DNA of 37,643 bases from Planctomycetota bacterium (lineage in GTDB: Bacteria; Planctomycetota; Planctomycetia; Gemmatales; Gemmataceae). Position 1 is the first letter of the stretch. The number at the start of each line of letters is the position of its first letter. The stretch lies in assembly GCA_016872595.1 (NCBI GenBank), contig VGZJ01000020.1, forward strand, positions 1 through 37,643, in the 5' to 3' direction. Below are positions 1 through 37,643 of the stretch, piece after piece. Both the position numbers and the translations under genes were made by a program. Below the pieces are notes generated by a model. The model worked only from the letters and a program-made list of their open reading frames with translations. It made no database searches and was not told where the DNA came from.

Positions 1-2
1 CG

Positions 3-65
3 CCCCGTCGTCACACGGTGATGATGAAGAACGTCGCCGGACTCCACAACCGGATGTACGGGTAA
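3..65 (+). CDS. 3' end of an unidentified CDS, partial at the window edge
   Basis: The frame starting at base 3 stays open to a TAA at 63-65. Nearly every codon ends in G or C, as in the confirmed genes of this window. The frame starting at base 2 is also open (to a TAA at 134-136) but lacks that bias. Only about 20 residues are visible, ending in HNRMYG, and I do not recognise a family. If real, the gene runs rightward and converges on the DUF1549/DUF1553 gene. Confidence is low because the fragment is so short. Confidence 0.3.
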   Translation, partial: PRRHTVMMKNVAGLHNRMYG

Positions 66-156
66 CGACCACACAGGATCGTCTGGCCGAAGTGCGACTG
101 AACCAACACCTATTGCGCAACGAGTCTAGTGCATAACTGGCTCTAGGTCACGCTTC

Positions 157-278
157 TCTTCCACCCTGAAAGGGTGGGACAGGTGTGCGTATCGCAGGCC
201 TTCAGCCTGCAAGACAAGACCTCGGCGCACCCGGTGCGTTGCACCGGGCTATGCTGTCCCACCCCTTCGGGGTGAAGA
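157..278. repeat. Three-stem palindromic element (outer stem enclosing two hairpins)
   Basis: An outer imperfect inverted repeat pairs 157-182 with 254-278; both arms contain GGGTGGGACAG or its complement and differ by a few substitutions and one single-base gap. Inside are two perfect hairpins: 194-199 with 205-210 (GCAGGC/GCCTGC) and 230-237 with 241-248 (CCCGGTGC/GCACCGGG). The whole could fold as a three-way junction in RNA or as a cruciform in DNA. Its right end lies 16 nt beyond the stop of the DUF1549/DUF1553 gene, so it may also help end that transcript. The rest of 66-294 shows nothing I can name. Confidence 0.7.
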
Positions 279-294
279 ACGCAAGCAGATTGCC

Positions 295-2487
295 TCAGTC
301 GTTGAACACGAACTCCGGGGTGTTGATGAGCGCCCAGAGCAGGTCTTCGGCCGCGGTCTTGCGGGTCGCGCCCTTCTTGTCGAAGCGCTGAAGCGCCTTC
401 GTGCGTTCCGTCGCGGTCGGGAACCGGCAGTACGCGGTCAGGTATAACTCGTCGACGATCTCCGCGGGCGTCTTCTTGCCCTCGGCCAGTTTTGGGCAGC
501 GGCCGTCGGCGCTCGTCACCTTCGCGTTGATGTAGGGGCTGTTCATTAGGTGCAGCGCCTGAACGACGGTAGTGTCGGCGGTGCGCTCGCACGGCGGGTC
601 TTGGTTCGGGTCCGGGCGGCCGAAGCTGTCGAGGAACACCGACTGCGCGCGCGCCGTCCACACTTCGACCGCGCGCGAGCCGGTCGGCATCCCCTCGAAC
701 TTCTCCGGCGCGCCGGTCGCGTCACACACCATGTCGAGCAGCACTTCCGCGCGCACCCGCTGCCGGTAGTGGCGCGAGTAGTTCCGCAGGTCGCTGGCGT
801 TGCGCTCGTTCGGCGTTGTCGAGAGCTGGTAGGCGTGGCTCAGGCAGATCGCGCGGATCAGTTGCTTCAGGTCGCACTTGTTGGCGCGGAAGTCCTTCGC
901 GAGCGCGTCGAGCAGCTCCGGGTTGCTCGGAGGGTTGGTGGCGCGCAGGTCGTCGACCGGGTCCACGATCCCGCGGCCCATCAGGTCGGCCCAGACGCGG
1001 TTGACGATGACCTTCGCGAAGTACGGGTTCTCCGGGGCCGTGATCCAGTCGGCCAGAACCGCGCGCGGGTCGGTGTCGGCGTCGATGTCGAGCGGCTTGC
1101 CCAGCAGCGGCGTCGGCGTCATCTCCTTGCCTGTAAGCGGGTGACGCACGGTGCTGCCGTTGCGCCGGCCCCCGCTGCCGCTACCGAGGTGTACGGCCTC
1201 CTCGCCGCCGCTGATCGGGGCGCTGATGCCGACGCCCTGTCGCCCGATGCGCCCGAAGAACGCGGCGAAGCTGTAGAAGTCGTCTTGGCCCCACACCTCG
1301 AACGGGTGGTGGTGGCACTTCGCGCAGTCGAGCCGCACGCCGAGGAACAGTTGGCTGACCATCGTCGTCAGCTCGTCCGGCTCGCGGCGGTTGCGGTAGA
1401 ACACCGCGGCCCCGTTCGTCCACGTGCTGCCGTTCGCGGCGACGATCTCGCGCACGAACTGGTCGTAGGGCTTGTTCGCGCGGAAGCTCTTGCGGATCCA
1501 CTGGTCGAAGTTGTACGTCGCCTTCATGCCGACGTGGTACGGGTTCGGCCGCAGCAGGTCGGTCCACTTGTTCGCCCAGAAGTCGGCGTACTCCGGCCGG
1601 TCGAGCAGTGCGTCGATCAGCTTCTCGCGCTTCTTACCGTCTTTGTCCGAGAGGAACGCGCGTGTCTCGTCGGGCGTGGGAAGCCGGCCGATCACGTCGA
1701 GGTACGCGCGGCGGTGGAACTGCGCGTCGGTGCTGAGGTCCGAGGGCGTGACGTTCAGTTGCTTCAGCTTCGCCCAGACGTGGCCGTCGATGAAGTTGTT
1801 GCGGGGCAGCTTGGCATACACCGCGGCGTCGACGGGCGTCGGCAGCGGGACGAGCACGTTGCACACGGCGAACTTCTCGGCGAACCGGGCCATGATCGCG
1901 GCCTCGCCCGGAATCGGCGCGGCCTTCACCAGCCCCTCGGCGCTCACGCCGACGTAGACGCTCTCGCTCGACGAGAACTGCGCGAGCGCGGTCACGTCGC
2001 GCGTCGTGCCGTCGGCGTAGTGGGCCGTGACCGCGAGTTGCTGTGACTCGCCGAACTTCATGAGCTTGGTCGCGGGCGTGACGGTGATGCGGTCGAGCTT
2101 CGGCGCGTCCGCCGGGGTCCGCGGCGTTCCGGCCGCGATCCACTTCTCAATGGCGCGGTACTCGGCGCTCCCTTCGGGGAGCTTGCGCCCGCCGCCGTGC
2201 GGGGTCCGCCCGCTGGCCTTGCGCAGCAGCAGGCTGAACGCCGGGTTCGCGGGGAACACGCGCCGGCCCCGCGCCTCGGCGGTGATGGCGTTGAAGTCGA
2301 AGTCGGGGTCGTAGGCGAGCAGCGAGAGCTGGAACCCGTTCTGCCCGCGGGCCTTGCCGTGGCACGCGCCAGCGTTGCACCCGGCGCGCGTGAGGATTGG
2401 TTGAATGTCGCGCTCGAAGGTGGGCACGTCGGCGCGCGCGTCGGGGGCGATACCCAGTAGCACGATAACGGGAGCAAAGTGGCGCAT
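295..2487 (-). CDS. DUF1549/DUF1553 (PSCyt2/PSD1) domain secreted protein with cytochrome-type Cys motifs
   Basis: The product is 730 aa. A short signal peptide ends near residue 20. Next is a DIQPIL segment and a CNAGACH motif (Cys37, Cys42, His43), the planctomycete cytochrome region. A bacterial-Ig-like (Big_2) stretch follows around residues 125-205 (VTPATKLMKFGE, YADGTTRDVT), then DUF1549 with DCAKCHHHPF and DUF1553 in the last third (VIVNRVWADLMGRGIVDP). I chose the ATG at 2487 because it begins the signal peptide; the 96 extra in-frame codons upstream are Arg/Ala-rich and look like non-coding GC-rich sequence. In planctomycetes such genes usually sit beside a DUF1501 gene, which is not visible here. 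The precise substrate is unknown; the family is thought to act in the periplasm. A 194-bp gap separates it from the divergent gene at 2682. Confidence 0.93.
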   Translation of the reverse strand: MRHFAPVIVLLGIAPDARADVPTFERDIQPILTRAGCNAGACHGKARGQNGFQLSLLAYDPDFDFNAITAEARGRRVFPANPAFSLLLRKASGRTPHGGGRKLPEGSAEYRAIEKWIAAGTPRTPADAPKLDRITVTPATKLMKFGESQQLAVTAHYADGTTRDVTALAQFSSSESVYVGVSAEGLVKAAPIPGEAAIMARFAEKFAVCNVLVPLPTPVDAAVYAKLPRNNFIDGHVWAKLKQLNVTPSDLSTDAQFHRRAYLDVIGRLPTPDETRAFLSDKDGKKREKLIDALLDRPEYADFWANKWTDLLRPNPYHVGMKATYNFDQWIRKSFRANKPYDQFVREIVAANGSTWTNGAAVFYRNRREPDELTTMVSQLFLGVRLDCAKCHHHPFEVWGQDDFYSFAAFFGRIGRQGVGISAPISGGEEAVHLGSGSGGRRNGSTVRHPLTGKEMTPTPLLGKPLDIDADTDPRAVLADWITAPENPYFAKVIVNRVWADLMGRGIVDPVDDLRATNPPSNPELLDALAKDFRANKCDLKQLIRAICLSHAYQLSTTPNERNASDLRNYSRHYRQRVRAEVLLDMVCDATGAPEKFEGMPTGSRAVEVWTARAQSVFLDSFGRPDPNQDPPCERTADTTVVQALHLMNSPYINAKVTSADGRCPKLAEGKKTPAEIVDELYLTAYCRFPTATERTKALQRFDKKGATRKTAAEDLLWALINTPEFVFND

Positions 2488-2681
2488 GGCGTGACCGCGG
2501 GGGAAGGATACACACAGGTTAGCCCGAATCGCGCGGCAACGCCAGTGCGCACGGTTTGCCCACCCATGCGCGCGCCGTGGCCGCGCGGCGCGCGGCGTTC
2601 GCACGCGGGCGGGCGATTCCGCGCGCGGCCCCCGTTTTGCTGCGTAGGATGCCAGTAACCCACCCCGCAGAGGTTCCACCC

Positions 2682-3818
2682 ATGAAGAAGCTCGTTGTCG
2701 CGGCGCTGTTCGCGTCCGCCGTCGCGCTCGCGCTGGTGCCCGGGCGCGCGCCGGCCCAACCGAAGGACGACGCATGGAAGGCGTCGGTCGAAAAGGCGAC
2801 CGCGTACCTGAAGAAATCGCAGAACGAGAACGGCACTTGGGGCACTGAGCCGCGGAGCCGCGGCACCACGGGCATTGTCGTCGTCGGGCTGTTGCGCACC
2901 GGCGCTCGGGCCGAAGACGCGCCGTGCGCGAAGGGCGTCGCCTACATCGAAACGCTCGTGAACAATAAGTCCGGGCACATCGCCGGCGACGACGCGAAGG
3001 CCGAACTCATCAACTACACGACCACGATCAACATCATGGCCCTGAACGCCGCGAACAAGGGCGACAAGTACAAGGCCGTGATCGGCAGCGCCGCGAAGTA
3101 CCTCAAGGAGTACCAGTGGGACGACGCCCGCGGCAAAGACAAGGACAGCGACTATTACGGCGGGGCCGGGTACGCCGGCGACAAGTCGCGCCCGGACCTC
3201 TCCAACACCGCCTTCTTCCTCGAAGCCCTCAAGGAAGCCGGCATCAAACAGGACGACCCGGCGTTCAGCAAGGCGCTGGTGTTCGTCAGCAAGTGCCAGA
3301 ACTTCGAGAGCGAGCACAACAAAGCGCCGTGGGCCAAGAAGAACAACGACGGGAGCTTCATCTACACCGGGGCGAACGGCGGCGAGAACCGGCGCACCGA
3401 CGGCGACGGCGTGAAGACCGACATGGGCGGCTACGGCTCGATGACCTACGCCGGCGTTAAGAGCATGATCTACTGCGGGCTGAGCAAGGACGACCCGCGG
3501 GTGAAGAAGGCGCTGGAGTGGATCGGCAAGAACTACACGCTCGACAGCAACCCCGGCATGCCCGAAGCGAACAGCCAGCGCGGGCTGTACTACTACTACC
3601 ACACCTTCGCCAAGACGATGGACGCGCTCGGCATCGACGAGTTCGTGGACGCGAAGGGCGTGAAGCACGACTGGCGCGCCGACCTGCAAGCCGCGATTCT
3701 GAAGCGCCAGCAGGCCGACGGCAGTTGGGTGAACAAGACCGACCGCTGGATGGAAGGCGACCCCAACCTCGTGACGGGCTACGCCCTGATGGCGCTGAGC
3801 TACTGCAAGAAGAAGTGA
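2682..3818 (+). CDS. Secreted prenyltransferase/squalene-oxidase-repeat protein (alpha-toroid fold)
   Basis: The product is 378 aa with a signal peptide (KKLVVAALFASAVALALVPG, then an AQP cleavage region near residue 27). The mature part has several repeats of the terpene-cyclase/prenyltransferase alpha-alpha toroid, with QW-like motifs near the N-terminus (SQNENGTWG) and C-terminus (QQADGSWVN). I see no DxDD motif of squalene-hopene cyclases, so it is unlikely to be a cyclase and is better seen as a secreted toroid protein of unknown ligand, a type common in planctomycetes. The start at 2682 was preferred because it gives the signal peptide; 42 codons further upstream are open but Arg-rich. 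A related but different toroid protein lies at the right edge of the window (37039-37605). Confidence 0.88.
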   Translation: MKKLVVAALFASAVALALVPGRAPAQPKDDAWKASVEKATAYLKKSQNENGTWGTEPRSRGTTGIVVVGLLRTGARAEDAPCAKGVAYIETLVNNKSGHIAGDDAKAELINYTTTINIMALNAANKGDKYKAVIGSAAKYLKEYQWDDARGKDKDSDYYGGAGYAGDKSRPDLSNTAFFLEALKEAGIKQDDPAFSKALVFVSKCQNFESEHNKAPWAKKNNDGSFIYTGANGGENRRTDGDGVKTDMGGYGSMTYAGVKSMIYCGLSKDDPRVKKALEWIGKNYTLDSNPGMPEANSQRGLYYYYHTFAKTMDALGIDEFVDAKGVKHDWRADLQAAILKRQQADGSWVNKTDRWMEGDPNLVTGYALMALSYCKKK

Positions 3819-3830
3819 GTACGTAGGTAT

Positions 3831-3908
3831 CAGAGTTAGCCGCGAGCCGCAGGCGAGCGCGCCGTCTGTCGAGAATCCGCGCTCGCCTGCGGCTCGCGGC
3901 TAACTCTG
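3831..3908. repeat. Perfect 30-bp inverted repeat, 18-nt loop
   Basis: Bases 3831-3860 and 3879-3908 are exact reverse complements. The arm begins CAGAGTTAGCCGCGAGCCGC and ends GCGAGCGC. It starts 12 nt after the stop of the toroid gene and ends 34 nt before the NicO gene, so it could act as a terminator of the first, but there is no T-run. A perfect 30-bp stem is longer than a normal terminator and suggests a dispersed palindromic element. Confidence 0.85.
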
Positions 3909-3942
3909 TGCCTTGTTCGACTTGATGTGATTTAATATCCCC

Positions 3943-5478
3943 ATGCGCCTTCGTACCTTACTCACCCTTCTGTTGCTCGCCCACTTCGCGCCCGCGGCCG
4001 GCGCGCACCCGTTGCCCAATTTCCGCTATGACCGCGAGATCGACGTGCGCCTGCACGCGCAGAAGGTTGAGGTGCGGTACGTGCTGCTCGTCAGCTTCTG
4101 GACCATTTTCACCGACAGCCAGAAGCTGTTCACGGCCGCCGAGATTCAGGCGTTCGACGGGAAGATGGCACGCGTCACCAAGGCCTACTGCGAGAAGATG
4201 GGTCCGCGTATTGCCCGGCAACTCGAAGCACAGCTCGACGGCGAGAAGTTGGAGTTCCGCCCGACGCGCATGGTCGTCGAACAGGACCGCGACCACGCGA
4301 AACTGCGGTTCGTGTTCGAGGCCAACTGGCGCGTGAACGGCGGCGGGCCGGAGAACGCCTTCACCTTCACCGACCGCAACTTCGACGGCGATACCGGCGC
4401 GATCTGGCTTAAGCTCAAGGAAGAGTCGAAGGCGCTCGCGGTGAAGTACACCATCGAGCCGGACGACCTCGCGGGCAAAGACCCGAGCAAGTACAGGGAC
4501 GCCGACGAAGCCAAGCGCGCCCGCGAGGCCAGTGCGAGCTTCGCCGCGCCGACCCTCTCGCCGCGCGCGAATGACGCGCCGCCCGCGCCCGCGCCGCCGG
4601 CCCCGGCGGTCGTGGTCGAGGAGACGAAGTCCGATGAGGGACTGATCGCGGGGCTGCGCGCGCGCGGCCTCAAGGCGCTCTTCGATACGGACCACGGCAC
4701 CGGGGTGCTGCTGCTGCTCGCGGGGGTGTTCGGGGCGTTCCACGCCTTCGCCCCGGGGCACGGCAAGAGCGTCGCCGCGGCGTTCCTCGTGGGCGAGCAG
4801 GGTACGTACCGGCAAGCGGTTCTGCTCGGCCTGAGCACGACGCTCGCGCACACCGGGAGCGTCATCCTCATCGCCGGGTTCTTCTACCTGCGGTACAAGG
4901 AGTCCGTCCCGCAGGACGCGCAGCACTGGCTGGGGCTGATCGGCGGGCTGCTCGTCACCTTCGTGGGCCTGTGGCTGTTCATGCGCCGGCTGCAAGGGCG
5001 CGTCGATCACGTCCACCTGTTCGGCGGGTGCCGCGACATGTGCGGGAACCACGCCGCGGCCCCGGACACGCCGCAGTGCCGCGTGCCCGTGCGCGACGAA
5101 CCGCCCGCGGTCGCCCCGGACGCGGTGCCGCTCGTCCCCACGAAATCGCCGATGGGGTGGGCGCGCGTCGTTCTGCTCGGGGTCGGGGCGGGCGCGATCC
5201 CGTGCGTGGACGCGGTGCTGCTGTTGATGCTCGCGGTGTCGGCCGGGAAGCTCGCGCTCGCCCTGCCGCTGTTGCTCGCGTTCAGCGTCGGCCTGTCGGT
5301 CGTGCTGGCGCTCGTCGGGATGCTGGTGGTGACGCTGCACCGGGCCGGGCGGCGCGGGTTCCGCGACAGCAGCTGGGTTCGCATCCTCCCGACGATCAGC
5401 GCCGTGCTGCTCGTGGGCCTCGGCCTGTGGATGGCGCGCGACGCGTGGAAGGGGATGAGTACCGGGCTGACGCACTGA
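3943..5478 (+). CDS. Nickel/cobalt transporter, NicO/RcnA-type
   Basis: The product is 511 aa. A signal-like segment (residues 1-21) is followed by an exported domain of about 200 residues, a Pro/Ala linker (about 212-223), and a membrane domain. HAFAPGHGK (residues 267-275) is the hallmark HxxxPGHGK motif of the NicO family, and IPCVDA in the second half matches the position of the family's second conserved (V)PCP-type motif. Between the two membrane halves is a His/Cys-rich cytoplasmic loop (HVHLFGGCRDMCGNH), a likely metal-binding site. NicO proteins move Ni2+ or Co2+ across the inner membrane, in most studied cases outward. The metal and direction cannot be told from sequence. The gene stands alone with 40 nt to the next start. 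Confidence 0.88.
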   Translation: MRLRTLLTLLLLAHFAPAAGAHPLPNFRYDREIDVRLHAQKVEVRYVLLVSFWTIFTDSQKLFTAAEIQAFDGKMARVTKAYCEKMGPRIARQLEAQLDGEKLEFRPTRMVVEQDRDHAKLRFVFEANWRVNGGGPENAFTFTDRNFDGDTGAIWLKLKEESKALAVKYTIEPDDLAGKDPSKYRDADEAKRAREASASFAAPTLSPRANDAPPAPAPPAPAVVVEETKSDEGLIAGLRARGLKALFDTDHGTGVLLLLAGVFGAFHAFAPGHGKSVAAAFLVGEQGTYRQAVLLGLSTTLAHTGSVILIAGFFYLRYKESVPQDAQHWLGLIGGLLVTFVGLWLFMRRLQGRVDHVHLFGGCRDMCGNHAAAPDTPQCRVPVRDEPPAVAPDAVPLVPTKSPMGWARVVLLGVGAGAIPCVDAVLLLMLAVSAGKLALALPLLLAFSVGLSVVLALVGMLVVTLHRAGRRGFRDSSWVRILPTISAVLLVGLGLWMARDAWKGMSTGLTH

Positions 5479-5518
5479 GCGCCGTGCCGCTGCGCTCGCG
5501 CCGCCTACAACACATCTC

Positions 5519-6691
5519 ATGCAAGTCGTCGAACTCGAAGCCCGGCACCTCCGCGTCGCACTGCGGCGCAAGGTCACGCACGCCAGCCACGTCCGCACCG
5601 ACACCGACAACGTCGTCGTCCGGTGTAAGCTCTCGGACGGCAGCACCGGGTACGGCGAGGGCGTGCCGCGCGACTACGTGACCGGCGAAACCATCGACTC
5701 CACACTCGACCTGCTCACGCGGTCGGACCTCGCGCGGCAACTCGCGCCCGGAGCGGCCGACTTCGTGGCGGCCGTTCACCTCGCCGAAAAACTGAAGCTC
5801 GAACCGGCCCCGGCCGACGACCGCGGCATCCTCGGGAACGCCGCGCGGTGCGCGCTGGAACTGGCCGTGCTCGACGCCTACGGCCGCGCGTTCGGTGAGC
5901 CGCTGACGCGCGTGACGGAACTGGTCGCGCCGGAACTGTACCACTTCCAGCCGGAGGTGCGGTACAGCGGCGTGATCGGCAACCCGCGCGGCTGGAAGAA
6001 GCGCGTGTACCCGCTCGTGTACCGGCTCGCCGGCTTCAAGCAGGTGAAGCTGAAGGTCGGCATCGAGGGACAAGACGACGTGAAGCGCACCAAGCTCATC
6101 CGCCGCTGGCTGGGCCGGAAGATCGACTTGCGCGTCGACGCGAACGAGGCTTGGTCACCGGCCGACGCCGCGGCGCGCGTCCGCGAACTGGAGCCGTTTG
6201 GCATCACGAGTGTCGAGCAACCTCTGCGCCACGAGGACGCCGCGGCGCTCGCCGACCTGCGCAAGCAGACAAACTCGCCCGTGATGCTCGACGAATCGCT
6301 GTGCGGGATGATCGACGCGGAGCGCGCCGTGCAGGGGGGCTGGTGCGACCTGTTCAACCTGCGCTTGTCGAAGTGCGGCGGGTTCATCCCCAGCGTGCGG
6401 CTGGCGCAGTTCGCCAAGCGCCACAACCTCGGCTACCAACTCGGCTGTCAGGTGGGCGAAACGGCGATCCTGTCTGCCGCGGGCCGGCACTTCGCCACCA
6501 GCGTGCGCGACATCCGCTACCTCGAAGGGAGCTACGACCGGCACCTCGTTTGGGAGGCGCTGTCGCGCGAAGACCTGACGTTCCGGCGCGGCGGCAAAGC
6601 GCCCGCGCTCATCGGCACCGGCCTCGGGTTCGCGCTCGACCCCGCGCGCCTCGACTGGCTCACGAAGCGCAAGGAGGTGCTGATTGGGTGA
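5519..6691 (+). CDS. Enolase-superfamily enzyme (muconate-lactonizing subgroup; dipeptide epimerase or cycloisomerase-like)
   Basis: The product is 390 aa. The catalytic pattern of the muconate-lactonizing-enzyme subgroup is intact: KLK with Lys177/Lys179 on the second barrel strand, metal ligands Asp207 (DLRVDANEAW), Glu233 (SVEQPL) and Asp258 (VMLDES), and Lys285 (NLRLSKCGG) on the opposite side. This supports a Mg2+-dependent proton-abstraction enzyme in the cytoplasm. Substrate is not assigned: L-Ala-D/L-Glu (dipeptide) epimerase, cycloisomerase and o-succinylbenzoate synthase share these residues. The C-terminal GCQVGETAILSAAGRHFA loop is distinctive. The gene overlaps the following hydrolase gene by 8 nt, so the two proteins are probably made together. 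Confidence 0.85.
   Translation: MQVVELEARHLRVALRRKVTHASHVRTDTDNVVVRCKLSDGSTGYGEGVPRDYVTGETIDSTLDLLTRSDLARQLAPGAADFVAAVHLAEKLKLEPAPADDRGILGNAARCALELAVLDAYGRAFGEPLTRVTELVAPELYHFQPEVRYSGVIGNPRGWKKRVYPLVYRLAGFKQVKLKVGIEGQDDVKRTKLIRRWLGRKIDLRVDANEAWSPADAAARVRELEPFGITSVEQPLRHEDAAALADLRKQTNSPVMLDESLCGMIDAERAVQGGWCDLFNLRLSKCGGFIPSVRLAQFAKRHNLGYQLGCQVGETAILSAAGRHFATSVRDIRYLEGSYDRHLVWEALSREDLTFRRGGKAPALIGTGLGFALDPARLDWLTKRKEVLIG
6672..6677 (+). promoter_or_regulatory. Shine-Dalgarno AGGAGG deciding a TTG start
   Basis: A full AGGAGG lies inside the end of the enolase-type gene, 6 nt before the TTG at 6684. There is no ATG or GTG in frame nearby, so this site supports the TTG as the hydrolase start. 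Confidence 0.7.
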
Positions 6692-7514
6692 GTTGTCCCA
6701 GTTCGCCGCGTCCGACGGCTACCGCTTCTACGCGCGCCACTACCCCGCGGCCGGCGCGCCGCGCGCGCGGCTGGTGTTCGTGCACGGCATCCGCAGTCAC
6801 GGCGGGTGGTACGCGCGGTCGTGTGCGGCGCTGGCCGCGGCCGGGTTCGACGTGTTCTTCCTCGACCGCCGCGGGGCCGGGCTGAACACCGCGCACCGCG
6901 GCGACACCCCGAACTTTCGCCGGATGCTTGACGACGTGGCCGAGTTCGTACAGAGCCTGCGCGCCGAGCGCGGCGGGCTGCCGGTGTTCGTGTGCGGCAT
7001 CTCGTGGGGGGGTAAGCTCGCGGTCGGGCTGCCGTACCGCAAGCCGAACCTCGTTGACGGACTTGTGCTGCTGTGTCCGGGGTTGGTGCCGAAGGTCGCG
7101 CCGCCGCTCCCGCGACGGGCGCGCATCGCGGTGGCGCGCGTGTTCCGGCCGTGGAAGTTCTTTCCCATTCCGCTGAACGAGCCGGAACTGTTCACCGGGT
7201 CCGGCGCGTGGCAGCAGTTCATCGATACCGAGCCGCACGGCCTGCGCGCCGCCACGGCGCGGTTCCTGTTCAGCAGCTTCTCGCTCGACATTTACCTGAG
7301 GCGCGCCGCCAAGCACGTGACCGTGCCCACGTTCCTCGCGCTCGCGGAGCACGACCGGATCATCGACAACGCGCGCACGGCGGCGTTCGTCGCGCGGTTC
7401 CCCGGCCCGCGCGAGGTGGTGACCTATCCCGGCGCGCACCACACGCTGGAGTTCGAGGCCGCCGATCACCCGTGGCTCGGCGAGGTGCGCGCGTGGGTCG
7501 AGCGCCGCGTCTGA
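6684..7514 (+). CDS. Alpha/beta hydrolase (serine aminopeptidase S33 / monoacylglycerol-lipase-like)
   Basis: The product is 276 aa starting at TTG. The fold signature is clear: VHGIRSHGGWY (oxyanion region, about residues 33-43), LDRRGAG (60-66), nucleophile elbow GISWGG with Ser107, acid EHDRIID with Asp224 and base GAHHTLEF with His252/253. The triad is complete, so it should be an active hydrolase. There is no signal peptide, so it is probably cytoplasmic. The domain looks like the lysophospholipase/monoacylglycerol-lipase class (Hydrolase_4), but substrate is unknown. It overlaps the enolase-type gene by 8 nt; an enolase-fold enzyme next to an alpha/beta hydrolase recalls MenC-MenH, but neither protein shows anything that specifically supports menaquinone synthesis. 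Confidence 0.87.
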   Translation: MGELSQFAASDGYRFYARHYPAAGAPRARLVFVHGIRSHGGWYARSCAALAAAGFDVFFLDRRGAGLNTAHRGDTPNFRRMLDDVAEFVQSLRAERGGLPVFVCGISWGGKLAVGLPYRKPNLVDGLVLLCPGLVPKVAPPLPRRARIAVARVFRPWKFFPIPLNEPELFTGSGAWQQFIDTEPHGLRAATARFLFSSFSLDIYLRRAAKHVTVPTFLALAEHDRIIDNARTAAFVARFPGPREVVTYPGAHHTLEFEAADHPWLGEVRAWVERRV

Positions 7515-7524
7515 GCGGGGCACG

Positions 7525-7704
7525 TCAGGAGCGGAGCGACATCACGACGACCGCGCCGATGATGACGACGATCCCGCCGACGAGGAACCAGATCGGTCGG
7601 TTGGAGCGCTCGCGGCGGGCCGCCTCGCGCGCGTGGGCCTGCATCTCGTGCTTGTGCCGCTTGCGGTTCTTCTCGTGGAGCTGCTTCTTCGCGCTGTGGT
7701 TCAT
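7525..7704 (-). CDS. Small basic single-pass membrane protein, unknown function
   Basis: The product is 59 aa. Residues 1-35 are rich in Lys, Arg and His (HSAKKQLHEKNRKRHKHE), and residues about 37-57 form one hydrophobic segment ending MSLRS. The Lys/Arg side would be expected to stay in the cytoplasm. I chose the ATG at 7704 because a GAGG precedes it on this strand; an ORF extending to 7881 would run into the palindromic repeat at 7787-7900. No family recognised. The gene converges with the hydrolase gene across 10 nt. Confidence 0.6.
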   Translation of the reverse strand: MNHSAKKQLHEKNRKRHKHEMQAHAREAARRERSNRPIWFLVGGIVVIIGAVVVMSLRS

Positions 7705-7786
7705 GGCGAACCTCGGAGAAGTGGAGAGATATGAAGTGTACCCCCAAGAAGTCGTACCTGTCGAGGGGGTACTTCGCCCGCCTTTC

Positions 7787-7900
7787 AAAGTAGTAGGCAC
7801 ACTCCGAGTGCCGTGGGTTACCATCTCAGAATGTACTGCGTACCCCCGAGGCGCATCTCCAGCCGCGTAGCGACGGCACACGGAGTGTGCCTCCTACTTT
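7787..7900. repeat. Inverted repeat with self-palindromic 28-bp arms
   Basis: Bases 7787-7814 and 7873-7900 are reverse complements at 26 of 28 positions, separated by 58 nt. Each arm also contains its own hairpin: GGCACAC-nnn-GTGTGCC, perfect in the right arm and with one mismatch in the left. The unit ends 10 nt before the FHA gene stop. The layout suggests a miniature element or a pair of REP-like sequences rather than a simple terminator. Confidence 0.8.
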
Positions 7901-7909
7901 GCTGCGCAC

Positions 7910-8329
7910 TCAGCGCCGGCCCCCGCCCTGCGGCGGGCGCTTGGGGCGCTCCAACCCGGCCTTTTCCATCAGCGACTGGTTGAACACGTTGTCCTCGTCC
8001 TCGGAGAACACGTCTTCCAACTTCACGCCGGCGGCCAGCCGGTACTGGATGATGTACTTGTGCTTGGCGATCTCGATCTCGTCGCCGGGGCGCAGCGGGC
8101 GGCGCAGGGTGCGCTCGCCGTTCACCTTGACCCCGTTGGTGCTGTTCAGGTCGCGCAGGTGCCAGATGCCGTTGCGCAGGGACAGTTCGCAGTGCGTGCC
8201 GGAGATGTTCTGGAACTTCAGGCAGATGTCGCACGACTCGCGGCGGCCGATGGTCATCACGTCGCTAATGAGGGGGATCGCGTCGCCCCCGCCCACGGGA
8301 ACGAGTTCCCCGAACGGACCCACGTTCAT
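7910..8329 (-). CDS. FHA-domain protein
   Basis: The product is 139 aa, almost entirely one forkhead-associated domain at residues about 5-95. The phosphothreonine-binding residues are present: GRR (28-30), SGTH (43-46) and NSTNG (62-66). FHA domains bind phosphothreonine peptides, usually made by Ser/Thr protein kinases, which planctomycetes have in large numbers. The C-terminal 40 residues are charged and end in a Gly/Arg-rich tail. There is no membrane segment. No kinase gene is visible nearby, so the partner is unknown. Confidence 0.92.
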   Translation of the reverse strand: MNVGPFGELVPVGGGDAIPLISDVMTIGRRESCDICLKFQNISGTHCELSLRNGIWHLRDLNSTNGVKVNGERTLRRPLRPGDEIEIAKHKYIIQYRLAAGVKLEDVFSEDEDNVFNQSLMEKAGLERPKRPPQGGGRR

Positions 8330-8456
8330 GACAGCGCCTCGGATTAAGTGCGGGAGACGGGACCGATGAAACCGCCGGGCCGAATCCGGCCCAATGGGTG
8401 TATCGTAACCCGCCCGTCGCGCGGACGCCAGTGCCCGCCACCGTCAGAACATACGG

Positions 8457-8498
8457 AACCTGCCGCGCGCCCCGGCTAACCGGCGCGCGCGGCGGGTT
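8457..8498 (-). terminator. Strong GC hairpin downstream of the secreted protein gene
   Basis: Bases 8457-8475 pair with 8480-8498 (17 of 19 positions) around a 4-nt loop, starting 16 nt after the TAA of the gene at 8515-8997. There is no T-run after it, so it is a hairpin terminator candidate of the GC-only kind rather than a textbook intrinsic terminator. Confidence 0.5.
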
Positions 8499-8514
8499 CG
8501 TTTGACGCACTCCG

Positions 8515-8997
8515 TTACTTCGGCATCGGCATGGGATAGCCGGGCGGCGGGCCGCCGGGGATCGGGCCGCCGAACCCGCCCATGCCGGGGCCGGGGAAGT
8601 ACGGGTTCACGGGGAAGTTGCCCGTCATCGGCGGGCCGTAGAACTGCCCGCTGACCGGGGCCGGGGTGAGGAAGTGCCCGTCGTACGGCCAGTAGTTGTA
8701 CCACGGCGCGGCTTGAAACACCGGCAGCTTGGGCTTGGTGTCGCGGTGTAACAGGGCCGCGAGGCGCTCGCCGCGGTGCTGGATGTTCGGCCCGCCCTGA
8801 TGGTTGTTCAACAGGTGCCGCGCGAGCGTGGTCGGCTGCCCGCCGGCCCCGCCGTAGAAGCCCGCGCCGTAGGCGGGCACGCCGCTGGCGCAGTTCGTGC
8901 AGCCGGGGCCGGCCGGGGCCGGCGGGTTGGCTTCGGCCGCGGTCGCGAGCGTCAGCCCCGCGACGGCGACGAAGGTGAAGGAGCGAAGCGTCTTCAT
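8515..8997 (-). CDS. Secreted Gly/Pro-rich protein, unknown function
   Basis: The product is 160 aa with a signal peptide (KTLRSFTFVAVAGLTLATAA, cleavage near AEANPP). The mature chain starts with a Pro/Gly region and a CTNCASG pair of cysteines, then NNHQGG and a long low-complexity Gly/Pro/Tyr/Phe tail ending in PMPMPK. I picked the ATG at 8997 because it begins the signal peptide and has an AAGGAAGAGG ribosome site upstream. It resembles the gene just upstream (9096-9773) in leader, the ANPP junction and paired cysteines, so the two are probably paralogues. A surface or matrix role is only a guess. Confidence 0.7.
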   Translation of the reverse strand: MKTLRSFTFVAVAGLTLATAAEANPPAPAGPGCTNCASGVPAYGAGFYGGAGGQPTTLARHLLNNHQGGPNIQHRGERLAALLHRDTKPKLPVFQAAPWYNYWPYDGHFLTPAPVSGQFYGPPMTGNFPVNPYFPGPGMGGFGGPIPGGPPPGYPMPMPK

Positions 8998-9095
8998 CTC
9001 GGTGAACCTCTTCCTTGGGTAGTGCGCCCGCTCACGCGGGCGCGGTGGCCTCGATGCACCTCCGTGTGAGCGCACCGAAGAGAACGGACGACGGG

Positions 9096-9773
9096 TTACC
9101 GCGCGCCGGCCGCGGTCGGGGTCAGGTCGAGCGCCGGGTCGAGGGTCGGCACGGCGGCGTAGAAGCCGGCCGATTGCGCCGGGGTGCCGACGCCGCTGTA
9201 GCGGGACACGGCCGGTTCCGCCGCGACGCTCGTTCCGCATGAGCTACAGCCGCCGCGGTGGAGCCAGTTCAACCCGGTGCCCGGTGACCACGTGTGCCCG
9301 CGGAACCAGCCCCCGTGGAGCCACGAGGCGTGCGCCGTGCCGCACGAGCTGCACCCGTGCTTGGCGAACAGCGGCGGCAGGTTCAGCGTCGGGATCGGGA
9401 TGCTGATGACCGGGAACCCGTGGAACAGGTGCGGGTTCAGCCCGTAGTAGTTCCCTTGCGGGGCCGGCGGTGCGGGCGGGCGGTAGCCGTGCGCGTGCTG
9501 CGGAACGCCCCACTTCGCATACGGATCGCCGTAGTGGTACGGGTCGTAGCGCAGGTAGGCGTCCCACGGGCCGTACGGCTTGAACGGGTAGTAGCCGTAG
9601 TACGGGCCGTAGTTGTACAGGGGGCCGTGGTGGTGGATGTTCGAGAACAGCTTGAGGCACGCGCCGCCACAGCCGAACCCGCGGCTGTCGGGCGGGTTCG
9701 CGTGCCCGGTGTTCGCGGTCGCGAGGGTAAAGAGTGGCACCGCCAGAACAGCGGTGGCCCAGAGGCGTCTCAT
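9096..9773 (-). CDS. Secreted Tyr/His/Pro-rich protein with CSSCGT repeats
   Basis: The product is 225 aa. The leader is RRLWATAVLAVPLFTLATAN, followed by TGHANPP. The mature chain has GCGGAC, a dense Tyr/His/Pro stretch (NYGPYYGYYPFKPYG), a region with HLFHGFP, and two exact CSSCGT motifs about 40 residues apart, each next to a Trp-Leu-His segment (SWLHGG and NWLHRG). Start at 9773 gives the signal peptide; the ORF extends further upstream without credible protein. I know no domain for it. The CxxC pairs could bind metal or form disulfides after export. Gap to the next gene is 98 nt, so it may be co-transcribed with it. Confidence 0.72.
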   Translation of the reverse strand: MRRLWATAVLAVPLFTLATANTGHANPPDSRGFGCGGACLKLFSNIHHHGPLYNYGPYYGYYPFKPYGPWDAYLRYDPYHYGDPYAKWGVPQHAHGYRPPAPPAPQGNYYGLNPHLFHGFPVISIPIPTLNLPPLFAKHGCSSCGTAHASWLHGGWFRGHTWSPGTGLNWLHRGGCSSCGTSVAAEPAVSRYSGVGTPAQSAGFYAAVPTLDPALDLTPTAAGAR

Positions 9774-9933
9774 GGCGCGAATCCTTGCGGTGTAAGCCCG
9801 CGGCGGGCCGAGGCCCGTCCCCGTCCGTGCTGCGAGTTGAGACAGCATTCCCCGCGAACCGGGCCGACGCCAGCGGAACCGAAGGCGAAGTGCCAAACGA
9901 GGCGGCGCGCCGGCACGCGCGACGCGAACAACC

Positions 9934-10815
9934 TCAGAACCCGGTACGACCGGCGCGCTCGCGCAGCGCCTCAAGTTCGGCCGCGGTGACGCCGTGCGAC
10001 CCGATTGCCCGGTGCGCCTGCTCGGGGCCGTGGCAGTCGCTCCCGCCGCTGACCGCGAACGCCAACCGTGCCGCGAGCGCACGCAGCCGCGCCCCGGGCG
10101 AACTGCGCCCCCACGGGTACGCAACCTCTAGCGCGTCCAATCCCGCGGCGCGCAGCTCCGCGAACTGCTCGTCGCTCAGGTCGGACGGCGGGTGTGCAAG
10201 TGCAGTAGCCCCGCCCGCGCCGCGCACAAGCGCGACCGCTTCCGCGACAGGGACGAGCACCTTGCCCGCGCCCCGTGCGAGTGTCGGGTTCACGTACCGG
10301 TACATCGCCTCGGCGCGGGTTCGCGCGTGCCCGCACGCGACCAGCAGGCCCGCCGCGTGCCGCCGCCCGATGCTGTCGGTCGCGCCCTCGACGAGCGCCG
10401 CGCGGTCTTCGGGCAGCGCCAGCCCGCGCGCGCGGAGCGCGTCGAGCAGTTCGCGGAAGCGCGCGCGCCGGCCGGCGCGGACCCGCGCGAGCGCCGCATT
10501 CAGCGCCGCGTCGTCCGTCCGCACGAAGTATCCGAGCAGGTGAAGTTCGCGACCGGCGAACGCGGTGCTGATCTCGACGCCGGGCACCAGTTCGATGCCG
10601 GTCGCCGCGGCCCGCGCCTCGGCTAGCCCCGCGACCGTGTCGTGGTCGGTCAGCGCGACCGCGCAGAGGCCGGCGGCGCGTGCGCGAACGACGACCTGCG
10701 AAGGGGTGAAGTCGCCGTCGCTGGCGACGGAGTGCGTGTGGAGGTCGGCCCGCGCCGGGCGCGCGAGCGCCGCCAGATCGCGCGCCACCGACGTATAGCG
10801 GGAGGCTCGCGGCAT
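9934..10815 (-). CDS. PHP-domain phosphoesterase (YciV/RNase AM-like)
   Basis: The product is 293 aa with the complete metal site of the PHP family: DLHTHS (His26, His28), TDHDT (Asp57/His58/Asp59), PGVEIS (Glu81), a later ALAHPP histidine and a C-terminal SGGSDCHG. This is the size and pattern of the YciV group, whose members hydrolyse nucleoside 3',5'-bisphosphates or trim short RNA 5' ends. The start ATG shares one base with the stop of nusB (TGATG), so translation is probably coupled. The first 22 residues are basic and may be a family-specific extension. Confidence 0.88.
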   Translation of the reverse strand: MPRASRYTSVARDLAALARPARADLHTHSVASDGDFTPSQVVVRARAAGLCAVALTDHDTVAGLAEARAAATGIELVPGVEISTAFAGRELHLLGYFVRTDDAALNAALARVRAGRRARFRELLDALRARGLALPEDRAALVEGATDSIGRRHAAGLLVACGHARTRAEAMYRYVNPTLARGAGKVLVPVAEAVALVRGAGGATALAHPPSDLSDEQFAELRAAGLDALEVAYPWGRSSPGARLRALAARLAFAVSGGSDCHGPEQAHRAIGSHGVTAAELEALRERAGRTGF

Positions 10816-11276
10816 CAGGTTGCCGGCGCTTCGGGCTTCGGCTGCTTGGCGATCTTGTCGAGGACGCCGTTGACGAAGGCCGAGGAGTCCACGGAGCCGA
10901 ACCGCCGCGACAGCTCGATGGCCTCGTCGATGACCACTTCGAGCGGCGGGCCGTCCGGGGCGAAGTGCAATTCGTAGGTGCCGAGGCGGATCACGTTGCG
11001 GTCAACGGACATCATCCGCGACAGCCGCCAGTTCGTCGCCGCGGCCGTCACCAGCGGGTCGATGCGGTCCTTGTGTGCGACGACGCCGTCGAACAGCGCG
11101 AGGCAGTACGCGACGAGATCGGCGTCGCCGAGGAGCCGATCCGACGCGAACCGCTCGACCGCGGCGCGCGGCACCGCGGTGGCGTTCTGGTCCCACTGGA
11201 ACAGCAACTGGAGCACGACTTCGCGGGCACGGGAGCGGCGGGGCATACGCGGTCTCGGGGAACGAGTCCCCGTCAT
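10815..11276 (-). CDS. nusB: Transcription antitermination factor NusB
   Basis: The product is about 153 aa. SRAREVVLQLLFQWDQN near the N-terminus and VDRNVIRLGTYEL, PPLEVVIDEAIELSRRFG and FVNGVLDKIAK toward the C-terminus match NusB, which with NusE (S10) binds boxA RNA during rRNA transcription antitermination. Two starts are possible. The ATG at 11276 has a GAAAGG site at good distance; the ATG at 11246 gives MPRRSRARE, the usual NusB beginning. I list the longer one. The stop overlaps the PHP gene start by one base. The upstream gap of 65 nt to the divergent dehydrogenase should hold promoters for both. Confidence 0.92.
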   Translation of the reverse strand: MTGTRSPRPRMPRRSRAREVVLQLLFQWDQNATAVPRAAVERFASDRLLGDADLVAYCLALFDGVVAHKDRIDPLVTAAATNWRLSRMMSVDRNVIRLGTYELHFAPDGPPLEVVIDEAIELSRRFGSVDSSAFVNGVLDKIAKQPKPEAPAT

Positions 11277-11341
11277 GCTACAACCTTTCCGCCGCGCGCG
11301 ATAGAACGCGAGAGCAACCCCACCCGAACGGAGCACCCCGT

Positions 11342-12334
11342 ATGGCCCGGTTCCGCGTCGTGATCGCCGATTTCATCACCGACGACCTGCGCGCCGAGCG
11401 CGACATCCTGAGCGACATCGCCGACGTGGAGGCGCTGAACGCGCACACCGAGGCCGACCTCGCCGGCCGCATCGACGACGCCGCGGCCGTCATGCTGTAC
11501 CACAACATCACCATCTCGCCCGCGACCATTTCGCGCCTCAAGAACTGCAAGCTGCTGGTGCGGTGTGGGGTCGGGTTCGACAACGTCGATAAGGTCGCGG
11601 CGCGCGCGAAGGGCATCCCGCTGGCGAACGTGCCCGACTACGGCACCGAGGAGGTGGCCGACTCCGCCATCGGGCTGATGCTCGCCCTCACGCGCGGCAT
11701 CACGTTCCTGAACGCGCGCACGCAGCGCGCCGCGGGCGAGTGGAGCTACATGCAAGCGGCCCCGCTGGTACGGCTCCGCGGGCGCGTGTTCGGGATCATC
11801 GGCCTCGGTCGGATCGGTACCGCCGCGGCCCTGCGCGCGAAGGCGCTCGGCATGGACGTGGCCTTCTACGACCCCTACGAGCACGACGGCGTGGACAAGG
11901 CGCTCGGCGTCCGCCGCGTCGAGCGCGTGGACGATCTCTGTAAGCAGGCGTTCGTGCTCAGCCCGCACTGCCCGTTGACGGACGAGACCCGGCACATCGT
12001 GGACGCGCGCCGCATCGCGCTCATGCCGCGGGGCTCGTACGTGGTGAACACGGCCCGCGGCGCGGTGGTGGACGCGACCGCGATCCCGGCGGCGATCCGC
12101 AGCGGGCAACTCGCGGGCGCGGCCGTCGACGTGCTTCCGCAGGAGCCGCCCCCCGCCGATCACCCGCTGGTGGCCGCGTGGCGTGACGTGAACGACCCGT
12201 GCTACGACCGCGTCATCATGAACCCGCACTCGGCGTTCTACTCGGAAGAGGGCCTGCTCGACATGCGTGTGAAGGGCGCGCAGTCGGTGCGCCGCGCGCT
12301 GCTCGGCGAACCGCTGCGCAACATCGTGAACTGA
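11342..12334 (+). CDS. C-terminal-binding-protein-like D-isomer-specific 2-hydroxyacid dehydrogenase
   Basis: The product is 330 aa. The NAD-binding motif GLGRIG is at residues 154-159, followed by the Asp of FYDPYE that selects NAD(H). The catalytic residues of the family are visible: Arg239 (NTARGA), Glu268 (PQEPP) and His296 (NPHSAFYSEE). The SAFYSEE and RCGVGFDNVD signatures fit the CtBP-like branch better than phosphoglycerate dehydrogenase. It probably reduces or oxidises a 2-keto/2-hydroxy acid; substrate is unknown. The ORF is open to 11075, but the ATG at 11342 gives the normal family N-terminus. Confidence 0.9.
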   Translation: MARFRVVIADFITDDLRAERDILSDIADVEALNAHTEADLAGRIDDAAAVMLYHNITISPATISRLKNCKLLVRCGVGFDNVDKVAARAKGIPLANVPDYGTEEVADSAIGLMLALTRGITFLNARTQRAAGEWSYMQAAPLVRLRGRVFGIIGLGRIGTAAALRAKALGMDVAFYDPYEHDGVDKALGVRRVERVDDLCKQAFVLSPHCPLTDETRHIVDARRIALMPRGSYVVNTARGAVVDATAIPAAIRSGQLAGAAVDVLPQEPPPADHPLVAAWRDVNDPCYDRVIMNPHSAFYSEEGLLDMRVKGAQSVRRALLGEPLRNIVN

Positions 12335-12346
12335 GCGCGCCGTTCC

Positions 12347-12417
12347 TCTGTAGCCGGGGTCTGTGATCCCGCGCCGTGCGCCGCGCGTGGCTCGGCCTCA
12401 CTGAGGCCGGCTACAGA
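12347..12417. repeat. Inverted repeat between convergent genes
   Basis: Bases 12347-12366 and 12398-12417 are reverse complements at 17 of 20 positions; the outer 11 bp (TCTGTAGCCGG) are perfect. It fills the 92-nt gap between two convergent genes, so it could end both transcripts. No T-run accompanies it. Confidence 0.65.
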
Positions 12418-12426
12418 AGAGGGGCG

Positions 12427-12819
12427 CTACGGGATCGGGAACGGTTCCACCGGGTACTGGTTCTGCCGGTCCAACTCGATGGGGCGCGTGGCGAGCTTCA
12501 CCTTGAAGGTTCTTCGCTCGCTGCCGCGCATCACCTCGATCTCGACGACCGCGCCGGGGCGGAACGAGGTGATGTGCGAAATGACCTGCTCGAAGGTCTG
12601 CGGCTGAAGGGTGCCGACGCGCAGGATGGCGTCGCCGGAGCGCAGCCCGGCGCGGTCGGCCGGGAGCCGCGGTTCGACGCGCTCGATGGTCAGCGACCCG
12701 GTGCCGACGGTGATGCCCATGTACCCGCGGCCCAGCGGGTCCGGTTTTAGTTCCGGGGGCACCGGCGCGCGCGCCGTGAACGAAAGGGACGCGAGAAGGA
12801 CCGCCGCGAGCGCGCTCAT
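12427..12819 (-). CDS. Small secreted PDZ-domain protein
   Basis: The product is 130 aa with a signal peptide (SALAAVLLASLSFTARA). Residues about 45-115 form one PDZ domain: GYMGITVGTG, VEPRLPADRAGLRSGDAILRV and the C-terminal strand VVEIEVMRGSERRTFKVKL. PDZ domains bind protein C-termini; here the domain stands alone without a protease, so it is more likely a periplasmic adaptor. Start at 12819 was chosen because it gives the signal peptide. The stop is TAG. The partner cannot be told from the neighbours. Confidence 0.8.
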   Translation of the reverse strand: MSALAAVLLASLSFTARAPVPPELKPDPLGRGYMGITVGTGSLTIERVEPRLPADRAGLRSGDAILRVGTLQPQTFEQVISHITSFRPGAVVEIEVMRGSERRTFKVKLATRPIELDRQNQYPVEPFPIP

Positions 12820-12909
12820 GGTGTGGCTCCGCCGGCCGCGGAGAGGCGCGCGGCCTACCCTCACTCATGGCCGATCCCGCGCCGGAATGCAAGGGGAAAG
12901 GGCAAATCG

Positions 12910-12950
12910 AGATTGGCCCGCCGAGGGCGCAGACTTCGGCGGGCCAATCT
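12910..12950 (-). terminator. Hairpin terminator of the amidohydrolase gene
   Basis: Bases 12910-12924 and 12936-12950 form a perfect 15-bp stem (AGATTGGCCCGCCGA) with an 11-nt loop, starting 5 nt after the TGA at 12956. On the minus strand it is followed by TCGATTTG, a weak T-rich stretch. A good candidate for the end of the transcript. Confidence 0.65.
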
Positions 12951-12955
12951 TCGGT

Positions 12956-13903
12956 TCACAGGCCGTAGAACTTCACGGCGTTGTCGTGGAACAGCTTCTT
13001 CTGGTCCTCGTCCTTGCGGTCGCGGACGATGGTGCGGAGCGCGGTCAGCCAGTCGCCGTACTTCTCCGCGCCCAGCAGCACCACGGGCCAGTCGCCGCCG
13101 AACATGACGCGATCCGGCCCGAAGCTGTCGAGCGTGTGGTTCACGATGGGCGCGAGGTCGTCGAGGGTCCACTTGCCGCGCTCCTTCGCGCTGGCGATGA
13201 ACCCGCTCACCTTGCCCACGAGGTTCTTGCGCTTGGCGATCTCGGTCATGTCCTTCTTCCACTGGTCGCGCTGCGCGGGCGTGTGCTTCAGGTCGCCGTT
13301 GCCGCAGTGGTCGAGGATGAACCGCGTGCCGGGGCACTTGTCCGCGAGCTTCGCGAAGTCCGGCAGCTCCGCGGGGCGCACGCACATGTCGAAGCTCAGC
13401 CCCAGCTCGCCCAGAAGCTGAATGCCCTTCACGAACTTGTCGTCGAGGCAGTAGCCCGCGGGCGTGTCCTTGACGTGCAGCACTTGGCGGATGCCCTTCA
13501 CGTACTTGTGCCCCTTGAACTGCTTGGCGTACTTCTCGAACCCGTCGGTGTTCGGCCGCCCGGACACGACCGCGGCGCAGGTCGGCGTCTTGCCGCCCTT
13601 GCACAACTCGATTACGTAGTCGGCCTCCTTCTGCTGCTGCTCCGGCACCACGTCCACTTCCATGTACACGGCCTTCACCACGTTCAGCCCCTTCGTGGCC
13701 TCCGCGTACTCCTTCGGGGTGAAGTTGTGGGCCAGAATCTTGGCCTCGGGCGCTTTCGGGTCCACCCACGCGAGCTTCAGCTCGTCGAGGTTCCACAGGT
13801 GCTGGTGTGTATCGACCACGGGAATCATCGGCTTGTCCTCGGACGTGGCGAGCGACGACGTAGCGGCGACGGCGGTCGCGGCGAGAAAGTCACGGCGGTT
13901 CAT
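12956..13903 (-). CDS. TAT-exported amidohydrolase of the lactonase type (COG3618-like)
   Basis: The product is 315 aa. The N-terminus NRRDFLAATAVAAT is a twin-arginine export signal. The TIM-barrel metal motifs of the amidohydrolase-2 family follow: DTHQHLW (His33, His35), DHCGNGD and FGGDWPV. With GIRQVLHV and KVSGF they fit the COG3618 group, which contains L-fuconolactonase, rhamnonolactonase and 2-pyrone-4,6-dicarboxylate lactonase. A lactone hydrolase role is therefore likely, but the substrate is open. It is divergent from an SDR gene across 67 nt. The start at 13903 is set by the twin-arginine motif. Confidence 0.87.
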   Translation of the reverse strand: MNRRDFLAATAVAATSSLATSEDKPMIPVVDTHQHLWNLDELKLAWVDPKAPEAKILAHNFTPKEYAEATKGLNVVKAVYMEVDVVPEQQQKEADYVIELCKGGKTPTCAAVVSGRPNTDGFEKYAKQFKGHKYVKGIRQVLHVKDTPAGYCLDDKFVKGIQLLGELGLSFDMCVRPAELPDFAKLADKCPGTRFILDHCGNGDLKHTPAQRDQWKKDMTEIAKRKNLVGKVSGFIASAKERGKWTLDDLAPIVNHTLDSFGPDRVMFGGDWPVVLLGAEKYGDWLTALRTIVRDRKDEDQKKLFHDNAVKFYGL

Positions 13904-13970
13904 GGCACTCTCTGAGTTAGGGAGAAGGAGCCACGATGGTAACACGCCGGCGCGCGAGTACAACACCCAC

Positions 13971-14750
13971 ATGAGCACACCCAAGCGAATCCTCGTGACC
14001 GGGTCGGCCGGGCGCATCGGCCGCGCGGCGGTCGCGGAACTGGTCGCCCGCGGACACGATGTCGTCGGCTTCGACGTGAACCCCACCCCGGGACTGCCGC
14101 CGGCGCGGAGCGTTGTCGGCTCGCTTACCGATGCGACGGCACTTCGCGAAGCCGCGCGCGGCTGCGCGGCCATCGTACACCTCGCGGCCACGCCCGACGA
14201 CGCGCACTACCCGCGCGGGAACCACGGCGACAACTTCCTGAACGAGCTTGTGCCGAACAACGTCGTCGGCCCCTATCAGATCATGGAAGCCGCGCGCGAG
14301 CTACAGATTCCGCGCGTGATCCTCGCCAGCACCGGGCAGGTGATCGGCGGGCACCTGCTGAGTGGCAATGTGCCCGTGACGCCGGAGTCGCCGTACAAAC
14401 CGCGCTACCTGTACGCCTGCACGAAAGTGTTCCTCGAAGCGCTGGGCCAAGTGTACGCGAAGGAGCACGGCCTCGAGGTGCTGGCGGTGCGGCTCGGCTG
14501 GTGCCCGCGTGCGGGGCAGGAGGAGGAGTTTCGGCAAAGTCCGTTCGGGCCGGACGTGTACCTCAGCCCCCGCGACGCCGGCCGCTTCTTCGCCGCCGCC
14601 GTGGGCGCGCCGGCGCTGCCGCCATTCGCGGTGGTGTACGCCAGCAGTCGCTTCGTCACCCGCGAGATGTTCGACCTGACCTCAGCGCGCGACCTGCTGA
14701 ACTGGGAACCGCGCGACCAGTGGCAGGAGTCAAAGGCAGAAGAGTTTTGA
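13971..14750 (+). CDS. Extended SDR, NAD-dependent epimerase/dehydratase family (uronate-dehydrogenase-like)
   Basis: The product is 259 aa. The nucleotide-binding motif is TGSAGRIG (residues 10-17), Asp35 after strand two (GFDVNP) suggests NAD(H), and the active site is Tyr148-x-x-x-Lys152 (YACTK) with a Ser/Thr at LASTGQV. The short length and motif order recall uronate dehydrogenases and UDP-hexose epimerases. It starts 67 nt from the divergent lactonase-type gene; oxidation of a sugar acid to a lactone followed by lactone hydrolysis would explain the pairing, but this is inference. The ATG at 13971 follows a GGAGAAGGAG further upstream. Confidence 0.85.
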   Translation: MSTPKRILVTGSAGRIGRAAVAELVARGHDVVGFDVNPTPGLPPARSVVGSLTDATALREAARGCAAIVHLAATPDDAHYPRGNHGDNFLNELVPNNVVGPYQIMEAARELQIPRVILASTGQVIGGHLLSGNVPVTPESPYKPRYLYACTKVFLEALGQVYAKEHGLEVLAVRLGWCPRAGQEEEFRQSPFGPDVYLSPRDAGRFFAAAVGAPALPPFAVVYASSRFVTREMFDLTSARDLLNWEPRDQWQESKAEEF

Positions 14751-14830
14751 CAGGATCACAGGATGAAAAGAGATCAAGACAGTTCTCTTCTCTTCTCCAT
14801 CCTGTATTCATCCTGTTCATCCTGTGAAAA
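14745..14830. repeat. CAGGATGAA-type inverted repeat
   Basis: Bases 14745-14767 and 14807-14830 are imperfect reverse complements built from CAGGATGAA/TTCATCCTG units, beginning in the last codons of the SDR gene. The insert between (AGAGATCAAGAC...CTTCTCTTC) is unusually AT- and pyrimidine-rich for this genome. It may end the SDR transcript; it also has the look of a dispersed element. Confidence 0.7.
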
Positions 14831-14846
14831 CTGCCTTTTCTTCGAT

Positions 14847-16034
14847 TCAGCTCGCGCGCGCCAGCTCGACGGCTTTTGTGGTGATGTAATACCGGGCCAG
14901 CGCGTTGGGGCGCTCCCACGCGGGGAGCGTGCGGGGCGCTTGGAAGTAGCGGACGAACTCGTCCATCACCGCGCCGAAGTGTTCCTCGTGCCCGGTGCGC
15001 CAGCCTTCGGGGATCTCGACGCGGGCCTCGGTTCCCAAGTCTGTTACGCTCATGCCCGCGAACTCGCGCTGAAGCTCTTCGCACTTGTCGCGGATGCGCT
15101 GGACCGTGAGCGCGTGGTCGGTACCCGGCGCGGCGGACACGAACAGGTCGGGGCGCGCGCCGGGCGCGTGGCGCACGCTGACGGTCGCGCGCGTGCCGTG
15201 GGCGGCGCTGTGGTGCGTGTCGCCGGCGCCGGCGAACTCCCATTCCGTTGCGAGGCGGACGTGCACCCCGCGGAGCGCGAGCGTCGCGCTATTGTTGCCC
15301 GCGTAGTACAACTGGCCGTTCACGACTCGCCCGGCCAACTCCGGCGGGAACCCCGCGAGCCGCGTTACCTGCCGGAAGTCGTCCTCCGAGAGCAGCAGCG
15401 GCGCGCGGTCGGCGGCGATCATCGTCACGTCGGTGCGGTAATCGACCTCCTGTTCCGGCGCGACCAGCCACAGCGCGAGGTCCGCGAGGTGCGCGCCCAC
15501 GTCGGCCATCGCTTCGCCCGAAACGGCCGGGTCGAACCACCACCACGGGCGCACCAGCGGTTGCCCGTGAACGGTCTTCTTGAGGCAGTGGACGCTGCGC
15601 AGTTCGAGCGCCGGGCGCTCCGCGGTGCCGGGCCGCCACGTGCCGAACACCTCGGGGTCGCGCACCAGTTCGCGCTGGAGCCAGTTGGTGATCTCGTAGC
15701 GCTCGGTCAGCACGTCCCACACGATCACGTCGCGCAGGTCGGCCTGCCGCAGCACCTCCTCGAGCTTCGGGAAGTCGTCGTGGTCGATCACCCACGGCTT
15801 GTCGGCGATCACGTGCAGGCCGTTCTCGACCGCGAGCCGCATTAGGTCGATCTTGGGTTTGTTGCGCCCGCTGAGGACGACCGTGTTGCCCGGTTGCTCG
15901 TGCGCGAACCGGGTGAGGTAGTCGGGTCCGGCGCGCACGTCGAGTTCCCACGCGGTCGGGTTGTCGCGGCGGGCGTTGAACGTGGCGACGCGTGCGAGGT
16001 GCTGCAGCGTGTCGCCGTCGAGCGGGCCGTACAC
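14847..16034 (-). CDS. Putative oxidoreductase with Oxidoreduct_C domain (Gfo/Idh type), 5' part cut off by an in-frame TAG
   Basis: The open part gives 395 aa starting at a GTG with no ribosome site. It contains VVLSGRNKPKIDLM, GLHVIADKPWVI, WWWFDPAVSGEAMADVGAHLADLALW and a C-terminal region typical of planctomycete 'putative oxidoreductase C-terminal domain' proteins, which pair with a Gfo/Idh/MocA-like Rossmann half. Reading the same frame upstream gives MTLAPGHFHAALV, a TAG at 16071-16073, then KRALHGVHPRAHVYGPLD, which joins smoothly to the body. The usual N-terminus of the family therefore seems to be present but separated by one stop codon, most simply CAG (Gln) changed to TAG. The gene is either a recent pseudogene, a sequencing error or read through. 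If intact it would be about 428 aa starting at GTG 16133. Confidence 0.8.
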   Translation of the reverse strand: MYGPLDGDTLQHLARVATFNARRDNPTAWELDVRAGPDYLTRFAHEQPGNTVVLSGRNKPKIDLMRLAVENGLHVIADKPWVIDHDDFPKLEEVLRQADLRDVIVWDVLTERYEITNWLQRELVRDPEVFGTWRPGTAERPALELRSVHCLKKTVHGQPLVRPWWWFDPAVSGEAMADVGAHLADLALWLVAPEQEVDYRTDVTMIAADRAPLLLSEDDFRQVTRLAGFPPELAGRVVNGQLYYAGNNSATLALRGVHVRLATEWEFAGAGDTHHSAAHGTRATVSVRHAPGARPDLFVSAAPGTDHALTVQRIRDKCEELQREFAGMSVTDLGTEARVEIPEGWRTGHEEHFGAVMDEFVRYFQAPRTLPAWERPNALARYYITTKAVELARAS

Positions 16035-16070
16035 GTGGGCGCGCGGGTGGACGCCGTGAAGCGCTCGCTT

Positions 16071-16133
16071 CTAAACGAGCGCGGCGTGGAAGTGCCCCGG
16101 GGCCAGCGTCATCAACCTGATCGGCCTGAACAC
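16071..16133 (-). pseudogene. Severed 5' fragment of the oxidoreductase gene
   Basis: A GTG at 16133 preceded by GGAG (5 nt away) opens a 20-codon frame, VFRPIRLMTLAPGHFHAALV, ending in TAG at 16071-16073. GHFHAALV is the conserved opening of the Oxidoreduct_C-type oxidoreductases, and the frame after the stop continues into the main body at 14847-16034. An internal ATG at 16112 is a second possible start. Confidence 0.7.
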
Positions 16134-16267
16134 GAAGACTCCGAACGAACGAGCGGGTGGCGGGCGACGGTGGGCCGGAAGCAAGTGGCGGGCCAACCGC
16201 GCCCGGCGTACCTTGAGGCTATGAGGCGTCCACCGTTCGCCCAGAGATTCGAGCAGGAGATCGGCCC

Positions 16268-17377
16268 GTGAGCGTTCGGTTCGTGATGATAGGCGGGTTC
16301 CTCGGCGCCGGAAAAACCACCACTGTCGGCCGCCTCGCCCGACACTACATGGCCCGCGGCAAGCGCGTCGGGATCGTTACCAACGATCAGGCCCACGACC
16401 TCGTGGACACCAACTCGCTACGCGCGCAGGGGCTCACGGTCGAGGAAGTGCCGGGGGCGTGCTTCTGCTGCCGGTTCGACGACCTTGTCGGGCGCGTCGG
16501 CGCGCTCGAGGGCGCGGAGCGCCCAGACGTCATACTGGCCGAACCGGTCGGAAGTTGCACGGACCTCGTCGCCACCGTCATTCAGCCGCTCAAAGACCTC
16601 TACGCCGGGCGGTTCGCGGTGGCCCCGTACCCGGTGCTGTTCAAGCCGAGCCACGGGCTGCGCATCCTCCGGAACCAGACCGCCGGCGGGTTCAGCCCGA
16701 AGGCCGCGTACATCTTCAAGAAGCAGCTCGAAGAGGCCGACGCTATCGTGATTAACCGGATCGACGAACTCGACCCGTCACGGGTCGAAGAACTGGCCCG
16801 GCTCGTGGGCGAACAGTTCCCCGGCACCCCGGTCTTGCGCACCAGCGCCGTGACCGGGGCCGGGTTCGACGCCCTCGCGGAACTGCTCGATCAAGACGGC
16901 GCGTTCGGGCGGAAGGTGCTCGACATCGACTACGACACCTATGCCGAAGGTGAGGCCGAACTGGGGTGGCTGAACGCGACCGCGCGCCTGACCGCGCCCG
17001 CGCCGTTCGACCTCGACACGCTCCTGAGCGCGATTCTGGCCGACCTCGCGACCGCGTGCCGCGCGCTGGGGGGCGAAGTGGCACACTTGAAGCTGATCGG
17101 CATGGACGACGCCAGCGCGTTCGCGGTGGGCAACCTCGTGAGCAGTGACACCGCGCCGGTGCTGTCGCTGCCGAGCGGGTTGAAGCCGCGCGCGGCGGAC
17201 TTGATCGTGAACGCGCGCGTCGCCACCGACCCCGCGGCGCTCGAAGCGGAAGTGAAGCGCGTGGTCGCGGCGCGGGCCGCGGCGGTGGGCGCGACGGCCG
17301 AGTTCCGCACCAGCCAGAGCCTGCGCCCCGGCCGCCCGGTGCCGACGCACCGCTACACGAAGGGGGTCGCGCCGTGA
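16268..17377 (+). CDS. G3E-family (CobW/HypB/UreG-like) GTP-binding protein
   Basis: The product is 369 aa from a GTG preceded by AGGAGA. GGFLGAGKTTT (Walker A, residues 9-19), a C-x-C-C metal motif (Cys65, Cys67, Cys68 in ACFCCRF), LAEPVGSC near the second switch and NRID (guanine specificity) define the P-loop G3E GTPases, which deliver metals to client enzymes or act as zinc/cobalt chaperones. The C-terminal half is not a classic CobW_C domain and has an unusual LKLIGMDDASAFAVGNLVSS segment. The NicO transporter is 11 kb away, so a link in metal handling is only possible. The cognate metal is not visible from sequence. Confidence 0.9.
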   Translation: MSVRFVMIGGFLGAGKTTTVGRLARHYMARGKRVGIVTNDQAHDLVDTNSLRAQGLTVEEVPGACFCCRFDDLVGRVGALEGAERPDVILAEPVGSCTDLVATVIQPLKDLYAGRFAVAPYPVLFKPSHGLRILRNQTAGGFSPKAAYIFKKQLEEADAIVINRIDELDPSRVEELARLVGEQFPGTPVLRTSAVTGAGFDALAELLDQDGAFGRKVLDIDYDTYAEGEAELGWLNATARLTAPAPFDLDTLLSAILADLATACRALGGEVAHLKLIGMDDASAFAVGNLVSSDTAPVLSLPSGLKPRAADLIVNARVATDPAALEAEVKRVVAARAAAVGATAEFRTSQSLRPGRPVPTHRYTKGVAP

Positions 17378-17417
17378 TCGACTGAAGCGCCGGCCCGCGC
17401 CGGCCGATAACCCTGAG

Positions 17418-18107
17418 ATGCCGACCGACACCACACTCTATTCGCCCGGTCCGACCGCAACGACCGTTCGCGCGTCCGACGGCACGGTCGTTGGGGTTCC
17501 CGAAGGCTGGGTGCTCGTTCCGCCCGGCAACGCCGCGCTGACCCGGCGCATCAAAGACGCCGGCGCGTTCATGGCCGTGGCCGAGAAGCGCGGGCGCAAG
17601 GTCTTCTCGCGCGGCGTGTGGGCACCCGGCGCGACCGTAGAGCAGATCCGCGGCGACCTCGGCGCGGAACGCGCGACCGAAACCTACGCCCGCCGCCGAG
17701 AATCGGACGCGGCCCGGCGCGAGAAGGCGCAGGGCGAGTACGTCGAGGACTTCTACGGCGCGGTGGTCGCGTTCTTGGCGTTCCACGATAGCTTCGCCAC
17801 TCTCGGGGCGCTCCTCGCGCGCGCCGTCACCGACCACGCTACCCCGGTCGGCAGCGGCACGGTCGCGCGAACCAAGCGCATCCCCATTGCCGAACGCGCG
17901 GAGGCCGCGGTGATCGCGTGGATGCGCCACCAGACGACCGCCTACGACGCGATGGTGATTCCGCGCGGGAAGGGCAAACGCCGCGAGGTGCGCCGGATGC
18001 TCGCACGCCGGTCGCAAGAACTGTTGGGCCGCTACCGCCGGGGCGAACCGCCCGCGGACACCTGCCCGCTGGCCCGCGCGCTGACGACCACATCCGGGGC
18101 CGCGTGA
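17418..18107 (+). CDS. DUF2293-domain protein
   Basis: The product is 229 aa, soluble. The N-terminal third (VRASDGTVVGVPEGWVLVPP, then GDAALTRR-like GNAALTRRIKDAG and GRKVFSRGVWAP) and the C-terminal part (AVIAWMRHQTTAYDAM, KGKRREVRRMLARRS) match my memory of bacterial DUF2293 proteins. The C-terminal basic helix with KGKRREVRR could contact nucleic acid, but function is unknown. It follows the G3E GTPase by 40 nt and ends 7 nt from the convergent ferredoxin gene. Confidence 0.72.
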   Translation: MPTDTTLYSPGPTATTVRASDGTVVGVPEGWVLVPPGNAALTRRIKDAGAFMAVAEKRGRKVFSRGVWAPGATVEQIRGDLGAERATETYARRRESDAARREKAQGEYVEDFYGAVVAFLAFHDSFATLGALLARAVTDHATPVGSGTVARTKRIPIAERAEAAVIAWMRHQTTAYDAMVIPRGKGKRREVRRMLARRSQELLGRYRRGEPPADTCPLARALTTTSGAA

Positions 18108-18114
18108 GGCGATC

Positions 18115-18498
18115 TTATTCCGCGGGCAGCGGGTTGCGGGCGAAGACCCATTCCTCGATGGGCTTGCCGTCGATCAGGTGCTCTTGCACGAAGCGCGGGA
18201 TGCGGTCGGCGGTCATGCCGCCGTACCACGTCCCTTCGGGGTACACCACCATCACCGGCCCGCCGGCACAGACGCGGAGGCAGCCCACCTTCGTGCGGTA
18301 GCACGCGGCCGGGCCGGTCGCCAGCGACAGGTTCCGCACCTTCAGTTCGTCCTTGAGCGCGTCCCAGGCGGCCTGCGCGCCGTCCTTGCCGATCGCGCTA
18401 CAGCACGCATCACCGACGCACAAGAACACGTGCCGGTGGAACTCGCCGATCAGCAGCTTCGCGGCGATGTCCGCGAGCTTCGCGTTCGCTTCGTTCAT
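18115..18498 (-). CDS. Thioredoxin-like [2Fe-2S] ferredoxin
   Basis: The product is 127 aa. Six cysteines are visible: Cys27, Cys32, Cys33, Cys66, Cys73 and Cys77, in CVGDACC and CYRTKVGCLRVC, followed by GGPVMVVYPEGTWYGGM. This is the pattern of the Shethna/thioredoxin-like [2Fe-2S] ferredoxins, which carry one cluster and shuttle single electrons. The gene begins 10 nt after the Ca2+-ATPase stop, so the two share a transcript. A functional link between a calcium pump and an electron carrier is not obvious. No membrane segments or signal. Confidence 0.88.
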   Translation of the reverse strand: MNEANAKLADIAAKLLIGEFHRHVFLCVGDACCSAIGKDGAQAAWDALKDELKVRNLSLATGPAACYRTKVGCLRVCAGGPVMVVYPEGTWYGGMTADRIPRFVQEHLIDGKPIEEWVFARNPLPAE

Positions 18499-18508
18499 GT
18501 CGGCCTCG

Positions 18509-21445
18509 CTATCGGAACCGTCGCGTGACCTCGGCGAAGAGCAGCACGCTGGCGGTCGCGCCGGCGATCACCAGCCAGTCTACCGCGCCCAGCGGTTCGA
18601 CGCCGAAGACGCTGCCACCGAACGTGACGATCAGCACTTGGCCCACGACGGTGAGCGACGCGATGCCCAAGAACTGCGGGTTCGCGAACAGCCGGCTCAG
18701 CCCGCTTTCGCGCGGCGACAGCGCGCGGCAGTTGATCTGGTTCCACACTTGGAAGAACACGTACACGCTGAAGAAGATCGTCACCTGTCGCACGGTCAGC
18801 GGGGCGAACTCGCCGGACGGCGCGCCGCCGCCCGCGAACCAGCCCCCGTGTTGCATCCCGATCAGGAGCGCCATCATCACCACCACGAAGAACCCGGCGG
18901 TGAGGAAGATGGTGCCGAGCATCGCGGGCGTGAGGATGTTCTCGTCGCGCTTCTTCGGGGGCCGCAGCATCAGGTTCGCGCGCGGCGGCTCGCTGCACAG
19001 GGCGATGGCCGCGAACGTGTCCATGATGACGTTGATCCACAGCAGTTGCAGCACCGTGAACGGCGGCCTCAGCCCGACGAACGGCCCCAAGAACGCGAGC
19101 GCCAGCGCCGACACGTTGATCGTGAGTTGGAACTGAATGAACCGCTGGATGTTCTCGTACAGCGCGCGGCCCCAGTGAACGCCGCGGACGATGGTGCCGA
19201 ACGAGTCGTCCAGCAGCACGATCTTGCTCGCCTCCTTCGCCACCTCCGTACCGGAGATGCCCATCGCCAAGCCCACGTCGGCCCGCTTGAGCGCGGGCGC
19301 GTCGTTGGTGCCGTCGCCGGTCATGGCGACGACCTCGTTTTGCGCTTGCAGCAGGCGCACGAGCCGGTACTTGTCGCCGGGCAGCGCGCGGGCCAGCACG
19401 CGCAGGCGCGGCAGCTTTTCCGTTAGTTCCTCGTCGCTCATCGCGGCGAACTCGGCGTGCGTGAGGGCGAGCGCGTCGGGCGCGTCCAGCAGCCCGACCT
19501 CGCGGCCGATGGCGCGGGCCGTTTCGATGGTGTCGCCGGTAATCATCTTCACTTCGATGCCGGCGGCGCGGCACTGGCGCACGGCCTCTTTCACGTCGTC
19601 GCGCAGCGGGTCGCGAATGCCCACCCAGCCGTCGAAAATCAGATCGCGTTCGAGGTCGTCGCGGCGGGCGCGGATGCCGGCCTCGTCGGTGGGGAAGTCT
19701 TGGGGCAACTCGGCGTGCGCGAACGCCAGCGTGCGCATGGCGTCCCCGGCCGCAGCGGAGAGGTGCCCCAAGGTTTCGGCGCGCACCGCGTCGGTCAGGT
19801 CGCGAACGCTTCCGTCCGCGCCGCGGTAGCGCGTGCACAGCGCGAGCACCATTTCCGGCGCGCCCTTAGTCAGCACAACGGTCGTCGCGCCGACCCGCGC
19901 AGCGGTGGTCATGCGCTTGCGGTCGGAGGTGAACGGCACTTGGTACAGCACCGGGCTGGAGGCGCGCGCCGCGGCGTACTCGGTGCCGCAGGCCGCGAGC
20001 CACTGGAGCAGCGCGCCCTCGGTGCTGTTCCCGACCACGACGCGCTTGCCGTTCTTCAGCTCGAGGTTCGCGGTCGAGTTGAGCACGCCGTTTCGGGCCA
20101 GCCACTCCGGGGGCGGCGCGCCGTCCGGCATCACGTCCGCGCCCGCGCCGACGCGCGCCACCGTCATCTTGTTCTGCGTCAGCGTGCCGGTTTTGTCGGA
20201 GCAGATCACGGTCGCGGAGCCGATGGTTTCGCACGCGACCAGTTGCCGCACGAGCGAGTTCGCTTGGCTCATCTTGCGCCACGCGATGGCGAGCGACACG
20301 GTCACGCTCATCGGCAACCCTTCGGGCACCGCGACCACGACGATGATGACCATGTACACGAAGTAGGAGAGCAGCGCGCGCACGCCGGCGAGCAGCACCT
20401 GCCCCGCGTCCTCGCCCGCGGCCGGCAGCCGCACCTCGCCCACCCACAGCCCGCGCACGAGCAGCGCGACAAAGATCAGGATCGCCGCGGCGTAGCCGAT
20501 GGTGCTGATGCGCCGCGCGAGTACTTCGAGCTTCTCTTGCAGCGGCGTCGAGGCCTTCGAGACGGTGAGCTTCTGCTGCACGCGGTCGTCGATGGCGTGC
20601 GGCGCGGCGGTCGCGTCCGGTTCGCCCCCGAGCCGCCGCGCGATCTGGCCGAGCATCGTGTCGTCGCCGACGTTGCACACCAGCAGCAGCCCCGACCCGT
20701 CGACGACCTGCGTGCCCCGAAACAGGCACCCCGGCTGCTCGGGCCCGTCGGAGGCGTCGTCCGGCCCGGCCGCGGCCTTGCCCACTGGCTCGCTCTCGCC
20801 GGTCATGAGCGATTGATCGGCGTGCAGTTCTGTGGCGCGCACGACGCGCCCGTCCGCGGGAATCTCGTCGCCCATTTCGAGCGCGACGAGGTCGCCCACG
20901 ACGACGTCTTCGAGCGGAACCGTTTGGATCGCGCCGTCGCGCCGGACCTTCACGCGCACGGAGTCCTTCGCGGCGTTCAGCTTCTCGAACTCGCGGTCGC
21001 TCTTGTGCTCACTGAAGAATGCCACGAGCGTGGCGAGCGCGACCGCGAGCATGACGGCCAGCCCCTCGTAGGACGGGTGGCCGACGGCGGCGCTGGTGGC
21101 GACGAGCGCCCCGGCCAGCCCGAACGACACCGCGGGGAGCCAGTCCCCGCGCCGCGCGACGAGCGCCCCGGCCACGAGCGCCAGCACCGCGACGAGCGCC
21201 AGCCCGCCCGCGAGCGCGGACGCCGCGAACAGGTCCACGACGATCTTGAGGAGCGACGCGGCGAGCAGAATCTTGATGATCGGCTCGTCGAACTTGGCGA
21301 GGAACTTCTTCCACGCCGGGTCGCGCGGGAGGGGCGTGAGGCGGTTGGCCCCGAACCGCGCCCGGCTGTCCGCGACCTGCGCCGCGGTCAGCCCGTCGAG
21401 CGGCGCGGCGGGGAACAACTCGGACACGGCGCGAACGGTGCGCAT
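18509..21445 (-). CDS. P-type calcium-transporting ATPase (PMCA/SERCA-like)
   Basis: The product is 978 aa. Key motifs in order: TGES (215-218) of the actuator domain, PEGLP (374-378) in M4, SDKTGT with phosphorylated Asp417, KGAPEMVL in the nucleotide domain, MITGD and MTGDGTNDAPAL in the P domain, and NVIMDTF in M6, all typical of P2-type Ca2+ pumps. An N-terminal cation-ATPase domain occupies residues 1-50. Between M1 and M2 (about 75-125) there is an insertion with two more hydrophobic stretches. It should export or sequester Ca2+ using ATP. I chose the ATG at 21445; the open frame upstream crosses the 21465-21561 inverted repeat and is not protein-like. The stop is TAG. Confidence 0.92.
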   Translation of the reverse strand: MRTVRAVSELFPAAPLDGLTAAQVADSRARFGANRLTPLPRDPAWKKFLAKFDEPIIKILLAASLLKIVVDLFAASALAGGLALVAVLALVAGALVARRGDWLPAVSFGLAGALVATSAAVGHPSYEGLAVMLAVALATLVAFFSEHKSDREFEKLNAAKDSVRVKVRRDGAIQTVPLEDVVVGDLVALEMGDEIPADGRVVRATELHADQSLMTGESEPVGKAAAGPDDASDGPEQPGCLFRGTQVVDGSGLLLVCNVGDDTMLGQIARRLGGEPDATAAPHAIDDRVQQKLTVSKASTPLQEKLEVLARRISTIGYAAAILIFVALLVRGLWVGEVRLPAAGEDAGQVLLAGVRALLSYFVYMVIIVVVAVPEGLPMSVTVSLAIAWRKMSQANSLVRQLVACETIGSATVICSDKTGTLTQNKMTVARVGAGADVMPDGAPPPEWLARNGVLNSTANLELKNGKRVVVGNSTEGALLQWLAACGTEYAAARASSPVLYQVPFTSDRKRMTTAARVGATTVVLTKGAPEMVLALCTRYRGADGSVRDLTDAVRAETLGHLSAAAGDAMRTLAFAHAELPQDFPTDEAGIRARRDDLERDLIFDGWVGIRDPLRDDVKEAVRQCRAAGIEVKMITGDTIETARAIGREVGLLDAPDALALTHAEFAAMSDEELTEKLPRLRVLARALPGDKYRLVRLLQAQNEVVAMTGDGTNDAPALKRADVGLAMGISGTEVAKEASKIVLLDDSFGTIVRGVHWGRALYENIQRFIQFQLTINVSALALAFLGPFVGLRPPFTVLQLLWINVIMDTFAAIALCSEPPRANLMLRPPKKRDENILTPAMLGTIFLTAGFFVVVMMALLIGMQHGGWFAGGGAPSGEFAPLTVRQVTIFFSVYVFFQVWNQINCRALSPRESGLSRLFANPQFLGIASLTVVGQVLIVTFGGSVFGVEPLGAVDWLVIAGATASVLLFAEVTRRFR

Positions 21446-21464
21446 GCGGCAGCTCGGGCGGAAA

Positions 21465-21561
21465 GGCGAGCAGGGGGGCTTAAGCCCCCAGTTCGTATTC
21501 GATTGCGTCGACGTCTGATTTCGCTCGAATGAGAACAGGGGGCTTACGCCCCCCGCTCGCC
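21465..21561. repeat. Inverted repeat with self-palindromic arms
   Basis: Bases 21465-21494 and 21533-21561 are imperfect reverse complements (a few substitutions and one single-base gap) separated by 38 nt. Each arm contains a palindrome of the form GGGGGCTTAAGCCCCC (one mismatch in the right arm). It lies just downstream of frr and 20 nt upstream of the Ca2+-ATPase start, so it may separate the two transcripts and hold the ATPase promoter region. Confidence 0.75.
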
Positions 21562-21591
21562 AAGACGAAATGGGGCTGTCCCCACGCGCCT

Positions 21592-22149
21592 TTACTCCAT
21601 CACTTCCTTTTCCTTGGTCGCGCTCAGGGCGTCGATCTTGCCCTCGTAGACCTTGAGCAGGTCTTGCACCTTCGTCTTGCCCTTGTCGCGGTCGTCCTCG
21701 GTCATCCGTTTGGCCTTCTCTTCGTCTTCGAGGTGCTTGTTCCCGTCGCGGCGGACGTTGCGGCACGACACCTTCGCGGCCTCGGCCGACTTCTTGAGCT
21801 GCGCCACCAGCTTCTTCCGCTGGTCGCCGCTCATCGCCGGCACCGACAGGCGGATCACCTTGCCGTCGTTGTTCGGGGCGAGGCCGAGGTCGCTGGCGCG
21901 AATCGCCTTCTCGATCTCCTTCAGGCTGTCGGCGACGTAGGGCTTGATGACGATGCTGGCCGCGTCCGGGCAGGTCACGCTGGCGACGTCGCGGATGGGC
22001 GACATGGTCCCGTAGTTGTCCACGCGGAGCGCGTCGAGCATCTGCGGCGACGCGCGCCCGGTGCGCAAGCCCTTGAGGTCGTTGCGGAACACGTCGAGCG
22101 CCTTTTCCATGCGCGCTTCCGCGTCCTTCAGGATTTCTTGGCTGGTCAT
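21592..22149 (-). CDS. frr: Ribosome recycling factor
   Basis: The product is 185 aa, the usual length. Family landmarks are visible: LRTGRASPQMLD near residues 28-39, SIVIKPYV, LGLAPNNDGKVIRLSVPAMSGDQRKKLV and the C-terminal VQDLLKVYEGKIDAL. RRF splits the post-termination ribosome together with EF-G and GTP. It follows pyrH on the same strand, as in most bacteria, with 138 nt between them. The start at 22149 (TSQEILKDAEARM) fits the family; the ORF upstream to 22239 is not conserved-looking. Confidence 0.96.
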   Translation of the reverse strand: MTSQEILKDAEARMEKALDVFRNDLKGLRTGRASPQMLDALRVDNYGTMSPIRDVASVTCPDAASIVIKPYVADSLKEIEKAIRASDLGLAPNNDGKVIRLSVPAMSGDQRKKLVAQLKKSAEAAKVSCRNVRRDGNKHLEDEEKAKRMTEDDRDKGKTKVQDLLKVYEGKIDALSATKEKEVME

Positions 22150-22223
22150 GGCGGTACGGAGGTAAGGGTGAAGGTCCGGTTCGGGGTTATTGTCGCAGGT
22201 CTGGCGGGGCGCGCGAAGCTCAT

Positions 22224-22255
22224 ACCTCTCCCCCACCAAAGCGTGGGGGTGAGGT
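22224..22255 (-). terminator. Hairpin in the pyrH-frr gap
   Basis: Bases 22224-22236 and 22243-22255 pair at 12 of 13 positions with a 6-nt loop (ACCTCTCCCCCAC arm). It lies 32 nt after the pyrH stop. There is no T-run, so it may be a processing or partial termination site instead. Confidence 0.45.
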
Positions 22256-22287
22256 GTACTCTAGCGCGCGGGGCGCGCGAAGGCGGG

Positions 22288-23028
22288 CTAGCCGCCCACC
22301 ACGGTGCCGATGGGCTGACCGGCGACCGCCCGCTCGATGGCCCCGGCGCGCTCGTAGTTGAACACGAGGATCGGCAGGTTCGCCTGCCGGCACATCTCGA
22401 ACGCGCCGATGTCCATCACGCCCAGTTGCTTCTGGATCACTTGGTCGAACGTCAGCGCCTCGAACTTCTCGGCGAAGTCGTACTTCTTCGGGTCCACATT
22501 GTACACGCCGTCCACCTTCGTGGCCTTCAGCAGCACGTTCGCCTGCAGTTCGGTGCCGCGGAGCGCGGCGGCGGTGTCGGTGGTGACGAACGGGTTCCCG
22601 GTGCCGCCCGCGAGGATCACGATGCGGCCCTTCTCCAAGTGCCGGATCGCGCGGCGGCGGATGTACGGTTCGGCCACGGTTTCCATCCGCACCGCGCTCT
22701 GGAGCCGCGTTTCCACGCCCATCGCTTCGAGGGTGTCTTGGAGTGCGAGGCCGTTCATCACGGTGCCGAGCATGCCCATGTAGTCCGCGGTCGCGGGCTT
22801 GATGGCCTCGCCGTCGGTGAACTGTGCGCCGCGCAGCAGGTTGCCCCCGCCCACCACGATGGCGAGTTGCACCCCGCGGGCCGCGACCCGCGCGAGCTGC
22901 TCCGCGACGGCCTTCGTTCCTTCGAGGTTGATACCCAGTCGGCGGTCGGGGAACCCGAGCGCCTCGCCGCTGAGCTTCAGCAGCACGCGCTTGTATTTCG
23001 GGGCCAGAGTGTCGGACGAATCGGGCAT
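22288..23028 (-). CDS. pyrH: UMP kinase
   Basis: The product is 246 aa. KRVLLKLSGEALG (residues about 13-25), IVVGGGNLLRG, MGMLGTVMNGLALQD, GGTGNPFVTTDTAAALR and LLKATKVDGVYNVDP are the hallmarks of the bacterial hexameric UMP kinase, which makes UDP from UMP and ATP and is regulated by GTP and UTP. The residues are intact. In many bacteria the order is rpsB-tsf-pyrH-frr, but here the gene upstream is a zinc-ribbon membrane protein, so rpsB and tsf must lie elsewhere. The stop is TAG. A hairpin ending 18 nt before the ATG sits in its leader. Confidence 0.97.
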   Translation of the reverse strand: MPDSSDTLAPKYKRVLLKLSGEALGFPDRRLGINLEGTKAVAEQLARVAARGVQLAIVVGGGNLLRGAQFTDGEAIKPATADYMGMLGTVMNGLALQDTLEAMGVETRLQSAVRMETVAEPYIRRRAIRHLEKGRIVILAGGTGNPFVTTDTAAALRGTELQANVLLKATKVDGVYNVDPKKYDFAEKFEALTFDQVIQKQLGVMDIGAFEMCRQANLPILVFNYERAGAIERAVAGQPIGTVVGG

Positions 23029-23045
23029 AGCGGGACCGGAAAAGG

Positions 23046-23103
23046 GGACGGCGGCGCGGGCGGTCGCACCCAGTCAGAGTACGAACCGCCCGCGCCGCCG
23101 TCC
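23046..23103 (-). terminator. Intrinsic terminator-like hairpin, 19-bp perfect stem
   Basis: Bases 23046-23064 and 23085-23103 are exact reverse complements, loop 20 nt. On the minus strand the stem is followed by CCTTTT, making this the most terminator-like hairpin in the window. It begins 14 nt after the stop of the zinc-ribbon gene and ends 18 nt before the pyrH ATG, so it may also lie in the pyrH leader. Confidence 0.7.
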
Positions 23104-23116
23104 GCTGGGCGCGCGC

Positions 23117-23854
23117 CTACCGCGGGCCGGTACACCCGCCGAACTTGCCGAACATGACGATGAGCATGACCGACAGTACCACGGCTGCGACGATCTTCAG
23201 TGTCAGCGTTTGGTCGGTGCGCAGGAACCCGACGCACCCGAACGCGAGGAACATGAACCCGAACATTAGGCCGTAGGCCTCGAACCACGTGTCCCGCTTG
23301 TTGCTGATCCGAGTGCCCTCGGCGTCGAGTTTGGCCTCCGCGATCTTGCGGCCGAACTCCTCGTCGATCTTGTCGCTCTTGTCGTTGATGTCCTTGCGCT
23401 CGGCCTCGCTCAGGTCGGCGAGCTTCTTCCCCTTCGGCAGCAGAGCGAACTTCTTCACCGACACTTCGTGCTCGAGCTTTTCGACGTAGCCCTTCGCGCG
23501 CTCGGACCCGGCGACGCCGATGATCGGGAACGAGGTGAACGCGATGACGAAGAACACCCCGATGCCGAACAGTAGCGTCGGCAGCCCGCCGATGCCCGCC
23601 AGCGCACCGGGGCCGCGGGGCCGGCTCCCCTTGTTCTTCTTCACCAGCGATTCGTCGTCGCGGTCGTCGTCCGAGTCGGCGGTGTCGCGCTTGGGCTTCG
23701 GGTCGCTCGCCGGCGCGCCCTTGCCGTCGTCGAGGACCAACCCCTCGTCGGACACCATCAGCGCGCTGCTGCACTTCTTGCACTTGAGTTTGCGCCCAAT
23801 GTCCTTTTCGCCGACGTTGTACAGCGCCCCGCAGGTGGGACAGTTTCCGTTCAC
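23117..23854 (-). CDS. Zinc-ribbon (MJ0042-type) membrane protein, unknown function
   Basis: The product is 245 aa. The N-terminus has CPTCG (Cys5, Cys8) and, about 16 residues on, CKKC, a four-cysteine zinc ribbon of the MJ0042 type. An acidic, low-complexity linker follows (DSDDDRDDES), then a hydrophobic hairpin at about 84-118, a charged helical segment (about 120-180) that may be a coiled coil or exposed domain, and two more membrane segments near the C-terminus. Zinc ribbon plus membrane anchor proteins are common in planctomycetes, with no known role. It is upstream of pyrH but separated by a terminator-like hairpin. Confidence 0.75.
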   Translation of the reverse strand: MNGNCPTCGALYNVGEKDIGRKLKCKKCSSALMVSDEGLVLDDGKGAPASDPKPKRDTADSDDDRDDESLVKKNKGSRPRGPGALAGIGGLPTLLFGIGVFFVIAFTSFPIIGVAGSERAKGYVEKLEHEVSVKKFALLPKGKKLADLSEAERKDINDKSDKIDEEFGRKIAEAKLDAEGTRISNKRDTWFEAYGLMFGFMFLAFGCVGFLRTDQTLTLKIVAAVVLSVMLIVMFGKFGGCTGPR

Positions 23855-23936
23855 GGGCGGTTCCCCCGAAGGAGTGGGTGAGTGTCGGTTGGCAGGTGCA
23901 GCGGATTCTAAGCGCGGCGCGCCCGGCGAGCAAGAA

Positions 23937-25256
23937 TCACGGTTCGCCTTCGGCCGCGGCGCGCGGGTTCGTGATCCGGTGGCGCAGGCGCGCCGCCTCG
24001 ATCACCCCGTCGATGGGGTCGGCCACCGCGACCGGGGCGTCGCCGGCGGGCGCGGTCTGTACGTTCCCGCCCACCTCCACGCGCGCCGCCCGCGCGCCGC
24101 GCACCGCCGACAAAATACTGAGGCCGACGCGCGTGAGCCGGTTGTTCGACAGGTCCAGCACCGCGACCCGGTCGAGGAGCGAATCGAGCAGGTCGCGGGC
24201 GGCGGCGATGCCGGCGTCGGTGATCTGGTTCCGCGCGAGCCGCAATACGCGCAGCGCGCCGAGGTTGCGAGAGCGGAGCAGGGCGGCGAGGCCGGCGTCG
24301 CCGAGGTAGTTGGTCGAGAGGTCGAGGGCGGCGCACCCCGCCAGCGCCGGGCACGAGGCCAACGCCGCCGCGCCCGCCGCGCCGATGGCGTTCGCCCGCA
24401 GTTCGACCGCGGCACCGGTCTTCACCATGCGCGCGAACAGCGGCGACCCCACGAGGGCCGCGAGGCCGGCGTCGCCGAACGAGTTGCCGTGCGCCCGGAA
24501 GGCCCGCAGGCGCGGCAGGTTCGCGCTCGCGGCCAGCGCCCGCAGGCCGTGCTCGTTGATGTCGTTGCCGGACACGTCGAGCGCGGTGAGGCCGGCGAAG
24601 AACGGCGACTCCGCGAGTGCCTTCAGTCCGTCGCCGCTGATCCGGTCGTTGTCGTTGAGTGCGAGCGCCGCGAGGTCGGCGAACCCGCTGCTGACCGCGA
24701 GCGCGGTCACGCCGTCGTCGTCGAGGCCGTTGAACCCGAGGTCGAGCGCTTCGAGCCGCGCGAGGTGCGGCGACCGCGCGAGCGCGGCCAGCCCCGCGCC
24801 GCCGAGGTCGGCGTTACACAGGTCGAGTTCGCGCACCCCCGCGAGCAGCGGCGACGCGGCCAGCTTCGCCGCCACCGCGGACACGTCGAGCAGGCGCAGC
24901 CGGCGCACGCGGAGGCGCTCGAACAGTTCCGCGCCGCGCGCGAGGAACGTCGCGGCCTCGACCGTGACCGAGTCCGGCACACCGCGACGGAAGTCCACGC
25001 CGACCACGAGGCCGGCGAGGTGCGCGGTCCACGCGGCCCGGTTCCGGGTCAGCAGTTCGGCCTGCCGGTCGCTCAGTTCGGGGCGGCGCGGGTCGTCGTC
25101 GGAGAGGCGCGCGAGCGCGAGCTGCACGCGCACCAACTCGGCGCGCTCGGGTTCGCCACAGTCGTCGAGGAAATCGGCGTACACGAGCCGCGGCCGGTCG
25201 TCGGCGTCGCGCGCGAAGATCGCCTCCAGAAACGGGCGCTCGTCCGTGAAGTGCAT
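23937..25256 (-). CDS. TIGR02996 repeat-companion plus leucine-rich-repeat protein
   Basis: The product is 439 aa. Residues 1-45 (FLEAIFARDADDRPRLVYADFLDD, given here in part as DRPRLVYADFLDD) form the repeat-companion domain. Then come about ten LRRs of the ribonuclease-inhibitor kind, each near 24-30 residues with the pattern LxxLDLxxNxLxDxGLxAL. There is no signal peptide or membrane segment. In Gemmata such proteins occur in many paralogues; the LRR arc should bind a protein partner, but none is known. The gene is divergent from the ROK kinase across 86 nt and is a paralogue of the gene at 26327-28060. Confidence 0.88.
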   Translation of the reverse strand: MHFTDERPFLEAIFARDADDRPRLVYADFLDDCGEPERAELVRVQLALARLSDDDPRRPELSDRQAELLTRNRAAWTAHLAGLVVGVDFRRGVPDSVTVEAATFLARGAELFERLRVRRLRLLDVSAVAAKLAASPLLAGVRELDLCNADLGGAGLAALARSPHLARLEALDLGFNGLDDDGVTALAVSSGFADLAALALNDNDRISGDGLKALAESPFFAGLTALDVSGNDINEHGLRALAASANLPRLRAFRAHGNSFGDAGLAALVGSPLFARMVKTGAAVELRANAIGAAGAAALASCPALAGCAALDLSTNYLGDAGLAALLRSRNLGALRVLRLARNQITDAGIAAARDLLDSLLDRVAVLDLSNNRLTRVGLSILSAVRGARAARVEVGGNVQTAPAGDAPVAVADPIDGVIEAARLRHRITNPRAAAEGEP

Positions 25257-25342
25257 GCCCGCATCGTACCCCAGAGCCGGCGCGATTGCAGCGAGATTTC
25301 CCGCGCCCCGGCCGCTTGCGGCTTCGCGATTACAATGGCACC

Positions 25343-26296
25343 ATGTACCTCGGAATCGAAATCGGCGGGACGAAGCTCCAACTCGGCCTCGGCGCGGGCG
25401 ACGGGCACATTGTCGCGCTGTGGCGCGGCACTGTGAACCCCGCCGAAGGGAGCGAGGGGATCCGCAAGCAGATCGAGCGCGCCGTGCCGGAACTGCTGGC
25501 GAAGGCGGGCCTCGACCGCGGCGCGCTGCGCGGGATCGGGATCGGCTTCGGCGGCCCGACCGACGACGCGACGCGCACCGTCATCAAGTCGCACCAGATT
25601 CAGGGCTGGGACGGCTTCCCGCTCGCGGACTGGGTCAGCAACCTCGTCGGCGTGCCCACGGTGCTGTGCAACGACGCGGACGTCGCGGGGTTGGGCGAAG
25701 CCCTCTTCGGTGCGGGCAAGGGGCTGTCGCCGGTGTTCTACATCACCATCGGCAGCGGCATCGGCGGCGGCCTCATCATCGACGGCCAAATCTACCGCGG
25801 CGTCGGCCGCGGGGCCGCCGAGATCGGGCACTTGATGGTGACCACGACAGGGCCGGGAGGTGAGGCCGAACTGACTGCGTTAGAGACTGTTGCGTCCGGT
25901 TGGGGAATTGCTGAGAACGCGAGAAGACACTTAGCGTATTCGGATGAATGGCAGACTCCGCTGCGTGGAGCGCGATCAGAGGAAATCACTGCCGTCAGAA
26001 TCGCCAATGAAGCGTTGGGAGGTGACGAGGTCGCGCAGTCTCTCCTCGAAGGTGCTCATTGGGGGATTCAGCAAGCTATTCGGCACGTCAGCCTACTTCT
26101 CTGCCCGCGCCGAGTTGTGATTGGGGGCGGTGTGTCGCTGATGGGCGAGGAATTGTTTTTCGCGCCCATTCGTCGCAGGGTGGTGGGGCAAGAGTTCCCG
26201 CCCTTCGCCGGGCTGACGGACATCGTGCCTGCGGCGCTGGGGGAAGAGGTGGTTGTTCACGGGGCGCTCGCCCTCGCGCGGCAGAAGCTCGGTTGA
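25343..26296 (+). CDS. ROK-family sugar kinase or regulator-like protein lacking the zinc-binding cysteines
   Basis: The product is 317 aa. IEIGGTKLQLG (residues 5-15) is the phosphate-binding motif, CNDADVAGLGE carries the catalytic Asp, and GSGIGGGLIIDG and RGAAEIGHL follow in order. ROK kinases use ATP to phosphorylate glucose, N-acetylmannosamine or similar sugars. The usual zinc motif CxCGxxGCLE after the GH is missing: here the sequence runs GPGGEAELTALETVASG. From about 25850 codon use changes, with roughly half the codons ending in A or T, TTA and AGA included, while the first half is almost all G/C-ending. The start at 25343 gives the family N-terminus. Confidence 0.87.
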   Translation: MYLGIEIGGTKLQLGLGAGDGHIVALWRGTVNPAEGSEGIRKQIERAVPELLAKAGLDRGALRGIGIGFGGPTDDATRTVIKSHQIQGWDGFPLADWVSNLVGVPTVLCNDADVAGLGEALFGAGKGLSPVFYITIGSGIGGGLIIDGQIYRGVGRGAAEIGHLMVTTTGPGGEAELTALETVASGWGIAENARRHLAYSDEWQTPLRGARSEEITAVRIANEALGGDEVAQSLLEGAHWGIQQAIRHVSLLLCPRRVVIGGGVSLMGEELFFAPIRRRVVGQEFPPFAGLTDIVPAALGEEVVVHGALALARQKLG

Positions 26297-26326
26297 TCCC
26301 GCTTGCGAAGCCGTGAGCGGCCCGCG

Positions 26327-28060
26327 CTATTCGCTCAGCCTTCGCCCCAGGCGCGCGCGGAGTGCGGCGCGGACGCTCGCGCTCGCGCCGGTTCCGCGAA
26401 CGTCCAGTTCCGTCAGCGGCGACAGGTACTCCGATTCCGCCAGCGGGTGCAGATGGTCGGGGCCGAGTTCGTCGTTGCCGCTCAGGTCGAGCACTTCGAG
26501 GCGCGCGGTGCGCGGCGAACGCGCCAGCACTTCGACCGCGTCGCCGCGGAGTTGGCAGTTGCCGAGCGCGAGCGCGGTCAGGCGGAAGTGGGGCGAGTTC
26601 AGTAGCGCCTCGATGCCCGCGGCGGTGACGCGCGTGCCGCGGAGCGACAACACACGCAGGCTCGCGAGCGCCGCGCAGTCCGCGAGCGCGCGCAGCCCGG
26701 CGTCGGTGATCGACTCGGTCGCGTTCGCCTGCTGGTACACGCTGTTATTGTTCAAGTGGAGCGCGCGCAGGTTCTTGAACCGGCCGCTCCGGGTCATCTC
26801 GCGCAGCGCGTCGTCGCTTAAGTGATTTTGTGACAGGTCGAGGTAGGTGAGCGACCCGGCCCACGGCGCGGCGCACAGGCGCGCTACGCCGGCGTCGCCG
26901 AGGGAGTTGATTGCAACGTCGAGTACGCGCACGTTGGGCGAACCTGACGAGGTGAACAGTTGGTTCAACGCGGTGCCGTCGGTTTCAATTGCCTCCAGTT
27001 GCGCCTCTTCCATGTCTACCTGTCCGTTGGGCCAAGCGCCGCCTGCCATTCGCAACACTTCTGCCTGTGCCCAATACCGTGAGGTTGTTATCGCGTGAAC
27101 CAACTCCGGTGTCGCAGTGCAATTGTTCAGATGCAAGGCGCGTAGGTCGGTGACGGACGGGCACCCGAGTAGTTGACCCAGCGCATGTGTTCCGAGTGGC
27201 GTTCCAGACAGGTCGAGCTCGCGCAGCCGGAACCGTGCGGCGCGGAACGCTCTACAGCCGTCGGCATTAATCGGGTTCACGCGAAGGTCGAGTGACGTGA
27301 GTTGTGCGAACGCGCTGCCGCACACGAGGTCGCCGAGGTCGGCAGCCGTGAGTTGTGCAACGGCGACGCTGAACTCGTCGAGCTTGCATGCTGACCCGAA
27401 GGCACGAACTAGTTCCGCCGCGTCGAGCCGGTCGCCCTCACCACCGCACCGGAGTGCCTTCAGTTGGTCGCGGAACGGCGCGAATTCGATGATTTCAGGC
27501 AGCGATTCCAGCGGGCCGCGGCCAGTCAGATCAAGCTCGCGCAGGCGCGCGAAGTTGGAGCGCGTGAGGAACCCGCTGACTTCGCCGAGGCCCGCGTACC
27601 AGCCGCTCAGGTCGAGCGCTTCGAGGCGGGCGCACCACGGGCGCTGGCCGCTCTCGCGCAGGTCCGCGGAGAAGTTGTTCTGGCCGGACATGACGCGCCA
27701 GCGGCGCACCGGGTGCGCGGCGCACAGGTCCGCGCCGGGGCCGTTCATGAACACCGGGCTGGCGGCGACCTCGTTCACGAACCCGCGCGCGAACTCCCAC
27801 TCCGTCAGCTCGTCGGCGTCGCCCGGCGCGACACCGAGCCAGTCGCGCTCGTACTCCGCGAGGAGCGCGTGTTCGCGGTCCTCGAGCGCGCGGCGGCGGG
27901 CGTCCGCTTCTGGCAGGGTGCCGCGCTCGATCTGAACGCGGATGAACTCCGCGCGCGCCGCGTCGCCCTCTTCGTCGAGGTAGTCCGCGTACATGAGCCG
28001 CGGCGTGTCCTCGTCGGGGTTGTCGCGGATCGCGCGCAGCAGATCGGCCTGAGTTGACAT
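26327..28060 (-). CDS. TIGR02996 repeat-companion plus leucine-rich-repeat protein
   Basis: The product is 577 aa. Residues about 5-48 form the repeat-companion domain (DNPDEDTPRLMYADYLDEEG). LRRs of the RI type follow from about 140 to the C-terminus, with LRELDLSGTPLG and LTYLDLSQNHLSDDALREM as clear examples. No signal or membrane segment. The N- and C-terminal parts have the G/C-ending codons of the genome, but the middle (roughly 26900-27500) has many A/T-ending codons. It converges with the ROK gene across 30 nt and is a paralogue of the gene at 23937-25256. Confidence 0.87.
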   Translation of the reverse strand: MSTQADLLRAIRDNPDEDTPRLMYADYLDEEGDAARAEFIRVQIERGTLPEADARRRALEDREHALLAEYERDWLGVAPGDADELTEWEFARGFVNEVAASPVFMNGPGADLCAAHPVRRWRVMSGQNNFSADLRESGQRPWCARLEALDLSGWYAGLGEVSGFLTRSNFARLRELDLTGRGPLESLPEIIEFAPFRDQLKALRCGGEGDRLDAAELVRAFGSACKLDEFSVAVAQLTAADLGDLVCGSAFAQLTSLDLRVNPINADGCRAFRAARFRLRELDLSGTPLGTHALGQLLGCPSVTDLRALHLNNCTATPELVHAITTSRYWAQAEVLRMAGGAWPNGQVDMEEAQLEAIETDGTALNQLFTSSGSPNVRVLDVAINSLGDAGVARLCAAPWAGSLTYLDLSQNHLSDDALREMTRSGRFKNLRALHLNNNSVYQQANATESITDAGLRALADCAALASLRVLSLRGTRVTAAGIEALLNSPHFRLTALALGNCQLRGDAVEVLARSPRTARLEVLDLSGNDELGPDHLHPLAESEYLSPLTELDVRGTGASASVRAALRARLGRRLSE

Positions 28061-28109
28061 GGCGCGATGATAGCAGACGGGGCCGCGCGCGGTGAGGTCG
28101 GTCGCGTGG

Positions 28110-28529
28110 TTACAGCAACCCCGGTTCCTTCGGGTCCACGGCGAGCAGGCCGTCGAACGATTTCAGCACTTCGACCACTTTCAGGTAGTGGTCGAAGTGC
28201 TCCATGAACGGGTCGGGCACGTCGGTCCACACTTCGACGCGCTTGTCCGACGACGCGAGCGCCACGGCCTCGTCCGGCTCGATGCCGGCGATGTGTCCGA
28301 GCAGCCCTTCGGTCTCCTCGCGCACGTGCTCACCGGTCACGAGCGCCACCGCGATCCACCATTCGCCGTGGCTGACGACGACCCGGTCCGCGTCGCGGGT
28401 CACGGCAAACCCGGCGAACGCCGCGACCAGTTGCTTGTGTGCCGCTTCGACGGTGAAGTTCGTGTCGGGCCGGAGCATGCCGAACGCGCTATACATCGCG
28501 ACCTCGGAGAGGGGAAGGGCCACGTCCAT
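28110..28529 (-). CDS. Conserved-looking soluble protein, unknown function
   Basis: The product is 139 aa, with no signal peptide or membrane segment. It is acidic, with alternating hydrophobic and charged stretches (VVVSHGEWWIAVALV, VWTDVPDPFMEHFDHYLKVVEVL). I do not recognise a family. The start at 28529 lies 13 nt after the stop of the UDP-HexNAc dehydrogenase, so it is probably on that transcript. A start at the Met of AMYSAFG, 11 residues on, is also possible. Codon use matches the neighbours, which supports a real gene. Confidence 0.7.
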   Translation of the reverse strand: MDVALPLSEVAMYSAFGMLRPDTNFTVEAAHKQLVAAFAGFAVTRDADRVVVSHGEWWIAVALVTGEHVREETEGLLGHIAGIEPDEAVALASSDKRVEVWTDVPDPFMEHFDHYLKVVEVLKSFDGLLAVDPKEPGLL

Positions 28530-28542
28530 TCTACCGGGCGCG

Positions 28543-29871
28543 TCACGCGCGCACGATCTTGTCGCGCCCGGCGGCCACGGTTTTGGTCGCGTTGCGTGTG
28601 TCGATCACCAGCTTGCTGTGCGCCACGATGAAGGCGTAGTCGTAGGCCGTGTGGTCGGTGGCGATTAGCACGCAGTCCTGCGCCGCGAGGTATTCGGGCG
28701 TGAGCGGTTGGCTCTCCATCGGGTCGAGGTGCGGCCAGTGCCGCATCCGCGGCAGCGCCGGGATGTGCGGGTCGTTGTAGCTGACGTGCGCGCCCTTCTT
28801 GAGCAGGTGGTCCATCAGCTCGAAGCTGGGGCTTTCGCGCGGGTCGTCCACGTCCTTCTTGTACGCCATACCGAGAATCGCGACCTTGCTCCCGCGCACG
28901 GCGCGGCCTGCGTCATTGAGCGCGTCGGCCAATTTGGTGATGACGAACATGGGCATCGCGGTGTTCACCTCACCGGCCAGTTCGATGAACCGCGTGTTCA
29001 TCCCGTAGTGCCGCGCGATCCACGACAGGTAGAACGGATCGAGTGGGATGCAGTGGCCCCCCAGCCCGGGGCCGGGGTAGAAGGCTTGGAACCCGAACGG
29101 CTTCGTTTTGGCCGCGTCAATCACCTCCCACACGTCGATGCCCATGCGGTCGTACAGCACCTTCATCTCGTTCACGAGCGCGATGTTGATCGCGCGGTAC
29201 GTGTTCTCCAGAATCTTGCACGCCTCTGCCACTTCCGGCGTGCTGACGCGCACGACCTTCGGTACGATGGCCGAGTACAGTGCGCAGGCCACGTCGCCGC
29301 TGGCGTCGTCGAGACCGCCCACGACCTTCGGGATGTGGCTGACCGAGTGCGTCGGGTTACCGGGGTCTTCGCGCTCGGGGCTGAACGCGACGAAGAAGTC
29401 GGTGCCCGGCGTCAGGCCCGTGCGCTCCAGTACGGGCAGCATCACGCCGCGCGTCGTGCTGGGGTACGTGGTGCTTTCGAGGATGACGAGTTGCCCGCGG
29501 CGCAGCCGCGCGGAGATGGCGTTCGCGCTGTTCACGACGTACGTCAGGTCCGGCTCGCGGGCCTCGGTGAGCGGGGTCGGCACGCAGATCAGGATCGCGT
29601 CCGGCTCGCTCAGGCGCTCGAAGCGGTCGGTCGCCTCGAACCCCTTGGCGCGCATCTCGGCGACGGTCGCGTCGGGAATCTGCTTGATGAACGACTTGCC
29701 GGCGTTCAGTTTCTCGACCTTCGCGCTATCGATGTCGAAGCCGAGGACGCGGAACCCGGCGGCGGCGAACGCCCGCGCGAGCGGAAGCCCGACGTAGCCG
29801 AGGCCGATGACGCCGACGGTCGCGGTCTTGTTCTGGACGCGCGCGCGCAGCGCGGAAAGTGTGTCCGACAT
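28543..29871 (-). CDS. UDP-N-acetyl-D-glucosamine/mannosamine dehydrogenase (nucleotide-sugar dehydrogenase)
   Basis: The product is 442 aa. The Rossmann motif GLGYVG (residues 23-28) with Asp46 (FDID), the central KILENTYRAINIALVNEM helix, and the catalytic Cys274 in GPGLGGHCIPLDPFYL define the UDP-glucose/GDP-mannose dehydrogenase superfamily. ESTTYPSTTRG and SPEREDPGN point to the UDP-N-acetylhexosamine branch (WbpA/WecC/TviB-like), which oxidises C6 to a uronate in two NAD+ steps for surface polysaccharide. A nearby -35-like TTGACA supports its own promoter. No other polysaccharide gene is in the window. Confidence 0.92.
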   Translation of the reverse strand: MSDTLSALRARVQNKTATVGVIGLGYVGLPLARAFAAAGFRVLGFDIDSAKVEKLNAGKSFIKQIPDATVAEMRAKGFEATDRFERLSEPDAILICVPTPLTEAREPDLTYVVNSANAISARLRRGQLVILESTTYPSTTRGVMLPVLERTGLTPGTDFFVAFSPEREDPGNPTHSVSHIPKVVGGLDDASGDVACALYSAIVPKVVRVSTPEVAEACKILENTYRAINIALVNEMKVLYDRMGIDVWEVIDAAKTKPFGFQAFYPGPGLGGHCIPLDPFYLSWIARHYGMNTRFIELAGEVNTAMPMFVITKLADALNDAGRAVRGSKVAILGMAYKKDVDDPRESPSFELMDHLLKKGAHVSYNDPHIPALPRMRHWPHLDPMESQPLTPEYLAAQDCVLIATDHTAYDYAFIVAHSKLVIDTRNATKTVAAGRDKIVRA

Positions 29872-29926
29872 GCGTGACGTTCCCCATCCGTCCGTGGACC
29901 GGGCGAGACTCCTTCCCCCGGCGCAG

Positions 29927-29956
29927 ATGGTCGCGAATCGGGCCGCGCGCTGTCAA
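29927..29956 (-). promoter_or_regulatory. Possible promoter of the UDP-HexNAc dehydrogenase gene
   Basis: On the minus strand a perfect TTGACA (29956-29951) is followed after 18 nt by GACCAT (29932-29927), a poor -10 match, about 55 nt before the ATG. Only the -35 half is convincing. Confidence 0.3.
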
Positions 29957-30045
29957 GCCGAACTGAGCGGGCGAAAATCCTGAATCCGTACCGCGGCGCG
30001 CGGCGTATTCAAAAGGCTGGCCCGTTCCCAAAACTCAGGACTCGC

Positions 30046-31293
30046 ATGATCCCCCTTCGCGCGCTCGCCCTCACGTTCCTGTTCGCTTCCGGTGGTGTCG
30101 CCGCGGAACCGGCCACGTGGCCCCAGTGGCGCGGCCCGGCCCGCGACGGCACCGTGACCGGCCCGGCGTGGCCCGACAAGCTCGACGCCGCCGCACTCAA
30201 GCAGCTCTGGCGAATCGACAAACTCGGCCCCAGCTACTCCGGCCCAGTCGTCGCGGCCGACCGCGTGTTCACCACCCAGACCGTGGACAAGAAGACGGAA
30301 GTGGTGACGGCGCACGACCGCAAGACCGGCAAGGAACTGTGGAAGGCGAGTTGGGACGGCTCGATCACGGTGCCGTTCTTCGCGGCCAAAAACGGGGCGT
30401 GGATCCGCTCGACCCCGGCCTACGATGGCAACACACTGTTCGTCGCCGGGATCAAGGACGTGCTCGTCGCGCTCGACGGCGGCACCGGGAAGGAACTGTG
30501 GCGGCTCGACTTCGTGAAGGAGTTCAGCGCGCCGTCGCCCGACTTCGGGTTCGTGTGCTCGCCGCTCGTCGACGACACCGGCGTGTACGTGCAGGCCGGC
30601 GGGAGCGTGGCGAAGGTGGACAAGAAGACCGGCAAGGTGCTGTGGCGCGCGCTCAAGGACGGCGGCGGCATGATGGGGTCGGCGTTCTCGTCGCCGGTGT
30701 TCGCGAAGCTCGCGGGCACCGATCAACTACTGGTGCAGACGCGCGCCAAGCTCGCCGGCCTCGACCGCGGCACCGGCAAGGAACTGTGGACGAAGGAGAT
30801 TCCGAGCTTCCGCGGGATGAACATCCTCACCCCCATCGCGGTCGGCGACGACGGCATCTTCACCAGCACCTACGGCGGCAACACACGGTTGCTGAAGCTA
30901 TCGAGTGCCGGCGGCAAGTACGAAACCAGCGACGCGTGGACCTTCCGCTACGAGGGCAACATGAGCACGCCCGTGGTCGTGGACGATCACGCCTACCTGC
31001 TTGGCAAAGACAAGCGCCTCGTGTGCGTAAACGTGAAGACCGGCAAAGAGGCGTGGGGGAGCGAGGACCGCTTCGGCGACTACTGGAGCCTCGTCGCCAA
31101 CAAGAACCAGATTCTCGCGCTCGACAACCGCGGCATCCTGTTCCTGCTGAAGGCGAACGCGAAGGAGTTCGAACTGCTCGACAAGCGCAAGGTCGCCGAC
31201 GCGGAGACGTGGGCCCACGTCGCGGTGTGCGGCGACGAGGTGTTCGTGCGCGACCTGACCGGGCTGACCGTGTGGAAGTGGGCCGCGAAGTAG
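30046..31293 (+). CDS. Secreted PQQ-like beta-propeller protein
   Basis: The product is 415 aa with a signal peptide (IPLRALALTFLFASGGVAA). The mature chain starts with WPQWRGPARDG, the typical opening of planctomycete PQQ-binding-like propellers, and holds repeats of the form D-x-x-TGKELW (HDRKTGKELWKA, DGGTGKELWRL, DRGTGKELWTK, NVKTGKEAWG), one per blade, about seven or eight blades. These proteins rarely bind PQQ as an enzyme cofactor; most are structural or assembly propellers. It ends 6 nt from the convergent ExbD gene. The stop is TAG. Confidence 0.88.
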   Translation: MIPLRALALTFLFASGGVAAEPATWPQWRGPARDGTVTGPAWPDKLDAAALKQLWRIDKLGPSYSGPVVAADRVFTTQTVDKKTEVVTAHDRKTGKELWKASWDGSITVPFFAAKNGAWIRSTPAYDGNTLFVAGIKDVLVALDGGTGKELWRLDFVKEFSAPSPDFGFVCSPLVDDTGVYVQAGGSVAKVDKKTGKVLWRALKDGGGMMGSAFSSPVFAKLAGTDQLLVQTRAKLAGLDRGTGKELWTKEIPSFRGMNILTPIAVGDDGIFTSTYGGNTRLLKLSSAGGKYETSDAWTFRYEGNMSTPVVVDDHAYLLGKDKRLVCVNVKTGKEAWGSEDRFGDYWSLVANKNQILALDNRGILFLLKANAKEFELLDKRKVADAETWAHVAVCGDEVFVRDLTGLTVWKWAAK

Positions 31294-31299
31294 CGCCCC

Positions 31300-31944
31300 C
31301 TACCCGCCGCGGCGCGGGCGCTGGTTGTTGATGATGTCGTGAATCTTGTTCCCCTTCGCGGCGTCGAGGACGTCCGTCTCGACGCCCCACGGCACGTCGC
31401 GGTCGATGTCCAGCACCATCTCGCGCCGCCCGGTCGTGGTCATGATCGTCTCGATCTCCTTGAAGATCTTCTCCTTGTCGTGGGGCACGTCCTTGAGCGC
31501 GCCCTGCGGCCCGATCTTGATGACCGCCTTCTCGCCGTCCATCTTCACGATGACGAGGAACACGCGGTCCTTGATGTCCTTCATCTCGACCTTCTGCGCG
31601 GCCTTGTCGTCCGCGGTGTCCTCGGGCACGCTCAGCGCGCGCTCGAGGGTCGCGTAGGTGATGGTGAGGATGAAGAAGATGAGGAGCACGAGGCACACGT
31701 CGATGAGCGGGTTCATGTCGAGGTGCGTGTCGTCCTCGGCCTCGTCGGGTTCGGGTTCGAGGTCGAGCGCGGCCTCGGCGAACGTCGGGTGCGAGTCGAA
31801 CGGCCGCCAGTCGGGGTCGCCCGGGCCCTTCACCTCGTCGGCGGGCACGAAGTTCCCGTCGCGCAGCGCGGTCATCACCGCGCCCTCGGTCGGCAGGGCG
31901 TAGGTCTTCGTGGTGCCTTCCTGTCGCACGAGCCACGCGCTCAT
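31300..31944 (-). CDS. ExbD/TolR-family protein with N-terminal GYF-like domain (second copy)
   Basis: The product is 214 aa. Residues 1-55 (SAWLVRQEGTTKTYALPTEG, then DEVKGPGDPDWRPFDS) look like a GYF_2/DUF4339-type module. An acidic linker leads to one membrane segment at about 76-98 (NPLIDVCLVLLIFFILT) with the proton-path Asp of ExbD/TolR. The exported part has a C-terminal IDRDVPWG strand like that of ExbD. The start ATG overlaps the stop of the preceding ExbD gene by 4 nt (ATGA). With the ExbB protein it should form a proton-driven motor; no TonB, TolA or receptor is nearby. The stop is TAG. Confidence 0.85.
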   Translation of the reverse strand: MSAWLVRQEGTTKTYALPTEGAVMTALRDGNFVPADEVKGPGDPDWRPFDSHPTFAEAALDLEPEPDEAEDDTHLDMNPLIDVCLVLLIFFILTITYATLERALSVPEDTADDKAAQKVEMKDIKDRVFLVIVKMDGEKAVIKIGPQGALKDVPHDKEKIFKEIETIMTTTGRREMVLDIDRDVPWGVETDVLDAAKGNKIHDIINNQRPRRGG

Positions 31945-32735
31945 TTGTCCGGTGCCTCCACCACGGTGGCCAGCGTGGAGTTGATCGTCCCCTGTTTGCG
32001 CAGCGGTTCGAGCTCGCGGCGCAACTCGTACACGCGCTCGCGCGGCAGGTCGCGGCGGCACGCGATGCGCACCTCCGGCGGGCGCGTCACTCCGCGGAGC
32101 GCGTCGCGCACGGCGCTGATCGCCGCCTCCGGGGTCGGCAACTGGTCGTGGTTCGGGAGCGGCGCGGCCGGGCCGATCCGCACCGAGTAGTACACGTCCT
32201 CGGTGTTCTTCTTCTCGATGGTGATCGTGATCGCTTCCGGGTCGGCCTTCAACTCGCCGGCGTATTTCATCTCCGGCACGTCCACCGGGGCGAGCGCGCC
32301 GGCGGCCTGAATCATAATGAAGAACACCAGCAGCACCATGCTGATATCGATGAGCGGGATCATGTCGACTTCGTCGTCGTCCTCGATCCGGCGCGCGGCC
32401 CGGCGCGGCTCCGGGTCCGGCAGTTCGACCGGCGCGGTCTCGCCCAGAACTTCGGCCGTGGGTACGTCGGCGGCGGGCGGTTTGCCGGCCCCGAACGCGC
32501 CGGCCTTCGCCGCGGGCGCGACCTTCGCCGCGGGCCGCGGGAGGAAGTCGATGAGCAACTCGTGATCGGCGACGCGCACCCACGGATCGCTGGTGCCGCT
32601 GGGGCGCACCATGTCCGGCCCCGCGAGCCGGCCCTGTTGGGTCCAGTCCGCGACCACGTTGTACGGCACGGCCTTGTAGACCGTGTTCGCGGTCACGAAC
32701 CACACGTCGAACGACCGCGGCGGCTTGATGGACAT
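31941..32735 (-). CDS. ExbD/TolR-family protein with N-terminal GYF-like domain (first copy)
   Basis: The product is 264 aa. Residues about 8-62 (SFDVWFVTANTVYKAVPYNV to DPWVRVADHELL) again look like a GYF_2-type domain, followed by an Ala/Pro-rich linker. The membrane segment (about 128-147, DMIPLIDISMVLLVFFIMI) has the conserved Asp, and the periplasmic part has IACRRDLPRERVYELRREL, the ExbD fold. It follows the ExbB gene by 44 nt and overlaps the next ExbD by 4 nt. The two ExbD proteins differ enough to be distinct subunits rather than a recent duplication. Confidence 0.86.
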   Translation of the reverse strand: MSIKPPRSFDVWFVTANTVYKAVPYNVVADWTQQGRLAGPDMVRPSGTSDPWVRVADHELLIDFLPRPAAKVAPAAKAGAFGAGKPPAADVPTAEVLGETAPVELPDPEPRRAARRIEDDDEVDMIPLIDISMVLLVFFIMIQAAGALAPVDVPEMKYAGELKADPEAITITIEKKNTEDVYYSVRIGPAAPLPNHDQLPTPEAAISAVRDALRGVTRPPEVRIACRRDLPRERVYELRRELEPLRKQGTINSTLATVVEAPDK

Positions 32736-32745
32736 CGGCGCTCCG

Positions 32746-32762
32746 GCGACCCTTCGGGTCGC
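32746..32762 (-). other. Small hairpin between the exbB-like and exbD-like genes
   Basis: GCGACCC-TTC-GGGTCGC, a perfect 7-bp stem with a 3-nt loop, lies 18 nt after the ExbB-like stop. It may tune how much ExbD is made relative to ExbB. No T-run. Confidence 0.4.
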
Positions 32763-32779
32763 CCGCTAGTTGGGAAAGG

Positions 32780-33517
32780 TCAGCCCTTCTTCGCGCCTTT
32801 CTTGAGCGTGCCCTTCTTCTTGTTCTTGCCGTCGTCGTCCTCCTCCACGTCACCTTCTTCTTCCTCGTCGAGTAGCGCGGGGTCCTTCTTGTAATTGGTC
32901 ACGAGCGTGATGAGCTTGTGCGACGAGCTTTTCACCTTGATCTCGAACTTGGTGATCCACTCCTTGAACAGCACGTGGCTGAACACCAGCGGGATGGCCG
33001 TGAACAGGCCGAGCGCGGTGGCGAACAGCGCGAGGCCGATCTTGGAGGCGTGCCCGCCGATCTCCTTCGCCTTGCCGCTGCTCGCGCCCTCGCCGATGGC
33101 GTTGAACGTGTTGATCATCGAGATGACGGTGAAGAACAGCCCCACCATCGTGGCGATCTTGGCGATGGCGAGGATCGGGGCCAGCAGGAAGTGCAACCGC
33201 GGCACGATCTCCAGTTCGTTCTCGGTCGCCATGCTCCGGCGCATGGCCGCCGCGCCTTGGTCCGCGGCCTCGAGGCCGGCGACGAACAGGCGGCTGGGGA
33301 TCAGCCCCTTCTCCTCCTTGCACGCGGCGACCGCGGCCTTCACCCCGCCCTTGCGGAGCGTGCGCTGGAAGTGCGGCAGGAAGTCGTCGAGGTCCGTGTT
33401 CGCGGTGTTGTTCAGCAGCACCCGCCAGATCACCAGCGCCGCCGCGATGAGCGACATGATGACCAGCGGGATCGAGAAGTACCACTCTTTGATGAAGAAG
33501 TCGTAGACCGCGTTCAT
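32780..33517 (-). CDS. MotA/TolQ/ExbB proton-channel family protein
   Basis: The product is 245 aa. One membrane segment sits near residues 14-36 (FSIPLVIMSLIAAALVIW), then a cytoplasmic region (KKGVKAAVAACKEEKG-like, RLFVAGLEAADQGAAAMRRSM), and two further segments (about 107-133 and 165-190) with ALFATALGLFTAIPLV, the family signature. The C-terminus is a highly charged tail, an acidic DEEEEGDVEEDDD run followed by a Lys-rich end. ExbB proteins form a pentamer around an ExbD dimer and turn proton flow into mechanical work. It is the first gene of the operon. The start at 33517 (NAVYDFFIKEW) is supported by the first membrane segment; the longer ORF would enter the 33588-33694 repeat. Confidence 0.88.
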   Translation of the reverse strand: MNAVYDFFIKEWYFSIPLVIMSLIAAALVIWRVLLNNTANTDLDDFLPHFQRTLRKGGVKAAVAACKEEKGLIPSRLFVAGLEAADQGAAAMRRSMATENELEIVPRLHFLLAPILAIAKIATMVGLFFTVISMINTFNAIGEGASSGKAKEIGGHASKIGLALFATALGLFTAIPLVFSHVLFKEWITKFEIKVKSSSHKLITLVTNYKKDPALLDEEEEGDVEEDDDGKNKKKGTLKKGAKKG

Positions 33518-33587
33518 GCGGGGTTCCCGGTGGCTGGCTTGGAACGTTAAAGGTGTTGCTAGGAGTATCGACGCGGTGCGTTGCGGC

Positions 33588-33694
33588 GATTTTTGATTGC
33601 AGATTATTGATTGCCGATTGAACGGCAGTAAGCCCGCGCCGTGGCAGGCGTCTTTGCCATTCAATCGGCAATCAATAGTCTGCAATCAAAAATC
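33588..33694. repeat. AT-rich 40-bp inverted repeat
   Basis: Bases 33588-33627 and 33655-33694 are reverse complements at 38 of 40 positions, loop 27 nt. The arms (GATTTTTGATTGCAGATTAT onward) are AT-rich, unlike the surrounding sequence. The right arm touches the TAG of the EF-G-like gene at 33695. It may end that transcript, but the length and composition suggest an inserted element. Confidence 0.85.
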
Positions 33695-35839
33695 CTACTC
33701 GTCCTCGTCGTCTTTCAGTGCGGCCTTGCTCACGATCTGTTGCTGCACGACGGCGGGGACCGTCTCGTAGTGGCTCAGTTCCATCGAGTACGAGCCGGTG
33801 CCCTGCGTCATGCCGCCGAGTTGGGCCGCGTAGCGGGCCACCTCTGCCAGCGGCGCGCGGGCGTAGATCACGGTCATGTCGCCCGGCAGGCTGTCTTGGT
33901 TCTCGACGTGCGCGCGCTTCGTGGGCAGGTCGCCCAGCACCGCGCCCGTGTACTTGCTCGGCACCGTGATTTCCAGCTTCACGATGGGCTCCAGCAGCGA
34001 CGGGCGCGCGCTCAGGAACGCCTTCTTGAACGCGAGCCGGCCGGCGGTCTTGAACGCCGCTTCGGACGAGTCCACGTCGTGGTACTTCCCGAAGTACACT
34101 TCCACGGCGCAGTCTTGGATGCGGTAGCCGGCCAGCACCCCGCGCTCCAGCATCTCCTTGCAGCCCTTCTCGATGGCCGGGAGGAAGTTGTTCGGGATCG
34201 TGCCGCCGACGATGTGGTCGATGAACGCGAAGTTGAACGCCGGGTCGTAGTGGACGCTCCGCAGCTTCTCGAACTTGCTCTTGTTGGCGAACTCCGTTTC
34301 GCACTGCTGCAGCGTCTTGATCTCGCGCGGCAGGTGGAAGATGCGTAGGTGGACCTCGGCGAACTGGCCGCGCCCGCCGGTCTGCTTCTTGTGCTTGTGG
34401 TCGCCCGCGCCGTCCCCGGTGATCGTCTCGCGGTACGGGATCTTGGGCTCCTTCGTGTTCACCTCGACCCCGAACCGGGCCTTCAGGCGCTCGCGGATGA
34501 TGTCCAAGTGCAGTTGGCTCACGCCGCTGATCACGAGCTCGTGGGTCTGGGCGTCGTGCGTCACCTTCACGGTCGGGTCTTCGGACGCGAGCTTGTGCAG
34601 GCCCACGGAGATCTTCTGCTCGTCGCCGCGCGTCTTCGGCTCGATAGCGAGGCCGTACATGGGCGTGGGGAAGTGCGGCAGCGGCAGCTTCGGCGCGTGG
34701 TTCGTGTACGCGATGGTGTCACCGATCTCCAACCCCTCGACCTTCGCGATGGCGACGATGTCGCCCGGCCCGACTTCGTGGACCTGCGCCGTGCTCTTGC
34801 CCTGCGCTTCCAGCAGGTGGCCGACGCGGAGCGTCTGCCCGCTGCGCAGGTTCACGACGTTGTGGTTGTGCTGCAACTTGCCGGCCAGCACGCGGATGAA
34901 GCTCAGGTGCCCGACGAACTTGTCGTTCACCACCTTGAACACTTGGGCCACGAACTCCTCTTGCTCGGTCGGTTGCAGTTGGTGCGTGGTGCCGTTGGCG
35001 CTGACCTGAAGGCCGGCGAGCCGCTTGGCCGCGAAGCTCGGCGACAGCCCGTACCGCGAGAGCGCGTCCAGCACCTCCTTCACGCCCTTGTCCTTCTTCG
35101 CGCTCGTACAGAAGATCGGGACGAGCGTGCCGGCGTCCATCGCGCGGGTGATGTCGGCCTCCAGTTCGGACACCGTCACCGCGCCCTCGCTCAGGTACTT
35201 TTCGAGCAGTGTTTCGTCGGCCTCGACGACGGCCTCAATGAGCTGCGCGCGCGCCGCGTTCACGTCGACCGGGCACGTCGCCGGGATCTTGGTGGCGGGG
35301 TCGAGCAGGCAGTACACCTGCGAGAAGTCCGGGCCGGTCTGATCCGGTACATTGAACAGCACGCACTGTTTGCCGAGGCTCGCGCGGATCGACTCCACCA
35401 GCGCCGGCAGGTCCACCTTCTCGCCGTCCAGTTTGTTGATGACCACGGCGCGCGACAGGTTCAGCGCGGTGGCCTCGGCGAACATGCGGCGGGTGTTCAT
35501 CTCCACGCCGTTGGCGGCGGAGACGACGACGACCGCGGTTTCGACCGCGGCGAGCGCCTCGAGCGCGGCCCCGATGAAGTCCGGCGAGCCGGGAGCGTCC
35601 AGAATGTTCAGGTGCTTGCCGTCGTGGTCCGCGTGTAAAACGTGGGTATCGATGGAGAAGTGGTGCTTGTGTTCCTCATCGTCGAAGTCCGCGACCGAGG
35701 TGCCGTCGTCCACGCTGCCCATGCGGTCCACGGCGTGGGCCTCGAACAGCAGGGCATCGGCGAGGCTCGTCTTGCCCGCGGCCCGGTGCCCCACCAGTGC
35801 AATGTCCCGAACGTTCTCGACCAAGTGCTTAACGGCCAT
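33695..35839 (-). CDS. Elongation factor G-like GTPase (EF-G paralogue with altered G motifs)
   Basis: The product is 714 aa with all five EF-G domains. The P-loop is GHRAAGKTSL (residues 17-26), NKLD gives guanine specificity, and TSA follows. Domain IV has GGRGQFAEV and GGTIPNNFLPAIEKG, and domain V has EPIVKLEITVPSKYTGAVLGDL. Differences from canonical EF-G: the G2 region DEEKERGIT is DEEHKHHFS, and the G3 motif DTPGHVDF is DAPGSPDF, so the GTPase-activating histidine is Ser. That pattern recalls the EF-G2 paralogues of other phyla, one of which was reported to lack ribosome-stimulated GTPase activity. It is probably not the main translocase. The stop is TAG. Confidence 0.9.
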   Translation of the reverse strand: MAVKHLVENVRDIALVGHRAAGKTSLADALLFEAHAVDRMGSVDDGTSVADFDDEEHKHHFSIDTHVLHADHDGKHLNILDAPGSPDFIGAALEALAAVETAVVVVSAANGVEMNTRRMFAEATALNLSRAVVINKLDGEKVDLPALVESIRASLGKQCVLFNVPDQTGPDFSQVYCLLDPATKIPATCPVDVNAARAQLIEAVVEADETLLEKYLSEGAVTVSELEADITRAMDAGTLVPIFCTSAKKDKGVKEVLDALSRYGLSPSFAAKRLAGLQVSANGTTHQLQPTEQEEFVAQVFKVVNDKFVGHLSFIRVLAGKLQHNHNVVNLRSGQTLRVGHLLEAQGKSTAQVHEVGPGDIVAIAKVEGLEIGDTIAYTNHAPKLPLPHFPTPMYGLAIEPKTRGDEQKISVGLHKLASEDPTVKVTHDAQTHELVISGVSQLHLDIIRERLKARFGVEVNTKEPKIPYRETITGDGAGDHKHKKQTGGRGQFAEVHLRIFHLPREIKTLQQCETEFANKSKFEKLRSVHYDPAFNFAFIDHIVGGTIPNNFLPAIEKGCKEMLERGVLAGYRIQDCAVEVYFGKYHDVDSSEAAFKTAGRLAFKKAFLSARPSLLEPIVKLEITVPSKYTGAVLGDLPTKRAHVENQDSLPGDMTVIYARAPLAEVARYAAQLGGMTQGTGSYSMELSHYETVPAVVQQQIVSKAALKDDEDE

Positions 35840-35885
35840 GATGTGAGACTCCTAGGGAGAGAGGTCGGGCGCGTCTGCGCCCCTG

Positions 35886-36617
35886 TTAGCCGAGAGCCCC
35901 CGGCGCGCGCGCCAGCGCCAGTGCTTCTGCCAAGTCCAGTGCCCCTTCGTAGAGCGCGCGGCCGATGATGCAGCCGGGGATGCGGTCCGCCATTAGCCGG
36001 CGCACGTGCCCCAGCGCGCACACGCCGCCGCTGGCGATCACCGGCCGCGGCACCGCGTCGCGCATTTCGACCAGCGCCTCGAAGTTCGGCCCGCTCATCA
36101 TGCCGTCTTTGGCGATGTCGGTGTACACGACGGCGGCCAGCGGCGCGTCGCACACCCGGCGCGCCAGATCGACGGCCCGCACCTGCGACACGTCGAGCCA
36201 GCCCTCGGTGGCGACGTACCCGCCCTTCGCGTCCACGCCCAGGACGACGCGGTCGGGGTAGCGGTGCGCGGTCGCGCGCACCCAGTCCGGGTCGCGCAAG
36301 GCGCGCGTGCCGAGCACCGCCCAGCGCACGCCCCAGTCGAACGCCGCGGCGAGGTCGGCGTCGGTGCGCAGCCCGCCGCCGAGTTGCACCGGCACCCCAG
36401 CCGCTTCCACGATCTTGCGGATCACGGGGCCGTTCACCGGCCGACCGACCTTTGCGCCGTCCAGATCGACGACGTGAACGCGGTCCGCGCCGAGCGCGGC
36501 CCACTGCCGCGCGACCGCGGCCGGGTCGTCGCTGAAAACGGTCTGCTGTGAATAATCGCCTTGGCGGAGCCGCACGGCGCGGCCGTCGAGGAGGTCAATC
36601 GCGGGGAAGATGAACAT
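35886..36617 (-). CDS. hisA: HisA, phosphoribosylformimino-AICAR ribotide isomerase
   Basis: The product is 243 aa, full length. The first-strand Asp8 (FPAIDLLDGRAVRL), VQLGGGLRTDADL, GTRALRDPDWV, GVDAKGGYVATEGWLD and TDIAKDGMMSGPNFE match HisA, the barrel isomerase of histidine synthesis; the second catalytic Asp is in TDIAKDG. No other histidine gene is visible, so the gene is outside any his operon here. It precedes the EF-G-like gene by 46 nt on the same strand and may share its transcript. The start at 36617 gives the conserved N-terminus. Confidence 0.95.
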   Translation of the reverse strand: MFIFPAIDLLDGRAVRLRQGDYSQQTVFSDDPAAVARQWAALGADRVHVVDLDGAKVGRPVNGPVIRKIVEAAGVPVQLGGGLRTDADLAAAFDWGVRWAVLGTRALRDPDWVRATAHRYPDRVVLGVDAKGGYVATEGWLDVSQVRAVDLARRVCDAPLAAVVYTDIAKDGMMSGPNFEALVEMRDAVPRPVIASGGVCALGHVRRLMADRIPGCIIGRALYEGALDLAEALALARAPGALG

Positions 36618-36700
36618 GATCGGTCGGTCCGTGAAACTGTGGGTATTCTTCCCGGCCCGCGCGCCGAAAGCAAGCGAATTGAAGGAATCGTGAAGGGCCG

Positions 36701-37032
36701 TTTTGTAGGTCGCGGTCGAGCGAGGCCCGACGGCCAGAAGGCCAGAAGGCCATGCGGTTCTGCCAGAGGCTGTCTTCGCCCTGAAGGGGCGGGCTTCCTC
36801 CGCCCCGACCAACTGCCGGGGTGGTGCGGCGACGTCATTGCGTCCTGTAGGGACGCGCTCCCGAGGCGCGTCCCTACAGGACGCACGACAAGGAACCGTT
36901 GGCTACTCGGCCGTTGCCCGGGGCTGAGTAAGTCCGCCCGTTCAGGGCGAAAAGACACGCAAGCGGGATAAGTATTGCTCGCGGGCCGTCGGGCATCGCT
37001 CGCAGAGCCTCGCTCGACCGCGACCTACAAAA
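36701..37032. repeat. Three-layer nested palindrome with 26-bp terminal inverted repeats
   Basis: Outer layer: 36701-36726 and 37007-37032 are exact 26-bp reverse complements (TTTTGTAGGTCGCGGTCGAG start), extended by an 11-bp pair at 36725-36735 and 36984-36994. Middle layer: 36771-36792 and 36934-36957, 24 bases with one mismatch and a 2-nt gap. Inner layer: 36839-36857 and 36867-36885, exact 19 bp with a 9-nt loop. The 421-nt gap between the stop of the toroid gene (37039) and the start of hisA (36617) is almost filled by it; the short ORFs inside show no protein-like character. It could also terminate the toroid gene, whose stop is 6 nt away. Confidence 0.85.
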
Positions 37033-37038
37033 ATCGGC

Positions 37039-37605
37039 TCAGCGGGCGAACGCGGGGAGCATTTCGTTTTCGAGTTGCAGCACGATGAGCGCCTGCGCGC
37101 TGTAGTACGCGGGGCCGAAGCTGATCTCGTCCCAACTGCCGTCTTTCTTCTGTGTGTCTTTGAGTACCTTGTACAGCGGGGCGCGGACCTCGGACCAACG
37201 GAGCAGAGCCGCCGCGCCGACGTTCGGGTCGAGTTTCTTGTGCCCGGTTTCGCCGAGCGCGTAGGCCACGCGCGCGAGGGGGACCAACCCCGCGAGGGAG
37301 TACACGCCGCCCCCTTGCTTCAGGGAGGCGTAATACTGCGGCGGGTTAATGGCGACCCCGGAGTTCCCCACCCACTGGGAGAACCGGGCCGGGCGCGCGT
37401 CGAGGAGCAGCGCGCCGGCCGCGGCGTGCGCGCTCAGCCCCGGCTGCCCGTCGTTGCCGCGCGGCACCGCGCCCCCGCTCAGCGTGTAGATCACACCGCC
37501 CTGCGCGTTCGTGGCGCGCGTCAGGTAGGCGAAGCCCTTGTCGGTCAGCTCGTTCGGCACCTCGATCCCGGCCTTGCGCGCGACCACCAGCGCTTGGAGC
37601 GCCAT
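37039..37605 (-). CDS. C-terminal part of a squalene-cyclase-like alpha-toroid protein, interrupted upstream by TAG
   Basis: The open part gives 188 aa: ALQALVVARKAGI, GAAALLRWSEV, a QW-like repeat TQKKDGSWDE, and YYSAQALIVLQLEN at the end, the alpha-alpha toroid pattern of prenyltransferase/squalene-oxidase repeats. Reading the frame further upstream to the window edge gives EGSDYDDA, then TAG at 37615-37617, then STAMALQAL. DDA-x-STAMAL is a normal-looking toroid helix, so the ATG at 37605 is probably not the true start and a Trp or Tyr codon seems to have become TAG. The 5' part lies outside the window. No ribosome site precedes the ATG. Confidence 0.7.
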   Translation of the reverse strand: MALQALVVARKAGIEVPNELTDKGFAYLTRATNAQGGVIYTLSGGAVPRGNDGQPGLSAHAAAGALLLDARPARFSQWVGNSGVAINPPQYYASLKQGGGVYSLAGLVPLARVAYALGETGHKKLDPNVGAAALLRWSEVRAPLYKVLKDTQKKDGSWDEISFGPAYYSAQALIVLQLENEMLPAFAR

Positions 37606-37643
37606 CGCCGTGGACTACGCGTCGTCGTAATCGCTCCCCTCGC

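Follow-up and report, generated by a model that had tools for sequence, protein, structure and literature searches.

A Nested Hairpin beside hisA in a Gemmata-like Genome: Probable Insertion of a Gene-less Y1-Element Derivative in a REPIN-like Repeat

Introduction

What is a stack of three inverted repeats of different sequence, wrapped around one centre, doing between two genes of a planctomycete? The question is raised by a 332 bp locus in the window analysed here, a stretch of 37,643 nucleotides (contig VGZJ01000020.1 of assembly GCA_016872595.1) from a member of the Gemmataceae. A first-pass annotation described the three layers and offered two readings, namely separate palindromic elements inserted into each other's loops, or one long RNA hairpin. 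In this study, we propose that the locus very probably consists of two nested miniature non-autonomous elements, a REPIN (A) on the outside and a gene-less derivative of a Y1 element (C) in the central loop of A.

Results

Geometry and Neighbourhood of the Hairpin

The hairpin is situated between the minus-strand hisA gene and the stop codon of an unnamed ORF on the same strand (Table 1), which has no match in Pfam, NCBIfam or PADLOC. As first annotated, the outer arms are exact inverse copies over 26 nt, and the right end of the palindrome is 6 nt from a stop codon, a TGA on the minus strand. The other two layers had been given as 24 bp with one mismatch and one gap, and as an exact 19 bp. 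We found that the middle layer is indeed a palindrome but a larger one (36775-36818 and 36908-36951; 44 nt, 84% complementarity), and that the inner layer is exact, its length being 20 nt (36839-36858 and 36866-36885). The predicted RNA folds of the two strands were far better than those of 100 dinucleotide shuffles (z -14.5 and -15.1). The TTCACGATTCCTTCAATTCGCTTGCTTTC box, conserved across most of the genus, is a possible promoter or regulatory site.

Table 1. Features of the nested hairpin and its surroundings, in window coordinates.
Feature	Position	Strand	Description or basis
Left outer arm	36701..36726	+	TTTT flank plus GTAGGTCGCGGTCGAGCGAGGC
Right outer arm	37007..37032	-	Exact inverse of left outer arm
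Element A, REPIN-like, GTAG...CTAC ends	36705..37028		324 bp, insert included; same ends elsewhere in the genome
A inner half-arm, left	36727..36771		Type GCGTATCTGCCGAAGGC, diverged here; compared with uninterrupted A elements
A inner half-arm, right	36956..37006		Type CGCAAGCGGGATACGC, then GGCCGTCGGGC.TCGCTCGCAGAGC; compared with uninterrupted A elements
Element C (middle and inner layers), ends approximate	36772..36955		Stand-alone copies; arms match Y1-gene flanks
C hairpin H1, left	36777..36791	+	CGCCC-TGAAG-GGGCG; sequence, alignment
C hairpin H2, left	36801..36821	+	CGCCCCGACCAACTGCCGGGG; sequence, alignment
C hairpin H3, left	36840..36856	+	GCGTCC-TGTAG-GGACGC; only within C elements
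C hairpin H3, right, inverted	36868..36884	-	Only within C elements
C hairpins H2 and H1, right arm	36908..36951	-	Arm comparison
hisA upstream box	36666..36694	-	TTCACGATTCCTTCAATTCGCTTGCTTTC; just outside the element, upstream of hisA in most genus genomes
hisA	35886..36617	-	TIGR00007, PF00977
Neighbouring ORF, unnamed	37039..37605	-	Stop codon TGA (37039-37041) 6 nt from outer arm

The Outer Layer, a REPIN-like Family

The ends of the outer element read GTAGGTCGCGGTCGAGCG...CGCTCGACCGCGACCTAC. When the genome carrying the window (G000) was searched with GTAGGTCGCGGTCGAGCGAGGC, allowing up to 3 mismatches, 61 end matches (30 + 31) were obtained, as compared with 0 for a reversed control pattern. 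The copies are inverted pairs of 77-366 bp with GTAG...CTAC ends and differing interiors. The pattern is abundant in four of the 19 genomes of the genus (G000, G006, G016 and G018), and rare or absent in the remaining genomes (79 searched). Target duplications were absent in 39 of 44 copies, a frequency that random pairing of flanks reproduces. For 35 of the 44 copies, a simple coding-bias heuristic placed a predicted coding 3' end within 60 bp. We also found CTT directly before GTAG at 21 of 105 A ends (20%), against a background of 1.3%, which is a statistical enrichment and not a demonstration of cleavage. Such an enrichment is expected if a RAYT cuts at CT; the TnpAREP proteins of E. coli and S. 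maltophilia cleave at CT beside the REP in a GTAG-dependent manner (PMC8266576).

In the sister species G016, a RAYT gene lies between two near-identical A copies, which is the usual RAYT arrangement, and its product matches NF047646 (REP-associated tyrosine transposase) with 179 bits at a cut-off of 80. The family thus combines GTAG (or GT[AG]G) at both ends, two inverted REP-like arms, many dispersed and mostly extragenic copies, an enriched CT dinucleotide beside the REP with no target-site duplication and, in G016, a repeat-flanked RAYT gene, and we classified it as a REPIN family, named A. In the window's own genome, a draft of 590 contigs, the search for a gene close to the G016 RAYT found none (best match 26%); here A may be an orphan, or its RAYT gene may have been lost in assembly gaps. 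The own genome does carry a RAYT gene on contig C291 (L033 and L220; NF047646, 107 bits), which has five flanking copies of another REP, B (GTAGCCGGCCTCTGCGAGGCCGG), and is not flanked by A.

Several further observations were made on this family. In about a dozen copies (L055, L061, L069, L089, L120, L127, L131, L132 and L133 among them), the predicted stop codon of the adjoining gene is the TAG of A's GTAG end. The arms contain modules that swap, AGGCTTTGCGAGCG versus GCGGCGCTTCGCCGC and TCTGCCGAAGGC versus CCCGCTTGCG, and these often differ between the two arms of a single copy. At one locus of G006 (L117, contig C64, 1023-2185), arms of the outer family surround a 300-aa ORF, as if a REPIN loop had gained a gene; the ORF has no match in Pfam, NCBIfam or PADLOC. 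Upstream of a Y1 gene on contig C48 of G000 (L029, 1917-1958), a hairpin GTAGCCAGGGGTGGAGCGAGGCTCTGCGAGCGCAACCCCTAG has GAGCGAGGCTCTGCGAGCG and GTAG in common with the outer arm.

The Middle and Inner Layers, One Element

In the own genome, the segment 36770-36957 matches seven distinct C elements, mostly on both strands, as C is palindromic. The element is about 185 bp long, and two of the seven are situated outside A. Further copies were found in G006 and G018, and stand-alone copies occur in three species. With one mismatch allowed, the inner hairpin GCGTCCTGTAGGGACGC was found at seven places in the own genome, all of them within C elements. Since it occurs solely inside C, the middle and inner layers constitute one element, and the candidate of three separate elements was rejected.

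The arms of C align to both inverted flanks of a Y1 gene on contig C119 of the own genome (L030; E 7e-13 and 2e-9), and G006 has another Y1 gene (L118) whose flanks are the same. Because its arms correspond to both flanks, C resembles that element minus the gene. Multi-copy, with stand-alone copies and no transposase gene of its own, C looks like a gene-less derivative of an IS200-like Y1-transposase element. Comparison of copies across unrelated loci revealed compensatory changes in 17 of the 68 pairs of the C hairpin, which fits a hairpin that is either under selection or templated. Since compensatory changes would equally be expected where hairpins of single-stranded DNA are substrates of a Y1 transposase, they do not separate RNA from single-stranded DNA.

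Y1 Transposases of the Genus

The Y1 proteins of L030 and L118 match NF033573 (IS200/IS605). Both belong to the 26 of 30 Y1 proteins of the genus that have a Y---Q--HH signature, by which the C-linked transposase would fall into TnpAY1 subclass 1.2. Members of that subclass, reported mostly from Cyanobacteria and Bacteroidetes, are in general said to be without typical terminal structures (PMC6006769). In 22 of 28 such genes tested in the genus, the two C-linked genes included, the flanking inverted repeats were better than in all of 200 shuffles. Canonical IS200/IS605 ends, with one subterminal hairpin per end and not long mutual inverted repeats, were not what we observed; here each end carries several hairpins, and the two together form a long inverted repeat. 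In the literature compared, such ends are not previously linked to the Y---Q--HH group. A third kind of Y1 protein (NHVH, WT, YVLNQQ), encoded on contig C241 of G000 (L032), resembles class 3, whose members come mainly from Planctomycetes, Acidobacteria and Proteobacteria (PMC6006769).

Elements at the Centre of A

An uninterrupted A centre in G018 reads ...GCCGAAGGC-GGTC-CGCAAGCGGG... (also read GAAGGC-GGTC-CGCAAGCGGG). In the A+C composites, five in G000 and one in G018, C is located at this central point; two of the five have one outer arm diverged or missing. In 11 other A copies, the same central region is occupied by the hairpin pair B, the REP of the C291 RAYT. As both C and B are found there, other palindromic elements recur at the centre of A. 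The idea of palindromes inserted in each other's loops is therefore supported for two elements, given A without C, C without A, and C in A's central spacer. It is not supported for three, the inner hairpin having been found in the own genome only within C.

The central position shared by the inserts could nevertheless result from one ancient insertion that was then amplified, and not from repeated targeting. An A+C composite that arose once and has since spread, or been inherited, as a unit would be compatible with the two-element explanation and incompatible with recurrent loop targeting by C, and the nesting would then be uninformative on targeting. The six composites mostly have the same arm-type order, and one of them is, as judged from its surroundings, orthologous in two species, the coding flanks of its copies on contigs C205 of G000 and C867 of G018 being 85% identical over 155 bp. 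A single origin is less easily reconciled with the occupation of that central region by another family, B, in the 11 copies mentioned, or with a lone C on contig C172 that groups among the composite Cs in the tree, a placement that would fit either several insertions or an escape of C from a composite. We regard the single-origin account as a serious possibility, if somewhat short of an even chance; composite amplification or inheritance explains part of the nesting pattern.

Age of the hisA Insertion and Remaining Alternatives

In G018, the hisA contig starts within an A element located at the orthologous position, and in G006, G004 and G015 a short spacer, free of A, is found there. Given the orthologous A in G018, the A insertion at hisA is, on this comparison of loci, older than the split between G000 and G018; as the G018 contig is broken there, the claim covers A alone. 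The perfect outer arms had been taken as the mark of a young element. A young insertion was rejected, because G018 shares both the A of this site and, at another locus, an orthologous A+C composite. Of the empty sites and target duplications that had been proposed as a check, the former were recovered and the latter were at the level of random pairing. A Bacteroidales-labelled record (UW1SPNA076; L142), probably mislabelled or a mixed bin, contains a HisA 70% identical to the present one.

The hisA sites also bear on the suggestion that the locus is a single structured RNA conserved as a whole, for instance a 3' UTR element or a regulatory RNA located upstream of hisA. The strong predicted fold of both strands and the compensatory changes in C would be expected of such an RNA. 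However, the copies lie at unrelated loci, A and C are found apart, the interiors of A vary, most orthologous hisA sites of other species are without the element, and an Rfam search of the window gave no match. The whole 332 bp was not found as one conserved unit with compensatory changes, which had been named as the outcome favouring RNA; these changes were shown for C only. We consider this explanation very improbable. Ordinary MITEs moved by a DDE transposase through terminal inverted repeats, although they too would have inverted ends and many dispersed copies, are about as improbable and were rejected, since target duplications are absent, both families are found around Y1 transposase genes, the ends carry GTAG and CT features, and no DDE element with A or C ends was seen in the present analysis.

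Discussion

Taken together, the data favour the two-element explanation, in which A would be made of two REP-like arms, inverted and tagged with GTAG, and C of two inverted multi-hairpin arms of an IS200-like Y1 element, joined without the gene. The presumed RAYT of the A family still exists in a sister species. Each element would fold in single-stranded DNA, such as that of the lagging strand, and a Y1 tyrosine transposase would cut beside the hairpin, in the case of A at the CT before GTAG. Rejoining at a new site, in most cases shortly downstream of a gene, would produce no target duplication, and REP loops would be reused as insertion sites. We infer that Y1 transposases, with single-stranded DNA as their substrate, mobilise the elements in trans. 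At the nest, which lies between a gene's stop codon and the conserved region upstream of hisA, a read-through transcript would carry a very stable hairpin, and the nest may have an effect on hisA or on the upstream transcript.

Known systems resemble the nest in part. As in GTAG REPs and REPINs with their RAYTs (REPtrons), A is a dispersed, extragenic, GTAG-tagged inverted pair without target duplication and with CT beside GTAG, and two copies in a sister genome enclose a RAYT gene (NF047646). In contrast to them, it has long arms of about 45-70 nt that contain several sub-hairpins, its centre holds other elements, and no close RAYT relative was found in its own genome. In TIRtrons (TIRYT), a Y1 gene is enclosed by terminal inverted repeats that are long (PMC3733652); the C-linked Y1 gene likewise lies in long inverted repeats with self-complementary tracts and has gene-less copies (C) elsewhere, whereas its protein is IS200-like with the subclass 1.2 signature. 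Palindromes within palindromes are known from REP dimers inside larger palindromes, namely A. variabilis GTAG-15, T. roseum GTAG-23 and H. neapolitanus CGTC-1 (Di Nocera et al., PMC3733652), but in the present nest the GTAG repeat itself forms the outer palindrome, with a Y1-element derivative as its guest. REP elements also serve as insertion sites for ISPpu9, ISPpu10, ISPsy8 and other insertion sequences (PMC1525189); the guest C, however, is a gene-less 185-bp hairpin and not an IS. No report of Gemmata REPINs was found in the literature searched. The nest is a new combination, in Gemmata, of known kinds, and not a new RNA or a new system.

A broader hypothesis, which we put forward only tentatively, is that the Y---Q--HH Y1 genes of Gemmata are not solitary domesticated genes. 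They would be flanked by long inverted repeats with many hairpins and would yield gene-less miniatures that prefer the loops of RAYT-linked REPINs, so that two single-strand systems grow nested hairpins.

The present explanation accounts for a striking hairpin without a new RNA, and defines three families of repeats, A, B and C, in a Gemmata-like genome. It connects the Y---Q--HH group of Y1 transposases with terminal structures and with miniature derivatives, against the published description of their subclass, and illustrates how nesting can build very large palindromes.
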